A stretch of DNA of 64,000 nucleotides from Caulobacter sp. S45 (lineage in GTDB: Bacteria; Pseudomonadota; Alphaproteobacteria; Caulobacterales; Caulobacteraceae). Both the position numbers and the translations under genes were made by a program. The stretch's first letter is position 1. Each line of letters starts with the position of its first letter. The notes beneath the pieces were generated by a model that saw nothing but the letters and a program-made list of their open reading frames with translations, was not told the DNA's origin and did not search any database. Below are positions 1 to 64,000 of the stretch, piece after piece. Location of the stretch: contig NZ_LMUL01000014.1 of NCBI RefSeq assembly GCF_009765965.1, positions 1,602,859 through 1,666,858 on the forward strand. Reading direction: 5' to 3'.

Positions 1-837
1 CTCCGAGACGTGGATCGGCAGGCCGAAACTCGCCAGTTCGCGGATGGCGGTGCGGCCGGCGCCGGGCGGCAGGTGGATGTCGATATGGGTCTGGGTGCCG
101 ATCCCGCCGATGGGGGCGCCGCGCTTAAGCAGCCGCTCGACCAGCCGCATGAAGGTCGCACGCTTGGCCGGCGTGACCTCAAGATTGTAGTCGTTGATCA
201 ACAGCACCGCCTGGGGGTCGGCCTCGCGGGCGTACTGGAAGGCCAGGAGCATGTAGTCCTCCTGGCCGAGGTTGCGGCTGTAGATGCAGTCGCGCAGGCC
301 CTCGCCGTGCTCGGTCACCGCCTCGTTGACCACGTCCCAGGCGACCGCCTGCCCGCGATAGCGGCCTACCACGGCGAGGATGTAGTTGCGCACCGCGTTG
401 TCGAAGGCCCGCTTGTCACCGTCGATCCGCTTCAGGGCCGGCGGGTCCTGGGCGTACCAGACCAGGGTATGGCCGAACAGGCGCAGGTCCTCGCGCTGGG
501 CGAAGGCGGCGATCCTGTCGGCGCGGGTGAAGTCGAAGGTCCCGTCGTCCTTGAGGATCGACTCCATCTTCATCTCCCACTCGGCGGTGACCTGGGAGCA
601 TTGGCGGGTGGCGAGCGTCGCCCAGTCCGGATCGTCGATCAGACCGGTGGAGACGCAGGTCCCGAGGGGAAAGCCAGCCAGCTCCTTTAGCGCCGGCGGC
701 GGATCGGGACGGGGAACATCATAAAGCGTGGCGCCGGACGCCTCGGCCTGACCGCGCCCGCAGCCCGACAGGGCCAGCGCCCCGCCCGCCGCCAACAGGG
801 CGCGGCGGTGCGGCCGGTTCGCCGCGCCTTGGGTCAC
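1..837 (-). CDS. GH10 endo-1,4-beta-xylanase, lipoprotein (3' end outside window)
   Basis: Secreted xylan-cleaving enzyme of glycoside hydrolase family 10; 279 codons are visible and the C-terminus lies beyond the window. The N-terminus has twin arginines (HRRALL), a short hydrophobic stretch and a lipobox LSGC, so export as a lipoprotein, possibly by Tat, is likely. GH10 marks are the strand FGHTLVW and the acid/base motif WDVVNEAV, whose Glu is the proton donor. The visible part ends at IHVSE, where family 10 carries its nucleophile Glu. The chosen start is a GTG that overlaps the fliJ stop (GTGA), which suggests coupling to the flagellar genes; I see no good ribosome binding site of its own. 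Family call is firm, start less so. Confidence 0.85.
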   Translation of the reverse strand, partial: MTQGAANRPHRRALLAAGGALALSGCGRGQAEASGATLYDVPRPDPPPALKELAGFPLGTCVSTGLIDDPDWATLATRQCSQVTAEWEMKMESILKDDGTFDFTRADRIAAFAQREDLRLFGHTLVWYAQDPPALKRIDGDKRAFDNAVRNYILAVVGRYRGQAVAWDVVNEAVTEHGEGLRDCIYSRNLGQEDYMLLAFQYAREADPQAVLLINDYNLEVTPAKRATFMRLVERLLKRGAPIGGIGTQTHIDIHLPPGAGRTAIRELASFGLPIHVSE

Positions 838-1244
838 CGCGTGCCTGTGCGCCGCAACGCGATCTCGTCCAGGGCGGCGGTCTCGCGCTTGGCGGCGACG
901 CCGGCGGCGGCCTTGCGCGCGGCCTCGGCCAGGTTCTCGTATTTCTTCTGCTCCTCGAAAGCGCGGCCCAGCGCGTCGCGCGCGCCCTGCTCTTCCATGA
1001 TGCAGACGTTCAGGTCGGCCTGAGCCTTGGCCTGGCGCTGCTTCAGCGCCTCGCGATAGCCGACCAGATACCAGCCGGCCTGGGCGTCGTTGGTGGCGTG
1101 GACGCTTTCCTGGCGGCCCTCCACCTGCAGACTTTCCAGCACCAGTTCGAGGGCGAACCTGCGGTCGGCGATATACTTCAACCGCTTCTGCAGGGTCTCG
1201 ATCTCGAGATCGGCCAGCCGGATCAGCGACTCCCTCCAGCTCAT
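834..1244 (-). CDS. fliJ: Flagellar export chaperone FliJ
   Basis: 136-residue soluble protein that acts with the FliI ATPase at the cytoplasmic face of the flagellar type III export apparatus. The protein is mostly charged alpha-helix with heptad-like spacing (coiled coil) and has few conserved residues, as usual for FliJ. Assignment therefore rests on size, helical character (opening [19 protein letters not shown]) and position directly after fliI, whose stop it overlaps by 4 bp (ATGA). Its own stop overlaps the GTG of the xylanase gene. Confidence 0.85.
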
Positions 1245-2596
1245 GCGAGGCTACCGGGCATGGGGGCTGAACTTTCCAGGATGGCGTGGAGCTGGGCGAA
1301 GGACTGGGCCAGCGAACAGGCCTCGTCCTTGTTCTGGGTCAGGAAGGCTTCCAGCGCCGGGTTGAGCACGATGGCGCGGTCGATGATCGGGTCGGAGCCG
1401 GCGCGGTAGGCCCCGATGCGGATCAGCTCCTCCATGTTGGCGTAGGCGGCCATTACCTGGCGCGCGCCCTTGACGACCTCGCGCTCGGGCAGGGTCTGGC
1501 AGCCGGGCATGGTGCGGCTGATCGACTTCAACACGTTGATGGCCGGAAAGCGCCCGCGTTCGGCGATCGTCCGTTCCATGACGATGTGACCGTCCAGGAT
1601 ACCGCGCACCGCGTCGGCGATCGGCTCGTTGTGGTCGTCCCCGTCCACCAGCACGGTGAAGATGCCGGTGATCGGCCCCGCCATGGTGCCGTCCGGGCGG
1701 ACCGGTCCAGGACCGGCGCGCTCCAACAGCTTGGGCAGTTCGGTGAAGACGGTGGGGGTGTAGCCCTTGGTGGTCGGCGGTTCGCCGGCGGCCAGGCCGA
1801 TCTCGCGCTGGGCCATGGCGAAGCGGGTGACGCTGTCCATCATGCACAGCACCTCCAGGTCCTGGTCGCGCAGGAACTCGGCGATGGCCAGCGTCAGGTA
1901 GGCGGCCTGGCGGCGCTTCAGGGCCGGTTCGTCGGAGGTGGCGACCACCACGATGGCGCGCGACAGGCCCGCCTCGCCGAGCGTCTCCTCGATGAATTCG
2001 CGGACTTCGCGGCCCCGCTCGCCGATCAGCCCGACCACCACCGCATCGCAGGTGGCCTCGCGCGCCAGCATCGACAGCAGCACCGACTTGCCGACGCCAG
2101 AGCCGGCGAACACGCCGAGCCGCTGGCCCCGGCAGCAGGTGGTGAACACGTCCATGGCGCGCACGCCCAGGTCCAGCCGCTCGCCCACCCGGCCGCGCGC
2201 ATGGGCGGCCGGCGGCGGCGCGCGCAGGGAATAGGCCACCTGGCCCTGGGGCAGCGGTCCCTTGCCGTCGATGGGGTCGCCGAAGGCGTCGATGATGCGG
2301 CCGCGCCAGGCCAGCGTCGGGCGCACGGTGTCGCCCTCGGGGCGGATGCGGATCTCGGCCCCCGGCGCCACGCCCTCGACCGGGCCGAACGGCATCAGCA
2401 GGGCGCGGGTGTCGCGAAAGCCCACGACCTCGGCCGGTAGCCACTGGTCGCGCGGGCGCTCGATGTCGGCGCGCGCGCCGATGGGCAGGCGGGTCAGCCC
2501 CCCCTTGGCCTCGATCAGCAGCCCGTTCACCGCCGCGACGCGGCCGGAGACGGTCAAGGGATCGATCCGCTCGACGGCGGCGATCAGGTTACGCAA
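1241..2596 (-). CDS. fliI: Flagellum-specific ATPase FliI
   Basis: ATPase of the flagellar export apparatus, related to the F1-ATPase beta subunit; 451 residues, normal for the family. An N-terminal beta-barrel domain is followed by Walker A GSGVGKS at about 165-171, the [10 protein letters not shown] segment, a Walker B region around [19 protein letters not shown], and the FliI-typical [18 protein letters not shown]. It is the first gene of a minus-strand fliI-fliJ-xylanase unit. The rest of the export machinery is not in the window, as is common where flagellar genes are scattered. Upstream I find only a single TTAA, not a full CtrA site. Confidence 0.96.
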
Positions 2597-2844
2597 GGCG
2601 GCGATCCTAAGGGCGCGACACAGCCCTGCGCCACCATGAGGGGACGGCTTTAATCACTCATGAACGATGGTGGGATGGGAGGGCGCGCGCGGCGGTTTTG
2701 CTACGCCCTCTCTGGCTTAATGCAGGCGAAGCTCAGGGATGACGCTCCAACGGATGTTACAGGAAATTTGCCTCCCGCGATCTAGACGAACATAGGAATG
2801 TGATGAGATTGTTCGTGCGTCCGAAAGATTGAGGCAAGCACAAT

Positions 2845-3291
2845 ATGGTCGTCCATAAAAGCCAAGGCGATTACATAAATCTTACCGTCGGTGGTTTGAC
2901 GACTGCCGGTTTGGAGATTTCGATCGATCTGGAAACCGGCGACGCGGTGAAGCGGAGTAGTAAATTCGGTTCAGTCAGAAGCGGTGAGCAACCCGATTGG
3001 GTTGAAACAAAACGCCAGCTCGGTTCGGACGAATTAAATACTCTAAGAAATGTTATTGAGATTAGCTTGGCGGAAGGACTTAGGTCGAAGGCTTGCGATG
3101 ATGAAGACGAGCAAGCTCGTAAGCAGGGTCAAAGATTTGCAATGAGACCCCCTATAGCGGACTCCATCATTTCATTGTCTGTTCGACTTGGCGGACACAT
3201 GGGACATGCACCTGAACGTCAGTGTATGAGCCCGGCTTTCGATAGGCTTTGGACGGCCACTTACAACGCGGCAAGCGGATCGGCGGATTAA
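2845..3291 (+). CDS. Hypothetical protein, lower GC than surroundings
   Basis: 148-residue soluble protein with no signal peptide or membrane segment that I do not recognise. It begins MVVHKSQGDYINLTVGGLTT, has a charged middle (ACDDEDEQARKQGQ) and ends in a short Ser/Ala tail. A GAGG 10 bases before the ATG supports the start. Lines I counted by eye in this gene are about 52-55% G+C, well below the flanking genes, and codon choice is less GC-biased (many ATT, AAT, GAA, TTG). That suggests recent acquisition or relaxed selection. The 248 bp upstream hold no other gene I can support. Confidence 0.6.
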   Translation: MVVHKSQGDYINLTVGGLTTAGLEISIDLETGDAVKRSSKFGSVRSGEQPDWVETKRQLGSDELNTLRNVIEISLAEGLRSKACDDEDEQARKQGQRFAMRPPIADSIISLSVRLGGHMGHAPERQCMSPAFDRLWTATYNAASGSAD

Positions 3292-3334
3292 GCGGCCTTA
3301 TACCGCTCGAGTCCGGACTCTGTTATAGCCGCCG

Positions 3335-4663
3335 CTAAACCGCTGCCTTGCTCACCACCGGCGGCTTCGGCGGTCGCATCGCCGCCATCGCCACCAGCAC
3401 GAGCGCGGACACCCCAGCGATCACCCAGAAGGCGGGGGCGAAGTCGCCGGTGGCGTCCTTGATGCGGCCGGCCAGGACCGGGCCGAAGGCGGCCACGGTG
3501 GAGATCAGGCACATGGTGGAGAACAGTTCCAGGTTCTTGCCCCGCCCGAAATAGTTCAGCAGCAGCACCGTCGCCGCCAGGTAGTTCAGCCCGTAGCCCG
3601 CCCCCACCAGGAGCGCGTAGGCCCCGATCATCCCACCGCCGTGGGCCAGGGCCAGCGCGCCGACGCCCACCGCCAGCAGGCCCAGCGCGATGGCGGTCAG
3701 CTTGCGCGGATCGACCCGCTCGCCGAGCCCCCCGCCGATGCCACGCGCGACCACGCTGACCAGGGCCTGGAGGCTGAGCACCGCGCCGGCCACGTCGGCC
3801 GCCACGCCGCGCCCAGTCAGGTGCGCCACCGAGGCGCTGTTGACCGTGACCTCGACCAGCAGGTTGGTGGTGTAGGCGGCCACGATCACCCAGAACTGCC
3901 AGGTGCCCAGCGCCTGGCGCACGGTCCAGTCATAGGCGGTGCGGAAGATCGGCGGTCGAGGCGCGGCCGTCGCCTCGACCGAGGAGGGTTGGCTCTCGCC
4001 CACGTCCAGGTCGCGCACGCTGAGCGCCGCCAGCGGCCCTAGGAACAGGCAGGCGATGGCCAGGGTCAGCCAGTAGGCGCGCCAGTCGCCCGACGCTGCG
4101 CGCACCAGGAAATACAGCCAGGGACCGGCGACGCCGCCGAGGCCGCCGACGGTGAAATAGACCCCGAGCGCGGCCGACACGTGCCGAAAACTGCGCGCCA
4201 GCACATAGGCGCCGGGGATGATGGCGGTGAGCGCGAAGCCCAGGCCCTCCAGCCCCGCGCCAAGGTAGTAGAGCCCCACGCCGTGCGCGAAATACAGGCA
4301 GGCGAACCCCGCCGCCATCACCGCGCCGCCCAGCGCCAGGGTGGCGCGCACGCCGAGCGTGCGGATCACCAGGGTGGGGGCGTAGCTGGCCAGCCCGCAG
4401 ACCACCGCCAGGATGGTGAAGCCCAGCCCGGCCTGGGTCCAGGTCCAGTTCAGCGTGCGCACCATGTCGGGCAGCACCACGCCCAGCGAGCTGAACGTGC
4501 CTGCGGTGACCACGAAGAACAGCAGGCTCAGCGCCGCCAGCGTCACGGACGCTTTGGGCTCGGCGGTCAGGGCGGGTGCGATCGGGCTCACGGCCAAGCC
4601 ATAGAACGCGTTTGCGCTCGTGTCATCGCACACCTGCCCAGGGCCTGGGCGGCTTTCGATCAC
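3335..4663 (-). CDS. Major facilitator superfamily transporter
   Basis: 442-residue inner-membrane carrier with about 12 hydrophobic segments, beginning near LAALSLLFFVVTAGTFSSLG. A central hydrophilic loop at about 210-230 separates the two six-helix bundles. The general look resembles the oxalate/formate-antiporter or monocarboxylate branch of the MFS, but I cannot name a substrate. The GTG at 4663 is favoured because GAGGA lies seven bases upstream; a second GTG near 4588 would remove a non-hydrophobic leader. It is convergent with the preceding hypothetical gene and divergent from the acyl carrier protein gene, with about 100 bp between the starts. Confidence 0.85.
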   Translation of the reverse strand: MIESRPGPGQVCDDTSANAFYGLAVSPIAPALTAEPKASVTLAALSLLFFVVTAGTFSSLGVVLPDMVRTLNWTWTQAGLGFTILAVVCGLASYAPTLVIRTLGVRATLALGGAVMAAGFACLYFAHGVGLYYLGAGLEGLGFALTAIIPGAYVLARSFRHVSAALGVYFTVGGLGGVAGPWLYFLVRAASGDWRAYWLTLAIACLFLGPLAALSVRDLDVGESQPSSVEATAAPRPPIFRTAYDWTVRQALGTWQFWVIVAAYTTNLLVEVTVNSASVAHLTGRGVAADVAGAVLSLQALVSVVARGIGGGLGERVDPRKLTAIALGLLAVGVGALALAHGGGMIGAYALLVGAGYGLNYLAATVLLLNYFGRGKNLELFSTMCLISTVAAFGPVLAGRIKDATGDFAPAFWVIAGVSALVLVAMAAMRPPKPPVVSKAAV

Positions 4664-4766
4664 GACTGCGTCCTCAGCCCTGCCGCCTTGGATTCATTTC
4701 GCCTATGTTACAGGCTACAAGGCTCGCCGCCGGCCATTGCCGGCGGGGCCGCTGAAGGACGCATCC

Positions 4767-5027
4767 ATGACGGTAACGGCGGATCAGGTGCTGGACGTCA
4801 TCTCCCAGGAGGTGCCGATCGACCGGGAGAAGCTCGACCCTGCCGCCACCCTGGAACAGCTCGATATCGCCTCCCTGGACATGATCAGCGTCACCTTCGC
4901 GCTGGAGGACCAGTTCGAGCTGGTGGTGGAGCAGACCGACTTCGCCGACTGCAAGACGGTGCAGGACTTCGTGGACATGGTGGTGGCCAAGAGCCAACCG
5001 CCCGCCGCCGGGGCCGTCGGCTCCTAG
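4767..5027 (+). CDS. Specialised acyl carrier protein
   Basis: 86-residue acidic protein that carries acyl intermediates on a phosphopantetheine arm. The modification site is the Ser of LDIASLDMIS, with the family's SLD core. The four-helix pattern is visible, ending in a short Pro/Ala tail (PPAAGAVGS). It starts at ATG 4767 and is followed one base after its stop by a ketosynthase, so the two are co-transcribed. A dedicated ACP/ketosynthase pair outside the main fab cluster resembles NodF/NodE-type arrangements and probably serves a special acyl chain rather than bulk fatty acid synthesis. The product is unknown. Confidence 0.85.
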   Translation: MTVTADQVLDVISQEVPIDREKLDPAATLEQLDIASLDMISVTFALEDQFELVVEQTDFADCKTVQDFVDMVVAKSQPPAAGAVGS

Positions 5028-5028
5028 G

Positions 5029-6249
5029 ATGCGCGTCGTCATCACGGGCCTGGGCTGCGTCTCCGCGCTGGGCCAGGGGGTGAATCCGACCTGGGCCGCC
5101 CTGATCGAAGGGCGCTCGGGCATCGTCCCATTTTCCAAGAGCTACGGCGATCATCCGGGGCTGCAGTTCCAGGGGCCGGCCGCGCCCGTGAACGGCCTGG
5201 ACCTGTCCGGCGTGGCGGCGCGGTTCGGCGCCAAGGCGATGGCCAGCCTCGACCCCCTGGCCGCCTTCGCCGCCGTCGCCGCGCTGGAAGCGCTGAGCGA
5301 TGCGGGCCTGGTCGACGATCCGGTGCTGGACACCCGCACCGCCATCCTGTTCGGCGCCGGCAGCGGCGGCAACGCCACCTTCGAGGAGGGCTTCAGCCGC
5401 ATCTACGACCGCAAGCTCGGCTCGGTGCATCCGCTGACCATCCCCAAGTCGATGATCAGCGCGCCCGCCGCCCAGCTCTCCATGATGTTCGGGGTGCGCG
5501 GACTGGCCTTCACCATATCGAGCGCCTGCTCGTCCTCCGCCCACGCCATCGGCGAGGCCATGCACATGATCCGCGCCGGCCGCACCGACGTGGCCCTGGT
5601 CGGCGGCGGCGAGGCGGCGTTGACCCTGGGTTCGTGGCTGAGCTGGACGGCGCTGCGGGCCATGGCTCCGGACACCTGCCGGCCCTTTTCGGCCGGACGC
5701 AAGGGCCTGGTGCTGGGCGAAGGCGCCGCCATGCTGGTGCTGGAGTCCTACGAGCACGCTCGCGCCCGCGGCGCGACCATCTATGGCGAACTGGCCGGGA
5801 TGGGCGCGTCTTCGGACGCCCACCACCTGACCATGCCCAATCCCGCCGGCTCGGAGGCGGCGTTGCGCGCCGCCCATGCCGATGCGGGCATTCCGCTGGA
5901 CGCCCCGACGCTGATCTCCAGCCACGGCACCGGCACCGTGCTGAACGACAAGGCGGAGACCGCCGGGATGAAGGCGGCCTATGGCGCGGAGATGCGGGAC
6001 AAGCTGGTCATCGCCACCAAATCCACCCATGGCCACCTGATCGGCGGGGGCGGCGCGCTCGAATTCCTGATCGGACTGATGGCGATGCGCAACCGCCTGG
6101 CGCCGCCGGTGCTGAACTGGTTGGAGCGCGACCCCGACTGCGACGTGCCCCTGGCGCTGGAGCCCACCCCGTTCAACGGCGATGCGCTGATATCCAGCTC
6201 GTTCGCTTTCGGGGGACTGAACGCCGTGCTGGCGGCGAAGCGCGTCTAA
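5029..6249 (+). CDS. Beta-ketoacyl-ACP synthase, FabF (KAS II) type
   Basis: Condensing enzyme that extends an ACP-bound acyl chain; 406 residues, typical of FabF-like thiolase-fold synthases. Catalytic residues are visible: nucleophile Cys167 in TISSACSSSAH, His299 in SSHGTGT, and Lys331 and His336 in KSTHGHLIGG. It begins MRVVITGLGCVSALG, as these enzymes usually do, one base after the ACP stop. Neither fabD, fabG nor fabZ is adjacent, so the pair must borrow other fatty-acid enzymes. A strong hairpin lies 125 bp downstream. Confidence 0.92.
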   Translation: MRVVITGLGCVSALGQGVNPTWAALIEGRSGIVPFSKSYGDHPGLQFQGPAAPVNGLDLSGVAARFGAKAMASLDPLAAFAAVAALEALSDAGLVDDPVLDTRTAILFGAGSGGNATFEEGFSRIYDRKLGSVHPLTIPKSMISAPAAQLSMMFGVRGLAFTISSACSSSAHAIGEAMHMIRAGRTDVALVGGGEAALTLGSWLSWTALRAMAPDTCRPFSAGRKGLVLGEGAAMLVLESYEHARARGATIYGELAGMGASSDAHHLTMPNPAGSEAALRAAHADAGIPLDAPTLISSHGTGTVLNDKAETAGMKAAYGAEMRDKLVIATKSTHGHLIGGGGALEFLIGLMAMRNRLAPPVLNWLERDPDCDVPLALEPTPFNGDALISSSFAFGGLNAVLAAKRV

Positions 6250-6931
6250 CGAGCAGCTTCAGCGCCGGACGCTCGGGTCGGCGCGCACGACCGGACGGCG
6301 ACCGTTCATCATCGATGAATTCGTTTTGCCTACCGCGTCAATTTTATTTGATTTGGAAGCCGAAAAACCGAAACCCGCCGCAGGGGACTTTGCGGCGGGC
6401 CAAGGCTTTTGAAATTAAGGGGCGTTTCCTCCCCGAAACGCCGGAAGGGCCAAACGTCTGGGCGTTTGCTGCCTTCACAATTAGGACATGAGGGGAAAAC
6501 GTAGGCCAAGTCAACGGCCAGAAAACAACTTCCCGTGAAAACCATCTAAGCAATTACCATATTTTGCCATTTTCGTCAATTTAGTCCCATTTCGCACCAG
6601 CCGCTCGCCCGCGCTGTGGGATTATAGCAACAGAATAGGGGGCTTAGCCTACCGGAGTGAGAGCGCACTGCGGATTGCGCCCACGGTGAATCCTATCGTT
6701 CCCGGCATTGAAGAGCTGAGCACAGGGATGGAAACGGCCGGAAAGGTCAAGCTTGCGCGCCCGCTCTCATATTCGGGCGCCAAGGCGTCGCGATATCGCC
6801 CGCCGATCCGGATGATCTATTTAGCAGATGAGTCAAAATTTGGCGTCACCTCACCTTCCGCCAGGCCGCGGGCGGAAACGGAACCTGTCAAAGCCCTTTC
6901 AAACGCCGCGTGATCGGCTCTATGACGGCGC
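6250..6931. other. Long intergenic stretch with several hairpins
   Basis: About 680 bp between the ketosynthase stop and the next supportable gene. The first half is AT-richer than the genes around it and holds two consecutive hairpins: 6374-6399, and 6422-6442 (GGCGTTT...AAACGCC with a CCTCCCCG loop on the plus strand). The second half has short open frames, for example from GTG 6686, but none with a convincing ribosome binding site or recognisable protein. A small RNA, most likely on the minus strand, is possible; otherwise I see nothing. Confidence 0.4.
6374..6399. terminator. Strong GC hairpin, possible terminator
   Basis: Nine-base perfect stem CCCGCCGCA/TGCGGCGGG with an 8-base loop. 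Read on the minus strand it is followed by TTTCGGTTTTTCGG, which makes a reasonable intrinsic terminator. On the plus strand the downstream sequence is less U-rich (CCAAGGCTTTTG) but could still end the ACP/ketosynthase transcript. Confidence 0.5.
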
Positions 6932-7054
6932 ATGGCTATCGACAGGCTCAGACGCCGCGCCCAGCGCCCCGCCATCTACGCCGCCGTAGCGGCGCTCTCC
7001 ACGGTGCTGTGCGTCGTCGGCGTGGCGGGATTGCTTCGCCTCGCGGCCGGCTGA
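6932..7054 (+). CDS. Small single-span membrane protein (40 aa)
   Basis: Short open frame: a basic N-terminus (MAIDRLRRRAQRP) followed by one continuous hydrophobic helix of about 24 residues (IYAAVAALSTVLCVVGVAGLL) and then RLAAG. The positive-inside pattern predicts the N-terminus in the cytoplasm. It ends three bases before the convergent aminotransferase gene. No clear Shine-Dalgarno sequence is visible and I do not recognise a family, so this is an inference from the clean hydrophobic profile. Confidence 0.4.
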   Translation: MAIDRLRRRAQRPAIYAAVAALSTVLCVVGVAGLLRLAAG

Positions 7055-7057
7055 ACG

Positions 7058-8233
7058 CTAGACGGGGCCGAATCGAGCGTCCGCCGCGTCCAGCGCCACC
7101 TGCACATTGCTCGCGTGCCCCTGGGCGTTGAGGGCGCTGGCCATAGCCTCCAGGAACAGGCGCACGTGGCCCGGCGTCGCGGAGGCGCCCATCAGCCCAA
7201 CCCGCCAGACCCGGCCGGCCCAGTCGCCCAGCCCGCCGCCGATCTCTACGCCGAAACGATCGAGCATCAAGGCGCGCGCCCGGGCTTCGTCCACCCCGAG
7301 CGGAGCCTCGACCACATTGAGCTGCGGCAGGCGCGCCGCCGGCGCCACCGGCAGGCGCAGGCCGAGCGCCTCCACCCCAGCGACGAACCCCTCGTGCACC
7401 CGGCGGTGACGGGCGAAAGCCTGTTCCACCCCCTCCTCCTCGAGCGCGACCAGAGCCTCGTGCAGGCTATAAAGGGCGTTGATCGGTGCGGTGTGATGGT
7501 AACTGCGCCCGCCCGTCCCGCTCCAGTAGCCCATCAGCAGGTCGAAGTCGTAGAGCCAGGTCCGGGCGCGGGTCTTGCGCGCCGCTACCGCCTCCCGCGC
7601 GCGCGGTCCGAGCGCAAAGGGCGACAGGCCCGGCGGGGCTGAGAGACACTTCTGCGTGCCGGAATAGAGCACATCGGCTCCCCACCCCGCCGCATCGACG
7701 GGTATGCCGCCCAGCGAGGTGACGCAGTCCACGATGCTCAGCGCCCCATGCTCGCGCGCCAGGGCGCAGAGCGGGCCGGGATCGCTGACCACGCCGGTGG
7801 AGGTCTCCGCATGCACGAAGGCCAGGGCCTTAGCCCCGCGCGCCCATAGGGCGGCCTCGACGCGGGCAGGGTCGACCGGCTCGCCCATGGCGTGCTCGAC
7901 CCGGATCACCTCGGCCCCGGCGCGCTCGGCCATCTCGCCCATGCGACGCCCGAACACGCCGTTGACCGCCACCACGATCGCCTGGCCGGGTTCGAGCAGG
8001 TTCATGATCGCCGCCTCCATGCCCGCCGTGCCCGGACCCGGCAACGGGAGGCAGGCGTGCTGCGGCGCGCGGAACAGACGGGTGAGGCCGCCCTTGATCT
8101 CGTCCATCAGGCCGATGAAGGCCGGATCGAGGTGGCCGATGGTCGGCCGCGCGCCCGCCAGCAGCACCCGCGACGACACCTCGGACGGGCCGGGGCCGAG
8201 CAGGACACGTCGTGGCGGATGGAAAGTTCTCAC
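7058..8233 (-). CDS. Class V aminotransferase (alanine/serine-glyoxylate type)
   Basis: PLP-dependent transaminase of 391 residues, likely using serine or alanine as donor and glyoxylate or pyruvate as acceptor. The fold-type I, class V pattern is clear: N-terminal LLGPGPSEVS, a PGPGTAGMEA loop for the phosphate, HAETSTGV, the Asp of IVDCVTSLGG that contacts the pyridine nitrogen, and the Schiff-base Lys at about 195 in YSGTQKCLSAPPG. It stands alone on the minus strand, with about 200 bp to aguB downstream of its start. Purine catabolism (ureidoglycine transaminase) is a less likely alternative, since no uricase-pathway gene is nearby. Confidence 0.85.
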   Translation of the reverse strand: MRTFHPPRRVLLGPGPSEVSSRVLLAGARPTIGHLDPAFIGLMDEIKGGLTRLFRAPQHACLPLPGPGTAGMEAAIMNLLEPGQAIVVAVNGVFGRRMGEMAERAGAEVIRVEHAMGEPVDPARVEAALWARGAKALAFVHAETSTGVVSDPGPLCALAREHGALSIVDCVTSLGGIPVDAAGWGADVLYSGTQKCLSAPPGLSPFALGPRAREAVAARKTRARTWLYDFDLLMGYWSGTGGRSYHHTAPINALYSLHEALVALEEEGVEQAFARHRRVHEGFVAGVEALGLRLPVAPAARLPQLNVVEAPLGVDEARARALMLDRFGVEIGGGLGDWAGRVWRVGLMGASATPGHVRLFLEAMASALNAQGHASNVQVALDAADARFGPV

Positions 8234-8401
8234 AGAGTGCGTCTCCCGCGCTTCACGCCATGGTGATTAGGCCACAGTGCCGATTGGGGCCAATCTACAG
8301 GTCTTGGATGGAGGTCCAAAGTCCCTCGCGTCCGCTGTGGGCCCAGCCTACGGCGGACGCGGCTCCTTTCCTCTCCTCGCTTTTCACTCGATCAGCCCTC
8401 A

Positions 8402-8423
8402 TCCTCCGCTGCGCAGGGGAGGA
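8402..8423. repeat. Short palindrome resembling an arm of the clpX-lon repeat
   Basis: TCCTCC...GGAGGA inverted repeat around a GCTGCGCAG core, lying between the aminotransferase start and aguB stop. The arm sequence is close to the ends of the 152-bp element at 51488 (TCCTCCCCTGCGTAGCGG), so it may be a solo remnant of the same repeat family. Confidence 0.45.
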
Positions 8424-8429
8424 GAAGCC

Positions 8430-9313
<884 letters not shown>

Positions 9314-9314
<1 letters not shown>

Positions 9315-10321
9315 CAGGCGGGCTCCTGCTGGGTGATGCAGTGGAACGACCCGCCGCCGGTCAGGATGGCGCGCGACGACAGGCCGATCACCTCGCGTTC
9401 GGGGAAGGCCGCGCGCAGGGCGTCGAGCGCCAGCGGGCTGGCGCGTTCCTCATAGACCGGCATGATCACCGCCTCGTTGGCGATGATGAAGTTCATGTGC
9501 GAGGCCGGCACCACGTCGCCGTCCAGGTCCAGGATGCGGCCGGGAGACGGAATGCGCATCACCTGCAGCGCCACGCCGCGCGCATCGGTCATGCTGGCCA
9601 GACACCGGGCGGTCTCGGCGTAGACGTCGATGTTGGGGTCGTCGCGGCCGTAGGCGACGGGGCTGGCGACCACGCCCGGCGCCACGAAGCGGGCCAGGTT
9701 GTCGACGTGGCCGTCGGTGTGGTCGTTGGCTAGGCCTTCGCCCAGCCACAGCACCTTCTTCACGCCCAGCGCCGAGGCCAGCGCCGCTTCGGCCTTGGCC
9801 TGGGTCCAGCCCGGATTGCGGTTGGGGTTGAGCAGGCACTGGCGGGTCGACAGGATCGCGCCCGCCCCGTCGCCGTCCACCGCCCCACCCTCGAGCACGA
9901 AGTCGTTTTCGGTTCGCCGCGTCCCGGAGGCGGCGGCGATCTGCTCGGCCACCAGGTCGTCGTCGTCGAGCTGGTACTTGCCGCCCCAGCCGTTGAAGCG
10001 GAAGGCGGAGGCCACCGTCTCCTCGCCGTCCTTGACGAAGATCGGGCCGGTGTCGCGCATCCAGATGTCGCCGAACTGGGCCCGCACGATCTCCACGCCC
10101 GAGCCCTTGCCCAGCAGGGCGCGGGCGGCGGCTTCGGCTTCTTCGCCCCGCACCATCATCCGCACCCGCTCGGCGCCGGGACCGGCCAGCGCACGCGCCA
10201 GAGCCGCCACCTCGGCTTGCGCCGGCGCAAGGTCGTCCTCCCACAGCTCCGGGTGACTGGGGAAGCCCAGCCACATGGCGCGGTGCGGGGACCATTCGGC
10301 CGGGGTCTGCAGGGCGATCAT
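9314..10321 (-). CDS. aguA: Agmatine deiminase
   Basis: Converts agmatine to N-carbamoylputrescine and ammonia. The product from ATG 10321 is 335 residues and begins MIALQTPAEWSPHRAMWLGF; AGGAA seven bases upstream supports this over a longer frame from 10387, whose extra Cys-containing leader does not look conserved. Guanidino-modifying-enzyme motifs are present: WMRDTGPIF, EGGAVDGDG, NDHTDGHVDN and the C-terminal catalytic Cys in GGGSFHCITQQ. It forms a two-gene unit with aguB; no arginine decarboxylase is in the window. Confidence 0.95.
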
Positions 10322-10412
10322 AGAGTTTCCTGGAAAGTCCAAGGCGGCGGACGCGCCGCAGTTGGGGCAGTCGGGGCCGGGCGTCAAGCTGCGCGCGACA
10401 CGACGGCGCCAT

Positions 10413-10446
10413 CCACAAACAAGAAGGGCGGCCCGAAGGCCGCCCC
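10413..10446 (-). terminator. Intrinsic terminator of the TonB-dependent receptor gene
   Basis: Perfect 8-bp stem GGGCGGCC/GGCCGCCC (10426-10445) with a 4-base loop, followed on the minus strand by TTCTTGTTTGT. It sits about 25 bp after the receptor stop codon and before the aguA start. Confidence 0.85.
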
Positions 10447-10469
10447 CAAGGACAGGAAGGTGGACAGGA

Positions 10470-13400
10470 TCAGAAGGTGTAGCGGACGCCCAGGCGGATG
10501 GCCCAGGTCGGGATCGCCGGCGCGAAGGGCGTCTGCACCGAGGGCGAAACCGCCTTGGCGGTGTCGTACTCGTAGAAATTGCCGACGCCGGCCGTGCAAT
10601 GGTTCAGCTTCGACAGGGCCGCCTGACAGTTCTGGGCCGAGATCGGGCTTTGGAAGCCCGGGAAGCTGGTCTGGTAGATCGTGCCCCAGTTCTTGTTCAG
10701 CAGGTTCGGGACGTTGATGATGTCCAGATAGCCGATCAGCTTGGAGTCCTTGTGCGGCAGGAAAGCCGGCAGTTCCTGCTCGATGCGAAGATCGGCCGTG
10801 GTCACTGCGCTGGCGGTGAAGGCGTTCCGCGGCGCAATCTGGCCGTCGTACTTGATCAGGCCGCTCTGGTGCAGGAAGGTGTTGAACTGCGCCACGTTGA
10901 AGCCCGGCCCGTAAGTGACCTTCGGGTCGGAAGTCGCGGTGATGTTGCCGGACGAGTCCGCCTTCGGCACGTAGAGCAGCTGGCCGCCGCCGCTCGCCGC
11001 CGCCCCGCTCTGGCCGAACAGGTTGTCGACCGCCGCCGAGGACGAAGTGGTGCTGGAGAAGGTGTAGCTGAACGGCAGGCCCGCGCGGTACTCCATGTAC
11101 AGAGACGCCTTGGTGGCGAAATCGCCGAAGAACTTGTGCGACCAGCTCACTGAGAGCTTGTTTTCCCACTTGATCTCGTAGGCCGAGGTAGACAGCGAGG
11201 GGTTGTTCGGATCGGCCGTGGCGTTCTGCTTGTAGTTCGACAGCGCAACCGAGCTGGTCGCCGGGCTGACGTCCTTCACGTTCTGCCACGTGAAGGTGTA
11301 GTCGAAATCGAGGCCCAGGTCGGCGAAGGTCTTGCCCATGCCCACGGCCACCACGTGGCCGAAGCCCTTGTTGGTGTCGACCAGTTCGATGTCGTAGCCG
11401 GTCGGACGCGCGGTGGTGAAGCGGTTCGGGTTGTAGACCGGGCGCCCGTCGGGAGCCGTGCCGATGACGTTGTGGGTCTCGCTCAGGTCCACCCAGTTCG
11501 GGGCGTACTGGGTCTTCTGGTAGAGATAGTCCAGGTGCAGGCGCCAGTCGTGGCCCAGATGATACTTGTCGAGATCGAAGGTCTTGATCGCGCCGATCGA
11601 AGCCTTCCACTCGGCGAACGGCTTCAGGTTCGGGTCGATCGAGTTGGTCACGCCCTGGCCGGCGTTGGCCTGCTGGGTCACCAACTGCTGGGCCGCGGCC
11701 GGGATGGTCTTGCCGGTGACGTTGGAGAGCAGCGAAGAACACTGCGCCGTCGCAGCCGGCGAGGCCGGCGCGGTGGCCGAGCCGCAGGTGACGTTGACGG
11801 TCCCGATCAGATTGCCCGGGTTGTTGTAGCTGTCGTAGGTGTAGACGATCGGGTTGCCGCCCGAGAACAGGCCCGCGCCGCCGTAGATGGTCAGGGTCGG
11901 ATCCGGCTTCCAGTTGAAGCCCACGCGCGGCATCAGGATGTTCTCGCCATCGATGGTGCCGTTGTTGGGGAAGCCGTAGGTCTGCTGGAAGGTCGGGTTG
12001 AGCAGCGGCTTGTCGCCGGTGCTGTAGTACTCGAAGCGCAGGCCGCCCTTCACGGTCAGGTTGGCGAAGGGGTGGAACTCGTCCTGCAGGTACAGCGTGT
12101 CGGTGGTGTCCTTCACCGTCTGCGCCGCGGTCAGCGGGTTATTGTCGAAGGCGTTGGCGTAGGTGAACGAGCAGGCCTGGTGGTTCTGCAGGTTCAGGAT
12201 GCCGTTGCCGGCGCCACAGGTGCTGTCGAAGGTGTAGACGCCGGTGGCGTTCTGCACGAACAGGTCGGACGAGGTCACGTCCTCGTGCTCATATCCGAGC
12301 GTCAGCACGTGCTCGCCCAGGGTGTAGTTGACCCGCGCCTTGATCTGCTGGTCGGTTACGCTGAGATTGTTGGCCTGGCGCGACAGGTCCGGGCCGATGA
12401 CCACACCCTGGTTGGAACTGCTCTCGGCGCCGCTCGGCACTACGCGGAACATGGCGAAGGGACCGCCTTCGAGCACGCTGGGCGTGGCGATGGTCTGGTG
12501 GGTGTATTCGACCTCGGTCGAGAGCTTGTCGGTCCAGTGGGAGGTCAGGTCGGCGGTGTAGGTCTCGAGGTTCTGCTCGAGCAGATAGTAGTCCGACGAC
12601 AGACCCAGCGTGCCGGCGGTGCTGCCGTTCGGCGCGTTCAGCGACGAACCGTCGGTGCGCTGGTAGGTGACGAATAGGTGCTGCGTGTCCGTCAGGTTGG
12701 CGTCCAGGCGCGCGAAGTAGTCCTTGTTGTCGATCGGCGTCGAAGCGCCGAAGGTGCCCGCATTGTAGCCGTAGGCGTTCTGCAGGATGCTGGAGATCTG
12801 GTTGACGTTGCCCGAGGTGATGCCCTTGACCGGGTTGGGGCCCTGCACGTCTGACGGGGTCAGGTTGATCAGCTTCGGCGACTGGTACTCTTCGTAGTCG
12901 ACAAAGAAAAACAACTTGTCGGGGATGATCGGGCCGCTCAGGTAGCCGCCGTAATTCTTGTCCTGGAACTTGGTCGTCACGATGCGATCGCCGCAGCCCG
13001 TGCCGCTCGCCGCGCCGTTGGCGCAGGCCGGCTGGTGGACGGCGTTGGCGCCGATGACCTGGCCCTCGCCCAGCTCGCTGGAGTCGTACTCGTAGAAGGC
13101 GCTGCCGTGGAACTCGTTGGTGCCCGACTTGGTGACGACGTTCAGCAGGCCGCCCTGGAAGTCGCCGTACTTCACGTCATAGGGGGCGACCTCGACGTTG
13201 AACGACTGAACGATGTCGATCGAGAAGGGCGAGCGCTGGGTGGGATAGCCGCTGTTGCCCAGGCCGAAGTTGTCCGACTGGCGCACGCCGTCCAGGTAGA
13301 CGGTGCTGACCTTGTTGTTGTTGCCTGCGATATAGAGCGCGTTCGAGTTGGTCGGGTCGACGGTGACGAACGGATTGAGGCGGGCGGTGTCCTTCAGGTC

Positions 13401-13874
13401 GCGGGTGAAGGACGGAAGCTGCTGGATGTCGTTGGCGGAGAAGGTCGAGCGCGGACCCGTCTGGGTGATGTTGGCGCCGCCGATGCGCGAGGCGTGCACC
13501 GTCACCGTCTGCACCTCGGCGCCGGCGCCCTCGAGCGTCAGGTTCAGCTGGTAGGGGTCGCCGACGCCGATGCCCGGAACCTCGGTGGTCTTGGTCTGGT
13601 GGGCGGTGTCGCCGGCGGTGACCTCGTAGGGTCCGCCGACCTGGAGGTTGCGCAGGCTGTAGAAGCCGTCGCTCCCCGTGGTGGTCTTCAGGGTGGCGTT
13701 GGTGCCCTTGAAGACAATCGTCACCGGCACATTGGCCAGCGGCTTGCCGGCGTCGTCGGTGATCTTGCCACTGATGCCGCCGGTGATGTCCTGCGCAGAG
13801 GCGGCCGTAGCAAGGAAGGCGCAGGCCAGCACCGTCGTCGCCGCCCCCGCGACGAGCCGTTTCATAGTCGACAT
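10470..13874 (-). CDS. Oar-like TonB-dependent outer-membrane receptor
   Basis: 1134-residue outer-membrane protein. A signal peptide ends at about ATAASAQ; a carboxypeptidase-regulatory-like (SpaA/CNA-type) domain follows at about 30-115 (GGISGKITDDAGKPLANVPV). A plug domain comes next (NDIQQLPSFTRDLKDTARL, ending around GGLLNVVTKSGTNEFHGSAFY), then a very long barrel ending in the aromatic GVRYTF. This layout matches the Oar/OmpA-related TBDR family, whose substrates are mostly unknown; peptide or glycan substrates, or a role in secretion, have been suggested. GAGGGG lies seven bases before the first ATG. No TonB, ExbBD or periplasmic partner is adjacent, and its terminator isolates it from aguA. 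Confidence 0.9.
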   Translation of the reverse strand: MSTMKRLVAGAATTVLACAFLATAASAQDITGGISGKITDDAGKPLANVPVTIVFKGTNATLKTTTGSDGFYSLRNLQVGGPYEVTAGDTAHQTKTTEVPGIGVGDPYQLNLTLEGAGAEVQTVTVHASRIGGANITQTGPRSTFSANDIQQLPSFTRDLKDTARLNPFVTVDPTNSNALYIAGNNNKVSTVYLDGVRQSDNFGLGNSGYPTQRSPFSIDIVQSFNVEVAPYDVKYGDFQGGLLNVVTKSGTNEFHGSAFYEYDSSELGEGQVIGANAVHQPACANGAASGTGCGDRIVTTKFQDKNYGGYLSGPIIPDKLFFFVDYEEYQSPKLINLTPSDVQGPNPVKGITSGNVNQISSILQNAYGYNAGTFGASTPIDNKDYFARLDANLTDTQHLFVTYQRTDGSSLNAPNGSTAGTLGLSSDYYLLEQNLETYTADLTSHWTDKLSTEVEYTHQTIATPSVLEGGPFAMFRVVPSGAESSSNQGVVIGPDLSRQANNLSVTDQQIKARVNYTLGEHVLTLGYEHEDVTSSDLFVQNATGVYTFDSTCGAGNGILNLQNHQACSFTYANAFDNNPLTAAQTVKDTTDTLYLQDEFHPFANLTVKGGLRFEYYSTGDKPLLNPTFQQTYGFPNNGTIDGENILMPRVGFNWKPDPTLTIYGGAGLFSGGNPIVYTYDSYNNPGNLIGTVNVTCGSATAPASPAATAQCSSLLSNVTGKTIPAAAQQLVTQQANAGQGVTNSIDPNLKPFAEWKASIGAIKTFDLDKYHLGHDWRLHLDYLYQKTQYAPNWVDLSETHNVIGTAPDGRPVYNPNRFTTARPTGYDIELVDTNKGFGHVVAVGMGKTFADLGLDFDYTFTWQNVKDVSPATSSVALSNYKQNATADPNNPSLSTSAYEIKWENKLSVSWSHKFFGDFATKASLYMEYRAGLPFSYTFSSTTSSSAAVDNLFGQSGAAASGGGQLLYVPKADSSGNITATSDPKVTYGPGFNVAQFNTFLHQSGLIKYDGQIAPRNAFTASAVTTADLRIEQELPAFLPHKDSKLIGYLDIINVPNLLNKNWGTIYQTSFPGFQSPISAQNCQAALSKLNHCTAGVGNFYEYDTAKAVSPSVQTPFAPAIPTWAIRLGVRYTF

Positions 13875-14086
13875 AAAATTTCCCCTCGCACCCGGCAGGT
13901 TTCAAAACAGACGCACCCGCTCGTATCCGCCTCAATATTCACTCAATTGAACGCGCCCGTGACACGCCTGCGACAAACTCGTTACAACCGGGAACATGAC
14001 GCCGCACGCAGCGACGGCCGTGTCGCCTTGCTCGCGCCACCGACAGCCGGCTATCTGCCTGGCTCGAAGGGCGCTGGAGATTTGGT

Positions 14087-15715
14087 GTGGTGGACAGGTT
14101 GGAGGCGGCGCCTCGCGAACCGTCGCTTGAGCGGCGCGTGCTCGTCTGGACCCTGGCGTTCGTGGGCGCGCTCACCGCGCTCCGCATCGCCGGCCTGTTT
14201 CTGAGCCCCGTCGAACTCTACCCCGAAGAGTCCCAGTACTGGCTGTGGTCGCGCCACCTGGACTTCGGCTATTTCTCCAAACCGCCGATGATCGCCTGGC
14301 TGATCCGCGCCGCCACCACGCTGGGCGGCGATCGTGAAGCGTTCGTGCGGCTGGTCGCGCCGGTGTCCCACGCCGTCGCCGCGATCGCGCTGCAAAGAAC
14401 CTGCGCGCGGCTCTACGGCGGCTGGACCGGGTTCTGGGCGGCGGTCCTCTACAGCCTGATGCCGGGCGTGCAACTTTCGGCTGCGGTGGTGGCGACGGAT
14501 GCGCCCCTGATGGCCTTCTGCGCCCTGGGACTGTGGGCCTATTCGGGATGGCTGACCGCGCCGCGCGCCTCGGCGCGCGTGCGCTGGGCCGCGGCGCTGG
14601 GCGTCTGCATCGGCCTGGCGGGCCTGTCCAAGTACGCGGTGCTCTACCTGGTCATCGGGCTTGGCCTGCACGCCGCCCTGATCTCGTCCGTACGTCGACG
14701 CTGGCGGCCGATCGAGGTGGCCGCCTTGGTCGGGTTGGCGCTGCTGGTGCTATCGCCGAACCTGATCTGGAACGCGGCCCACGGCTTCCAAACCGTGGCG
14801 CACACCGCCGCCGACGCCGCCTGGAGCCACGAAGCGGCTACGGGCTCGGCCCACCGGCCGGCGGTCGCGCCGCCGCACCAGCACCGCCCCAGCAAGTTCG
14901 ACCCCCGCCAGGCGCCGGGCTTCCTGCTGTCGCAACTCGGCGTGTTCGGGCCGATCCCCTTCATCGCCCTGGTCGTGGGGGTGGTGCTGTGGGTGCGCCG
15001 GCGACCCGAAGAGCGCGCGGACAGGATGCTGCTGATCCTGACGCTGCCGGCGCTGACGATCATCCTGGCCGAGTCGCTGGTGGCGCGGGCCAACGCCAAC
15101 TGGGCGGCGGTGGCCTATGTGCCCGGCGCGGCCCTGACCGCCGCCTGGCTGGTGCGCTGGGGGGCCTGGCGGACGCTGGGCGCCGCGGTGGTCAGCCAGG
15201 GCGCGATCGTGATCCTGTTCTTCGCCGCCGCCACCTCGCCGGCCCTGGCCAACCGGGTCGGCCTGGCCAACAGCTTCAAACGCGCGCGGGGCTGGGAAGC
15301 CGTCGCCGCCCTGGTAGACGCCCAGGCGGCGCGCACGGGCCCGGTCTCCAGCATCGCGGTGGACGACCGCTTCACCTACAATTCGCTGGCCTATTATCGC
15401 CGCCGCGCCATGGCCGAGGATGCGACGCCGATGAAGATGTGGGTGCGCGAGAGCCGGCCCCATAACGAGGCCGAGACCTCCGCCCCGCTGACCCAGGGCG
15501 ACCGGGTGTTGTTCGTGGACGTCAGCGACTCCATCCACCAGGACGCCGCCAAGTACCGCAACGAAGCCATGCGCGACTTCGGCTCGACCCAGGTGCTGGG
15601 GGCCTGGAAGGTGTGGACCGATCCCAAACACCCACGCGAGGTGTTCATTTTCCTCGGCCGCAACTTCCATCCCCGCCCGCGCGACCCGCGCACCGGTCTG
15701 CCCGATCCGGTGTAA
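14087..15715 (+). CDS. GT39-family integral membrane glycosyltransferase
   Basis: 542-residue multi-span protein of the ArnT/PMT type, which transfers a sugar from a polyprenyl-phosphate carrier on the periplasmic side. The first periplasmic loop carries the acidic motif YPEESQYWLWS, then FGYFSKPPMIAWLI, as in bacterial GT39 members. About ten hydrophobic helices follow, then a soluble C-terminal domain from about 400. The start is GTG 14087 with GGAG about eight bases upstream. It is divergent from the receptor gene and convergent with a GT2 gene. The acceptor could be lipid A, surface polysaccharide or protein. Confidence 0.82.
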   Translation: MVDRLEAAPREPSLERRVLVWTLAFVGALTALRIAGLFLSPVELYPEESQYWLWSRHLDFGYFSKPPMIAWLIRAATTLGGDREAFVRLVAPVSHAVAAIALQRTCARLYGGWTGFWAAVLYSLMPGVQLSAAVVATDAPLMAFCALGLWAYSGWLTAPRASARVRWAAALGVCIGLAGLSKYAVLYLVIGLGLHAALISSVRRRWRPIEVAALVGLALLVLSPNLIWNAAHGFQTVAHTAADAAWSHEAATGSAHRPAVAPPHQHRPSKFDPRQAPGFLLSQLGVFGPIPFIALVVGVVLWVRRRPEERADRMLLILTLPALTIILAESLVARANANWAAVAYVPGAALTAAWLVRWGAWRTLGAAVVSQGAIVILFFAAATSPALANRVGLANSFKRARGWEAVAALVDAQAARTGPVSSIAVDDRFTYNSLAYYRRRAMAEDATPMKMWVRESRPHNEAETSAPLTQGDRVLFVDVSDSIHQDAAKYRNEAMRDFGSTQVLGAWKVWTDPKHPREVFIFLGRNFHPRPRDPRTGLPDPV

Positions 15716-15756
15716 GGGCCGGCTTCAGCAGGTCGCTGACGGCGGTCGACGGCGGC

Positions 15757-16686
15757 CTAATGCGGCCGGCGGCGGAACATGGGTCGCGTGACAGAGACCA
15801 GCATGATCAACGGCGCCAGCGCGATAGCCAGGAACGCCCGGCGCTTGTTATCGGCGCGCTTGCGGAAATAGCGCACCAGGCCCAGGCCCTTGAAGAACTC
15901 CACCTTCACCGGCGAGGTGCGGCTGGTGGAACCGAGATGGATCACCCGCGCGGCCGGATTGAACATCACCCGACCACCGCTCTGGCGCACCCGCCAGCAC
16001 AGGTCCACGTCCTCGACATGCAGGAAATAGCCTTCGTCGAAGCCGCCCATGCCGGAATAATCGTCATGGGTCATCGCGAAGCAGGCGCCCGAGATCGTGG
16101 GGACCGCCAGCAGCTGACCGGGCTCGGGATCGTGCTCGTGGTGGATCTCGAAGCCACGGAAGAGGCCGAGGTGCGCCAATCGCGTCAGGCTGAGCAGCGT
16201 GGTGACGGGCGTCACCTCGCCGCGCCGGGCGCCGCGCTGTTCGGTGCCGTCGGTGTTCATGATCCGGGCGCCGACGATGCGCGGCGAAGGCGTCGCATCG
16301 AGCGCCGCCGTCAGGCCCTCGACACAGCCCGGCTGCAGGAAGGCGTCGGGATTGAGGATCACCAGGACCCGACCGCAGGCGATCTCCGCGCCCATGTTGC
16401 AGGCCCGCGCGAAACCCACATTGCCGTGGCCGCGCCTCAGCACCATGCGCTCGTCACGCGCGGCCGCAGCGTCCAGCACCGCCTCTTCCATGGGCGATGA
16501 GCCGTTGTCGATGACGATGAACTCCTCCACCGCCGGGTCGGCCAGCACCGTGGCCACGCTTTCCTCGAGTGCGGGACCGGTGTGGTAGACCACCATGATC
16601 ACCGACACCTCGACCGCCACCGGCGCGGCCAGGATGCGGGCGCGATTGATCAGACCGCCATTGAGGGGACGGACGTAGGTGTTCAT
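15757..16686 (-). CDS. GT2-family glycosyltransferase (rhamnosyltransferase-like)
   Basis: 309-residue cytoplasmic or membrane-associated inverting transferase. The GT-A nucleotide-sugar domain starts at [23 protein letters not shown] and the NPDAF segment supply the DxD-like metal site; [19 protein letters not shown] is the acceptor/base region typical of the WbbL rhamnosyltransferase group. A basic C-terminal segment with a short hydrophobic stretch probably docks it at the membrane. Its ATG overlaps the thrS stop by 4 bp, an unusual partner for a tRNA synthetase. Confidence 0.88.
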
Positions 16687-18647
16687 GCCTCCTCCAGGTT
16701 CAGCGCCGGAGCCGCGGGCGCCGCCGGGCGCGCCAGGTCAGGCGGCAAGGCCTCCTGGGACAGGCCCTCGGCCGCTTCGTCCAGGGTGACGATCGCCTGG
16801 CGATCGGAGCCCAGGCGGCGCAGGGCCAACTGCCCGGTCTCCGCCTCCTTGCGGCCGACCACCGCGATCACTGGAACCTTGGCCAAGCTGTGCTCGCGGA
16901 CCTTGTAGTTGATCTTCTCGTTACGAACATCCACTTCCACGCGCAAGCCCGCCGAACGCAACCGCTCGGCCGCACGCTGCGCATAGTCGGCGGCGTCCGA
17001 GGTGATGGTGGCCACGACCACCTGCACCGGCGCCAGCCAAAGCGGGAAGGCGCCGCCATAGTTCTCGATCAGGATGCCGATGAAGCGTTCGAACGAGCCC
17101 AGGATCGCCCGATGCAGCATGACCGGACGCTGCTTGGAGCCATCCTCGGCCACGTACTCGGCCCCCAGCCGCTCGGGCAGCACATAGTCGAGCTGCAGCG
17201 TGCCGCAGGTCCAGGTGCGGCCGATCGCGTCCTTCACGATGAAGTCGAGCTTGGGTGCGTAGAAGGCGCCGTCGCCCTCGGCGATCACCGGCTCGACCCC
17301 CGCCTTGCGCGAGGCGCTCAGCAGCTGGCCTTCGGCCTTGTCCCAGAACGCGTCCGATCCCGCACGCATCGGCGGTCGCGTGGCCAGGGCCACGTGGTCG
17401 GTCTTCATGCCAAGATCGCCGTGGATCAGATGGGTCAGGCGGACGAACTTCTCCGTCTCCTCCTCGATCTGGTCCTCGCGACAGAAGATGTGGGCGTCGT
17501 CCTGGGTGAAGCCGCGCACCCGCATCAGCCCGTGCAGCGACCCGGACGGCTCGTAGCGGTGGCAGGCGCCGAACTCGGCCATGCGCATGGGCAGGTCGCG
17601 ATAGGACTTCTGACCCATGTTGAAGATCTGCACGTGGCCGGGACAGTTCATCGGCTTGAGGGAGAGCACCTCGCCCTCCTCAGTCTCGCAGACAAACATG
17701 TTGGGTCGGTATTTTTCCCAGTGACCCGACTTCTCCCAGAAGGTGCGGTCCAGCACCTGAGGCGTCTTCACCTCGCCGTAGCCCGCCGCGTCGAGACGAC
17801 GACGCATATAGGCCTCGAGCGTCCGCCACAGGGTCCAGCCCTTGGTGTGCCAGAACACCATGCCCCGGCCCTCTTCCTGCATGTGGAACAGGTCCATGGC
17901 GCGGCCGACACGGCGGTGGTCGCGGCGCTCCGCCTCCTCGATGCGATGGAGATAGGCCTCCAGGTCCGCTTCGCTGGCCCAGGCGGTGCCGTAGATGCGC
18001 TGCAGCTGGGCGTTGCGGTGATCGCCCCGCCAGTAGGCGCCGGCCAGCTTGGTCAGCTTGAACGCCTTGCCCACCATGCCCGTGGAGGGCAGGTGCGGAC
18101 CCAGGCACAGGTCCTTCCACGCGCCCTGGCGATAGACGGTGATCGTCTCGCTCTCGGGCAGGTCGGAGATGATCTCGGCCTTATAGGCTTCACCGATGTC
18201 CTTGAAGTGGGCGATGGCCTCGTCGCGGTCCCAGACCTCGCGCTTGATCGGCTCGTTGCGGGCGACGATCTCGCGCATCTTGGCTTCGATCCTGGGCAGG
18301 TCGTCCAGGCTGAACGGCTCGTCGCGCGCGAAATCGTAGTAGAAGCCGTCCTCGATGGCCGGACCGATCGTGACCTGGGTTCCTGGGAACAGTTCCTGCA
18401 CGGCTTGCGCCATCACGTGGGAAGCATCGTGGCGGATCGTCTCCAGCACGTCGGGATGGTCGCGGGTCAGGATCTCCAGCTTGCCGCCATGCTCGAGCGG
18501 GCGATCCAGGTCCAGCATCACCCCGTCCAGGCGGATCAGCGCCGCCTTCTTGGCCAGGGACATGGATAGTCCTTCGGCGATCTGGCGGCCGGTGGTCGCT
18601 TCCGGGAAGTCTTTGACGGCGCCGTCGGGGAATTGCAGTTGGATCAT
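16683..18647 (-). CDS. thrS: Threonyl-tRNA synthetase
   Basis: Charges tRNA-Thr. 654 residues with the complete bacterial layout: N-terminal TGS domain (1-60), editing domain with HDASHVMAQ (HxxxH), class II catalytic core with motif 2 around [18 protein letters not shown] and motif 3 in [18 protein letters not shown], and an anticodon-binding domain ([18 protein letters not shown]). It overlaps yidD upstream and a GT2 gene downstream, each by 4 bp, so the three form one translational unit. No T-box or other leader element is evident upstream. Confidence 0.98.
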
Positions 18648-18958
18648 GCTTCACACTTCAGGCGCGTCCGGGCGCGCTCGGCCTTATCGACGGGTTCCGG
18701 CGGAGGATCGTACCCCTCTCCACCGAAGGGGTGGCAACGGCAGACCCGCCGCGCCGCCAGCCAGCCGCCCCGCACCGGCCCATGAGAGATCAGCACGGCC
18801 GCAGCGTATTCCGAACAGGTCGGCATGAACCGGCAGCGCGCGCCGAGCCAGGGCGACACAGCCGCCTTGTAGACGCTCAGGGCGGCTCGGATCAATCGCG
18901 GGTAGGCTCCGGCCAAACACGGCTCCCGTCCGTTGGCGGCGAGGGCGTTGGGTAACAC
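18644..18958 (-). CDS. yidD: YidD-family membrane protein insertion factor
   Basis: 104-residue small protein that helps YidC insert proteins into the inner membrane. The family core is clear: [31 protein letters not shown] followed by [22 protein letters not shown], with the conserved Cys residues and an amphipathic N-terminal helix. The listed start is GTG 18958, directly after a terminator-like T-run; a TTG about 45 bases further in (before AGAYPRL) is an alternative. It is not next to rnpA-yidC, which is usual in alphaproteobacteria, and overlaps thrS by 4 bp. Confidence 0.9.
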
Positions 18959-18964
18959 GGGAAC

Positions 18965-18997
18965 AAAAAAGCCGCCACCGGAGAGGTTATCCGGCGC
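18965..18997 (-). terminator. Terminator-like hairpin between iscU-like gene and yidD
   Basis: Minus-strand stem GCCGGA/TCCGGT (about 7 bp with one G-U) followed by GGCGGCTTTTTTG. It would end the exporter-SRPBCC-scaffold transcript just before the first possible yidD start, leaving little room for a separate yidD promoter. It may act as a partial terminator or attenuator. Confidence 0.55.
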
Positions 18998-19004
18998 AGC
19001 GATA

Positions 19005-19448
19005 TCAACCCTCGGCTGAAACCGCCCGCATAGCGCGCTCGGTCGCCTCCACCGTCGCCTCGAAAGCCAGCAGGGTGGAGGCGTGACGCGCAGGGAAGTC
19101 CTTCACCTGGGCCAGCACCCCCAGGTCGGCGAAACGGCCCTCCGGCGGCGGCGCGCCCGTCTTCAGCATGGCCAGCAGGGCGTCGCGGCCTCGGACGATC
19201 TCCGCGACGGAGGCGCCGATCACTTTGTCGCCCAGGATGGCGGCGGCGGCCTGGCCGAGCGCGCAGGCGCGCACGTCCTGGGCGAAGTCGCTCACCCGGC
19301 CGTCCTCGACCACCACGTCGACGGTCACCCGGCTGCCGCATAGGCGCGAGACCCTTTCCACGCTGGCCTGCGGATGGGCGAGACGTCCCGCGCGGGGCAT
19401 GTTGGCGGCCAGCGCCAGGATGCGGCCGCTGTAGAGATCGTCGATCAT
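19005..19448 (-). CDS. Iron-sulfur cluster scaffold protein, SufU/IscU-like
   Basis: 147-residue cytoplasmic protein of the IscU/SufU/NifU-N fold, assembling Fe-S clusters or relaying zinc or sulfur. The start at ATG 19448 (MIDDLYSGRILALAANMP) overlaps the SRPBCC stop by 4 bp. Two of the three canonical Cys ligands are present (SRLCGSRV at about 37 and VRACALGQAA at about 62). The position of the third Cys (KCA in SufU) reads RHASTLLAFEA, so that ligand is Ala. This Cys-to-Ala form may be characteristic of alphaproteobacterial homologues, but that is from memory. No isc or suf genes are adjacent. Confidence 0.85.
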   Translation of the reverse strand: MIDDLYSGRILALAANMPRAGRLAHPQASVERVSRLCGSRVTVDVVVEDGRVSDFAQDVRACALGQAAAAILGDKVIGASVAEIVRGRDALLAMLKTGAPPPEGRFADLGVLAQVKDFPARHASTLLAFEATVEATERAMRAVSAEG

Positions 19449-19927
19449 CGCCGCCACGCCTCCGTGTCCTCGCCGTGGCCGGCCTCGGTGCGGGCCTTCA
19501 CCGCCTCGCCGAGCCCTGCGAACGCCCGCCGCAGCGCGCGCCGCCGCGCCTTGGACACCAGCACGCCGGCCGTCAGGCCCTGGAACAGCACGCCATTGGA
19601 GAAGATGCAGCCCTGTTCGCTCAGCTTCTCGATCTCCAGGTAGCGAACGTGGGTGAGCAGGCCGTTGTGGGACTTGCGCACCCAGACCAGCTGGGCGTGG
19701 GGCACCCAGTCGCCCACGACCGCCTGATAGGTCTCGCTCGCCTCGCCGACCTTCTCGGTCAGGGTCAGGGGCGCGCTGATCAGCAGCCGTCCCGACGCCT
19801 GGGGGTACATGGGATTCCAGTCCTTCCACGCCTCCAGGTCGTAGATCGCCGCCCATATCTGTTCGGCCGGACGCTGGACGCCGATGCGGTGCTCGATCTT
19901 GAAACGCATTTCCCGCATATGGCCCAA
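19445..19927 (-). CDS. SRPBCC (START-like) domain protein
   Basis: 160-residue soluble protein with the helix-grip fold of polyketide cyclase/dehydrase-like ligand-binding proteins. Features include FKIEHRIGVQRPAEQIWAAI at the N-terminus, DLEAWKDWNPMYP after the first strands, and a long C-terminal helix (RRALRRAFAGLGEAVKARTE). Three Met codons lie within the first seven residues, so the exact start is open. It is translationally coupled to the scaffold gene and four bases after the exporter gene. No enzymatic residues can be named and the ligand is unknown. Confidence 0.75.
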   Translation of the reverse strand: MGHMREMRFKIEHRIGVQRPAEQIWAAIYDLEAWKDWNPMYPQASGRLLISAPLTLTEKVGEASETYQAVVGDWVPHAQLVWVRKSHNGLLTHVRYLEIEKLSEQGCIFSNGVLFQGLTAGVLVSKARRRALRRAFAGLGEAVKARTEAGHGEDTEAWRR

Positions 19928-19930
19928 GCT

Positions 19931-20506
19931 TCAGCCCGCCGCCAGGGTCCACACCCCCACCGCCGCCGACAGGATCGCCGCGCCGACCTTCAGCCCCTTC
20001 ATGGGCAGGCTATTGCCCGCCACGTGGCCGAGCAGCACCGACGGCGCGTTGGCGATCATCATGCCGAGCGTCGAGCCCATCGCCACCGGGATCACCGCCG
20101 CGAACCGCGCCGCCAGGGCCGCGGTGGCGATCTGGGTGCGATCGCCCATCTCCATCAGGAAGAAGGCGACCACCGTGGTCAGGAAGACCCCGCGCTTGGA
20201 GCGGACCTCAGGCTCTCCTTCCTCATGCTTTTCCGGCAGCAGGCTCCAGATCGCGAAACCGATAAAGGACAGGCCCAGCACCCAGCGCATCCAAGGACCC
20301 TGAAGCCAATGGCCCGCCACGACGCCGAGCGTCGCCGCCAGCAGGTGGTTGGCCAGGCTGGCGGCCAGCACGCCGGCCAGGATCAGCCAGGGCCGCCGGA
20401 AACGGCACACCAGCATCACCCCCAGGATCTGGGTGCGATCGCCGACCTCGGCCAGGGCGACGAGACCGGTGGAGATTGCGCCGGCTTCGAGGAAGGTGGT
20501 GGACAT
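19931..20506 (-). CDS. TMEM165/GDT1-family Mn2+ exporter (MntX-like)
   Basis: 191-residue inner-membrane protein with two copies of the family signature E-x-G-D-R-T-Q: ALAEVGDRTQILGVML near the N-terminus and LMEMGDRTQIATAAL after the central loop. Each repeat has about three hydrophobic helices, as in UPF0016/GDT1 proteins, which export Mn2+ (and Ca2+ in eukaryotes). The start at ATG 20506 (MSTTFLEAGAIS) removes a long non-homologous leader. A yybP-ykoY riboswitch in its leader fits Mn2+-dependent induction. It heads an operon with the SRPBCC and Fe-S scaffold genes, an interesting link because excess Mn disturbs Fe metabolism. Confidence 0.93.
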   Translation of the reverse strand: MSTTFLEAGAISTGLVALAEVGDRTQILGVMLVCRFRRPWLILAGVLAASLANHLLAATLGVVAGHWLQGPWMRWVLGLSFIGFAIWSLLPEKHEEGEPEVRSKRGVFLTTVVAFFLMEMGDRTQIATAALAARFAAVIPVAMGSTLGMMIANAPSVLLGHVAGNSLPMKGLKVGAAILSAAVGVWTLAAG

Positions 20507-20574
20507 GAGGTCGTACTGCGGGGCCGCGAATGCAAACCAATGGCGTCCCACGCTCGCGACCCCGCCGGTCGCAC

Positions 20575-20720
20575 GTGGAAAGCCAAAGGTCTCGCCAAAC
20601 CGATCTCTCGGCCTGGGCGCGCCATGGCGTCGCGGGTCGCCCCGCCTTCGCCAAGTCTGTTGACGCGCCTCCCGCTGAATCCGCGGGCGGCTACTCCCCA
20701 ATGACGGCCCATGCCGTAAG
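20575..20720 (-). ncRNA. yybP-ykoY (Mn2+) riboswitch
   Basis: Read on the minus strand, the three conserved blocks of this class occur in order. TTGGGGAGTAGCC is at 20701-20689, GTCAACAGACTTGG at 20664-20651, and GAGACCTTTGGC at 20593-20582, about 75 bp before the exporter ATG. These match the two Mn-binding internal-loop segments and the closing P1 side as I remember the class. The gene it controls is a predicted Mn2+ exporter, the commonest regulon for this riboswitch. Exact ends and the expression platform are not resolved; no poly-U terminator is obvious, so control may be at translation. Confidence 0.85.
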
Positions 20721-20859
20721 CCAAACCCCTCGGCCATGCAACGTTTGCGCCACCGATCTCGAATCGCCGGGCCACGGCGAAAGGGTTAGGAGGGGGTAAA
20801 CCGCAAGCCTCCAGATGCAGAAATTTCGATCCGAACACCCATCTAAGATACGTTGACCT

Positions 20860-20906
20860 CCCCTCAGTTTAGGGGTGTGATTAGCGTCGAACACAAGATG
20901 TAGGGG
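20860..20906 (+). promoter_or_regulatory. Two candidate NrdR boxes upstream of nrdA
   Basis: Box 2 (20891-20906) reads ACACAAGATGTAGGGG, about 12-13 of 16 positions fitting the NrdR consensus as I recall it. Box 1 (20860-20875) is weaker (CCCCTCAGTTTAGGGG) but shares the TAGGGG half and lies exactly 31 bp upstream, the three-helical-turn spacing typical of paired NrdR sites. Box 2 ends eight bases before the nrdA start. Confidence 0.5.
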
Positions 20907-20914
20907 TTAGCTCG

Positions 20915-22777
20915 ATGGGTGAGGCGGCAGCAGCGGTTGTAGGCAAGGGCCTGGTCCGGGGCGTGACCGCTCGTGGCAAGCCCCGCCCCAAGCTCACCCT
21001 GGTGCGCAAGGTGGTGGTGGACCGCTCGCGCGATTCGCTGCTGACCGATTTCGGCAAGACCACGCTTCAGGACCGCTACCTGCTAGCGGGCGAAAGCTAC
21101 CAGGACATGTTCGCCCGGGTGGCCACCGCCTACGCCGACGACGCCGACCACGCCCAACGGGTCTACGACTACATCTCCACCCTCTGGTTCATGCCCGCCA
21201 CCCCCGTGCTGTCGAACGGCGGCGCGGACCGGGGCCTGCCGATCTCCTGCTTCCTGAACGCGGTGCCCGACTCGCTGGACGGCATCGTCACCGTCTGGAA
21301 CGAGAACGTGGCCCTGGCCTCCAACGGCGGCGGCATCGGCACCTATTGGGGCGGCGTGCGCTCCATCGGCGAGAAGGTTAAGGGCGCGGGCCAGACCTCG
21401 GGCATCATCCCCTTCATCCGGGTGATGGACAGCCTGACGCTGGCGATCAGCCAGGGCTCGCTGCGCCGCGGGTCGGCGGCGGTCTATCTGGACATCCACC
21501 ATCCCGAGATCGAGGAGTTCCTCGAAATCCGCAAGCCGTCGGGCGACTTCAACCGCAAGTCGCTCAACCTGCACCACGGCATTTCGATCAGCGACGCCTT
21601 CATGGAGGCGGTGCGCGACGGGACCAAGTTCGCCCTGCTCAGCCCCAAGAACGGCGAGCCGGTGCGCGAGGTCGACGCCCGTTCGCTGTGGCAGAAGATC
21701 CTGGAGATCCGGCTGCAGACCGGCGAGCCCTACCTGATCTTCTCCGACACGGTGAACCGGGCCATGCCCGCCCACCAGCGCGAGCTGGGCCTGAAGGTGC
21801 GCCAGTCCAACCTGTGCTCGGAGATCATGCTCCACACCGGCCGCGACCACCTGGGCCAGGACCGCACCGCGGTGTGCTGTCTGTCCTCGGTCAACGCCGA
21901 GAAGTTCATGGAGTGGCGCGACCACCCCACCTTCATCGAGGACGTAATGCGGTTCCTCGACAACGTGCTGCAGGACTTCATCGAGTCCGCGCCCGACGCG
22001 ATGACCGCAGCGGTCTACGCCGCCGAGCGTGAGCGGTCGGTGGGCCTGGGGCTGATGGGTTTCCACAGCTTTCTGCAGGCCCAGAACGTGCCGTTCGAAA
22101 GCGCCATGGCCAAGTCCTGGAACATGCGCATCTTCAAGACCCTGCGCCGCCAGGCCGACGCCGCCTCGCGCAAGCTGGCCGAGGAGCGCGGCCCCTGCCC
22201 CGACGCCGCCGAGAAGGGCGTGATGGAGCGGTTCTCCCACAAGCTGGCCATCGCCCCGACCGCCTCGATCTCGATCATCTGCGGCGGGACCTCCGCCGGC
22301 ATCGAGCCGATCCCGGCCAACATCTACACCCACAAGACCCTGTCGGGCTCGTTCGCGGTCAAGAACCCCTACCTGGAAGGCGTGCTGGACCAGAAGGGCC
22401 AGAACACCGACGCGGTGTGGAGTTCGATCCTGGAGAACGAGGGCTCGGTCCAGCACCTGGAGTTCCTCACCGCCGACGAGAAAGACATCTACAAGACCGC
22501 CTTCGAACTGGATCAGCGCTGGATCATCGAGCTGGCCGCCGACCGCACGCCGGAAATCTGCCAGTCCCAGTCGGTGAACGTCTTCCTGCCGGGCGACATC
22601 GACAAATGGGACCTGCACATGCTGCACTGGACGGCGTGGGAGCGCGGCTGCAAGTCGCTCTACTACCTGCGCTCCAAGTCGGTGCAGCGCGCGTCCTTCG
22701 CCGGCGGCGAGACCGTGGAGATCACCATCCGCGACGAAGCCCGCACCGACTACGAGGAATGCCTCGCCTGCCAGTAG
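20915..22777 (+). CDS. nrdA: Class I ribonucleoside-diphosphate reductase, alpha subunit
   Basis: Reduces ribonucleoside diphosphates for DNA synthesis; 620 residues. The ten-stranded barrel has SNGGADRGLPISCFLNAV (first redox Cys), NLCSEIMLHTG (radical Cys and Glu), AVCCLSSVNAEKF, PTASISIICGGTSAGIEP and the double Tyr of CKSLYYLRS. The double Tyr carries the radical from the beta subunit and marks class I. The C-terminal CxxC (616/619) is the reducible tail. There is no ATP-cone before the barrel, so dATP inhibition by that domain is absent here; in some systems the cone sits on NrdB. nrdB is not adjacent. It is divergent from the Mn exporter. Confidence 0.93.
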   Translation: MGEAAAAVVGKGLVRGVTARGKPRPKLTLVRKVVVDRSRDSLLTDFGKTTLQDRYLLAGESYQDMFARVATAYADDADHAQRVYDYISTLWFMPATPVLSNGGADRGLPISCFLNAVPDSLDGIVTVWNENVALASNGGGIGTYWGGVRSIGEKVKGAGQTSGIIPFIRVMDSLTLAISQGSLRRGSAAVYLDIHHPEIEEFLEIRKPSGDFNRKSLNLHHGISISDAFMEAVRDGTKFALLSPKNGEPVREVDARSLWQKILEIRLQTGEPYLIFSDTVNRAMPAHQRELGLKVRQSNLCSEIMLHTGRDHLGQDRTAVCCLSSVNAEKFMEWRDHPTFIEDVMRFLDNVLQDFIESAPDAMTAAVYAAERERSVGLGLMGFHSFLQAQNVPFESAMAKSWNMRIFKTLRRQADAASRKLAEERGPCPDAAEKGVMERFSHKLAIAPTASISIICGGTSAGIEPIPANIYTHKTLSGSFAVKNPYLEGVLDQKGQNTDAVWSSILENEGSVQHLEFLTADEKDIYKTAFELDQRWIIELAADRTPEICQSQSVNVFLPGDIDKWDLHMLHWTAWERGCKSLYYLRSKSVQRASFAGGETVEITIRDEARTDYEECLACQ

Positions 22778-22794
22778 GCGGATCGTCTCTTCGT

Positions 22795-22837
22795 CCATCA
22801 TCCCGGAAAGCGCGTCAGCGCTTGTCCAGGATGATGG
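22795..22837. repeat. Palindromic repeat after nrdA
   Basis: Outer arms CCATCATCC/GGATGATGG enclose an inner AGCGCGTCAGCGCT hairpin. It shares the exact 15-mer TCATCCCGGAAAGCG (reverse complement) with the element at 46769-46868. It lies between two convergent genes (nrdA and the GT39 gene) and could serve as a bidirectional terminator, though no T-run follows. Confidence 0.65.
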
Positions 22838-22849
22838 AGTCACGCCGCG

Positions 22850-24583
22850 CTAACGGCGCTTGAGCCAGAGCGATAGGGAAACGGCCTTCCCGTTCGAATA
22901 GTCGAATCCGCCGACCTGCCCGAGCCGATCGGCGACGATGCGATCTCTGCGCAACCGATCCAGGAACGGCTGGAGCTGACGCCCCTCGACCAGAGCCGGC
23001 CGACCCGTCTCCACCGCCAGGGCGGCGTCCGATCCATCGCCCAGATCGGTATCGGTGCCCAGGGCGAACACCAGGCTGGGCTCGGCATAGCCCGCCACCG
23101 CCACCGGACCCGGGGTGACGCCGTTGCGCGGATCGACGCCATGGCGCGACACCATCTCGGCCGCCGCCCGAGAGGGCCATAGGGGCGACAGCATCGGCAG
23201 CAGTCCGGCCGACAGCGTCACATGCGCCGCGATCCCCATCCCCGTCGCCGCGCACAGGAAGGATAGCCGCCTCCCCAGGTCCGAGCCCGGACCGCCGACG
23301 ATCACGCCGATCGCCGCCGAAACGCCCGCGCCCACAGTCAGCAACACCGCAAGAGCGGCGACCGGCGCGGCTGCGGCGCCGCCGAAACGGGAGGTGGCGG
23401 TGACGGTCAGGGTCGCGATGGCCGCCGACGCCAGCAGGCTGAGCCCAGCGCCGCCCCACCGCGTCAGCCGTCCCATCGGATGACCGAGCGCGCCCGCCGC
23501 CAGCAGGGCGAAGCCGCCGTAGAGCGGCAGGGCGTAGTGCGGGAGCTTGGTCGGGGCCGCCTCGAACAGCAGCCACGCGGGAACCAGCCACGCCAGGGCG
23601 AACCGCGCCGCCGGAGCCTTATGACGCCCCCAGCCATAGGCCAGGGCGGCCGGGATCAGGGCGGTGGCTGGAAACATCAGCACCGGCGCCAGCAGCAGAT
23701 AATAGCCGGGCGCCCCGCGATGCCCCTCGCGGGCGCCGGTCAGCTTGTGGAGAACGTCGCCGCCCATCGCGCGCGTCCAGAACGCGCCATCGCCGCTCAC
23801 CGTGATCGCCGCCGCCCAAGGCCCTGCGAGCGCCAACAGGAACAGCAGCCCCCATCGCCACGACATGCGCCGCATCCAGGGCGCTCCGCGATCCGCCACC
23901 CAGAGCGCGAGCCCCGCCAGGATCACCACCAGGGGCGCCACCGGGCCCTTCACCATCAGGCCCACGCCCAGTCCGAGCCAGAACACCGCGCGCGTCCGGC
24001 GATCCGCCGTCTCCCCCCGGCGTGCGGCCATGTAGATTCGGGCGAAGGCGGCCATGCTCAAGGCGACGGCCGCGCACAGGATCGCGTCGGTCTTAGCGGT
24101 GAAGGCTTCGCTGGTCAGGAGGAAACCGCAGCCGAGCGCCACGCCGGCGCTCGCCGCGCGCCAGGGCTTGAAAAAGGCGCGCGCGCCCCAGGCGCACGCC
24201 GCCGCCGCCGCCATGCCGCCCAGCAGCGAGGGCAGACGATAGGCCCAGATTTCCCGAGCCTCCTCCGAGGAGGTCAGCCTGACCGCGCCAGCCTGGAGCC
24301 AGTTGATCCCGACCGGCTTCTTGTCGCGCGCCTCGTCCTGGAATCGCGGATCGACGACGTCGCCGCTCTCCAGCATCTGGGCGGTGGATTGGGCGAACCG
24401 CGCCTCGTCCCGGTCCAGCGTCGGCATCCGCACCAGCCCCGGAAGGGCGGCCAGCAATACGATCAGGGCGGCGAGCAGGGGACCCAGGACGCGTGGAGCA
24501 AGCGCCTCCGTCACCGGCGAACCAGTCGCTTCGCCGTGCGGGGGCGCCAATATGGGACGGTCCACGCCGGTCAAGTTCACCAT
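22850..24583 (-). CDS. GT39-family ArnT-like glycosyltransferase
   Basis: 577-residue integral membrane transferase from ATG 24583 (MVNLTGVDRP); a longer frame adds 16 residues but lacks support. The first periplasmic loop has PTLDRDEARFAQST with the catalytic acidic pair, then KKPVGINWLQAGAVRL, the hallmark of ArnT/PMT-like enzymes that use undecaprenyl-phosphate sugars. About twelve hydrophobic helices and a C-terminal periplasmic domain follow. The adjacent divergent GT2 gene is a plausible partner that makes the lipid-linked donor. Target (lipid A or another glycan) unknown. Confidence 0.85.
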   Translation of the reverse strand: MVNLTGVDRPILAPPHGEATGSPVTEALAPRVLGPLLAALIVLLAALPGLVRMPTLDRDEARFAQSTAQMLESGDVVDPRFQDEARDKKPVGINWLQAGAVRLTSSEEAREIWAYRLPSLLGGMAAAAACAWGARAFFKPWRAASAGVALGCGFLLTSEAFTAKTDAILCAAVALSMAAFARIYMAARRGETADRRTRAVFWLGLGVGLMVKGPVAPLVVILAGLALWVADRGAPWMRRMSWRWGLLFLLALAGPWAAAITVSGDGAFWTRAMGGDVLHKLTGAREGHRGAPGYYLLLAPVLMFPATALIPAALAYGWGRHKAPAARFALAWLVPAWLLFEAAPTKLPHYALPLYGGFALLAAGALGHPMGRLTRWGGAGLSLLASAAIATLTVTATSRFGGAAAAPVAALAVLLTVGAGVSAAIGVIVGGPGSDLGRRLSFLCAATGMGIAAHVTLSAGLLPMLSPLWPSRAAAEMVSRHGVDPRNGVTPGPVAVAGYAEPSLVFALGTDTDLGDGSDAALAVETGRPALVEGRQLQPFLDRLRRDRIVADRLGQVGGFDYSNGKAVSLSLWLKRR

Positions 24584-24655
24584 GACCCGCACAACATAGC
24601 ATGCGTGTGGCGATGGGGCTCTCCCGCCCACACCGAAAAATGGCTAAGAGCGCGC

Positions 24656-25396
24656 GTGATCGCCACCGAACCCTCCGCCATCCCCCACATCAGCGTGGTC
24701 GTCCCCGTGTTCAACGAACAGGGGGCCGCCGCCGAACTCGCCCGCGAAATCGCCGTCGCCTTCCAGGGCGTGGCGCACGAGATCGTCTTCGTGGACGACG
24801 CCAGCAGCGACGAGACCGTCCAGCGCCTCTCGGCCCTGCGCACGGCCCTACCCCAGCTTCGCATCCTCAGCCACGGCCGCAACGCCGGACAGAGCCGGGC
24901 CATCCGCACCGGCGTCCTGGCGGCGCGCGCGCCCATCATCATGACGCTCGACGGCGATGGTCAGAACGATCCCGCCGATGGTCCGAGGCTGGTGCGCCGG
25001 CTAATGGATGCGCCTGTCGCGCTGGCGATGGTTGGCGGTCGCCGAGCCAAGCGGCAGGACAGCGCCGCCAAGCGGATCGGCTCGCGGCTCGCCAACGGAC
25101 TCCGCCGTCGCCTATTGCGCGATCAGGCCGAAGACACCGGTTGCGGCTTGAAGGCGTTCCGGCGGGACGCGTTCCTACGTCTGCCTTATTTCGATCACAT
25201 GCACCGCTTCCTCCCCGCCTTATTCCTGCGGGAAGGTTTCGACATCGAATTCGAGGATGTGGGCCATCGCCCGCGAACGACCGGCCAATCAAAATATACC
25301 AATTTCGGGCGCTTACGCGCTTCGGTGCTTGATTTGCTCGGCGTGCTGTGGCTTCGGGCAAGGACACGTGATTCCGCAGGCGCCCGCGAAATATGA
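24656..25396 (+). CDS. GT2-family polyprenyl-phosphate glycosyltransferase (DPM1/ArnC-like)
   Basis: 246 residues from GTG 24656. N-terminal ISVVVPVFNEQGAAAELARE, FVDDASSDETV and the metal motif LDGDGQNDPAD are those of GT2 enzymes that load a sugar on a polyprenyl phosphate. GCGLKAFRRDAF and the C-terminal HRPRTTGQSKYTNFGRLR also match dolichol-phosphate-mannose-synthase-like members. Divergent from the GT39 gene with 72 bp between starts, giving a donor-maker/donor-user pair. The last codons overlap a small hairpin. Confidence 0.87.
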   Translation: MIATEPSAIPHISVVVPVFNEQGAAAELAREIAVAFQGVAHEIVFVDDASSDETVQRLSALRTALPQLRILSHGRNAGQSRAIRTGVLAARAPIIMTLDGDGQNDPADGPRLVRRLMDAPVALAMVGGRRAKRQDSAAKRIGSRLANGLRRRLLRDQAEDTGCGLKAFRRDAFLRLPYFDHMHRFLPALFLREGFDIEFEDVGHRPRTTGQSKYTNFGRLRASVLDLLGVLWLRARTRDSAGAREI

Positions 25397-25410
25397 CGTT
25401 TGGACGTCAT
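25393..25410 (+). terminator. Small hairpin at the GT2 stop codon
   Basis: ATGACGT/ACGTCAT, 7-bp arms with loop TTGG, overlapping the TGA and followed by AATTTCG. A weak terminator; it could equally be a palindromic protein-binding site. Confidence 0.35.
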
Positions 25411-25589
25411 AATTTCGTTGCCAAAATGCCGCAGCCGCCTACAGACCAAGATAGCGCGGAACTTCGAAGCTAGACCGCGCATTTGGCGAGCGTAAGGGGA
25501 TAGGGGAGGCGGGAACAAAACATTCCGGCAGCCGGCGGCCGCGCCCTTCGGGATAGGCCTTCGGCGTCTCTGAAACACTTTACGGCCTA

Positions 25590-25608
25590 ACGAATCCCAG
25601 CGATTCGT
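25590..25608. promoter_or_regulatory. Inverted repeat upstream of the OmpA-like gene
   Basis: ACGAATC-ccagc-GATTCGT, perfect 7-bp arms, about 165 bp before the ATG inside a 374-bp gene-free stretch. The spacing suits a dimeric regulator operator, but the regulator cannot be named. The rest of that stretch (25411-25770) holds no gene I can support. Confidence 0.4.
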
Positions 25609-25770
25609 AACGGTCGTTAAGCAGACCTCAATGCGCTCACCGGAGTATGTCCGGCGTGAAAGCATTGGCTGTGTTGCCGATGCGGCACTGTGTCGTCGTT
25701 CGGCAATTGCTATAGGACTCAACGGGTCGGTGCGCCGGCCGTCGCTAAGGGCAAAAGAGGGCTCTTGATT

Positions 25771-27021
25771 ATGAAAACCACACTTATGGCGGGAGCCGCC
25801 CTGGCCGCGGTCCTCGCCGCAGCGGGGGGCGCAAACGCCCAATCGTTCGACTTCCTGAACATGGGAGCCCAAGTCGCTCCGCCGCCGAACGGCTTCTATG
25901 TCGGCGTCGACGGCGGCTGGCATGAAATCAACAACGGCGGTATCGGCACCTCCTCCAGCAACAATGCACCCGACGGCTCGCCCTACGGCTGGAAGTATTC
26001 GCCCTCCAAGGGCGGCAGCTGGGCGGCTTTCGGTCGCGTCGGCTATCAGTTCACCCCCAACTGGCGGGTGGAACTGGAAGGCGGCTATCGTGACTCCGAC
26101 CTGCGCAGCGTCATCGGTTCGGCCGACCGCGCCCAGCCGATCGGCATCTGCGGAACCGGCAGCACCTCGACCTGCCTGAAGACCTATGGCCACGCCAACG
26201 TCGCCACCTTCTTCGGCAACGCCATCTACGACGCGTTCCCCACCTTCATCGTCCATCCGTTCATCGGCGCCGGCGTCGGCGTCGCCCGTCTGGACATCAA
26301 GGACTCCGGTCAGTTCTCCGGTGGTACGGCTCCAGGCCCGAACCAGACCCTTTCGATCAACGACACCGACGTTGGGTTCGCCTATCAGGCCTTCGCCGGC
26401 CTGAGCTACCATGCGACCCACCGCATGAACGTGGACCTGAAGTACACCTGGCTCGACACGGCCGACCTGAAGTGGGGTTCCACTGGGTCCGGCTCGCTCC
26501 AGCCCGGCACCTTCCGTGGCCACTACCACGACCAGACTGTGACCGTCGGCGTGCGTTACGCGCTCGGTGCGGACCCGGCTCCCCCCCCGCCCCCGCCGCC
26601 GCCGCCCCCGCCGCCTCCCCCGCCGCCCCCGCCTCCTCCTCCTCCGCCTCCCCCGCCGCCTCCGGTGGCCGAGACGAAGGAATTCGTGGTGTACTTCCCC
26701 TTCGATCAGTCGGTCCTCACGAGCGACGCGCAGGCGGTTGTGCAGCAAGCGGCTCAATACGCTCAACAGGGCGGTACGGCTCAGGTCACCGTGGTCGGTC
26801 ACACCGACACGTCGGGCTCTGTGAAGTACAACCTGCGCCTCTCGGAGCGCCGTGCGAAGGCCGTGGCCGACGCGCTGGTGGGCCTGGGCGTGCAGCAAGG
26901 TGCGCTGAACGTGAGCTGGGTCGGCAAGACCGATCTGGCCGTGCCGACGCCGGATGGGGTGAAGGAACCCTTGAACCGTCGCACGACCATCACGATCGTG
27001 CCGAGCCAACCCGCTCAGTAA
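25771..27021 (+). CDS. OmpA-family outer-membrane protein with polyproline linker
   Basis: 416 residues. Signal peptide to about GGANAQ, then an eight-stranded barrel (GFYVGVDGGWHEI ... VTVGVRYALG). An uninterrupted run of 28 prolines follows at codons 271-298, then a C-terminal OmpA/MotB peptidoglycan-binding domain with VVGHTDTSGSVKYNLRLSERRA and NRRTTITI. It anchors the outer membrane to the wall. AGAGGG about nine bases before ATG 25771 decides the start. It is a single-gene unit closed by a strong terminator, fitting an abundant protein. Proline codons are varied (CCC, CCG, CCT), so the run is not a simple slippage tract. Confidence 0.93.
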   Translation: MKTTLMAGAALAAVLAAAGGANAQSFDFLNMGAQVAPPPNGFYVGVDGGWHEINNGGIGTSSSNNAPDGSPYGWKYSPSKGGSWAAFGRVGYQFTPNWRVELEGGYRDSDLRSVIGSADRAQPIGICGTGSTSTCLKTYGHANVATFFGNAIYDAFPTFIVHPFIGAGVGVARLDIKDSGQFSGGTAPGPNQTLSINDTDVGFAYQAFAGLSYHATHRMNVDLKYTWLDTADLKWGSTGSGSLQPGTFRGHYHDQTVTVGVRYALGADPAPPPPPPPPPPPPPPPPPPPPPPPPPPPPVAETKEFVVYFPFDQSVLTSDAQAVVQQAAQYAQQGGTAQVTVVGHTDTSGSVKYNLRLSERRAKAVADALVGLGVQQGALNVSWVGKTDLAVPTPDGVKEPLNRRTTITIVPSQPAQ

Positions 27022-27043
27022 GCGGATCTAACTATCGTCTAGG

Positions 27044-27073
27044 AGAGCCCGGCTTCGGCCGGGCTCTTTTTTT
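27044..27073 (+). terminator. Intrinsic terminator of the OmpA-like gene
   Basis: Ten-base perfect stem AGAGCCCGGC/GCCGGGCTCT with a TTCG tetraloop followed directly by six further T residues; a textbook rho-independent terminator. Confidence 0.96.
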
Positions 27074-27127
27074 GTCCGGATCGGATTTGCAAGGCAGCCG
27101 GCAACGCTTGGCCGCCGGGCTTTGCAC

Positions 27128-28231
27128 TCAGTCCAGCGGCGCGCGTTCGGGATACAGACCCAGCAGCCCGGCCTCGCTGGCCCGCGCCATCCCACGCTCG
27201 GTGACGATGCCGGTGATCAGGCGCGCCGGGGTGACGTCGAATGCGTAGTTGGCGGCAGGACTGCCGGGAGCCCCGATCTCCACCGTCATCAGCTCGCCAG
27301 ATACACCGCGGCCGGTCATGTGCGTGACCTCCCGGGCGTCGCGCTGTTCGATCGGAATCTGGGCCACCCCGTCGGTCAGGGTCCAGTCGAGGGTGGACGC
27401 CGGCAGCGCCGCATAGAAGGGCACGCCGTTGTCCTTGGCCGCCAGGGCCTTCAGATAGGTGCCGATCTTGTTGCAGACGTCGCCCGTGCGCGTGGTGCGG
27501 TCGGAACCGACGATGCAGAGGTCGACCTGCCCATGCTGCATCAGATGGCCGCCGACATTGTCGGCGATGATGGTATGGGGCACGCCCTCCTGGCCCAGCT
27601 CGAAGGCGGTGAGGCTGGCGCCCTGGTTGCGCGGCCGGGTCTCGTCGACCCAGACATGTAGGTCGATGCCTGCGCGGTGGGCGGTGTAGATCGGGGCCAG
27701 GGCCGTGCCCCAGTCCACCGTCGCCAGCCAGCCCGCGTTGCAGTGGGTCAGGATGTTCACTCGCGCGCCACGCCGGCGCTCCGCACGATCCGCGATCAGG
27801 GCTGCGCCGTGCCGACCGATGGCCTGGCAGGTCGCCACATCCTCATCCGCCATCTCGGCGGCGCGGACCCAGGCCGCTTCCAACCGTTCGCCGAGGGGAT
27901 GACTGAGCACGACGGCCAGCATCTCCTGAACGGCCCAGGCGAGATTGACGGCGGTGGGGCGCGCGGCGATCAGCCGGCTCCGCGCGATCTCAAGACCCGC
28001 GTCGGAAGCATCTTCCCGCAAGGCAAGGCAAAGGCCGTAGGCCGCCGCCACACCGATCAGCGGCGCGCCGCGCACCTGCATGTCAACGATCGCCCGCACC
28101 GCGTCGTCCAGCGTGCGCAGCCGCACGACGGCGATCTCATACGGCAGGCGGGTCTGGTCGATGATCTCCACCTCGCCCGAGCCGTCGGCGGCGGGCCAGA
28201 TGGTGCGCATGGGGCGGCCATGGATGTTCAT
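27128..28231 (-). CDS. mtnA: Methylthioribose-1-phosphate isomerase
   Basis: Isomerises 5-methylthioribose-1-phosphate to the ribulose form in methionine salvage. 367 residues, with the eIF2B-like fold motifs [34 protein letters not shown] (catalytic Cys), [39 protein letters not shown] (catalytic Asp) and [12 protein letters not shown]. Met 8 (at 28210) is an alternative start. The other salvage genes are not in the window. Confidence 0.95.
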
Positions 28232-28302
28232 GGCCGCTGTTTAGGCGGGGATGTCGAACGAGGAAAGCCGCTCCCGATCCGCGTTCGATCAGGCGTTTGC
28301 GA

Positions 28303-28998
28303 TCAGAAGCGCTGCACCTTGGCCGACCAGCTCAACACCCCGGTGTCGAAGGTGGTGGGCCGACGCCAGTAGACCGGACGTGGCGGCGGCGTAGGGGCGT
28401 CCAGGGCGGCCACGGTGCGATACCCCAGATAGCCGTCGTCGGCGATGTGGCGCTCGTGCTGGAAACGGGCCACGGCCTGGGCCGTCGCCATGTCGTAACG
28501 GCCGTCGAAACCGCCAGCGTACATGCCCTGCGCCTGCAGTCGGTGCTGGATCACCGAGACCCGGTCCGGGGTGACCTGATCCGCGCACAGGACGCGAATC
28601 CAGCCCATCCGCTCGGGCGCGATCATGACGGGCGTGTTGGGGAAGGGCTGCACCACCAGGCACCAGACCGGGCCCGGCGCGCCCGGAGGGGCGGGCGCCA
28701 GACGCCAGACGTACTCGGGTCCTGTCGGCGGGGCCGCATACGAGGCTCCCATCCGCACATGGGCGTAGCATTCCTTGGGATGGTCGGCCGCCGCCTCGCG
28801 AAGCGCGTGACGGGGCCCATGATCGTGCATGGGCGTGGGAGCCACATCCGGCGGCCCGGCGTCGGACTGGGAACCATAGCCCGGAGGCGCATCGTACATC
28901 TGAGGCGCGCCGGCCAGGGTCTGGGCCCCGGCGATCAGCGGCGCCTGCACGGCCAGGACGGCCGCGCCGAGGATCGGGAGTGTCCAGGCTTTCGACAT
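28303..28998 (-). CDS. Exported peptidoglycan-binding-domain protein
   Basis: 231 residues. Signal peptide (MSKAWTLPILGAAVLAVQ ... IAGAQ) followed by a low-complexity Pro/Gly segment, then an unassigned region with four Cys (KECYAHVRMG, WCLVVQPF, RVLCADQ). A C-terminal PG_binding_1 repeat follows (VSVIQHRLQAQGMYAGGFDG, then ATAQAVARFQHERHI). The binding repeat is the only part I can place; it suggests a periplasmic role at the cell wall. No catalytic domain is evident. It stands alone on the minus strand. Confidence 0.75.
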   Translation of the reverse strand: MSKAWTLPILGAAVLAVQAPLIAGAQTLAGAPQMYDAPPGYGSQSDAGPPDVAPTPMHDHGPRHALREAAADHPKECYAHVRMGASYAAPPTGPEYVWRLAPAPPGAPGPVWCLVVQPFPNTPVMIAPERMGWIRVLCADQVTPDRVSVIQHRLQAQGMYAGGFDGRYDMATAQAVARFQHERHIADDGYLGYRTVAALDAPTPPPRPVYWRRPTTFDTGVLSWSAKVQRF

Positions 28999-29148
28999 GC
29001 AGGCGACCCCAAGAAGGTGAACACGGTGTAAAGCATATCCTCAATGCTTCGTGATCTCCCTTCAACCCGTAAGCGAACCTTAACCATGCCCTTTCTTATC
29101 GATCAGGCTTGACGCACCATCGGTTCGAAGACTTCGGAGGCCCTGGGT

Positions 29149-30348
29149 TTGCATCTGTTCGCGCGCACCAACCTGCTGCGGCGCAGGGACGAGACGGTCG
29201 CGGCGCGGGTCACCCAGATCGAGCTGTTCTTCGACCTGGTGTTCGTCTTCGCCGTCACCCAGCTCTCCCACACCCTGCTGGCCCACTTCACGCCGATGGG
29301 CGTGCTGCAGACGACCATGCTGTTCGCAGGCGTCTGGTGGGTGTGGATGTACACGTCCTGGGTGACCAACTGGCTGGACCCGGAACGGCGCTCGGTCCGG
29401 CTGCTGTTGCTGGCGATGATGCTGGCGGCGATGGTGCTGTCCACCGCCCTGCCCCATGCGTTCGAGCGCCGGGGACTGGCGTTCGCGGGCGCCTATGTGG
29501 CCATGCAGGTGGGCCGCAGCCTGTTCATGCTGTGGGCGCTGCACGATTACAGCCCGAGAAATTACCGCAACTTCCAGCGCATCACCGTCTGGCTGGCGAC
29601 GACGGGGGTGTTGTGGCTGTGGGGCGGGTTCAGCGAGGGCTCGATGCGGCTCGGCCTGTGGCTGTTGGCGCTGGGGATCGACCTCGTCTCTCCTGCGGCG
29701 GGGTTCTGGACGCCGGGATGGGGCCGCTCAACCACCCAGGACTGGGATATCGACGGCGGCCATCTGGCCGAGCGATGCTCCGCCTTCGTGCTGATCGCCC
29801 TGGGCGAGTCGGTCACCGTCACCGGCGCCGCCTTCTTCGAACTGCACTGGACCGACGCAACCGTCGCAGCCTTCCTCAGCGCCTTCCTGCTGGCGACGGC
29901 CATGTGGTGGATCTATTTCGACACCGCCGCCGAGCGCACCAGCCGCCTGTTCGCCGCCCATAAGGACCCGGGCCGGATCGCGCGCGTGGCCTACACCTAT
30001 GTCCACGCCGCCCTGGTGGGCGGGATCATCGTGGCGGCGGTGGCGGACGAGCGGGTGCTGGACCATCCCTGGGCGCGCGCGGACCTCGGGACCGCGGCCG
30101 TGGTGCTGGGTGGACCGGCGCTCTACCTGCTGGGCAACGGCCTGTTCCGCCGCCTGCTGTCGCCGCGGTTCGCGCCCTCGCACCTGATAGGACTGGCCCT
30201 ACTGGTTGCACTCGCCGCAATCAGCCTGGTCACACCCTTGCTGGTCCTGTCCGGCGCGGCCACCGGCGTGACGATCCTGGTCGCCATCGCCGGCAGCCTG
30301 CTGCACCGTCGCCAAGCCGCCGCCGCCGGAGAGGACGAAGCGGATTGA
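29149..30348 (+). CDS. ltrA: LtrA-family (low temperature requirement) membrane protein
   Basis: 399-residue integral membrane protein with about ten hydrophobic helices. The signature is IELFFDLVFVFAVTQLSH near the N-terminus, with RSLFMLW and FALGES-like ALGESVTVTG later. The family is widespread and linked to growth at low temperature in Listeria; its biochemical role is unknown. The start is a TTG chosen because a perfect GGAGG lies eight bases before it and no upstream ATG is in frame. It is convergent with msrB, with only nine bases between stops. Confidence 0.87.
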   Translation: MHLFARTNLLRRRDETVAARVTQIELFFDLVFVFAVTQLSHTLLAHFTPMGVLQTTMLFAGVWWVWMYTSWVTNWLDPERRSVRLLLLAMMLAAMVLSTALPHAFERRGLAFAGAYVAMQVGRSLFMLWALHDYSPRNYRNFQRITVWLATTGVLWLWGGFSEGSMRLGLWLLALGIDLVSPAAGFWTPGWGRSTTQDWDIDGGHLAERCSAFVLIALGESVTVTGAAFFELHWTDATVAAFLSAFLLATAMWWIYFDTAAERTSRLFAAHKDPGRIARVAYTYVHAALVGGIIVAAVADERVLDHPWARADLGTAAVVLGGPALYLLGNGLFRRLLSPRFAPSHLIGLALLVALAAISLVTPLLVLSGAATGVTILVAIAGSLLHRRQAAAAGEDEAD

Positions 30349-30357
30349 GGCCTCGGC

Positions 30358-30837
30358 TCAGGCTGGCAGGAACTTCATCGCGTCGCCGTTCATGCAGTAG
30401 CGCAGCCCGGTCGGTTGCGGCCCGTCGTCGAACACGTGGCCGAGGTGGCCGCCGCAGGTGATGCAGTGCACCTCGGTGCGCAGCTCGATCAGGCTGGAGT
30501 CCGACGCGGTCAGCACCGCATGCGGCAGGGGGGCGTAGAAGCTGGGCCAGCCGGTGCCGCTCTCGAACTTGGTCTTGGAGTCGAACAGCTTCTGCGAACA
30601 GCCGGCGCAGGCGAACACGCCGTGCCGATGTTCGTTCAGCAGCGGGCTCGATCCCGGCCGCTCGGTGGCCTGCTCGCGCAGCACGGCGAACTGGTCGGCG
30701 TTGAGCTTGGCGCGCCACTGGGCGGGCGTGAACTCGACCGGATAATGCACCGGCGCGGCGCGGGCGCCGTGGCGGGCGAACAGGGCGACGCCGCCAAGCG
30801 CGGCCACACCCGTCAGAAGCAACGATCTGCGATCCAT
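30358..30837 (-). CDS. msrB: Exported peptide-methionine (R)-S-oxide reductase
   Basis: Repairs methionine-R-sulfoxide in proteins. 159 residues with an N-terminal twin-arginine signal (MDRRSLLLTGVAALGGVALF), so it should act in the periplasm. Both zinc CxxC pairs are present (CAGC and CITC), with SGTGWPSFY, HCITCGGHLGHVFDDGP and the catalytic Cys in GLRYCMNGDAMKF. GAGGAG seven bases before the ATG fixes the start. No exported MsrA or MsrPQ is adjacent. Confidence 0.93.
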   Translation of the reverse strand: MDRRSLLLTGVAALGGVALFARHGARAAPVHYPVEFTPAQWRAKLNADQFAVLREQATERPGSSPLLNEHRHGVFACAGCSQKLFDSKTKFESGTGWPSFYAPLPHAVLTASDSSLIELRTEVHCITCGGHLGHVFDDGPQPTGLRYCMNGDAMKFLPA

Positions 30838-30919
30838 CTACGAACTCCTCGCCCCCGCAGAGGAAGATACGTCGTCCAGGGCGCGAAGGTTACGCCCGGC
30901 CGCAAATTTTCGCCGATCC

Positions 30920-32011
30920 CTAGGACAACCCGATCAGGCGGATCAGCGCGAACGCCACCCCGCCGAGCAGCAGCAGCGACAGCACCACCACGCTGACCAC
31001 CCTGGCGCCGGCGCGGGCGACCACCCTCACGTCCACGCCCAGGCCAAGCGCCGCCATGGACAGCACCGTCAGGATATTGGCCATCGACGCGGCAGGCTTG
31101 AGCACTTCGACCGGGATCAGGCCGGCCGAACGCGCGCCCATCAGCCCCAGGAAGCCGATGATGAACCAGGGCACCAGGTGATGCAGCGGCGGCAGGCCGC
31201 GCCGCGTTGCACCGCCTTCGTTGCGGCCGGCGGTGATCAGGGCCAGGACCACGCAGACCGGCCCCAGCATCAGCACCCGCACCAGCTTCACCAGCGTGCC
31301 CATCTGCACTGATAGGGCGCTGACCGGCGCGGTGGCCGCCAGCACCTGGGGCACCGCATAGACGGTCAGGCCGGCCAGGACGCCGAACGGCAGGGCGTGC
31401 ATGTGCAGCAGTCCCGCCAAGACGGGCAGGATCAGCACCACGCCGACACCCAGGACGGCGGTGAAGGCGATGGAGGTCGCCACGTCGTCCCCATCCGCGC
31501 CGATCACCGGGGCGACGGCGGCGATGGCGGAGTTGCCGCAGATGGAATTGCCGCACGCGATCAGCGTCGCCATCCGGTGGGGCAGGCCGATCAGGCGGCC
31601 CAGGCCATAGCTGACCGAGATCGCCAGTGCGACGACGACCGCCACGCCCGCCAGCAGGGGCAGGCCCGCCGAGGCCAGGGTGGCGGCGCTGATGGAGGCG
31701 CCCAGCAGCACGACCGCCACCTCGAGCAGGATCTTGGCGCTGAAGCTTATGCCCGGACACCAGCGGGCGCCGGGCTTCCATGCGGTGCGAACAGCCGTTC
31801 CAAGCAGGATGGCCAGGACCAGCGCTTCGAGCCAGGCCCGGCCGGCAAGCTTGATCTCGACGGCCTGGAGCCCGACGGCGAGGAGGCTCACGACCCCGCA
31901 GAGCAGGACGCCAGGGGCCAGGCGCACCAGCATGGCCATGGATCGATTGCCCGCCGCAGCGATCCGCCTGTGCCGAGCAATCTCTTCAAAATGGACGTCT
32001 GGGGACGACAC
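30920..32011 (-). CDS. YeiH/UPF0324-family putative exporter
   Basis: 363-residue inner-membrane protein with about ten hydrophobic helices. Family marks are GISFSAKILLEVAVVLLGASIS, the highly conserved ACGNSICGNSAIAAVAPVIGA and LPFGVLAGLTVYAVPQVLAA. YeiH proteins are predicted anion (sulfate or sulfonate) exporters, often under LysR control; no LysR gene is adjacent. GTG 32011 is preferred because AGAGGAA stands nine bases upstream; ATG 31939 would also keep all helices. It is divergent from the catalase-like gene across about 200 AT-rich bases. Confidence 0.82.
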   Translation of the reverse strand: MSSPDVHFEEIARHRRIAAAGNRSMAMLVRLAPGVLLCGVVSLLAVGLQAVEIKLAGRAWLEALVLAILLGTAVRTAWKPGARWCPGISFSAKILLEVAVVLLGASISAATLASAGLPLLAGVAVVVALAISVSYGLGRLIGLPHRMATLIACGNSICGNSAIAAVAPVIGADGDDVATSIAFTAVLGVGVVLILPVLAGLLHMHALPFGVLAGLTVYAVPQVLAATAPVSALSVQMGTLVKLVRVLMLGPVCVVLALITAGRNEGGATRRGLPPLHHLVPWFIIGFLGLMGARSAGLIPVEVLKPAASMANILTVLSMAALGLGVDVRVVARAGARVVSVVVLSLLLLGGVAFALIRLIGLS

Positions 32012-32207
32012 AGCCGCAGTTCCTCTAGCCTGAGGGAGAACCTGCCCCGCTCGAAACAATCGGTCCAACGCAACGATATGCTTATATCAACCATATAATT
32101 CGATGAATTATTGAAATTGGCCTTCCGGGAAATTTTTGTGGCCCGAGCCGATCGGCCGGCGGCATATGTCCAAGCCTTTCGCCGTTCCATCATTCCAGGA
32201 GTCCGCC

Positions 32208-33338
32208 GTGTCCGAAGACCAGGGTCCAGGGACGAGACCGCCCCCCGCTTCGGGCGCAGGTCGCCCTTCGACCTTGGGCCGGTTCGCCCTGATCGGTGTG
32301 ATCGTCGCCGGCGTGGCGGGCGCCTTCGCCTATACCGGCGGCTGGATCGGTCCGGCGCGGCTGAAGTCCAAGACCATCATCAACGCGCTTGAGGCCAACG
32401 CCGGCGGTCGCCACCCCGGCTGGAGACGCGCCCACGCCAAGGGCGTCTGCGTCACTGGCTATTTCGACGGCAACGGCGCGGGCCGGTTCCTCTCGAGCGC
32501 CCAGGCGTTCGGCAAGCTGCGCACCCCGGTGGTGGGCCGCTTCGCGCTCGCCGGCGGCGACCCCTTCGCCGGCGACGGACGCGTGGTGTTCCACAGCATG
32601 GCGCTGAGCCTGACCCAGCCCGACGGCGAGATCTGGCGCATCGGCATGGACCACACGCCGATCTTCCCGGTCTCCACCCCCCAGGCGTTCACCCAGCTGC
32701 AGATCGCCGGCACGCCCGATCCCAAGACCGGCAAGCCCGATCCGGCGAAGATGAAGGCGCTGCTCGCGGCCCATCCGGAGATCGCGGCCTATTTGAAGTT
32801 CATGAAGGCGTGGCCCCTGCCCGACAGTTTCGCAGCCGGGGACTATTACAGCATCAACGCCTTTCGCTTCGTCGACGGTCAGGGCCAGGCACGGCTGGTG
32901 CGCTGGGCCATGGTTCCCGAGCAGACCGGCGGGGTGCTGGACAAGGACAAGCTCAAGACGGTCCCGGACAACCTGCTGTTCGACGAACTGCGCACCCGCC
33001 TGGCAAAGGGGCCGCTGCACTGGCGCATGGTGGTCACGCTCGCCGGCCCGAACGACGCGGTCGACGACGCCACCAAGCAGTGGTCCGGCGCCGACCAGCA
33101 GGTCGAGGTCGGGACCCTGACGCTGAACGCCACTCAGCCGGAAGAAGTCGGCGGGTGCCGCGACATCACCTACGACCCGACCATCCTGCCCAAAGGGATC
33201 GCGATCTCCGACGATCCGCTGCTGCCTGCCCGGTCGGCCGCCTATTCCAAGTCCTTCGCCCGGCGCGCCGCCGAAGGGCCCCATCCCGGCGCCCAGGCCT
33301 CGGCCCCGCCCTCGGTCCCCGCCGGAGCCGCCCAATGA
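32208..33338 (+). CDS. Membrane-anchored catalase-like heme peroxidase
   Basis: 376 residues from GTG 32208, chosen for CAGGAG six bases upstream; ATG 32166 is possible. One N-terminal helix (LIGVIVAGVAGAFAYTGGW) anchors a periplasmic catalase-fold domain of the short peroxidase (SrpA-like) type. HPGWRRAHAKGVCVTGYF holds the distal His, and the proximal-Tyr region reads ARSAAYSKSF. It lacks the full-length catalase N-arm and C-terminal domains. It overlaps a cytochrome b561 gene by 4 bp, so electrons from the quinone pool could drive peroxide reduction. Confidence 0.85.
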   Translation: MSEDQGPGTRPPPASGAGRPSTLGRFALIGVIVAGVAGAFAYTGGWIGPARLKSKTIINALEANAGGRHPGWRRAHAKGVCVTGYFDGNGAGRFLSSAQAFGKLRTPVVGRFALAGGDPFAGDGRVVFHSMALSLTQPDGEIWRIGMDHTPIFPVSTPQAFTQLQIAGTPDPKTGKPDPAKMKALLAAHPEIAAYLKFMKAWPLPDSFAAGDYYSINAFRFVDGQGQARLVRWAMVPEQTGGVLDKDKLKTVPDNLLFDELRTRLAKGPLHWRMVVTLAGPNDAVDDATKQWSGADQQVEVGTLTLNATQPEEVGGCRDITYDPTILPKGIAISDDPLLPARSAAYSKSFARRAAEGPHPGAQASAPPSVPAGAAQ

Positions 33339-33886
33339 GCCCGACCATGCCCCGCTTCGCCCTGGCCGCGCGCGTCATCCACTGGATCATGGCGGTGATG
33401 ATCCTGGCCATGCTGTTCATCGGCATCGGCATGGTGTCCACGGTCGGCGAGCTGTATTCGCGCCTGATCGCCATCCACCGCCCGCTCGGCATCGCCATCC
33501 TGGCGTTCGCCATTCTCAGGCTCGTGGTCCGCTTCACCAACAAGCCGCCGCCGCTGCCGGCCGACCTGCCCATGATCCAGAAGCTAGCCGCGCACGGTTC
33601 GCATCTGGCTCTGTACGCGTTGATGATCGCCATGCCGCTGGTGGGCTGGGGCATGCTGTCGGCGGGGGGCTATCCGATCGTGATGGCGAGCGGCTTCCAC
33701 CTGCCGCCCATCCTCCCTCACGACCTGTTCCTCTACGGTCTGCTCCGCCAGGCCCACACCTGGCTGGCGCTGGCTCTGTTCGCGGTCTTCCTGGCCCACC
33801 TCGCCGCCGCCTTGATGCACGGCCTGATCCGCCAGGACGGCGTGTTCAGCAGCATGGCCAGCTTCGGACGCCGCGGCGGGGTCTAG
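33335..33886 (+). CDS. Cytochrome b561
   Basis: 183-residue four-helix membrane cytochrome. Histidines that would hold two b hemes are seen in the first helix (RVIHWIMAV), the second (IAIHRPLG), the third segment (AAHGSHLALYALM) and the fourth (RQAHTWLALALFAVFLAH). ATGA overlap with the catalase-like gene implies a functional pair: b561 passes electrons from quinol to a periplasmic partner. It is convergent with the SdhAF4 gene, with a 4-bp overlap of the coding ends. Confidence 0.92.
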   Translation: MSPTMPRFALAARVIHWIMAVMILAMLFIGIGMVSTVGELYSRLIAIHRPLGIAILAFAILRLVVRFTNKPPPLPADLPMIQKLAAHGSHLALYALMIAMPLVGWGMLSAGGYPIVMASGFHLPPILPHDLFLYGLLRQAHTWLALALFAVFLAHLAAALMHGLIRQDGVFSSMASFGRRGGV

Positions 33887-34101
33887 AAATCCACCGCCAC
33901 GCCCTTGCGCTCCCAGTCGCCATAGCGGGTCGGCTCCAGGCCGCGAGGGCCGCCATCCTCCGCCGGAAGGGCGGTTTCCGCCTGAGCGCGGCGTTCGGCG
34001 GCCTCGGCCAGGGCGCGGCGGGCGGCGTCGGACAGCACCTTGCCGGGAGCTGCGCCCTCGACCTCGGAAGGCGCGGAATCGGGAAGATCGGGATCGGTCA
34101 T
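33883..34101 (-). CDS. SdhAF4-like (DUF1674) succinate dehydrogenase assembly factor
   Basis: 72-residue soluble protein. The conserved C-terminal block GPRGLEPTRYGDWERKGVAVDF is that of DUF1674, the bacterial counterpart of mitochondrial SDHAF4/Sdh8, which protects flavinated SdhA during complex II assembly. The N-terminal half is acidic and low in complexity. It is divergent from rsmB, a linkage common in alphaproteobacteria as far as I recall. No sdh genes are in the window. Confidence 0.85.
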   Translation of the reverse strand: MTDPDLPDSAPSEVEGAAPGKVLSDAARRALAEAAERRAQAETALPAEDGGPRGLEPTRYGDWERKGVAVDF

Positions 34102-34160
34102 GGCGGCCTCGGAACAGCGACCGACTTGCAGCGGACGCTCGAGTGGATGATCTAGGCGTG

Positions 34161-35531
34161 ATGGACACGAAATCCCAGGCCGACCGGCCCCGATCTGCGA
34201 AGCCTCCGCCCCGCAGGCCGCGCTACGCCAGCGCCAAAACCACGACGCCGTCCGAGGATGCCGAAGGCATGGCGTCGCGCATCGCCGCGCTCAGTCTGGT
34301 CGAGGCCGCCCTGGTCCGTCGTGGCGGCTTCGACGAAGCGCTGGGCCGTCCGCCCTTCTCCGCCCTGCCGCCGCGTGAGCGCGCCTTCGCCCGGGCGCTC
34401 GCCGCCACCACCCTGCGCCAGCTCGGCCCGATCGACGCGGTGCTGGACGCCCGCCTGCAGAAGCCGCCGCCCGAGGCGGTGCGCTGGCTGTTGCGGCTGG
34501 GCGTGGCCCAGGTGCTGTTCATGGACGTCGCCGCCCACGCCGCCGTCTCGACCACCGTCGACCAGGCCGCGCTCCATCAAACCACCCGCCCGTTCAAGGG
34601 CCTGATCAACGCCGTACTGCGCGGGCTGATCCGCGACGGGACGCCGCAGACCTCGATCGAGGCCCTGGCGCCGCCCTGGCTGCTGGCCCGCTGGCGCGCC
34701 GCCTTTGGGGAGGAGGCCGCGCTGCGGATCGCCGCCGCCATCGCCCAGGAGCCCGCGACCGACATCACCCCGCGCGATCCCGCCGACCTCAAAGCCCTGG
34801 CCGAGGCGCTGGAGGGCGAGACCGTCGGCGGCTCGGTGCGCGTGCGCCGCAAGGGAGAGCTGAGCGAATGGCCGGACTACGACAACGGCCGCTGGTGGGT
34901 GCAGGACGCCGCCGCCGCCGTGCCCGCGCGCCTGCTGGCGATCCAGCCCGGCCAAACCGCGCTCGACCTCTGCGCCGCGCCCGGGGGCAAGACCCTGCAG
35001 CTCGCCGCCGCCGGCGCCAAGGTGACGGCGGTGGACCGTTCCGACGTCCGCCTGGTGCGCCTGACCGAGAACCTGGCCCGCGCGGGACTGACCGCGGCTG
35101 CGGTCGCCGCCGACGCCCTGGCCTGGCCCGACACGCGGACCTTCGACGCGGTGCTGCTGGACGCGCCGTGCAGCGCCACCGGCACCTTCCGCCGCCACCC
35201 CGACGTGCTGTGGGGCGCCGGTCCCACCGACATCGGCAAGCTGTCGGTGTTGCAGCATCGGCTGCTGGACGCGACCGCGGCCAGGGTGAAGCCGGGCGGG
35301 CGGCTGGTCTATTGCGTCTGCTCGCTCGAACCCGAGGAGGGCGAGACCCAGGCCTCCGACTTCCTGCGCCGCCACAAGGAGTTCCAGCGGCTGCCGGTGG
35401 CCGCCGGTGAAGCCGGGCTAGGCGAGGCCGCGATCACCGCGTTGGGCGACGTACGCCTGCTGCCCGGTCGCCCGGACCAGGGTGTCGACGGGGACGGGTT
35501 CTTCGCCGCACGGTTCGTGCGGGCCGCATAG
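34161..35531 (+). CDS. rsmB: 16S rRNA m5C967 methyltransferase RsmB
   Basis: 456 residues. N-terminal NusB-like RNA-binding domain (ASRIAALSLVEAALVRRGGF ... VDQAALHQTTRPFKGLINAVLRG), then a SAM-dependent methyltransferase domain with LDLCAAPGGKTLQLAA, the nucleophile motif DAPCSATGTFRRHPD and the second Cys in YCVCSLEPEEGE. Start at ATG 34161; the six codons before it in the same frame lack a ribosome binding site. A basic N-terminal extension of about 40 residues precedes the NusB fold. Confidence 0.94.
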   Translation: MDTKSQADRPRSAKPPPRRPRYASAKTTTPSEDAEGMASRIAALSLVEAALVRRGGFDEALGRPPFSALPPRERAFARALAATTLRQLGPIDAVLDARLQKPPPEAVRWLLRLGVAQVLFMDVAAHAAVSTTVDQAALHQTTRPFKGLINAVLRGLIRDGTPQTSIEALAPPWLLARWRAAFGEEAALRIAAAIAQEPATDITPRDPADLKALAEALEGETVGGSVRVRRKGELSEWPDYDNGRWWVQDAAAAVPARLLAIQPGQTALDLCAAPGGKTLQLAAAGAKVTAVDRSDVRLVRLTENLARAGLTAAAVAADALAWPDTRTFDAVLLDAPCSATGTFRRHPDVLWGAGPTDIGKLSVLQHRLLDATAARVKPGGRLVYCVCSLEPEEGETQASDFLRRHKEFQRLPVAAGEAGLGEAAITALGDVRLLPGRPDQGVDGDGFFAARFVRAA

Positions 35532-35559
35532 AGTTGTCCTGAAAGGGAGGTGGGGCCGC

Positions 35560-36477
35560 CTAGTGCACCACGCCGCCGACGCCGCCATCCAGCACCATGG
35601 TGCTCGTGGTCGAGGCCTTGGCGGTCTCGGTGCGGTAGGCGGCGCACTGCTGGGCGCGGGCGAGCTTCAGCACCTTGATCCCGGCCCCGAAGCGACGCAG
35701 CAAGGAACGTTCGTTGCAGTCGCGCGCGGCGCGCTGGGGCCGGCAGGCCAGACCGGCGCCGGCGGAGTGGTACAGGGCCTCGCCCTTCTGGCAGGTGATG
35801 GTCTGGCCATGGTCGAAGTTGGCCTGACCGTGGAATTCGGCCAGCGTGTACTGCATCCGGGCGCCGGCGATGCAGCGGTAGACCTCGCCCTCGAACCCGG
35901 GCGCCACGTCGCGGTCGGGATTGAGCTGGGACGCGGGATGGGGGATCTGCTTGTCGTCCAGGCAGACGGCCTGGACCGCCACCATGGTCTCCACCGCGCG
36001 CATCTCGGTGCAGATGCGCCTGGCCTCGCCGCTCTCCACGCCCTCGACCTGGAGGTTGGGGATGTAGCCGGTGGCGCTGTCGGAGGTGGACCAGCTCGAT
36101 CCGCCTCCGCCGGCGTTGTAGATCGCGCCGAGCGCGTTGGCCTGGGCGTTGGCGCTGGAAACGCTGGAGGCGGAACTGGTCGCCGTGCTGGAAGCGCTGG
36201 CGCTGGCGTTGGCCACAGAGACTGAACCGGCCTGGACCTCCACGTTCGGCGCGGCGACGACGATGTTGGCCGCGTTCACATAGATCGAGGGCGGCGTGAT
36301 GGTGACGCCGGGAACGTTGATCTGATGGGTGGTGGGGACCGAACAGTTGCAGCTCGGCGGCGGCGGGGCGCAATTGCAGGATGCGGCGTACGCCGTTCCC
36401 GAAAAGGCCAATCCCGAAAAGGTAAGGGCCGCGAAGCCCGCGCCAACGGCGAGCGCGGCGCCACGTCGTGCGCTCAT
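35560..36477 (-). CDS. Secreted Cys- and Ser/Ala-rich protein of unknown function
   Basis: 305 residues from ATG 36477, preceded by GGAGGGAG. The signal peptide is clear (ALAVGAGFAALTFSGLAFSG, cleavage near AYA). The mature N-terminus is a tight Cys cluster CNCAPPPPSCNC. A beta-like region of short repeats (INVPGVTITPP, IYVNAANIVVAA, PNVEVQAGSVSVA) leads into a Ser/Ala-rich linker at about 95-120. The C-terminal half has about nine Cys (RICTEMRAVE, VCLDDKQ, YRCIAGARMQYT, ITCQKGEALYH, LACRPQ, RDCNERSLL, QQCAAY), suggesting a disulfide-stabilised domain. I do not recognise it; extracellular or surface location is inferred. Monocistronic between rsmB and tRNA-Leu. Confidence 0.72.
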   Translation of the reverse strand: MSARRGAALAVGAGFAALTFSGLAFSGTAYAASCNCAPPPPSCNCSVPTTHQINVPGVTITPPSIYVNAANIVVAAPNVEVQAGSVSVANASASASSTATSSASSVSSANAQANALGAIYNAGGGGSSWSTSDSATGYIPNLQVEGVESGEARRICTEMRAVETMVAVQAVCLDDKQIPHPASQLNPDRDVAPGFEGEVYRCIAGARMQYTLAEFHGQANFDHGQTITCQKGEALYHSAGAGLACRPQRAARDCNERSLLRRFGAGIKVLKLARAQQCAAYRTETAKASTTSTMVLDGGVGGVVH

Positions 36478-36620
36478 GGACAGCTCCCTCCGGATTCGTC
36501 CCATCGAAGGAAGAGAAAGGCGCTCGGAAATCCTTAAACGCGGTTAAGGCCGTCGAGACTTTTGCGCCGTCCCTGGCCTTTGCGGGCTTCACGTTGCAAA
36601 TTGGCGGATCGAAAGCGCCC

Positions 36621-36706
36621 GCGGACGTGGCGAAACCGGTAGACGCAGCAGACTTAAAATCTGTTTCCCATCGGGAGTGCGGGTTCGATTCCCGCCGTCC
36701 GCACCA
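36621..36706 (+). tRNA. tRNA-Leu (anticodon TAA)
   Basis: Complete cloverleaf: acceptor GCGGACG/CGTCCGC, anticodon loop CTTAAAA reading TAA, a long variable arm typical of Leu tRNAs, T-loop GGTTCGATTCC and an encoded CCA end. It decodes UUA (and UUG by wobble), rare codons in this GC-rich genome. Confidence 0.96.
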
Positions 36707-36721
36707 CGGCGCCCCTTCGCG

Positions 36722-38690
<1,969 letters not shown>

Positions 38691-38694
38691 GGGC

Positions 38695-39753
38695 CTAGCC
38701 GAACCGAAGCGGGTCGAAGGCCGCGGCGTGGGGTGTGGCCTCTCCGGCGATCGCCGCGACCGCAGTCTCCGCCACCAGGGGCGCCAACAGCCAGCCGTTT
38801 CGCCGCGCGCCCGTGGCGGCGAACAGTCCGCCGCCCAACGCCCCCGCCAGCGGTGATCCGTCGCGCGTGGCCGCGCGGACCCCCGCGCGCGCGCTGAACG
38901 GGACCTCCGCCAGTCCGGGGATCAGCTCCACCGCTCTGGCGTGCAGCGCCTGGACCTGTTCCGGCTCGATCCCGACGTCCGCGCAATCGGTTTGCATGGT
39001 GGCTCCAAAAACGGCGCCTCCGCGCTGCGGCGCAACATAATCCTCGCCGTTGCGAACAACCGGCCCCGCTTTTGGACCGCCGGAAAAGTGCAGGATATGG
39101 CCCTTGATCGGCTGCAATCCCACGAGGGCCGGAGCCTGTCCGGCCCAGGCGGCGGACGCATATCCGGCCGCAATCACCACCGCGTCGGCCTGTTTGCGCC
39201 AAAGCTCGAAACCCACGCCGACAGGAACCGCTTCAGGCAGGATTCGCCCCCCTAACTGATGGAGTTCCCGCGCCATCGCCGGCAGGCATTGCGCGGGGTC
39301 CACGCGACCCTCCATGGGGACGATCAGGGCCGACGAGACGCGACGGGAAAGGCTTGGCTGGAGCGCGCGCGCCGCCTCTCCGCTCAGGATACGATGCTCG
39401 ATCCCCAGCGTCTCCAGGGCGTCGGCGACATCGGAAATGTCCTGCACGTCGCCGAAACCGGCATAGATCGCGCCCGACCCCAGCGCATCGCCGTCGACCC
39501 ACGGCGCCCCCAAGGCGCGCCAAGCGTCCAGCCCTTGGTTCAGGATCGCGAACAGCCTCGGATCGGAGCCGCTTTCCAAGGCCTCGAAGGCCGGCGACAG
39601 CATGCCGGCCGCTATGGCGGAGGCGTTATGGCCCGTCGGCGCCGGCTCATGGAGGCGCACCTCGGCCCCGCGTCGCGCAGCGGCGATGGCGGTCATCAGA
39701 CCGAACACCCCACCGCCGACAACGGCGATCCGGACGCCTTTCAGCTTGGACAT
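38695..39753 (-). CDS. thiO: FAD-dependent oxidoreductase, glycine oxidase ThiO-like
   Basis: 352-residue DAO-family flavoenzyme. N-terminal Rossmann motif IAVVGGGVFGLMTAIAAARRG and E-type ribose contact (LHEPA), a middle substrate domain (GRVDPAQCLPAMAREL, LQPIKGHILHF), and a C-terminal FAD-binding segment TGARRNGWLLAPLVAE. In thiamine synthesis ThiO makes dehydroglycine for the thiazole ring; here no thiC, thiS, thiG or thiE and no TPP riboswitch accompany it, so a general amino-acid oxidase role is possible. Confidence 0.78.
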   Translation of the reverse strand: MSKLKGVRIAVVGGGVFGLMTAIAAARRGAEVRLHEPAPTGHNASAIAAGMLSPAFEALESGSDPRLFAILNQGLDAWRALGAPWVDGDALGSGAIYAGFGDVQDISDVADALETLGIEHRILSGEAARALQPSLSRRVSSALIVPMEGRVDPAQCLPAMARELHQLGGRILPEAVPVGVGFELWRKQADAVVIAAGYASAAWAGQAPALVGLQPIKGHILHFSGGPKAGPVVRNGEDYVAPQRGGAVFGATMQTDCADVGIEPEQVQALHARAVELIPGLAEVPFSARAGVRAATRDGSPLAGALGGGLFAATGARRNGWLLAPLVAETAVAAIAGEATPHAAAFDPLRFG

Positions 39754-39799
39754 GCGGCCTCGCCATCGCGCGCCCGCAGGCGGCGACGGACCTCGACTG

Positions 39800-40069
39800 T
39801 CAGGAGAGCGGGCGACCCTGGGCGATGCTGCGCGCCTTGGCCCAGCCGGCGGAAAAGGCGGAGGCGACGCTGCGCTGTTGGAAGGTGACCACCTTGGTGT
39901 CCCACCCGTCGCCGGGATCGGAACGCACCATCAGATAGGGCGCATCGCTCCACTGGGCCATGCGCTCCGCCTCCGACGAGCGGCTCTCCATGAAGCGGTT
40001 CAGGAAGCTGCCGAACAGCTGGGCTTCCTCGCCGGCCTCGATAGGCAGTGTCAGGACAATGTCCGTCAT
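39800..40069 (-). CDS. Conserved-looking hypothetical protein
   Basis: 89-residue acidic soluble protein without signal or membrane segment. It begins MTDIVLTLPIEAGEEAQLFG and has APYLMVRSDPGDGWDTKVVTF and a short C-terminal helical part (SAFSAGWAKARSIAQG). I do not recognise a family. Codon use matches the neighbours, supporting a real gene. It follows thiO's start by 47 bp, and may be separate from both thiO and the oxoprolinase operon. Confidence 0.6.
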   Translation of the reverse strand: MTDIVLTLPIEAGEEAQLFGSFLNRFMESRSSEAERMAQWSDAPYLMVRSDPGDGWDTKVVTFQQRSVASAFSAGWAKARSIAQGRPLS

Positions 40070-40170
40070 CGCCTCTCAACCTCTACACTCACGGTCATGG
40101 AGCTGAAATGAACCTGGACCGCACCTCGTTCCGAGTCGAGCCGTGCTGCACTGCAGTAACGAAGCATTGA

Positions 40171-43947
<3,777 letters not shown>

Positions 43948-44964
43948 TCAAACCGCCCCGTCCAGCGCCAGCAAGGCGTAGGTGGCCAGCCAGTGCTCGC
44001 CCAGATAGTCGCCGGTCACATGCGGCAGACTGGCGGCCATGTGCAGGCGCGCGGCGGTGACGGCGCGCTCGGCCGACGGGCCGTCCAGCGCCGGGGCGAG
44101 GCTACGCCAGGCCCAGGCCCGGCTGAGGTTCAGTCCGTCCAGGTGGGCGATCTTGCCGTCGCTGCGGTCGCTGACCTCCACCGGCTCGAACAGGGTTTCC
44201 GGCCGTCCCTCCGCCAGGTGCGGCAGGAAGTGGGAGAACCACGCCCGGAAGGCGTCGAACTTCAGCACCCGTCGCATCAGCTGGGCCTCGATCAGGGTCC
44301 CCGAGAGGAAATCGTCGCCGGACGGCTCCCAGGCCTGGGCGTCGCGATCCTCACCGTACCAGAGGTTGGCCTTGCCACGGATGAGGGCGTCGAGTTCTCC
44401 GTCCTCGGCGATCTCGGCATAGATCGCCGCCAGCAGCAGGGCGAAGGCGGTATTGTGGTGGGCCCCGCCGCGGATCGGATAGTCGGCCTTGGGCAGGAAG
44501 GCCTTGAACCGGTCCGAGAAGGCCTCGGCCAGGGGCGTCAGGATCTCGGACCAGCGATGCGCCTCGCGGCTGTCGTGCCGCTTCAGCTCGGCGGCCAGCA
44601 TCAGCAGCCATGCCCAGCCGTAGGGTCGCTCGAAGCCTGTGCTGTTGGGCCGCTTCAGGTAGGCCAACTCGCCGGCCACATTGTCGGCGGTGATGGCTTC
44701 GTCGAACTGGGCGGCCACGTCGCCGGTGAAGGCCGCGTCCGGGAACTGGCGGTAGAGCCGCGCCATCAGCCAGTAGCCGTGCACGCAGGAATGCCAGTCG
44801 TAGCTGCCGAAGAAGATCGGATGCAGGGCGCGCGGGCTCTGCGCGTCCCCCTCGCCGCCCATCACATGGTCGAGCTTGTTCGGATACTCCCGCGCCACAT
44901 GGCTGAGCGCGATGCGGGCGAAGGTGTCGGCGATCTCGGGGGTCAGGTCGTGACGGTGTGGCAT
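43948..44964 (-). CDS. DUF2891 family protein
   Basis: 338-residue soluble protein, apparently cytoplasmic (no signal). It begins LTPEIADTFARIALSHVAREYPNKLDHVM. Conserved-looking blocks are HPIFFGSYDWHSCVHGYWLMARL, RPYGWAWLLMLAAELKRH, GGAHHNTAFALLLAAIYAE and DFLSGTLIEAQLM. The repeated helical pairs with Trp/His/Asp clusters recall alpha/alpha-toroid enzymes, but no reaction is established that I know of. It sits between the DUF979 permease gene and the oxoprolinase, adjacent to the latter without spacing. Confidence 0.85.
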   Translation of the reverse strand: MPHRHDLTPEIADTFARIALSHVAREYPNKLDHVMGGEGDAQSPRALHPIFFGSYDWHSCVHGYWLMARLYRQFPDAAFTGDVAAQFDEAITADNVAGELAYLKRPNSTGFERPYGWAWLLMLAAELKRHDSREAHRWSEILTPLAEAFSDRFKAFLPKADYPIRGGAHHNTAFALLLAAIYAEIAEDGELDALIRGKANLWYGEDRDAQAWEPSGDDFLSGTLIEAQLMRRVLKFDAFRAWFSHFLPHLAEGRPETLFEPVEVSDRSDGKIAHLDGLNLSRAWAWRSLAPALDGPSAERAVTAARLHMAASLPHVTGDYLGEHWLATYALLALDGAV

Positions 44965-45015
44965 TGGCTTTTGACCGGGGGTTTGGGGACCGGAGCTTAT
45001 GATTGGAGGCGATGC

Positions 45016-45972
45016 TCAGAAACGAAAGACCAGGGCGTACATCAAGCCGGTGTTCACCGCGAGCATGACGAGCGCGGTGGGCGCCTGGGCGCGGATCACC
45101 GCCCAGCGGTCGGGAAGCTCCAGCAGCGCCACCGGCACCAGGTTGAAGTTGGCCGCCATCGGGGTCAGCAGGGTGCCGCAGAAGCCCGACAGCATGCCGA
45201 TCGCCCCCATGATCGCCGGGTCCCCATGGAACCGCTGCACGATCAGCGGCAGGCCGATGGCGGCGGTCATCACCGGAAAGGCGGCGAAGGCGTTGCCCAC
45301 CATCACGGTGAACAGGGCCATGCCGCAGGTATAGGCGCAGACCACGGCGAAACGATTGTCCACCGGCAGCACCTGGCCCAGCAGCACAGCCACCGAATGG
45401 CCCACCCCCGCCAGCGCGAACACCGCCCCAAGCGCCGCCAGCATCTGCGGCAGGATCGCCGCCCAGCCCACCGACTCCATCAGCCGGCGTCCCTCCTGCA
45501 CGCCCCGCACCGGCCGCTCGCGCAGCACGATCAGGGAGGCCAGGAAGGCGATGACCACGCCGAGCGCCAGCGAGATCACGGTGATCTGCTTGGGATCGAA
45601 CAGGGGCTGAGACCCGATCCGCGCGCCCTTGAGCAGGACCGCGCCCCCCAGCGCCACCGCCGGCGTGATCAGGGCGAGGAGGAACAGGCGGTCCTTGTAG
45701 CGAAGTGCGCCCGCGAGCCTCAGCGGCTCGTCGCCGGCCGCACGCACGGTCGGCGCACGACGGCCGATCGCGGCCAGGGCGACCAGCCCGATCACCAGCA
45801 ACCCGTTGACCAGGTCGCCCAGGCGGTCGCCGATCAGGAAGCTCGCGGCCAGCAAGGCGAAGAACAGGCTGTTGCGCCAGCGGTTGGGCTTGCCGCGATC
45901 CAGCGCCCCCAGCAGGGCGTAGGCCGCCAACAACAGCCCCATCGTCAGATAGGCGGCGTCCAGACGGATCAA
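45016..45972 (-). CDS. DUF979 membrane protein (putative permease subunit)
   Basis: 318-residue integral membrane protein with about nine hydrophobic helices. Characteristic stretches are FFALLAASFLIGDRLGDLVNGLLV, LFDPKQITVISLALGVV, GWAAILPQMLAALGAVFALAGVG, VVCAYTCGMALFTVMVGNAFAAFPVMTAA and GMLSGFCGTLLTPMAANFN. Its ATG overlaps the DUF969 stop by 4 bp. The families always seem to travel together and, in other bacteria, next to pyrrolidone-carboxylate peptidase, so a two-part 5-oxoproline transporter is a reasonable inference. Confidence 0.88.
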   Translation of the reverse strand: MIRLDAAYLTMGLLLAAYALLGALDRGKPNRWRNSLFFALLAASFLIGDRLGDLVNGLLVIGLVALAAIGRRAPTVRAAGDEPLRLAGALRYKDRLFLLALITPAVALGGAVLLKGARIGSQPLFDPKQITVISLALGVVIAFLASLIVLRERPVRGVQEGRRLMESVGWAAILPQMLAALGAVFALAGVGHSVAVLLGQVLPVDNRFAVVCAYTCGMALFTVMVGNAFAAFPVMTAAIGLPLIVQRFHGDPAIMGAIGMLSGFCGTLLTPMAANFNLVPVALLELPDRWAVIRAQAPTALVMLAVNTGLMYALVFRF

Positions 45973-46697
45973 GGCGCTTCCTGCGCCTCGAGGGAGGTGC
46001 GGTTAGCGGCGCGCGCCTCGGCGACCTGGCGCGCGAGCTTGCGGTCCAGCCGCAGCAGCCGCGCGCCGTGCACGATCAGCGCCGCCGCCGCCGACGGCGC
46101 GGCCCATCCGGAGAGCTTCAGCGGATCGACCTCGATCCCCGCGCCCTGCAGCACCCCATGGATCAGCAGGATCGAGCCCACGGCGATGAAGATATCCTCG
46201 CCGAAGAAGACGCCGATATTGTCCACCCCCGCCGCATGCGCGCGGATCAGGTGGCGCACCTTGTCCGGCAGCACACCCAGCCGCGCCTCCGCCGCGCCCT
46301 CCGCCATGGGCGCCACCATCGGCCGGACCATCTGCGGATGGCCGCCGAGCGCGACCAAGCCGAGCGCGGCGGTCGCCTGGCGCAGCATCATGTAGACCAG
46401 CAACAATCGCCCGGTGGTCGCGCCCTTGAGCCGGGCGATCCGCTGGCGCGCGCGCTCCTGCAATCCATGCCGCTCGAGCAGGCCGATCACCGGCAGGATC
46501 AGCCAGATCAGGGTGACGTAACGGTTCTCGTTGAAGGCATGACCCAGGGCGGCGACGACCTTGAGGATGGGGAAACCGGCGCCCAGCCCCCCCCCCAGCG
46601 CGGCCAGCAGCACCACCAGCATCGGGTTCAGCCGGATCAGGAACCCGACCGCCACCACCGCTACGCCGACCAGCGGCAGCCACGTCGCAATCGCCAT
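45969..46697 (-). CDS. DUF969 membrane protein (putative permease subunit)
   Basis: 242 residues from ATG 46697 (MAIATWLPLVGVAVVAVGFL); an upstream in-frame codon would add 17 Arg-rich residues before the first helix. About six hydrophobic helices, with RLNPMLVVLLAALGGGLGAG, TLIWLILPVIGLLERHGLQERA and AAGVDNIGVFFGEDIFIAVGSILL. It is the first gene of the DUF969-DUF979-DUF2891-oxoprolinase operon. A repeat element, not a recognisable operator, lies upstream. Confidence 0.87.
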   Translation of the reverse strand: MAIATWLPLVGVAVVAVGFLIRLNPMLVVLLAALGGGLGAGFPILKVVAALGHAFNENRYVTLIWLILPVIGLLERHGLQERARQRIARLKGATTGRLLLVYMMLRQATAALGLVALGGHPQMVRPMVAPMAEGAAEARLGVLPDKVRHLIRAHAAGVDNIGVFFGEDIFIAVGSILLIHGVLQGAGIEVDPLKLSGWAAPSAAAALIVHGARLLRLDRKLARQVAEARAANRTSLEAQEAP

Positions 46698-46768
46698 GTT
46701 CCGGTCCGTCCTCCTGGCCCGAGCTTGCCTCGTCCGACGCCGCCACACCAGGGCGTATACGATCCCAA

Positions 46769-46868
46769 TGTCATCCCGACCGCAGCGGAGCGGAGAGCCG
46801 GGACCCAGGGGCGGCGCGCACTGGCCCCTGGGTCCCGGATGAGCGTCAAGACGCTTTCCGGGATGACA
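46769..46868. repeat. Compound palindromic intergenic repeat
   Basis: Outer arms TGTCATCCCG/CGGGATGACA enclose a perfect 15-bp inner stem (CCGGGACCCAGGGGC at 46798-46812 with GCCCCTGGGTCCCGG at 46824-46838). A second small hairpin AGCGTC/GACGCT follows. The last part shares CGCTTTCCGGGATGA with the element after nrdA. It ends four bases before the pseudouridine synthase stop and fills the gap upstream of the DUF969 operon. Confidence 0.75.
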
Positions 46869-46871
46869 GGG

Positions 46872-47648
46872 TTACGACTGGTCCGCCTGCACACCTGCGA
46901 GACCGGCCCGTCTTGCAAGCACGGCCAAATCTTCGGGCCAAGGCGCTGCGATGGTCTTCATCGCGCCCTCCGGATGCGGAAAGCTGAGCTGGGCCGCGTG
47001 CAGCATCAGACGCGGAACGGGCGCGCCGCCAAGGGCGAGTGCGCCGCCATAGCGGACATCCCCCAGGATCGGCCGGCCGAGATGGGCGAGATGGACCCGC
47101 AGTTGGTGCATCCGCCCGGTCTCGGGCCGAAGCTCCACCAGGGTCGCGCCATCCCCTTCCGCGAGGATGCGGTAACGGGTCAGGGCCTGCTCGGCGTCCG
47201 GGTGGTCGGGCGGGCAGATGCGCATATAGGCCTCGCGCCCGACCTCGTCGCGGCGCATCGGGGCGTCGATCACGCCCTCGGACGCGCTCAACGGGCCGGG
47301 GATCAGGGCGACGTAGGTCTTGGCGAACTTGCGCGCCATCATCGCCTTGCCGAGGAAGCCAGCGGCGGGCTTGGTCTTGGCGGTGAGGATCACGCCCGAG
47401 GTGTCGCGATCCAGCCGGTGGATCAGGCGCGGGCGATTGCCGTTGGACTTGGCGAAGGCCCAGAGCAGCTCGTCCAGGGTGTTGACCTGGGCCCGGCCGC
47501 CCTGGCTGGACAGGCCCGGCGGCTTGTTCAGCGCCAGCAATACCGGGTCTTCATAGATGACCAGGCTGCGGACAAAGGCGATCTCCTCGGGGGTGAGCGA
47601 GACAGGCTTGTCGATGGCGCGGAGCTTGCGCGGCGGACGCACGCTCAT
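46872..47648 (-). CDS. RluA/RluC-family pseudouridine synthase
   Basis: 258 residues from ATG 47648 ([15 protein letters not shown]), which overlaps the rarA stop by 4 bp. Catalytic motif RLIHRLDRDTSGVIL contains the nucleophile Asp; LLALNKPPGLSSQGG and ETGRMHQLRVHLAHLGRPILGD are family blocks. There is no clear S4 domain, so target identity (23S rRNA or tRNA site) cannot be given. Confidence 0.9.
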   Translation of the reverse strand: MSVRPPRKLRAIDKPVSLTPEEIAFVRSLVIYEDPVLLALNKPPGLSSQGGRAQVNTLDELLWAFAKSNGNRPRLIHRLDRDTSGVILTAKTKPAAGFLGKAMMARKFAKTYVALIPGPLSASEGVIDAPMRRDEVGREAYMRICPPDHPDAEQALTRYRILAEGDGATLVELRPETGRMHQLRVHLAHLGRPILGDVRYGGALALGGAPVPRLMLHAAQLSFPHPEGAMKTIAAPWPEDLAVLARRAGLAGVQADQS

Positions 47649-48973
47649 TCGCCCCCGTCCCCATCCATGTCCCCGCCCCGGTCGCGCCGCACCGACGCCC
47701 AATGTTCGAGCCGCGCCTTGATCTTGGCTTCCGCCCCGTCGCCCTTGGGATTGTAGAACCGCTGCCGCTCCATGCCCTCGGGGAAGTAGTCCTGGCCCGA
47801 GAAACCGCCCTCCGCGTCATGGTCGTAGGCGTAGCCCTTGCCGTAGCCGAGGTCCTTCATCAGCTTGGTCGGCGCATTGCGGATATGGGCCGGCGGCATG
47901 AGCGAGCCGGTGGCCTTGGCCGCGCGCCGCGCCGCGCCGATGGCCTTGTAGACGGCGTTGGACTTGGGCGCGGTCGCCAGATGGACCACGGTCTGGGCGA
48001 GGCCGATCTCGCCCTCCGGACTGCCGAGGAAGTCGTAGGCGTCCTTGGCGGCGTTGGCGATCAGCAGCGACAGCGGATCGGCCTCGCCGATGTCCTCCAT
48101 CGCCGCGCGCACCAGCCTGCGCGCGATGAACAACGGTTCCTCGCCGCCTTCGAGCATCCGCGCCAGCCAGTAGAGCGCCGCGTCCGGGTCGGAACCGCGA
48201 ATGGATTTATGCAGGGCCGAGATCAGGTTGTAGTGCTCCTCCCGATCCTTGTCGTAGGCCGGGCTGCGGCGCTGGAGCACGTTGGCCAGGGCCCCGGGAT
48301 CGAGCGGCTCCTCCTCCAGGATCGCGAACAGGGCCTCGGCCAGGGTCAGCACATAGCGGCCGTCGCCGTCGGCCATGGCCTTCAGCGCCTCGCGCGCCGG
48401 GGGCGTCAGCGGCAGGGCCCGCTGCTCGAACGCCTCGGCCCGCGCCAGCAGGATCTCCAGCGCCGCGTCGTCCAGCCGCTTGAGCACATAGACCTGGCAG
48501 CGCGACAGCAGCGCGCCGTTCAGCTCGAAGCTGGGGTTCTCGGTGGTGGCGCCGACCAGGGTCACCACGCCCTCCTCGACGAAGGGCAGGAAGCCGTCCT
48601 GCTGGGCGCGGTTGAAGCGGTGGATCTCGTCGACGAACAGCAGGGTGGACTGGCCGGCGGCGCGGCGCGTGCGCGCGGTCTCGAACGCCTTCTTCAGGTC
48701 CGCGACGCCTGAAAAGACGGCGGACAGCTGCTGGAACTCATAACCGGCGGTCTTGGCCAGCAGCCGCGCCAGGGTGGTCTTGCCCACGCCGGGCGGCCCC
48801 CACAGGATCATCGAGGACAGCCGGTGCGCGGCGGTCATGCGCCCGATCGGCCCTTCCGGCCCGAGTAGGTGGTCCTGGCCCACCACCTCTTGCAGGGTCG
48901 CCGGCCGCAGGCGGTCGGCCAACGGACGCGGCGCCTCGGGCTTCAGCCCCGCGGCTTCGAACAGATCAGGCAT
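47645..48973 (-). CDS. rarA: Replication-associated recombination protein A
   Basis: 442-residue AAA+ ATPase of the RarA/MgsA/WRNIP1 group, acting at stalled replication forks with SSB. Opens [21 protein letters not shown]; Walker [10 protein letters not shown] at about 59-67; Walker [18 protein letters not shown]; sensor 1 [19 protein letters not shown]. The C-terminal tetramerisation region has [15 protein letters not shown] and the late motif [20 protein letters not shown]. Coupled to the pseudouridine synthase gene. Confidence 0.95.
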
Positions 48974-49074
48974 GATCTAGAGGTAGCGGCCCCAGGGACG
49001 CCGCGCCAGTGTGGCTACGGCTTTGATTGATCCACCGGGGTTTGGGAGGGACGGGCGAACCGTCCGGGAAACCT

Positions 49075-49150
<76 letters not shown>

Positions 49151-49287
49151 GCACGCGGACCGGGGTCCGGCGAGGGCGCGGAACATAGTTGAACCCCGGC
49201 GTTTGGCAAGCGGTCGAATCGCGCCTGGCCCAACACCCTTTGCAAACGGGCGAAATGCCTTTGTACGCCAGGGGTTGAGGGCGAAGG

Positions 49288-49992
49288 TCAGCGTTCCGGC
49301 CGTCCCTGGAACAGCCGCATGAACGGCCGGTCGGCGCGCGCGAGCATCTCGATGTCGCCGGAGGTGTCGCCATAGGCGGCGGCGAGGCGCACGTCCGCGC
49401 CATAGACGGCCTCGAGCCGCACGACCTTTTCGGGACCGCGACAATTGGGGCCCTCGAAGCCCCCGGCGACGCGATCGCGGGCGTCGAAGCGCAGCCGGGT
49501 CCCGATCAGCCGATCCGCGCCGAGCCGCCGGGCGAAGGGGGCGATCACGTCCTCCGGCGATGCGGTGACGATGACCCGCTCGCGGCCTTCGCGTCCGTGC
49601 GCCTCCCAGCGCGCCAGGGCGTCAGGGCGAAAAAGCCGCTGGGCGAAAGCCTGGGCGAAGGCTTCGGCGTCCGCGGCCAACCGCTCGCGCGACACCCCGC
49701 CGAGCAGGACCCGGACCGCATCGGCCTTGATCCGTCCCCGGTCGCGATGGAGCACATAGGCCGCCAGGGCCGGCGAGAGCCTGAACAGGCCAAGCAGGAG
49801 CCGCGTCCAGGGCGTGCGCCAGAGCAGGAAGGCGTTGAAGCTGTCCTTCACCGTCAGCGTGCCGTCGAAGTCGAAGGCGACCAGCGCCGCGCCTTGGCCG
49901 CTCTCGGATTCACGCCTGATTCCGCCGGCCTCTGGCGCGGGTGTGGGCACGTCCTTATCTCTCCCGATGTTCAAGGGTCCGAGCCGCGACAC
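49288..49992 (-). CDS. cicA: HAD-superfamily (IB) phosphatase, CicA-like
   Basis: 234 residues. HAD motif I AFDFDGTLTVKDSF follows an N-terminal leader of about 35 residues that may be partly untranslated. Motif II is VIVTASPEDVIAPFARRLGA and motif IV is AAYGDTSGDIEML, as in phosphoserine-phosphatase-like HAD-IB enzymes. Position next to clpX, on the opposite strand, matches cicA of Caulobacter, whose dosage affects growth and cell division; the symbol is given on that basis. Unlike Caulobacter as I recall it, clpP is not on the other side: tRNA-Lys and rarA are. Confidence 0.78.
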   Translation of the reverse strand: MSRLGPLNIGRDKDVPTPAPEAGGIRRESESGQGAALVAFDFDGTLTVKDSFNAFLLWRTPWTRLLLGLFRLSPALAAYVLHRDRGRIKADAVRVLLGGVSRERLAADAEAFAQAFAQRLFRPDALARWEAHGREGRERVIVTASPEDVIAPFARRLGADRLIGTRLRFDARDRVAGGFEGPNCRGPEKVVRLEAVYGADVRLAAAYGDTSGDIEMLARADRPFMRLFQGRPER

Positions 49993-50202
49993 CGCCCCGC
50001 CATGAAACGCTTGATCGCAGCGTTGAAGGTGTGGTCGAATGAAGGGCTTGAGGACTGTCAGAGTTTCGTAAGCCCCACGGTCCTATTCCTGCAAGGTCGA
50101 GGCCTCGTTTCTGGCGCCTCGGCCCCGTTCGGATCGGATCGTACGGGCTAGCGGCGCCTCGGTGCTTCGCGCCGGATCGTCGTCCAGGAGTGAGATGCAC
50201 CA

Positions 50203-51462
50203 ATGACCAAGGCCGCCAGCGGCGACTCCAAAAGCACTCTGTACTGCTCCTTCTGCGGAAAGAGCCAGCACGAGGTGCGCAAGCTGATCGCCGGCCCGAC
50301 GGTGTTCATCTGCGATGAGTGCGTCGAACTCTGCATGGACATCATCCGTGAGGAGCACAAGATCACCTTCGTCAAGGCGAAGGACGGCGTCCCCACGCCC
50401 AAGGAAATCCGCGAGGTCCTCGACGACTATGTGATCGGCCAGGACCACGCCAAGAAGGTCTTGGCGGTCGCCGTGCACAACCACTACAAGCGGCTCAACC
50501 ACGCCCAGAAGAACAACGACGTCGAGCTGGCCAAGTCCAACATCCTGTTGGTGGGCCCCACGGGCTCGGGCAAGACGCTGCTGGCCCAGACGCTGGCGCG
50601 CATCATCGACGTGCCCTTCACCATGGCCGACGCCACCACCCTGACCGAAGCCGGTTACGTGGGCGAGGATGTGGAGAACATCGTCCTCAAGCTGCTCCAG
50701 TCGGCCGACTACAATGTCGAGCGGGCCCAGCGCGGCATCGTCTACATCGACGAAATCGACAAGATCAGCCGCAAGTCCGACAACCCCTCGATCACCCGCG
50801 ACGTGTCGGGCGAGGGCGTTCAGCAGGCCCTGCTGAAGATCATGGAGGGCACGGTGGCCTCGGTCCCGCCCCAGGGTGGCCGCAAGCATCCCCAGCAGGA
50901 GTTCCTGCAGGTGGACACCACCAACATCCTGTTCATCTGCGGCGGCGCCTTCGCGGGGCTGGAGAAGATCATCAGCGCGCGCGGCGCGGGCACCTCCATC
51001 GGCTTCGGCGCGGTGGTCAAGGACCCCGACGAGCGCCGCACCGGCGAGGTCCTGCGCGGCGTGGAGCCGGAGGATATGCTCCGCTTCGGCCTGATCCCGG
51101 AATTCATCGGCCGCCTGCCGGTGATCGCCACCCTGGAAGACCTGGACGAACCGGCCCTGGTGAAGATCCTCACCGAGCCGAAGAACGCCCTGGTCAAGCA
51201 GTACCAGCGCCTGTTCGACATGGAGAATGTGGGGCTGACCTTCACCTCCGACGCGCTGCACTCGATCGCCAAGAAGGCCATCGGCCGCAAGACCGGCGCG
51301 CGGGGCCTGCGCTCGATCATGGAAGGCATCCTGCTGGAGACCATGTTCGAGCTGCCGACCTACCAGGGCGTCGAAGAGGTGGTGGTCAACGCCGAGGTGG
51401 TCGAAGGCCGCGCCCAGCCGCTGATGATCTACGCCGAAAAGCGGGGCGACAAAGCCTCGTAG
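50203..51462 (+). CDS. clpX: ATP-dependent Clp protease ATP-binding subunit ClpX
   Basis: Unfoldase that feeds ClpP. 419 residues: zinc finger with Cys15, 18, 37 and 40 ([17 protein letters not shown]), Walker A GPTGSGKT at 118-125, Walker [11 protein letters not shown], the [22 protein letters not shown] segment and pore loop GYVG, and sensor 2 [13 protein letters not shown]. In Caulobacter-like bacteria it degrades cell-cycle regulators such as CtrA. GGAGTGAG precedes the ATG. clpP is not adjacent, an arrangement worth noting. Confidence 0.98.
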
Positions 51463-51487
51463 GGCGCCTGTTTCCACAGCGGTCCTG

Positions 51488-51639
51488 TCCTCCCCTGCGT
51501 AGCGGGGGAGGGGGACCATGCGGAGCGTGGTGGAGGGGGCTCGCCGGCCGCCGGGTTTTTAGTTTAATTTACAAGGGAGTTCTCCACGAGCCCCCTCCGC
51601 CGGCTTCGCCGCCACCTCCCCCCGCTACGCAGGGGAGGA
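51488..51639. repeat. 152-bp inverted-repeat (MITE-like) element between clpX and lon
   Basis: Terminal arms TCCTCCCCTGCGTAGCGG / CCGCTACGCAGGGGAGGA are perfect inverted repeats, and complementarity continues inward through GGAGGGGGCTC / GAGCCCCCTCC. A 45-bp AT-richer centre (TTTTTAGTTTAATTTACAAGG) has no open frame. It would form a long hairpin and could end clpX transcription. A solo arm-like palindrome occurs at 8402. Confidence 0.8.
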
Positions 51640-51712
51640 TGAAATGCGTCGATCCAAACGCGCCTACCCCCTAGGCGCCGGCGCGGCGCTCTGTCGCCGG
51701 ACGGACGCAGTG

Positions 51713-51742
51713 CTTGAACTCCCCAGCCCACAGTCCAACATA
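51713..51742 (+). promoter_or_regulatory. Possible heat-shock (sigma-32) promoter of lon
   Basis: CTTGAA at 51713 with a CCAACATA segment 16 bases later, about 135 bp before the lon start. The -35 fits the sigma-32 consensus; the -10 is poor. Lon is heat-inducible in relatives, which makes a site here expected. The remaining gap sequence (51640-51876) shows no gene. Confidence 0.3.
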
Positions 51743-51876
51743 GGTCGAGACCGACTCTCGTCGCCGGACTATCCGGGGCGGGACGGGGTCTTCCTCCCGC
51801 CGGCGCAAGGACGCGGCGTCGGGGGCGACCCCGATCGGCCGGGTGCGAGGTTCCGCACCGGTCAAGGAGTGCATTG

Positions 51877-54276
51877 ATGTCTGAGATCCAGACCCTGCCC
51901 GTGTTGCCGTTGCGCGACATCGTGGTGTTCCCCCACATGGTCGTGCCGCTGTTTGTCGGCCGCGAGAAGTCCGTGCGGGCCCTCGAAGAGGTGATGAAGG
52001 GCGACAAGCAGATCCTGCTCGCCACCCAGAAGAATTCCGCCGACGACGATCCCGAGCCCGGCGCCATCTACGACGTCGGCGTGGTCGCCAGCGTGCTGCA
52101 ACTGCTCAAGCTTCCCGACGGCACGGTGAAGGTGCTGGTCGAGGGCAAGCGCCGCGCGGCGCTGCTGCGCTTCACCCAGACCGATTCGTTCTTCGAAGCC
52201 GAGGTGGCGGGTCTGGACGAGGACGGCGAGGACGCGCCGGAAGCCGAGGCGCTGAGCCGCGCCGTGGCCGAGCAGTTCGAGAACTACGTCAAGCTGAACA
52301 AGAAGGTGCCGCCAGAGGCCCTGGCCTCGATCCCCCAGATCGCCGAGCCCGGCAAGCTTGCGGACTCCATCGCCGCCCATCTGTCGGTCAAGATCGCCGA
52401 CAAGCAGGCCCTGCTGGAAATCTTCAACGTCGCCAAGCGGTTGGAGAAGGTCTACGGCCTGATGGAGGGTGAAATCTCCGTCCTCCAGGTGGAGAAGAAG
52501 ATCCGCTCGCGGGTCAAGCGTCAGATGGAGAAGACGCAGCGCGAGTATTACCTGAACGAGCAGATGAAGGCGATCCAGCGCGAGCTGGGCGAACAGGACG
52601 ATCAGCGCGACGAGCTGATCGACCTGGAAAAGCGTATCAAGAAGACCAAGCTGTCCAAGGAAGCGCGGATCAAGGCCGACGGCGAGCTGAAGAAGCTGCG
52701 CAATATGAGCCCGATGTCGGCCGAATCCACGGTGGTGCGCAACTACCTGGACTGGCTGCTGTCGATCCCTTGGGGCAAGGCCAAGACCAAGAGCGTCGAC
52801 ATGCTCGAGGCCGAGCGCATCCTGGACGAGGACCACTACGGTCTTGAGAAGGTCAAGGAACGCATCCTGGAGTATCTCGCGGTCCAGTCGCGCACCGGCA
52901 ACCTGAAGGGCCCGATCCTGTGCCTGGTCGGACCTCCGGGCGTGGGCAAGACCTCGCTGGGCAAGTCCATCGCCAAGGCCACGGGCCGCGAGTTTGCACG
53001 CCTGTCGCTGGGCGGCGTGCGTGACGAGGCGGAAATCCGCGGCCACCGCCGGACCTATATCGGCTCGATGCCCGGCAAGATCATCCAGTCGATGAAGAAG
53101 GTGAAAGCGACCAACCCCTTCTTCCTGCTGGACGAGATCGACAAGCTGGGCGCCGACTGGCGGGGCGACCCGTCCTCGGCCCTGCTCGAAGTGCTGGACC
53201 CGGCGCAGAACAACACCTTCGGCGACCACTACCTGGAGGTCGACTACGACCTGTCGCAGGTGATGTTCGTCACCACCGCCAACAGCCTGAACATGCCCCA
53301 GCCCCTGCTGGACCGCATGGAGGTGATCCGCATCGCCGGCTACACCGAAGACGAGAAGCTGGAGATCGCCAAGCGCCACCTCCTGGCCAAGCTCGCCAAG
53401 GATCATGGGCTGTCGGCGGAAGAGTGGATCGTGCCGGACGAGGCCATCCGCGAGCTGATCCGCTACTACACCCGTGAAGCCGGGGTGCGCTCGCTGGAGC
53501 GTGAACTGGGCAAGCTGGCGCGCAAGACCGTGCGTGACCTGGGCCGCGAGAACGTGACCTCGATCACCATCGATACCGAGCGGCTGGCCAAGTATGCGGG
53601 CGTGAAGAAGTACCGCTACGGCGAGACCGACACCGAGGACCAGCGCGGCATCGTCACCGGGCTGGCCTGGACCGAGTTCGGCGGCGACATCCTGACCATC
53701 GAGGCCGTCAAGATGCCGGGCAAGGGTCGCATGACCGTGACCGGCAACCTGAAGGACGTGATGAAGGAGTCGATCTCGGCGGCCCACTCCTACGTCCGCT
53801 CGCGGGCCCCGGCCTTCGGCATCCGCCCGACCCTGTTCGAGAAGACCGACGTGCACGTCCACGTGCCCGACGGGGCCACGCCCAAGGACGGCCCGTCCGC
53901 CGGTGCGGCCATGGCCACGGCCATCGTCTCGGTGCTGACGGGGGTCCCGATCCGGAAGGAACTCGCCATGACCGGCGAGGTGACTCTGCGCGGCCGGGTG
54001 ACGGCGATCGGGGGTCTGAAGGAGAAGCTGCTGGCCGCCCTGCGCTCCGGCGTGAAGACGGTCTTGATCCCGGAAGAGAACGAGAAGGACCTGGCCGAGG
54101 TGCCCGACAATGTGAAGTCGGCGCTCCAGATCATCCCGGTCTCCCACATGGACGAGGTGCTGAGGCACGCCCTCACCGGGCCGCTGACGCCCATCGATTG
54201 GACCGAAGAGGACGACGATGCGCGCCCGATCCCGGTCGTCGACGATCTGGATCAGGACGCCGTCGTCACCCATTGA
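51877..54276 (+). CDS. lon: ATP-dependent protease Lon
   Basis: 799 residues. N-terminal substrate domain ([20 protein letters not shown]), AAA+ module with Walker [10 protein letters not shown] and Walker [12 protein letters not shown], and a C-terminal peptidase with catalytic Ser674 in [13 protein letters not shown] and the GLKEK lysine pair (715/717). Start at ATG 51877 with AAGGAG seven bases before; a TTG one codon earlier is less likely. Lon degrades misfolded proteins and, in Caulobacter, DnaA and CcrM. It is closed by its own terminator before hup. Confidence 0.98.
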
Positions 54277-54296
54277 TCGCCGGAATCAAGTAAAAT

Positions 54297-54330
54297 AAGG
54301 CGGTGCGGACCCCTCCGCGCCGCCTTTTCC
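54297..54330 (+). terminator. Intrinsic terminator of lon
   Basis: Thirteen-base stem AAGGCGGTGCGGA / TCCGCGCCGCCTT (one G-U pair) with a CCCC loop, followed by TTCCCTTTTG; 20 bases after the lon stop. Confidence 0.9.
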
Positions 54331-54421
54331 CTTTTGACCTCCTTGGGGCGCCCGCTCCATACTCCCGCCGCTGGCGGGGCCGGCCTGCGCCACCGCCAGA
54401 GCTGATTGGGAGACGAGAACA

Positions 54422-54694
54422 ATGACGAAGGCCGAACTGGTTGCGTCGATCGCGGAGAAGTCCGGGTTGAACAAGAACCAGGCGAAGGACGCCCTGGAAG
54501 CCGTCATCGACAGCATCACCGACGCCATGAAGGCGAGCATGGAAGTGCGCATCGTCGGGTTCGGCAATTTCGTGCCGGTGGACCGTCCCGAAGGCGTCGC
54601 CCGCAACCCGCGCACCGGCGAGCAGGTGAAGCGTCCCGCGTCCAAGACCGTGAAGTTCCGTCCCGGCGAAGGCCTCAAGGGCGCGCTGAACTAG
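54422..54694 (+). CDS. hup: DNA-binding protein HU
   Basis: 90-residue nucleoid protein. MTKAELVASIAEKSGLNKNQ with the KxxL/E helix pattern, VRIVGFGNFVPVDRP body strand and the DNA-wrapping arm GVARNPRTGEQVKRPASKTVKF, with RNPRTGE as the hallmark. GGGAG about nine bases upstream. The lon-hup order is common in proteobacteria. Confidence 0.97.
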   Translation: MTKAELVASIAEKSGLNKNQAKDALEAVIDSITDAMKASMEVRIVGFGNFVPVDRPEGVARNPRTGEQVKRPASKTVKFRPGEGLKGALN

Positions 54695-54779
54695 GACTTC
54701 GAACCAAGAACCTGGATCTGGAGTCCTTAATGGGGCTCCAACCGAGGACGAGGTCCTGGCCGCCGGCCGGGGCTTCGAG

Positions 54780-54856
54780 GGGCGGCTAGCTCAGCTGGTC
54801 AGAGCGTCTGGTTTACACCCAGAAGGTCGGGGGTTCGAACCCCTCGCCGCCCACCA
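54780..54856 (+). tRNA. tRNA-Val (anticodon TAC)
   Basis: Acceptor GGGCGGC/GCCGCCC, D-arm TAGCTCAGCTGGTCAGAGC, anticodon stem TCTGG/CCAGA with loop TTTACAC reading TAC, T-loop GGTTCGAACCC and an encoded CCA. It lies 85 bp after hup. Confidence 0.97.
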
Positions 54857-54939
54857 ATGCGCCCATAGCGCGACTATCGTTCCGCCGCGCCCCAAGCCGT
54901 GGCTGGCGCGGCGAACAGGCTGCGGCTTATAAGGCGAAC

Positions 54940-56268
54940 ATGGTCGAGACGCCCCCCGCCCACGTCGATCCCCTCCACACCGCGCCCGGCTCCACCCTGG
55001 CAAGCGGCCCGCCCGTCGCGCCCGGGCGCCATCGGGCGGCGGTGCGTTTCATCTTCATCGTCGCCCTGCTCGACATCCTGGCGATCGGTGTGATCGTCCC
55101 GGTGCTGCCAAAGCTCGTCGCAGGCTTCACCGGCGGCGACCTCGGGCGCGCGGCCGACTATGTCGGGGTGTTCGGTGCGGCCTGGGCGCTGATGCAGTTC
55201 ATCTTCTCCCCGATTCAGGGCGCGCTGTCGGACCGGTTTGGGCGGCGGCCGGTGCTGTTGATCTCCATCTTCGGGCTCGGCGCCGACTACGTGCTGATGG
55301 CGCTGGCCCCCAGCCTGGCCTGGCTGTTCCTCGGGCGGCTGATCTCAGGGATCACCGCCGCCAGCTTCTCCACCGCCAACGCCTACATCGCCGACGTCAC
55401 CCCGCCGGACAAGCGCGCCGCCGCTTTCGGGATGATGGGCGCAGCCTTCGGGATCGGGTTCGTGCTCGGCCCGACCCTGGGCGGCCTCTGCGCCTCGGTC
55501 AGCCCGCGCCTACCCTTTTGGGTTTCGGCGGGCCTGGCCTTCGCCAACGGCATGTACGGCCTGTTCGTCCTGCCCGAGTCCCTGCCCAAGGAGAGGCGCG
55601 CGCCGTTCCGCCTGGCCAACGCCAACCCGTTCGGCTCCTTCCGCCTGCTGGCCGCCTATCCGGGACTGCTTGGGCTGGCGGGGGTGATGTTCCTGTTTTT
55701 CCTGGCCCATCAGGTGCTGCAGAGCACCATGGTGCTCTATGCCGACTATCGCTACCACTGGGCGGTCTGGATGATGGGCGCCCTGCTGGCGGGAGTGGGA
55801 ATCTGCAACATCGTGGTCCAGGGCGGGATCGTGCGGCCCTTCGCCAAGCGCTTCAAGGAGCGCGGCGCGGTCTATACTGGCCTGCTGTTTGCGGCGGCCG
55901 GAATGGCGATCTGGGGCTGGGCGCCGTCGGGGCTGTGGTTCTGCCTCGGCGTGCCGGTGTTCTCGATGATCGGGCTGGTGCAGCCCGGCGTGCAGGGGAT
56001 GATGACCCGGCGCGTCGGCCCCAACGAGCAGGGCCGGCTTCAAGGCGCGAACTCGGCGGTGATGGCCATGGCCGGACTGGTCGGGCCGGTGATGTTCACC
56101 CAGGTCTTCCACCACAGCATCACGGGCGCCCACGTTCATCCCGGCACGCCCTTCTACGTCGCGGCCGGGCTGTTGCTGCTGGCGTTCGTATTGGCGATGA
56201 GCCTGCGCCGCAGTCGACCCGACGCGGGCGTCCGGTCCACAGGCGAACCCGCCATCGTTGCGCCGTGA
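54940..56268 (+). CDS. TetA-like MFS efflux transporter
   Basis: 442-residue 12-helix carrier of the TCR/Tet (DHA1) family. After a 35-residue Pro-rich leader come FIVALLDILAIGVIVPVLPKLV (motif D1-like), GALSDRFGRRPVLLIS (motif A) and RLISGITAASFSTANAYIADV (motif B), with motif C-type GAAFGIGFVLGPTLGG. Likely a proton-coupled drug exporter, but chromosomal Tet-like genes rarely confer tetracycline resistance and no TetR gene is adjacent. Followed 45 bp on by the protease gene. Confidence 0.88.
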   Translation: MVETPPAHVDPLHTAPGSTLASGPPVAPGRHRAAVRFIFIVALLDILAIGVIVPVLPKLVAGFTGGDLGRAADYVGVFGAAWALMQFIFSPIQGALSDRFGRRPVLLISIFGLGADYVLMALAPSLAWLFLGRLISGITAASFSTANAYIADVTPPDKRAAAFGMMGAAFGIGFVLGPTLGGLCASVSPRLPFWVSAGLAFANGMYGLFVLPESLPKERRAPFRLANANPFGSFRLLAAYPGLLGLAGVMFLFFLAHQVLQSTMVLYADYRYHWAVWMMGALLAGVGICNIVVQGGIVRPFAKRFKERGAVYTGLLFAAAGMAIWGWAPSGLWFCLGVPVFSMIGLVQPGVQGMMTRRVGPNEQGRLQGANSAVMAMAGLVGPVMFTQVFHHSITGAHVHPGTPFYVAAGLLLLAFVLAMSLRRSRPDAGVRSTGEPAIVAP

Positions 56269-56313
56269 AGCTCGGCAAATGTTTCACCGCGATCCTTTGA
56301 GCTGAAATCGAAC

Positions 56314-57738
56314 ATGCGCCTGACCCGACGCTCCTACCTGCCGCTGCTGTTCGCACTGGCCGCCTGCTCCCAACCGGCCGACAAGAGCGCGGCCCAGACG
56401 CCGGCGCTGTCGCCTGAGACGCCGCTGGCCGCGCCCAACCGCGCCCCGCCGTCCAACTTCGCCACCATGAAGATGTCGTTCTCGCCGATCGTGAAGCGCG
56501 CGGCGCCGGCGGTGGTGAACGTCTATTCCACCCGCACGGTGCGCACCCAGGTCGATCCGTTCTGGGGCATGTTCGGCGGCTTGTCGGTGCCGCGCGAGCG
56601 GGTGGAGGGATCGCTCGGTTCGGGCGTGATCGTGCGCGCCGACGGGGTGATCGTCACCAACAACCACGTGGTCGAGGGCGGCCAACAGTTGCGCGTGGTG
56701 CTGGCCGACCGGCGCGAGTTCCCGGCCAAGGTGCTGCTGGCCGACGCCCGCTCCGACATCGCCGTGCTGAAGATCGAGGCCAAGGACGAGAAGCTGCCGG
56801 TGCTGCCGATCGAGAACCGCGACACCGTCGAGGTCGGCGACCTGGTGCTGGCCATCGGCGACCCCTTCGGCGTCGGCCAGACGGTGACCAACGGCATCAT
56901 CTCCGGGCTCGCCCGAACCGATGTGGGCGCGTCCGACAGCGGCTTCTATCTGCAGACCGACGCGGCGATCAATCCGGGCAATTCCGGCGGCCCGCTGGTG
57001 GACATGGACGGCAACCTGATCGGGCTGAACACCTTCATCCTGTCGCGTTCGGGCTCGTCCAGCGGCGTGGGCTTCGCCATCCCGGCGGCCCTGGTGCGGC
57101 GGGTGGTGGAGTCTGCGGTCGGCGGCGTGCACACGGTGCAGCGGCCCTGGCTCGGCGTGCGGGCGACCGCCGTCAACGCCGAAAGCGCGCGCAGCCTGGG
57201 CCTCGCCAAGCCGGAAGGCGTGCTGATCGCCGAGGTCTATCCGGCTAGCGCCGCCGCCCATGCCGGCGTGCAGGTGGGCGACCTGCTGCTGTCGGTCGAC
57301 GGCCAGGCGGTAGCCGACCAGGCGGCGCTGAACTACCTGGTCTCCACCCACAGGCCGGGCGAGACGGTGACGCTGCAGGTCCGGCGAGGCGGGGCGGCCC
57401 GTTCCCTGAGCGCCGTGGTGTCCACGCCCCCGGCCGTCCCGGCGCGCGACGAACGCACCATTTCCGGCCGCAATCCGTTCCAGGGCGCGACCGTGGTCAA
57501 CCTGTCGCCGGCGGTCGCGGACCAGTACGGGCTCGACCCATTCCTGACCGGCGTGCTGCTGACCTCCGCCGGCGAGGGTTTCGCCGGTCGGGCCGGCTTC
57601 CAGGGCGGCGACATCGTGCGTTCGATCAATGGGAAGCGGATCGATACGGTGGCCGATCTCGCGTCCGCCGTTAACGGCGTGCAGAGCTGGCGTATCGTGG
57701 TGCAGCGCGGGGACCAGCAGATTTCGGTCCAGTTCTGA
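56314..57738 (+). CDS. DegP/HtrA-like periplasmic serine protease, lipoprotein
   Basis: 474 residues. The signal sequence ends in a lipobox (LALAACSQ), so it is probably lipid-anchored. The trypsin-like domain has the triad His in VTNNHVVEGG, Asp in ARSDIAVLK and Ser in NPGNSGGPLV. Two PDZ domains follow (about 285-370 and 385-474; GVLIAEVYPASAAAHAGVQVGDLLLSV, then FAGRAGFQGGDIVRSING). Envelope quality control is the expected role. It has no extended Q-linker. Convergent with the cobalamin operon. Confidence 0.93.
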   Translation: MRLTRRSYLPLLFALAACSQPADKSAAQTPALSPETPLAAPNRAPPSNFATMKMSFSPIVKRAAPAVVNVYSTRTVRTQVDPFWGMFGGLSVPRERVEGSLGSGVIVRADGVIVTNNHVVEGGQQLRVVLADRREFPAKVLLADARSDIAVLKIEAKDEKLPVLPIENRDTVEVGDLVLAIGDPFGVGQTVTNGIISGLARTDVGASDSGFYLQTDAAINPGNSGGPLVDMDGNLIGLNTFILSRSGSSSGVGFAIPAALVRRVVESAVGGVHTVQRPWLGVRATAVNAESARSLGLAKPEGVLIAEVYPASAAAHAGVQVGDLLLSVDGQAVADQAALNYLVSTHRPGETVTLQVRRGGAARSLSAVVSTPPAVPARDERTISGRNPFQGATVVNLSPAVADQYGLDPFLTGVLLTSAGEGFAGRAGFQGGDIVRSINGKRIDTVADLASAVNGVQSWRIVVQRGDQQISVQF

Positions 57739-57760
57739 GCAGACCTGCGGTCGTCCGCGT

Positions 57761-58267
57761 TCAGCGCGACCGCGCCTTGAGCATGAATGGTGCGCCCTGA
57801 TCGGCGTCGCATCCGCGCCCGATCTCCGTGATCGCCGCGTTCATCCGCCCCTCGCGCCCTAGCCGCGCATCGGCGAGACGAACCAGCAAGGGATTGGGCG
57901 TCGCCTGCGGAGCCGCACCCCGAAGGACCTGCGCGACCTCCAGCTCGGAGCGCGACGGGTCCAAGGCGCAGGCCAGGATATAGGCGGCCGCGGTCGAGCG
58001 GCTGATCCCCAGCCAGCAGTGGACCAGCAGGGGCGCCGGCTCCGTCCATGCCGCGCCGAACGCCAGCAGGCGGTCCACCATCTCCGCATCGGGTGGCGTG
58101 AAGCCCTCGCGGGGCTCGGCGATGTCGTGGAAGCGCAGCGACAGGTGCGGGCCGGACCAGACCGGCGGCTCCACCCCGGTCGGCGACAGCAGGCTGATCA
58201 GGCGCGCGGGACTGTGGCGGACGATCTGGTCGGCCACGGCGTCGAGCGGACAGACGATCAGGGTCAT
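57761..58267 (-). CDS. Protein-tyrosine-phosphatase-like protein in cobalamin operon
   Basis: 168 residues with the Cys-phosphatase signature LVHCWLGISRSTAAAY (HCx5R: His83, Cys84, Arg90) and a possible general-acid Asp48 in FHDIAEP. Dual-specificity-like fold, no signal peptide. Its ATG overlaps the cobS stop by 4 bp and it is the last gene of the cob operon. Cobalamin synthesis needs an alpha-ribazole-phosphate (or cobalamin-phosphate) phosphatase, usually the histidine phosphatase CobC, which is not seen here. This protein could fill that role; that is inference from context. Confidence 0.82.
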   Translation of the reverse strand: MTLIVCPLDAVADQIVRHSPARLISLLSPTGVEPPVWSGPHLSLRFHDIAEPREGFTPPDAEMVDRLLAFGAAWTEPAPLLVHCWLGISRSTAAAYILACALDPSRSELEVAQVLRGAAPQATPNPLLVRLADARLGREGRMNAAITEIGRGCDADQGAPFMLKARSR

Positions 58268-59028
58268 GCGAACATGACCGTCGCGCCCAGCATCACCGCG
58301 GCCTCGAACACCTGCTCGACCGCGCCCAGCACATCCCCGGTGCGGCCGCCGATCAGCCGTCGCGCCAGGATCATCACCGCCAGCGCCGCCACGGCTCCGA
58401 ACGCCAGCCCGAGCGCGCCGTTGCGCCAGTCCAGCAGGGCGAACGGCCACAGCCCGAGCCCGACCGCGATCGCCGCGTTCGCAGGGCTGGCCGACTGTGG
58501 CGAGGCTTCCGCCTTGGCGGTCGAGGCGTCGCCGGCATAGGGCATGAGCGCCATCGCCACGACCGCCGCCGCCCGGGCCGCCCCATGCGCCGCCAGCAGC
58601 GCCAGCGCGCCCCTCACCGGCGATGCGCCGGCCAGCGCCGCCACGCGCAACGCCCCGACCAGCCCCAGCGCCAGCACGCCATAGGTCCCGACGCGGCTGT
58701 CCTTCATGATTAGGAGCCGGGCCGCCGGCGTCTGGCCGCCGCCCAGGCCGTCGGCGGTGTCGGCCAGCCCATCCTCGTGGAAACCGCCGGTCGCCAGCAC
58801 CCCGGCGCCCACCGCCAGCAGGGCCGCGACCGGGCCGCCGCCCCACACCCGGCTCGCGCCGAGCCACACAAGGGCGGAGATCAGCCCCACCACCTGCCCC
58901 ACCAGGGGGAAGTAGCGCGCCGACCGGCCGATCCAGTCGGACTGGAAACCGTCCAGGCGCGGCGTCGGCAAGCGGGTGAGGAACTGCAGGGCGCAGAGGA
59001 ACAGCCGCCATTCCTGGATGGGGTTCAT
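58264..59028 (-). CDS. cobS: Adenosylcobinamide-GDP ribazoletransferase
   Basis: Joins alpha-ribazole(-phosphate) to adenosylcobinamide-GDP, the last assembly step, in the inner membrane. 254 residues from ATG 59028 (MNPIQEWRLFLCALQFLTRLP); GTG 59052 is possible. Motifs FLTRLPTP, YFPLVGQVVGL, TGGFHEDGLADTADGLGGG (metal-binding acidic loop) and MKDSRVGTYGV. Multi-span. The operon order cobQ-cobT-cobS continues into the phosphatase gene. Confidence 0.95.
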   Translation of the reverse strand: MNPIQEWRLFLCALQFLTRLPTPRLDGFQSDWIGRSARYFPLVGQVVGLISALVWLGASRVWGGGPVAALLAVGAGVLATGGFHEDGLADTADGLGGGQTPAARLLIMKDSRVGTYGVLALGLVGALRVAALAGASPVRGALALLAAHGAARAAAVVAMALMPYAGDASTAKAEASPQSASPANAAIAVGLGLWPFALLDWRNGALGLAFGAVAALAVMILARRLIGGRTGDVLGAVEQVFEAAVMLGATVMFA

Positions 59029-59073
59029 GGGGTCAGTCCAGAAACGACGCACATCCCTCTCAACCGCTCATCC

Positions 59074-60111
59074 CTACAGCCGTCCGGCCAGCACGTCGTC
59101 CAGGCTGGCCACCTCGCTGAGCATCCGCGCCGCCGCCCGCAGCAGGGGCGCGGCCAACACGCCGCCCGTGCCTTCACCGAGCCGCAGCCCGAGGTTCAGC
59201 AGCGGCTCCGCGCCCAACGCCTCCAGCATCAGCCGGTGTCCCCGCTCCGCCGAGGCGTGGGCGAAGACGCAGTAGTCGCGCACCTCTGGAACCAGGCGGA
59301 TCGCCGTCAGGGCGGCCGCCGAAGAGATGAAGCCGTCCACCACCACGATGCGCCTGGCCGCCGCCCCGCCCAGCACCGCGCCGACCATCATGGCGATCTC
59401 CAGCCCGCCGAACTGGCGTAGCACTTCCAGCGGCTCGCCCGAATCGCAACGGGCGGCGGCGCGGGCCAGCACGGCGGACTTGCGGACCAACCCTTCTGCG
59501 TCATGGCCGGCGCCGACGCCGATACAGTCCACCAGGGTCGCCGGCGCCAGGCGATGCATCAGCAGGGCGGCACTGGCGCTGTTGCCGATGCCCATCTCGC
59601 CGAGGACCAGGGCGTCGATCCCCTCGCCGGCCGCATCGGCCGCCAGGGTGACGCCGGCCGCCAGGGCGGCGTCCAGTTCGTCTTCGGACAAGGCCGCTTC
59701 GACGGCGGCGTTGCGCGAACCCCGGCGGACCTTGCGGTCCAAAAGCGCGGGATGGGCGGGCAGGTCGCCGTCCACGCCCGCGTCCACCACCAGCACCTCG
59801 ACATCGCAGGCGCGGGCCAGCGCGTTGACGCTCGCCTTGCCGGCCAGGAAGGTCGCCACCATCGCGCCGGTCACCGCCGACGGGTAGGCCGAGACCCCCT
59901 CTGCATTCATCCCGTGGTCGCCGGCGAACACATGGGCCCGCACCCGCTCGACGCACGGATCGAGCCGCCCCTGGATCTGGCCGATGCGCACGGCCAAATC
60001 CTCGAGCCGACCAAGAGCGCCGGGCGGCTTGGCCTTGCCATCGACGCGGGCACGCAACTCGGCCCCGAGCGCAGGGTCGAGCGGGGCGATGGCGGGCGGC
60101 AGGAATTTCAT
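59074..60111 (-). CDS. cobT: Nicotinate-nucleotide-dimethylbenzimidazole phosphoribosyltransferase
   Basis: 345 residues; activates the lower ligand by making alpha-ribazole phosphate. Opens with [17 protein letters not shown], then [33 protein letters not shown], and the catalytic Glu in [12 protein letters not shown] near the C-terminus. ATGA overlap with cobQ. In Pseudomonas-style naming this enzyme is CobU. Confidence 0.96.
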
Positions 60112-61571
60112 AGGCCGGCGATCCTCGACAGGGTTTCGATATCCAGGGCTTGGCCGAGCGCGGCGGCCAGGGCGTCCAGGTCCGCCTCGACCGCTTCGAG
60201 GCGATGGCCTCCGTGCGAAGCCGCGCCGATCTCCGCCAGCAGGGCCTTGCGGGCGTCCCCATGGTCGAACAGACCATGGACATAGGTCCCAGAGACCCGT
60301 CCGTCGACCGAGCGCGCGCCATCGACGCCGCCGTCCTCGAAAATCAGGAAAGGCCGCGCCACGCCGACGCCCGTGGTCTCGCCCACATGCATCTCGTAGC
60401 CGCTGAAACGCGCGCCACTCGCGACAAGACAGCCCCCCGCCGGCCGCAAGGTCTTCTCGCCGCCCAACACGGTCTCCACGTCGAGCAGGCCAAGCCCAGG
60501 CGCTTCGCCGGGCGCCCCTTCGACGCCTTGGGGATCAGCCACCCGTCGGCCCAGCATCTGGTAGCCGCCGCACAGGCCCAGCATCCGCCCTCCGCGCCGG
60601 ACATGAGCGGCGATGTCGACGTCCCAGCCCTGGACGCGCAGGTGGGCGAGATCGGACAGCACCGCCTTCGACCCCGGCAGCAGCACCAGGTCCACATCGC
60701 CCGGCAACACTCTACCCGGCGGCAGGAAGGTGAAGTCCACCTCCGGCTCGGCCTTCAGCGCATCGAAGTCGTCGAAGTTGGCGATGGCGGGGAGCATCAG
60801 GGCCACCACCTTGACGCGCCGTCCCGAAGCGCTCGACGGGGCGTCCTGCAGCACCACCGCGTCCTCCGCCGGCAATCGCCGCGCCTCCGCCCGCCAGGGG
60901 ACCATGCCCAGGTCCGGCCAGCCGGTGCGGCGGACGATCTCGGCGCGGCCGTCCGCGAACAGCGCCGGGTCGCCCCGAAACTTGTTGATCAGGAAACCTT
61001 TGATCATCGCCCGGTCCCCCGGATCGAGCACGGCGTGCGCCCCGACCAAGGCGGCGATGACGTGGCCGCGGTCGATATCGCCGACCAGGGCGACCGGCGT
61101 ATCCGTCACCCTTGCGAAACCCATGTTGGCGATGTCGCCGGCGCGCAGGTTGATCTCCGCCGGGCTGCCCGCGCCCTCCACCAGCACGAGGTCGGCCTCG
61201 CCCTTCAGCAGCTCGAAGCTCTCCACCACCGTCGACAGCAGGCTTCGCTTGCGGTCCTGGAAGGCGCTAGCGGTCCAGTTCCCCTCCATCCGCCCACGCA
61301 CCACTAGCTGGGCCCCGACGTCGCTCTGAGGCTTCAGCAGCACCGGGTTCATATGCACGCTCAGTGGCGTGCGGCAGGCGATGGCCTGGAGCGCCTGGGC
61401 GCGCCCAATCTCACCGCCGTCGGCGGTGACGGCGGCGTTGTTGCTCATGTTCTGCGGCTTGAACGGCCGCACCCTGAGCCCACGGTCGGTGAACAGGCGG
61501 CAGAGGCCCGCGACCAGGGTCGACTTGCCCACGTCCGAACCGCAGCCCTGGATCATCAGCGTGGCCGTCAT
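60108..61571 (-). CDS. cobQ: Cobyric acid synthase
   Basis: 487 residues from ATG 61571; it amidates four side chains of adenosylcobyrinic a,c-diamide. N-terminal dethiobiotin-synthetase-like ATPase with [30 protein letters not shown] and [14 protein letters not shown]-terminal triad glutaminase with the nucleophile Cys in [12 protein letters not shown], and [12 protein letters not shown]. It overlaps cbiB and cobT by 4 bp each. Confidence 0.96.
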
Positions 61572-62530
61572 CGGCTGCGCCTCCCCGCCACCGCGCCGCC
61601 GATCAGGCAGCCAAGCAACAGCAGGCCGCAAGCGTGGCGGTAGACCGACAATCCCCGCGCCAGGTCGGAAGCCCTCGGCGGCGGCCCGTCGCCGAAGGTC
61701 GGGCGCGCCATGACCTCGCCGTCGTAGACCGCCGCCCCGCCCAGCCGCACGCCCAGCGCCCCGGCCATGGCCGCCTCGGGCCAGCCGGCGTTGGGCGAGG
61801 CGTGCTTCCCGGCGTCGCGTCCCATGGTCCGGGCGCCGCGCCCTGCCGCCAAGGCGATCAGCCATCCAGCGAGGCGCGCCGGGATCAGGTTCATCAGGTC
61901 GTCTGTGCGCGCCGCCGCCCAGCCGAAGTCGCGCCAGCGCGGCTCCATGTGGCCGATAATGCTGTCGGCGGTGTTCACCGCCTTGTAGGCGTAGAGCCCC
62001 GGCAGGCCGCCCAGCGCCAGCCAGAGGGCCGGGGCGACCACCCCGTCGTTGAAGCTCTCCGCCAGGCTCTCCAGCGCAGCGGCCGCCACGCCCGGAGCGT
62101 CCAGGCGAGCCACGTCACGCCCGACGATCCGGCCCACGGCGTTGCGTGCGCCGGGCAGGTCGCCCGCATCCAACGGGCGGCGCACCGCCTCGACGTGATC
62201 GTGCAAGCTGCGTTGGGCCAGACCCGGCGTGGCCAGCAGCGCCGCCGCCAGCCAGCCCAGGCGCGAGCGTCCGCACGCGCGCTGCACCAGCCAGCCCGCG
62301 CCGGCGCTCGCCCCCGCCGTCAGCGTTAAGGTCGCGACGCCGAGCGCCTTACGGCGGACGGGGCCGGTCTCGGGGCGATTCCAACGCCGCTCCAAACCTT
62401 CGATGGCGCGCCCGATCCAGACCACCGGATGCGGCAGGCGCGCGTTGAGCGTTTCGGGATAGCCGACCGCCGCCTCCAGCCCGAGCGCGAGCGCCGCCAG
62501 GCTCACGCAATGGGCGCGGCCGCCCTTCAC
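61568..62530 (-). CDS. cbiB: Adenosylcobinamide-phosphate synthase
   Basis: 320-residue membrane protein that attaches aminopropanol (phosphate) to adenosylcobyric acid; called CobD in Pseudomonas naming. [57 protein letters not shown] and [20 protein letters not shown] are strong family blocks. The first codons ([10 protein letters not shown]) may be shorter in vivo. It is coupled to the ABC ATPase gene by a 4-bp overlap. Confidence 0.95.
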
Positions 62531-63312
62531 CGCCGGCCGATCAGATCGAGCAGCGGTCCGACCGCTCCCGCCGTCCAGCGGGCGTCGATGTCGTAGGCGC
62601 GCGCCAGCACCTCGGGAGACAGGGCCTCGGCCGGCGGCCCGTCCGCGATCACCCTGCCCTCCACCAGCACCACCGCCCGATCCGCCACCCGAGCGGCGAA
62701 ACCCAGGTCGTGCAGGGTGACGACCACGCCCCCGCCCTCGGCCGCGAAGCCGCGCAGCAGGTCGGCGGCGTCGAGCTGATGGCTGGGGTCCAGGCCCGTG
62801 AGCGGCTCATCGGCGATCAGCCAGCGGGGCTCGCCGGCCAGCACCCGGGCGATCAGGGCGCGAGCGCGCTCGCCGCCGGACAGGGTGGTGACGTCGCGGT
62901 CGGCAAAGGCAGTCATCTGTGTACGGATCAATGCGCGTTCGACCGCCGCCTCGTCCTCCGCCGTGGGCCCGAACGCCCCCAGATAGGCGGTGCGGCCGAG
63001 CCGGGCGTAGGTGCGCACGTCCAGGCTCCAGGCGATCTCCGGGGCCTGGGGCAGGTAGCCGAGGCTACGCGCCCGCGTCTTGGCCGAGAGCGTTTCGATC
63101 GGCCGGCCGTCCAGGTGGGTTTCCCCCGCGTCGGGCCGGCGCAGCCCCGCCAGGCAGTTCAGCAGGGTGGACTTGCCCGCCCCGTTCGGCCCCAGCACCG
63201 CAGTGACCTTGCCGGGCTGGAAGGCCAGGTCCACGCCGTCGAGGACCGCGCGACCGCCCAGACGTACGGCCAGCCCCCTCGCTTCCAGCGCCATGGCGCT
63301 CACCGACCTCAC
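62527..63312 (-). CDS. btuD: ABC transporter ATP-binding protein, BtuD/FecE type
   Basis: 261 residues. Walker A VLGPNGAGKSTLL, signature LSGGERARALIARVLA, Walker B RWLIADEPLTGLD and switch His in VVTLHDLGFA. Powers FecCD-type import of corrinoids or siderophores; the operon argues for corrinoids. The start is GTG 63312 (overlapping the permease stop) or ATG 63294 (MALEARGLAVRLGG), which looks more natural. Confidence 0.88.
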   Translation of the reverse strand: MRSVSAMALEARGLAVRLGGRAVLDGVDLAFQPGKVTAVLGPNGAGKSTLLNCLAGLRRPDAGETHLDGRPIETLSAKTRARSLGYLPQAPEIAWSLDVRTYARLGRTAYLGAFGPTAEDEAAVERALIRTQMTAFADRDVTTLSGGERARALIARVLAGEPRWLIADEPLTGLDPSHQLDAADLLRGFAAEGGGVVVTLHDLGFAARVADRAVVLVEGRVIADGPPAEALSPEVLARAYDIDARWTAGAVGPLLDLIGRR

Positions 63313-64000
63313 GCCAGCCTCCGGCGCATGGAGAGCAGCAGCCAGAGGAAGAACGGGCCGCCCAGCACCGCCATGGCCACGCCCAGCCGCACCTCGCTCG
63401 CCGCCGGCGTCAGGCGCACCAGGATGTCGGCTGCGACCAGCAGGGCCGCGCCGGCCAGGGCGCTTGGGACCAGCAGGGCTCCCGGCCGCGAACCGACCAG
63501 CGGCCGAACCAGATGCGGTACGATCAGGCCGACGAAGCCGATGACGCCGGTCACCGCCACGCTGGCCCCGCAGGCGAGCCCGACGCCGATGGCGATCACC
63601 ACCTGGGTCCGGCGCAGGGACACGCCGACCGAGCGCGCGCCGGCCTCGCCCAAGGTCAGGGCGTCGAGCGCGCGGCCGGTGGTCAGCAGCAGGCCGGAAC
63701 CGACGACGATGAACGGCAAGGCGATACGGACATCGACCATGCTGCGGTCGGCGACCGACCCCAGCAGCCAGGTGATGATCTCCGACGTCGCCCAGGCGTT
63801 CGGCGACAGCATCAGGGCCAGGGAAAGCCCCGCCTCTGCGATGACGTTCAGCACCATGCCCGCGAGCAGAAAGGTCGTCGCGCCACCGGCCGAGCCCGCC
63901 AGGGCCAGCAGGATCAGCACGCCGATCCCCGCCCCGCTCATGGCGAAGGCGACCATCATCCAGGGCGCGGCCCCGGTCAGGCCCAGATAGATGGTCAGCA
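63309..64000 (-). CDS. btuC: FecCD/BtuC-family ABC permease (5' end outside window)
   Basis: About 230 C-terminal residues are visible; the gene runs off the window edge. Seven or so helices, with LAGSAGGATTFLLAGMVLN, WLLGSVADRSMVDVRI and the ATPase-coupling loop ACGASVAVTGVIGFVGLIVPHLVRP, typical of vitamin B12/siderophore permeases. A periplasmic binding protein (BtuF) and, perhaps, a cobalamin riboswitch should lie just outside. Confidence 0.9.
   Translation of the reverse strand, partial: LTIYLGLTGAAPWMMVAFAMSGAGIGVLILLALAGSAGGATTFLLAGMVLNVIAEAGLSLALMLSPNAWATSEIITWLLGSVADRSMVDVRIALPFIVVGSGLLLTTGRALDALTLGEAGARSVGVSLRRTQVVIAIGVGLACGASVAVTGVIGFVGLIVPHLVRPLVGSRPGALLVPSALAGAALLVAADILVRLTPAASEVRLGVAMAVLGGPFFLWLLLSMRRRLA

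Follow-up and report, generated by a model that had tools for sequence, protein, structure and literature searches.

Which enzyme removes the last phosphate in cobalamin assembly when CobC is missing? In the established pathway, the last step is the dephosphorylation of adenosylcobalamin-5′-phosphate by CobC (PMC8749415, PMC7242693), which binds CobS proteoliposomes (PMC8749415). The question is raised by a B12 operon at one end of the window (the whole stretch of 64,000 nucleotides that was analysed), in which cobS is followed by a gene for a tyrosine-phosphatase-like protein. The relevant features are as follows.

57761..58267, minus strand: DSP-type Cys-phosphatase (predicted fold) of the cobS-linked clade, 168 aa, operon-terminal gene.
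57998..58021, minus strand: P-loop H83-C84-W-L-G-I-S-R90 (HCx5R), with H83, C84, G87 and R90 invariant across aligned copies.
58124..58126, minus strand: D48, candidate general acid in the loop H-D-I-A-E-P-R; conserved, with the role inferred.
58264..58267, minus strand: ATGA, in which the cobS stop and the phosphatase start overlap; RTGA in 14 of the 15 cobS-linked loci.
58264..59052, minus strand: cobS, adenosylcobinamide-GDP ribazoletransferase (PF02654, 4e-50; TIGR00317 above cut-off).
59074..60111, minus strand: cobT, NaMN:DMB phosphoribosyltransferase (PF02277, 1.2e-118; TIGR03160).
60108..61571, minus strand: cobQ, cobyric acid synthase (GATase_3 and CbiA domains).
61568..62530, minus strand: cbiB/cobD-type adenosylcobinamide-phosphate synthase (PF03186, 1e-92; TIGR00380).
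62527..63312, minus strand: btuD-like ABC transporter ATPase (PF00005, 2.9e-31).
63309..64000, minus strand: btuC-like corrinoid ABC permease, assigned by position and gene order, extending beyond the window.
About 68856-69045: RF00174 cobalamin riboswitch at the operon head (127.6 bits).

The phosphatase ATG lies within the cobS TGA, giving a 4-nt overlap in the ORF coordinates (cobS itself starts at GTG 59052 or ATG 59028). We compared this junction in the 15 cobS-linked copies, namely thirteen from the organism's own family, one from G213 and one from a MAG (L099). The 4-nt ATGA/GTGA overlap with the cobS stop was kept in 14 of them, which bears out the coupling to cobS proposed in the first-pass annotation. 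Downstream lies an HtrA/DegP-type protease gene (56314-57738, plus strand), convergent with the phosphatase gene, which is therefore the last of the operon. Pfam matches beyond the window on the same contig revealed a periplasmic binding protein, cobO, an aminotransferase that is probably the threonine-phosphate decarboxylase, and a TonB receptor; cobU is divergent from the operon. Apart from the phosphatase gene, all operon genes encode B12 enzymes or transporters. A whole-genome search detected no CobN, so de novo corrin synthesis was rejected and the operon was read as serving salvage and late assembly. The earlier description of a cobalamin assembly operon lacking cobC thus holds for a riboswitch-headed late-B12 operon, and not for de novo synthesis.

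CobC has the histidine phosphatase fold and also acts on α-ribazole-5′-phosphate (EC 3.1.3.73, TIGR03162). Archaeal CobZ, a PgpA-like protein of PF04608, is a non-orthologous α-ribazole phosphatase and thus a precedent for the replacement of CobC by an unrelated protein, although its family differs from that of the phosphatase described here. The CobC queries had no match within the window, the CobC model TIGR03162 gave only background scores in the whole genome, and no PgpA/CobZ-type phosphatase (PF04608) was present in the genome. The whole genome has three PF00300 matches, a GpmA-like (L001), a SixA-like (L002) and a divergent protein (L003). The check for cobC and cobZ suggested along with the original proposal therefore found neither, and both a working CobC encoded at another locus (by the PF00300 and TIGR03162 searches) and CobZ/PgpA as the last phosphatase were set aside. 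L003 (1414-2076, minus strand; G000:C9, about 326 kb), a divergent histidine phosphatase with an RHG motif, is, apart from the window phosphatase, the only candidate that this genome offers for the last B12 step. Next to it are genes for a polyprenyl synthetase and a deacetylase-like protein, and no cob genes.

The phosphatase gene is not a chance ORF, as judged from its conservation (whole-genome searches found homologues in 91 of the 200 genomes from the order) and from dN/dS of 0.20-0.39 for close pairs of cobS-linked copies. A single-sequence contig scan had given two loci only; the whole-genome searches gave better coverage. The HCx5R site reported as intact is confirmed as H83-C84-WLGIS-R90-S91 in the 168-aa ORF, and H83, C84, G87, R90 and S91 are invariant in all 75 aligned copies from the B12, NAD and GUAB loci. 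D48 is conserved in 15/15 B12 copies and 46/53 NAD copies; it lies 36 residues before C84, at the distance expected for the general-acid aspartate of the superfamily (about 30 residues before the cysteine). R53 was considered as a marker of the cobS-linked clade. Its presence in a Methylopila copy at an NAD locus ruled it out as a marker of specificity.

The AlphaFold2 model, built with three sequences (pLDDT 85.5, pTM 0.86), places strand 80-84 and then helix 88-102 around the P-loop. It matched the DSP-type fold with a Foldseek probability of 1.00 and superposed on DUSP catalytic domains with Z of 12-13 and rmsd of 2.6-3.0 over 129-132 residues. On this model, the window protein is a member of the Cys-dependent PTP/DSP superfamily with a predicted DSP-type fold. 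Only DSP/PTP profiles matched the sequence, with no match to His_Phos_1, TIGR03162 or PF04608; its Pfam DSPc (PF00782) score of 15.4 bits is below the cut-off of 33.5, and no Pfam or NCBIfam model claims it. The predicted fold and the HCx5R loop are shared with DUSP1, DUSP28 and Yvh1, which are only 10-22% identical to the window protein; for the latter, in contrast to them, a small, nucleotide-like substrate is proposed. Full-length homology was found to an alphaproteobacterial family of small PTPs linked to NadQ and an HD hydrolase, with the P-loop, R116, P124-N125, D133 and GRM conserved. The 197-kb virus Rctr197k (H25; KX853510.1, 171679-171993) also encodes a tyrosine phosphatase-like protein that is distantly related, at 39% over 60% of its length.

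To compare the position after cobS, 200 genomes of the same order were searched for the phosphatase, CobS and CobC, and the coordinates were compared. Weak CobS matches in G008, G043, G092 and G102 were left out, and 49 cobS genomes remained. The slot directly after cobS held CobC in 27 of these, the phosphatase in 13, both in none and neither in nine. Anywhere in the genome, the phosphatase family was present in 22/22 cobS-positive genomes without a cobS-adjacent CobC vs 5/27 with one, a difference confounded by ancestry; the Fisher values likewise ignore shared ancestry and are descriptive only. In all nine cobS genomes with neither enzyme at the slot, the family has a single member, which lies at the NAD locus; L079, L120, L121 and L122 (f3/g8) and L062 (G057) are such loci. 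The NAD-locus copy may do both jobs in cobS genomes without a slot enzyme. Of 97 cobS genomes across the class, at least 46 encode a CobC-like protein no more than 3 kb from cobS; two, the window genome and G213, have the phosphatase there. Histidine phosphatases scoring about 90-109 bits occur away from cobS in nine of the other cobS-linked genomes, and similar ones in genomes without cobS.

A second B12 linkage was observed on four Nitratireductor plasmids, where the family gene overlaps cobD within an aerobic cob cluster; in N. thuwali, the part of the cluster that was read runs from cobW/cobN to cobS/cobT/cobF. Within this plasmid part of the cluster no cobC is annotated, and none was detected with the CobC queries. 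The cobS-linked copies form one side of a branch with SH-aLRT support of 97 in one tree and support of 60/68 in another, and the cobD-linked Nitratireductor copies group with NAD-locus copies of Hyphomicrobiales. A single clade of cobS-linked and cobD-linked copies was not rejected (AU p 0.107), so that one or two recruitments are both compatible with the data.

The family is most often found between genes for a YfbR-like HD hydrolase and an NrtR-type winged-helix regulator, and one or both of these adjoin 57 of the 89 family loci. The regulator matches the predicted NAD regulator NadQ (PMC5343134). The nadA, nadB and nadC genes are often downstream of the trio, which was found at 57 loci among L046-L139 and at L154 on S. 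meliloti pSymB. The latter is intact and annotated as HD family hydrolase, tyrosine phosphatase family protein and NAD regulator; its phosphatase is 40-50% identical to that of the window and belongs to the same family, but resides at the NAD locus and not at cobS. The literature searched reported no function for the NadQ/HD-linked “tyrosine phosphatase family protein”; judging by their context, the small PTP and HD proteins of the trio seem to belong to NAD metabolism as components yet to be characterised. Since most members are at the NAD locus, many of them in genomes without cobS, the family has another role. Seven of the 89 loci lie between rlmE and guaB (L070, L071, L073, L083, L084, L086 and L133), each a second family copy and all in the order's family f5; this conserved context hints at nucleotide metabolism. 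In nine genomes with a cobS-linked copy, HD and NadQ are adjacent and the phosphatase is gone from between them; in three more they are separated by at most about 105 nt, whereas the window genome and G213 have them at separate places. This pattern makes relocation or replacement of the NAD-locus copy a reasonable reading, with either direction possible.

These NAD-linked loci, the vacated HD-NadQ junctions and the same gene order in S. meliloti would also suit a phosphatase that keeps an ancestral NAD-linked activity, e.g. on NaMN or another pyridine nucleotide, tunes the NaMN pool instead of acting on B12 intermediates, and moved beside cobT and cobS because CobT consumes NaMN. We consider this unlikely: an enzyme that destroyed the substrate of CobT from within the cobT operon would work against the pathway, the phosphatase takes the exact slot of CobC where CobC is absent, and the cobS-linked copies stand apart in the tree. 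Even less probable, in our judgement, is a regulatory protein-tyrosine or dual-specificity phosphatase that merely hitch-hikes in the operon, with the last B12 step left to another or a non-specific phosphatase. Its predicted fold is that of protein phosphatases and the RHG-motif L003 is available in the genome, but the cobS overlap is kept over 14 loci, a second linkage is to cobD, the remaining operon genes all serve B12, and L003 lies in an unrelated neighbourhood. A need for the phosphatase at another late step, e.g. to control aminopropanol phosphate or adenosylcobinamide phosphate, would fit the Nitratireductor overlap with cobD rather than cobS, yet is highly improbable, as CbiB and CobU use these compounds phosphorylated, no phosphatase step is missing there, and the Nitratireductor clusters also have no recognisable CobC, so that the same last-step role fits them.

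We therefore regard it as probable that the phosphatase is a non-homologous replacement of CobC, acting on adenosylcobalamin-5′-phosphate and/or α-ribazole-5′-phosphate, because the two enzymes share a slot, the overlap with cobS is conserved, CobC and CobZ were not found, a B12 riboswitch heads the operon and a second B12 linkage exists. The replacement suggested by the first-pass annotation is upheld by the mutual exclusion of the two enzymes at the slot in 40 genomes and by the overlap, CobC/CobZ absence and Nitratireductor evidence; it needs amending in that the usual home of the family is the NAD locus, so that B12 is not its inherent role, and in that the operon serves salvage and late assembly. 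The proposed enzyme would share with CobC the operon place directly after cobS, the coupling to cobS and the reaction, whereas CobC is a His_Phos_1 protein with an RHG motif and the window phosphatase has a Cys-based HCx5R P-loop, with an unrelated fold and chemistry.

In the proposed route, CobT would make α-ribazole-5′-phosphate from NaMN and DMB, and CobS would join it to adenosylcobinamide-GDP, yielding adenosylcobalamin-5′-phosphate, which the DSP-fold Cys-phosphatase would then dephosphorylate instead of CobC. C84 would attack the 5′-phosphate, which the P-loop and R90 would keep in place; D48, the candidate general acid, would protonate the leaving 5′-oxygen, and water would then free the phosphate. 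Coupled translation would put the phosphatase near membrane-bound CobS, as has been shown for CobC in E. coli. The enzyme was probably recruited from a family mostly found beside nadQ and the YfbR-like HD hydrolase; this family may use pyridine or other 5′-nucleotides. As to the substrate, the general acid, the complex with CobS and the ancestral activity of the family, we infer them from sequence, predicted fold, context and distribution. It is tentatively conceivable, at slightly less than even confidence, that alphaproteobacterial DSP-fold phosphatases of small-molecule nucleotide-5′-phosphates normally serve NAD metabolism beside nadQ and an HD nucleotidase and were recruited once or twice to B12 clusters as a non-homologous solution for the last step, and that the NAD copy may cover both roles in cobS genomes without CobC. 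CblZ has been named as an alternative to CobC, with its sequence family not given (PMC6593275), and may be identical in family to the window phosphatase. Our search found no report of the phosphatase gene in B12 synthesis; a 2003 JBC paper on B12 comparative genomics lay outside it, and an earlier prediction is possible.

Reconstructions of the B12 pathway score CobC as the marker of its last step, so that a gap appears wherever a genome has no CobC. If the replacement is true, a Cys-phosphatase would fill this gap for an alphaproteobacterial group and for Nitratireductor. The widespread, uncharacterised family next to nadQ would thereby become open to biochemical study for the first time. The enzyme would also clearly exemplify how a class known for dephosphorylating proteins can act in cofactor synthesis.
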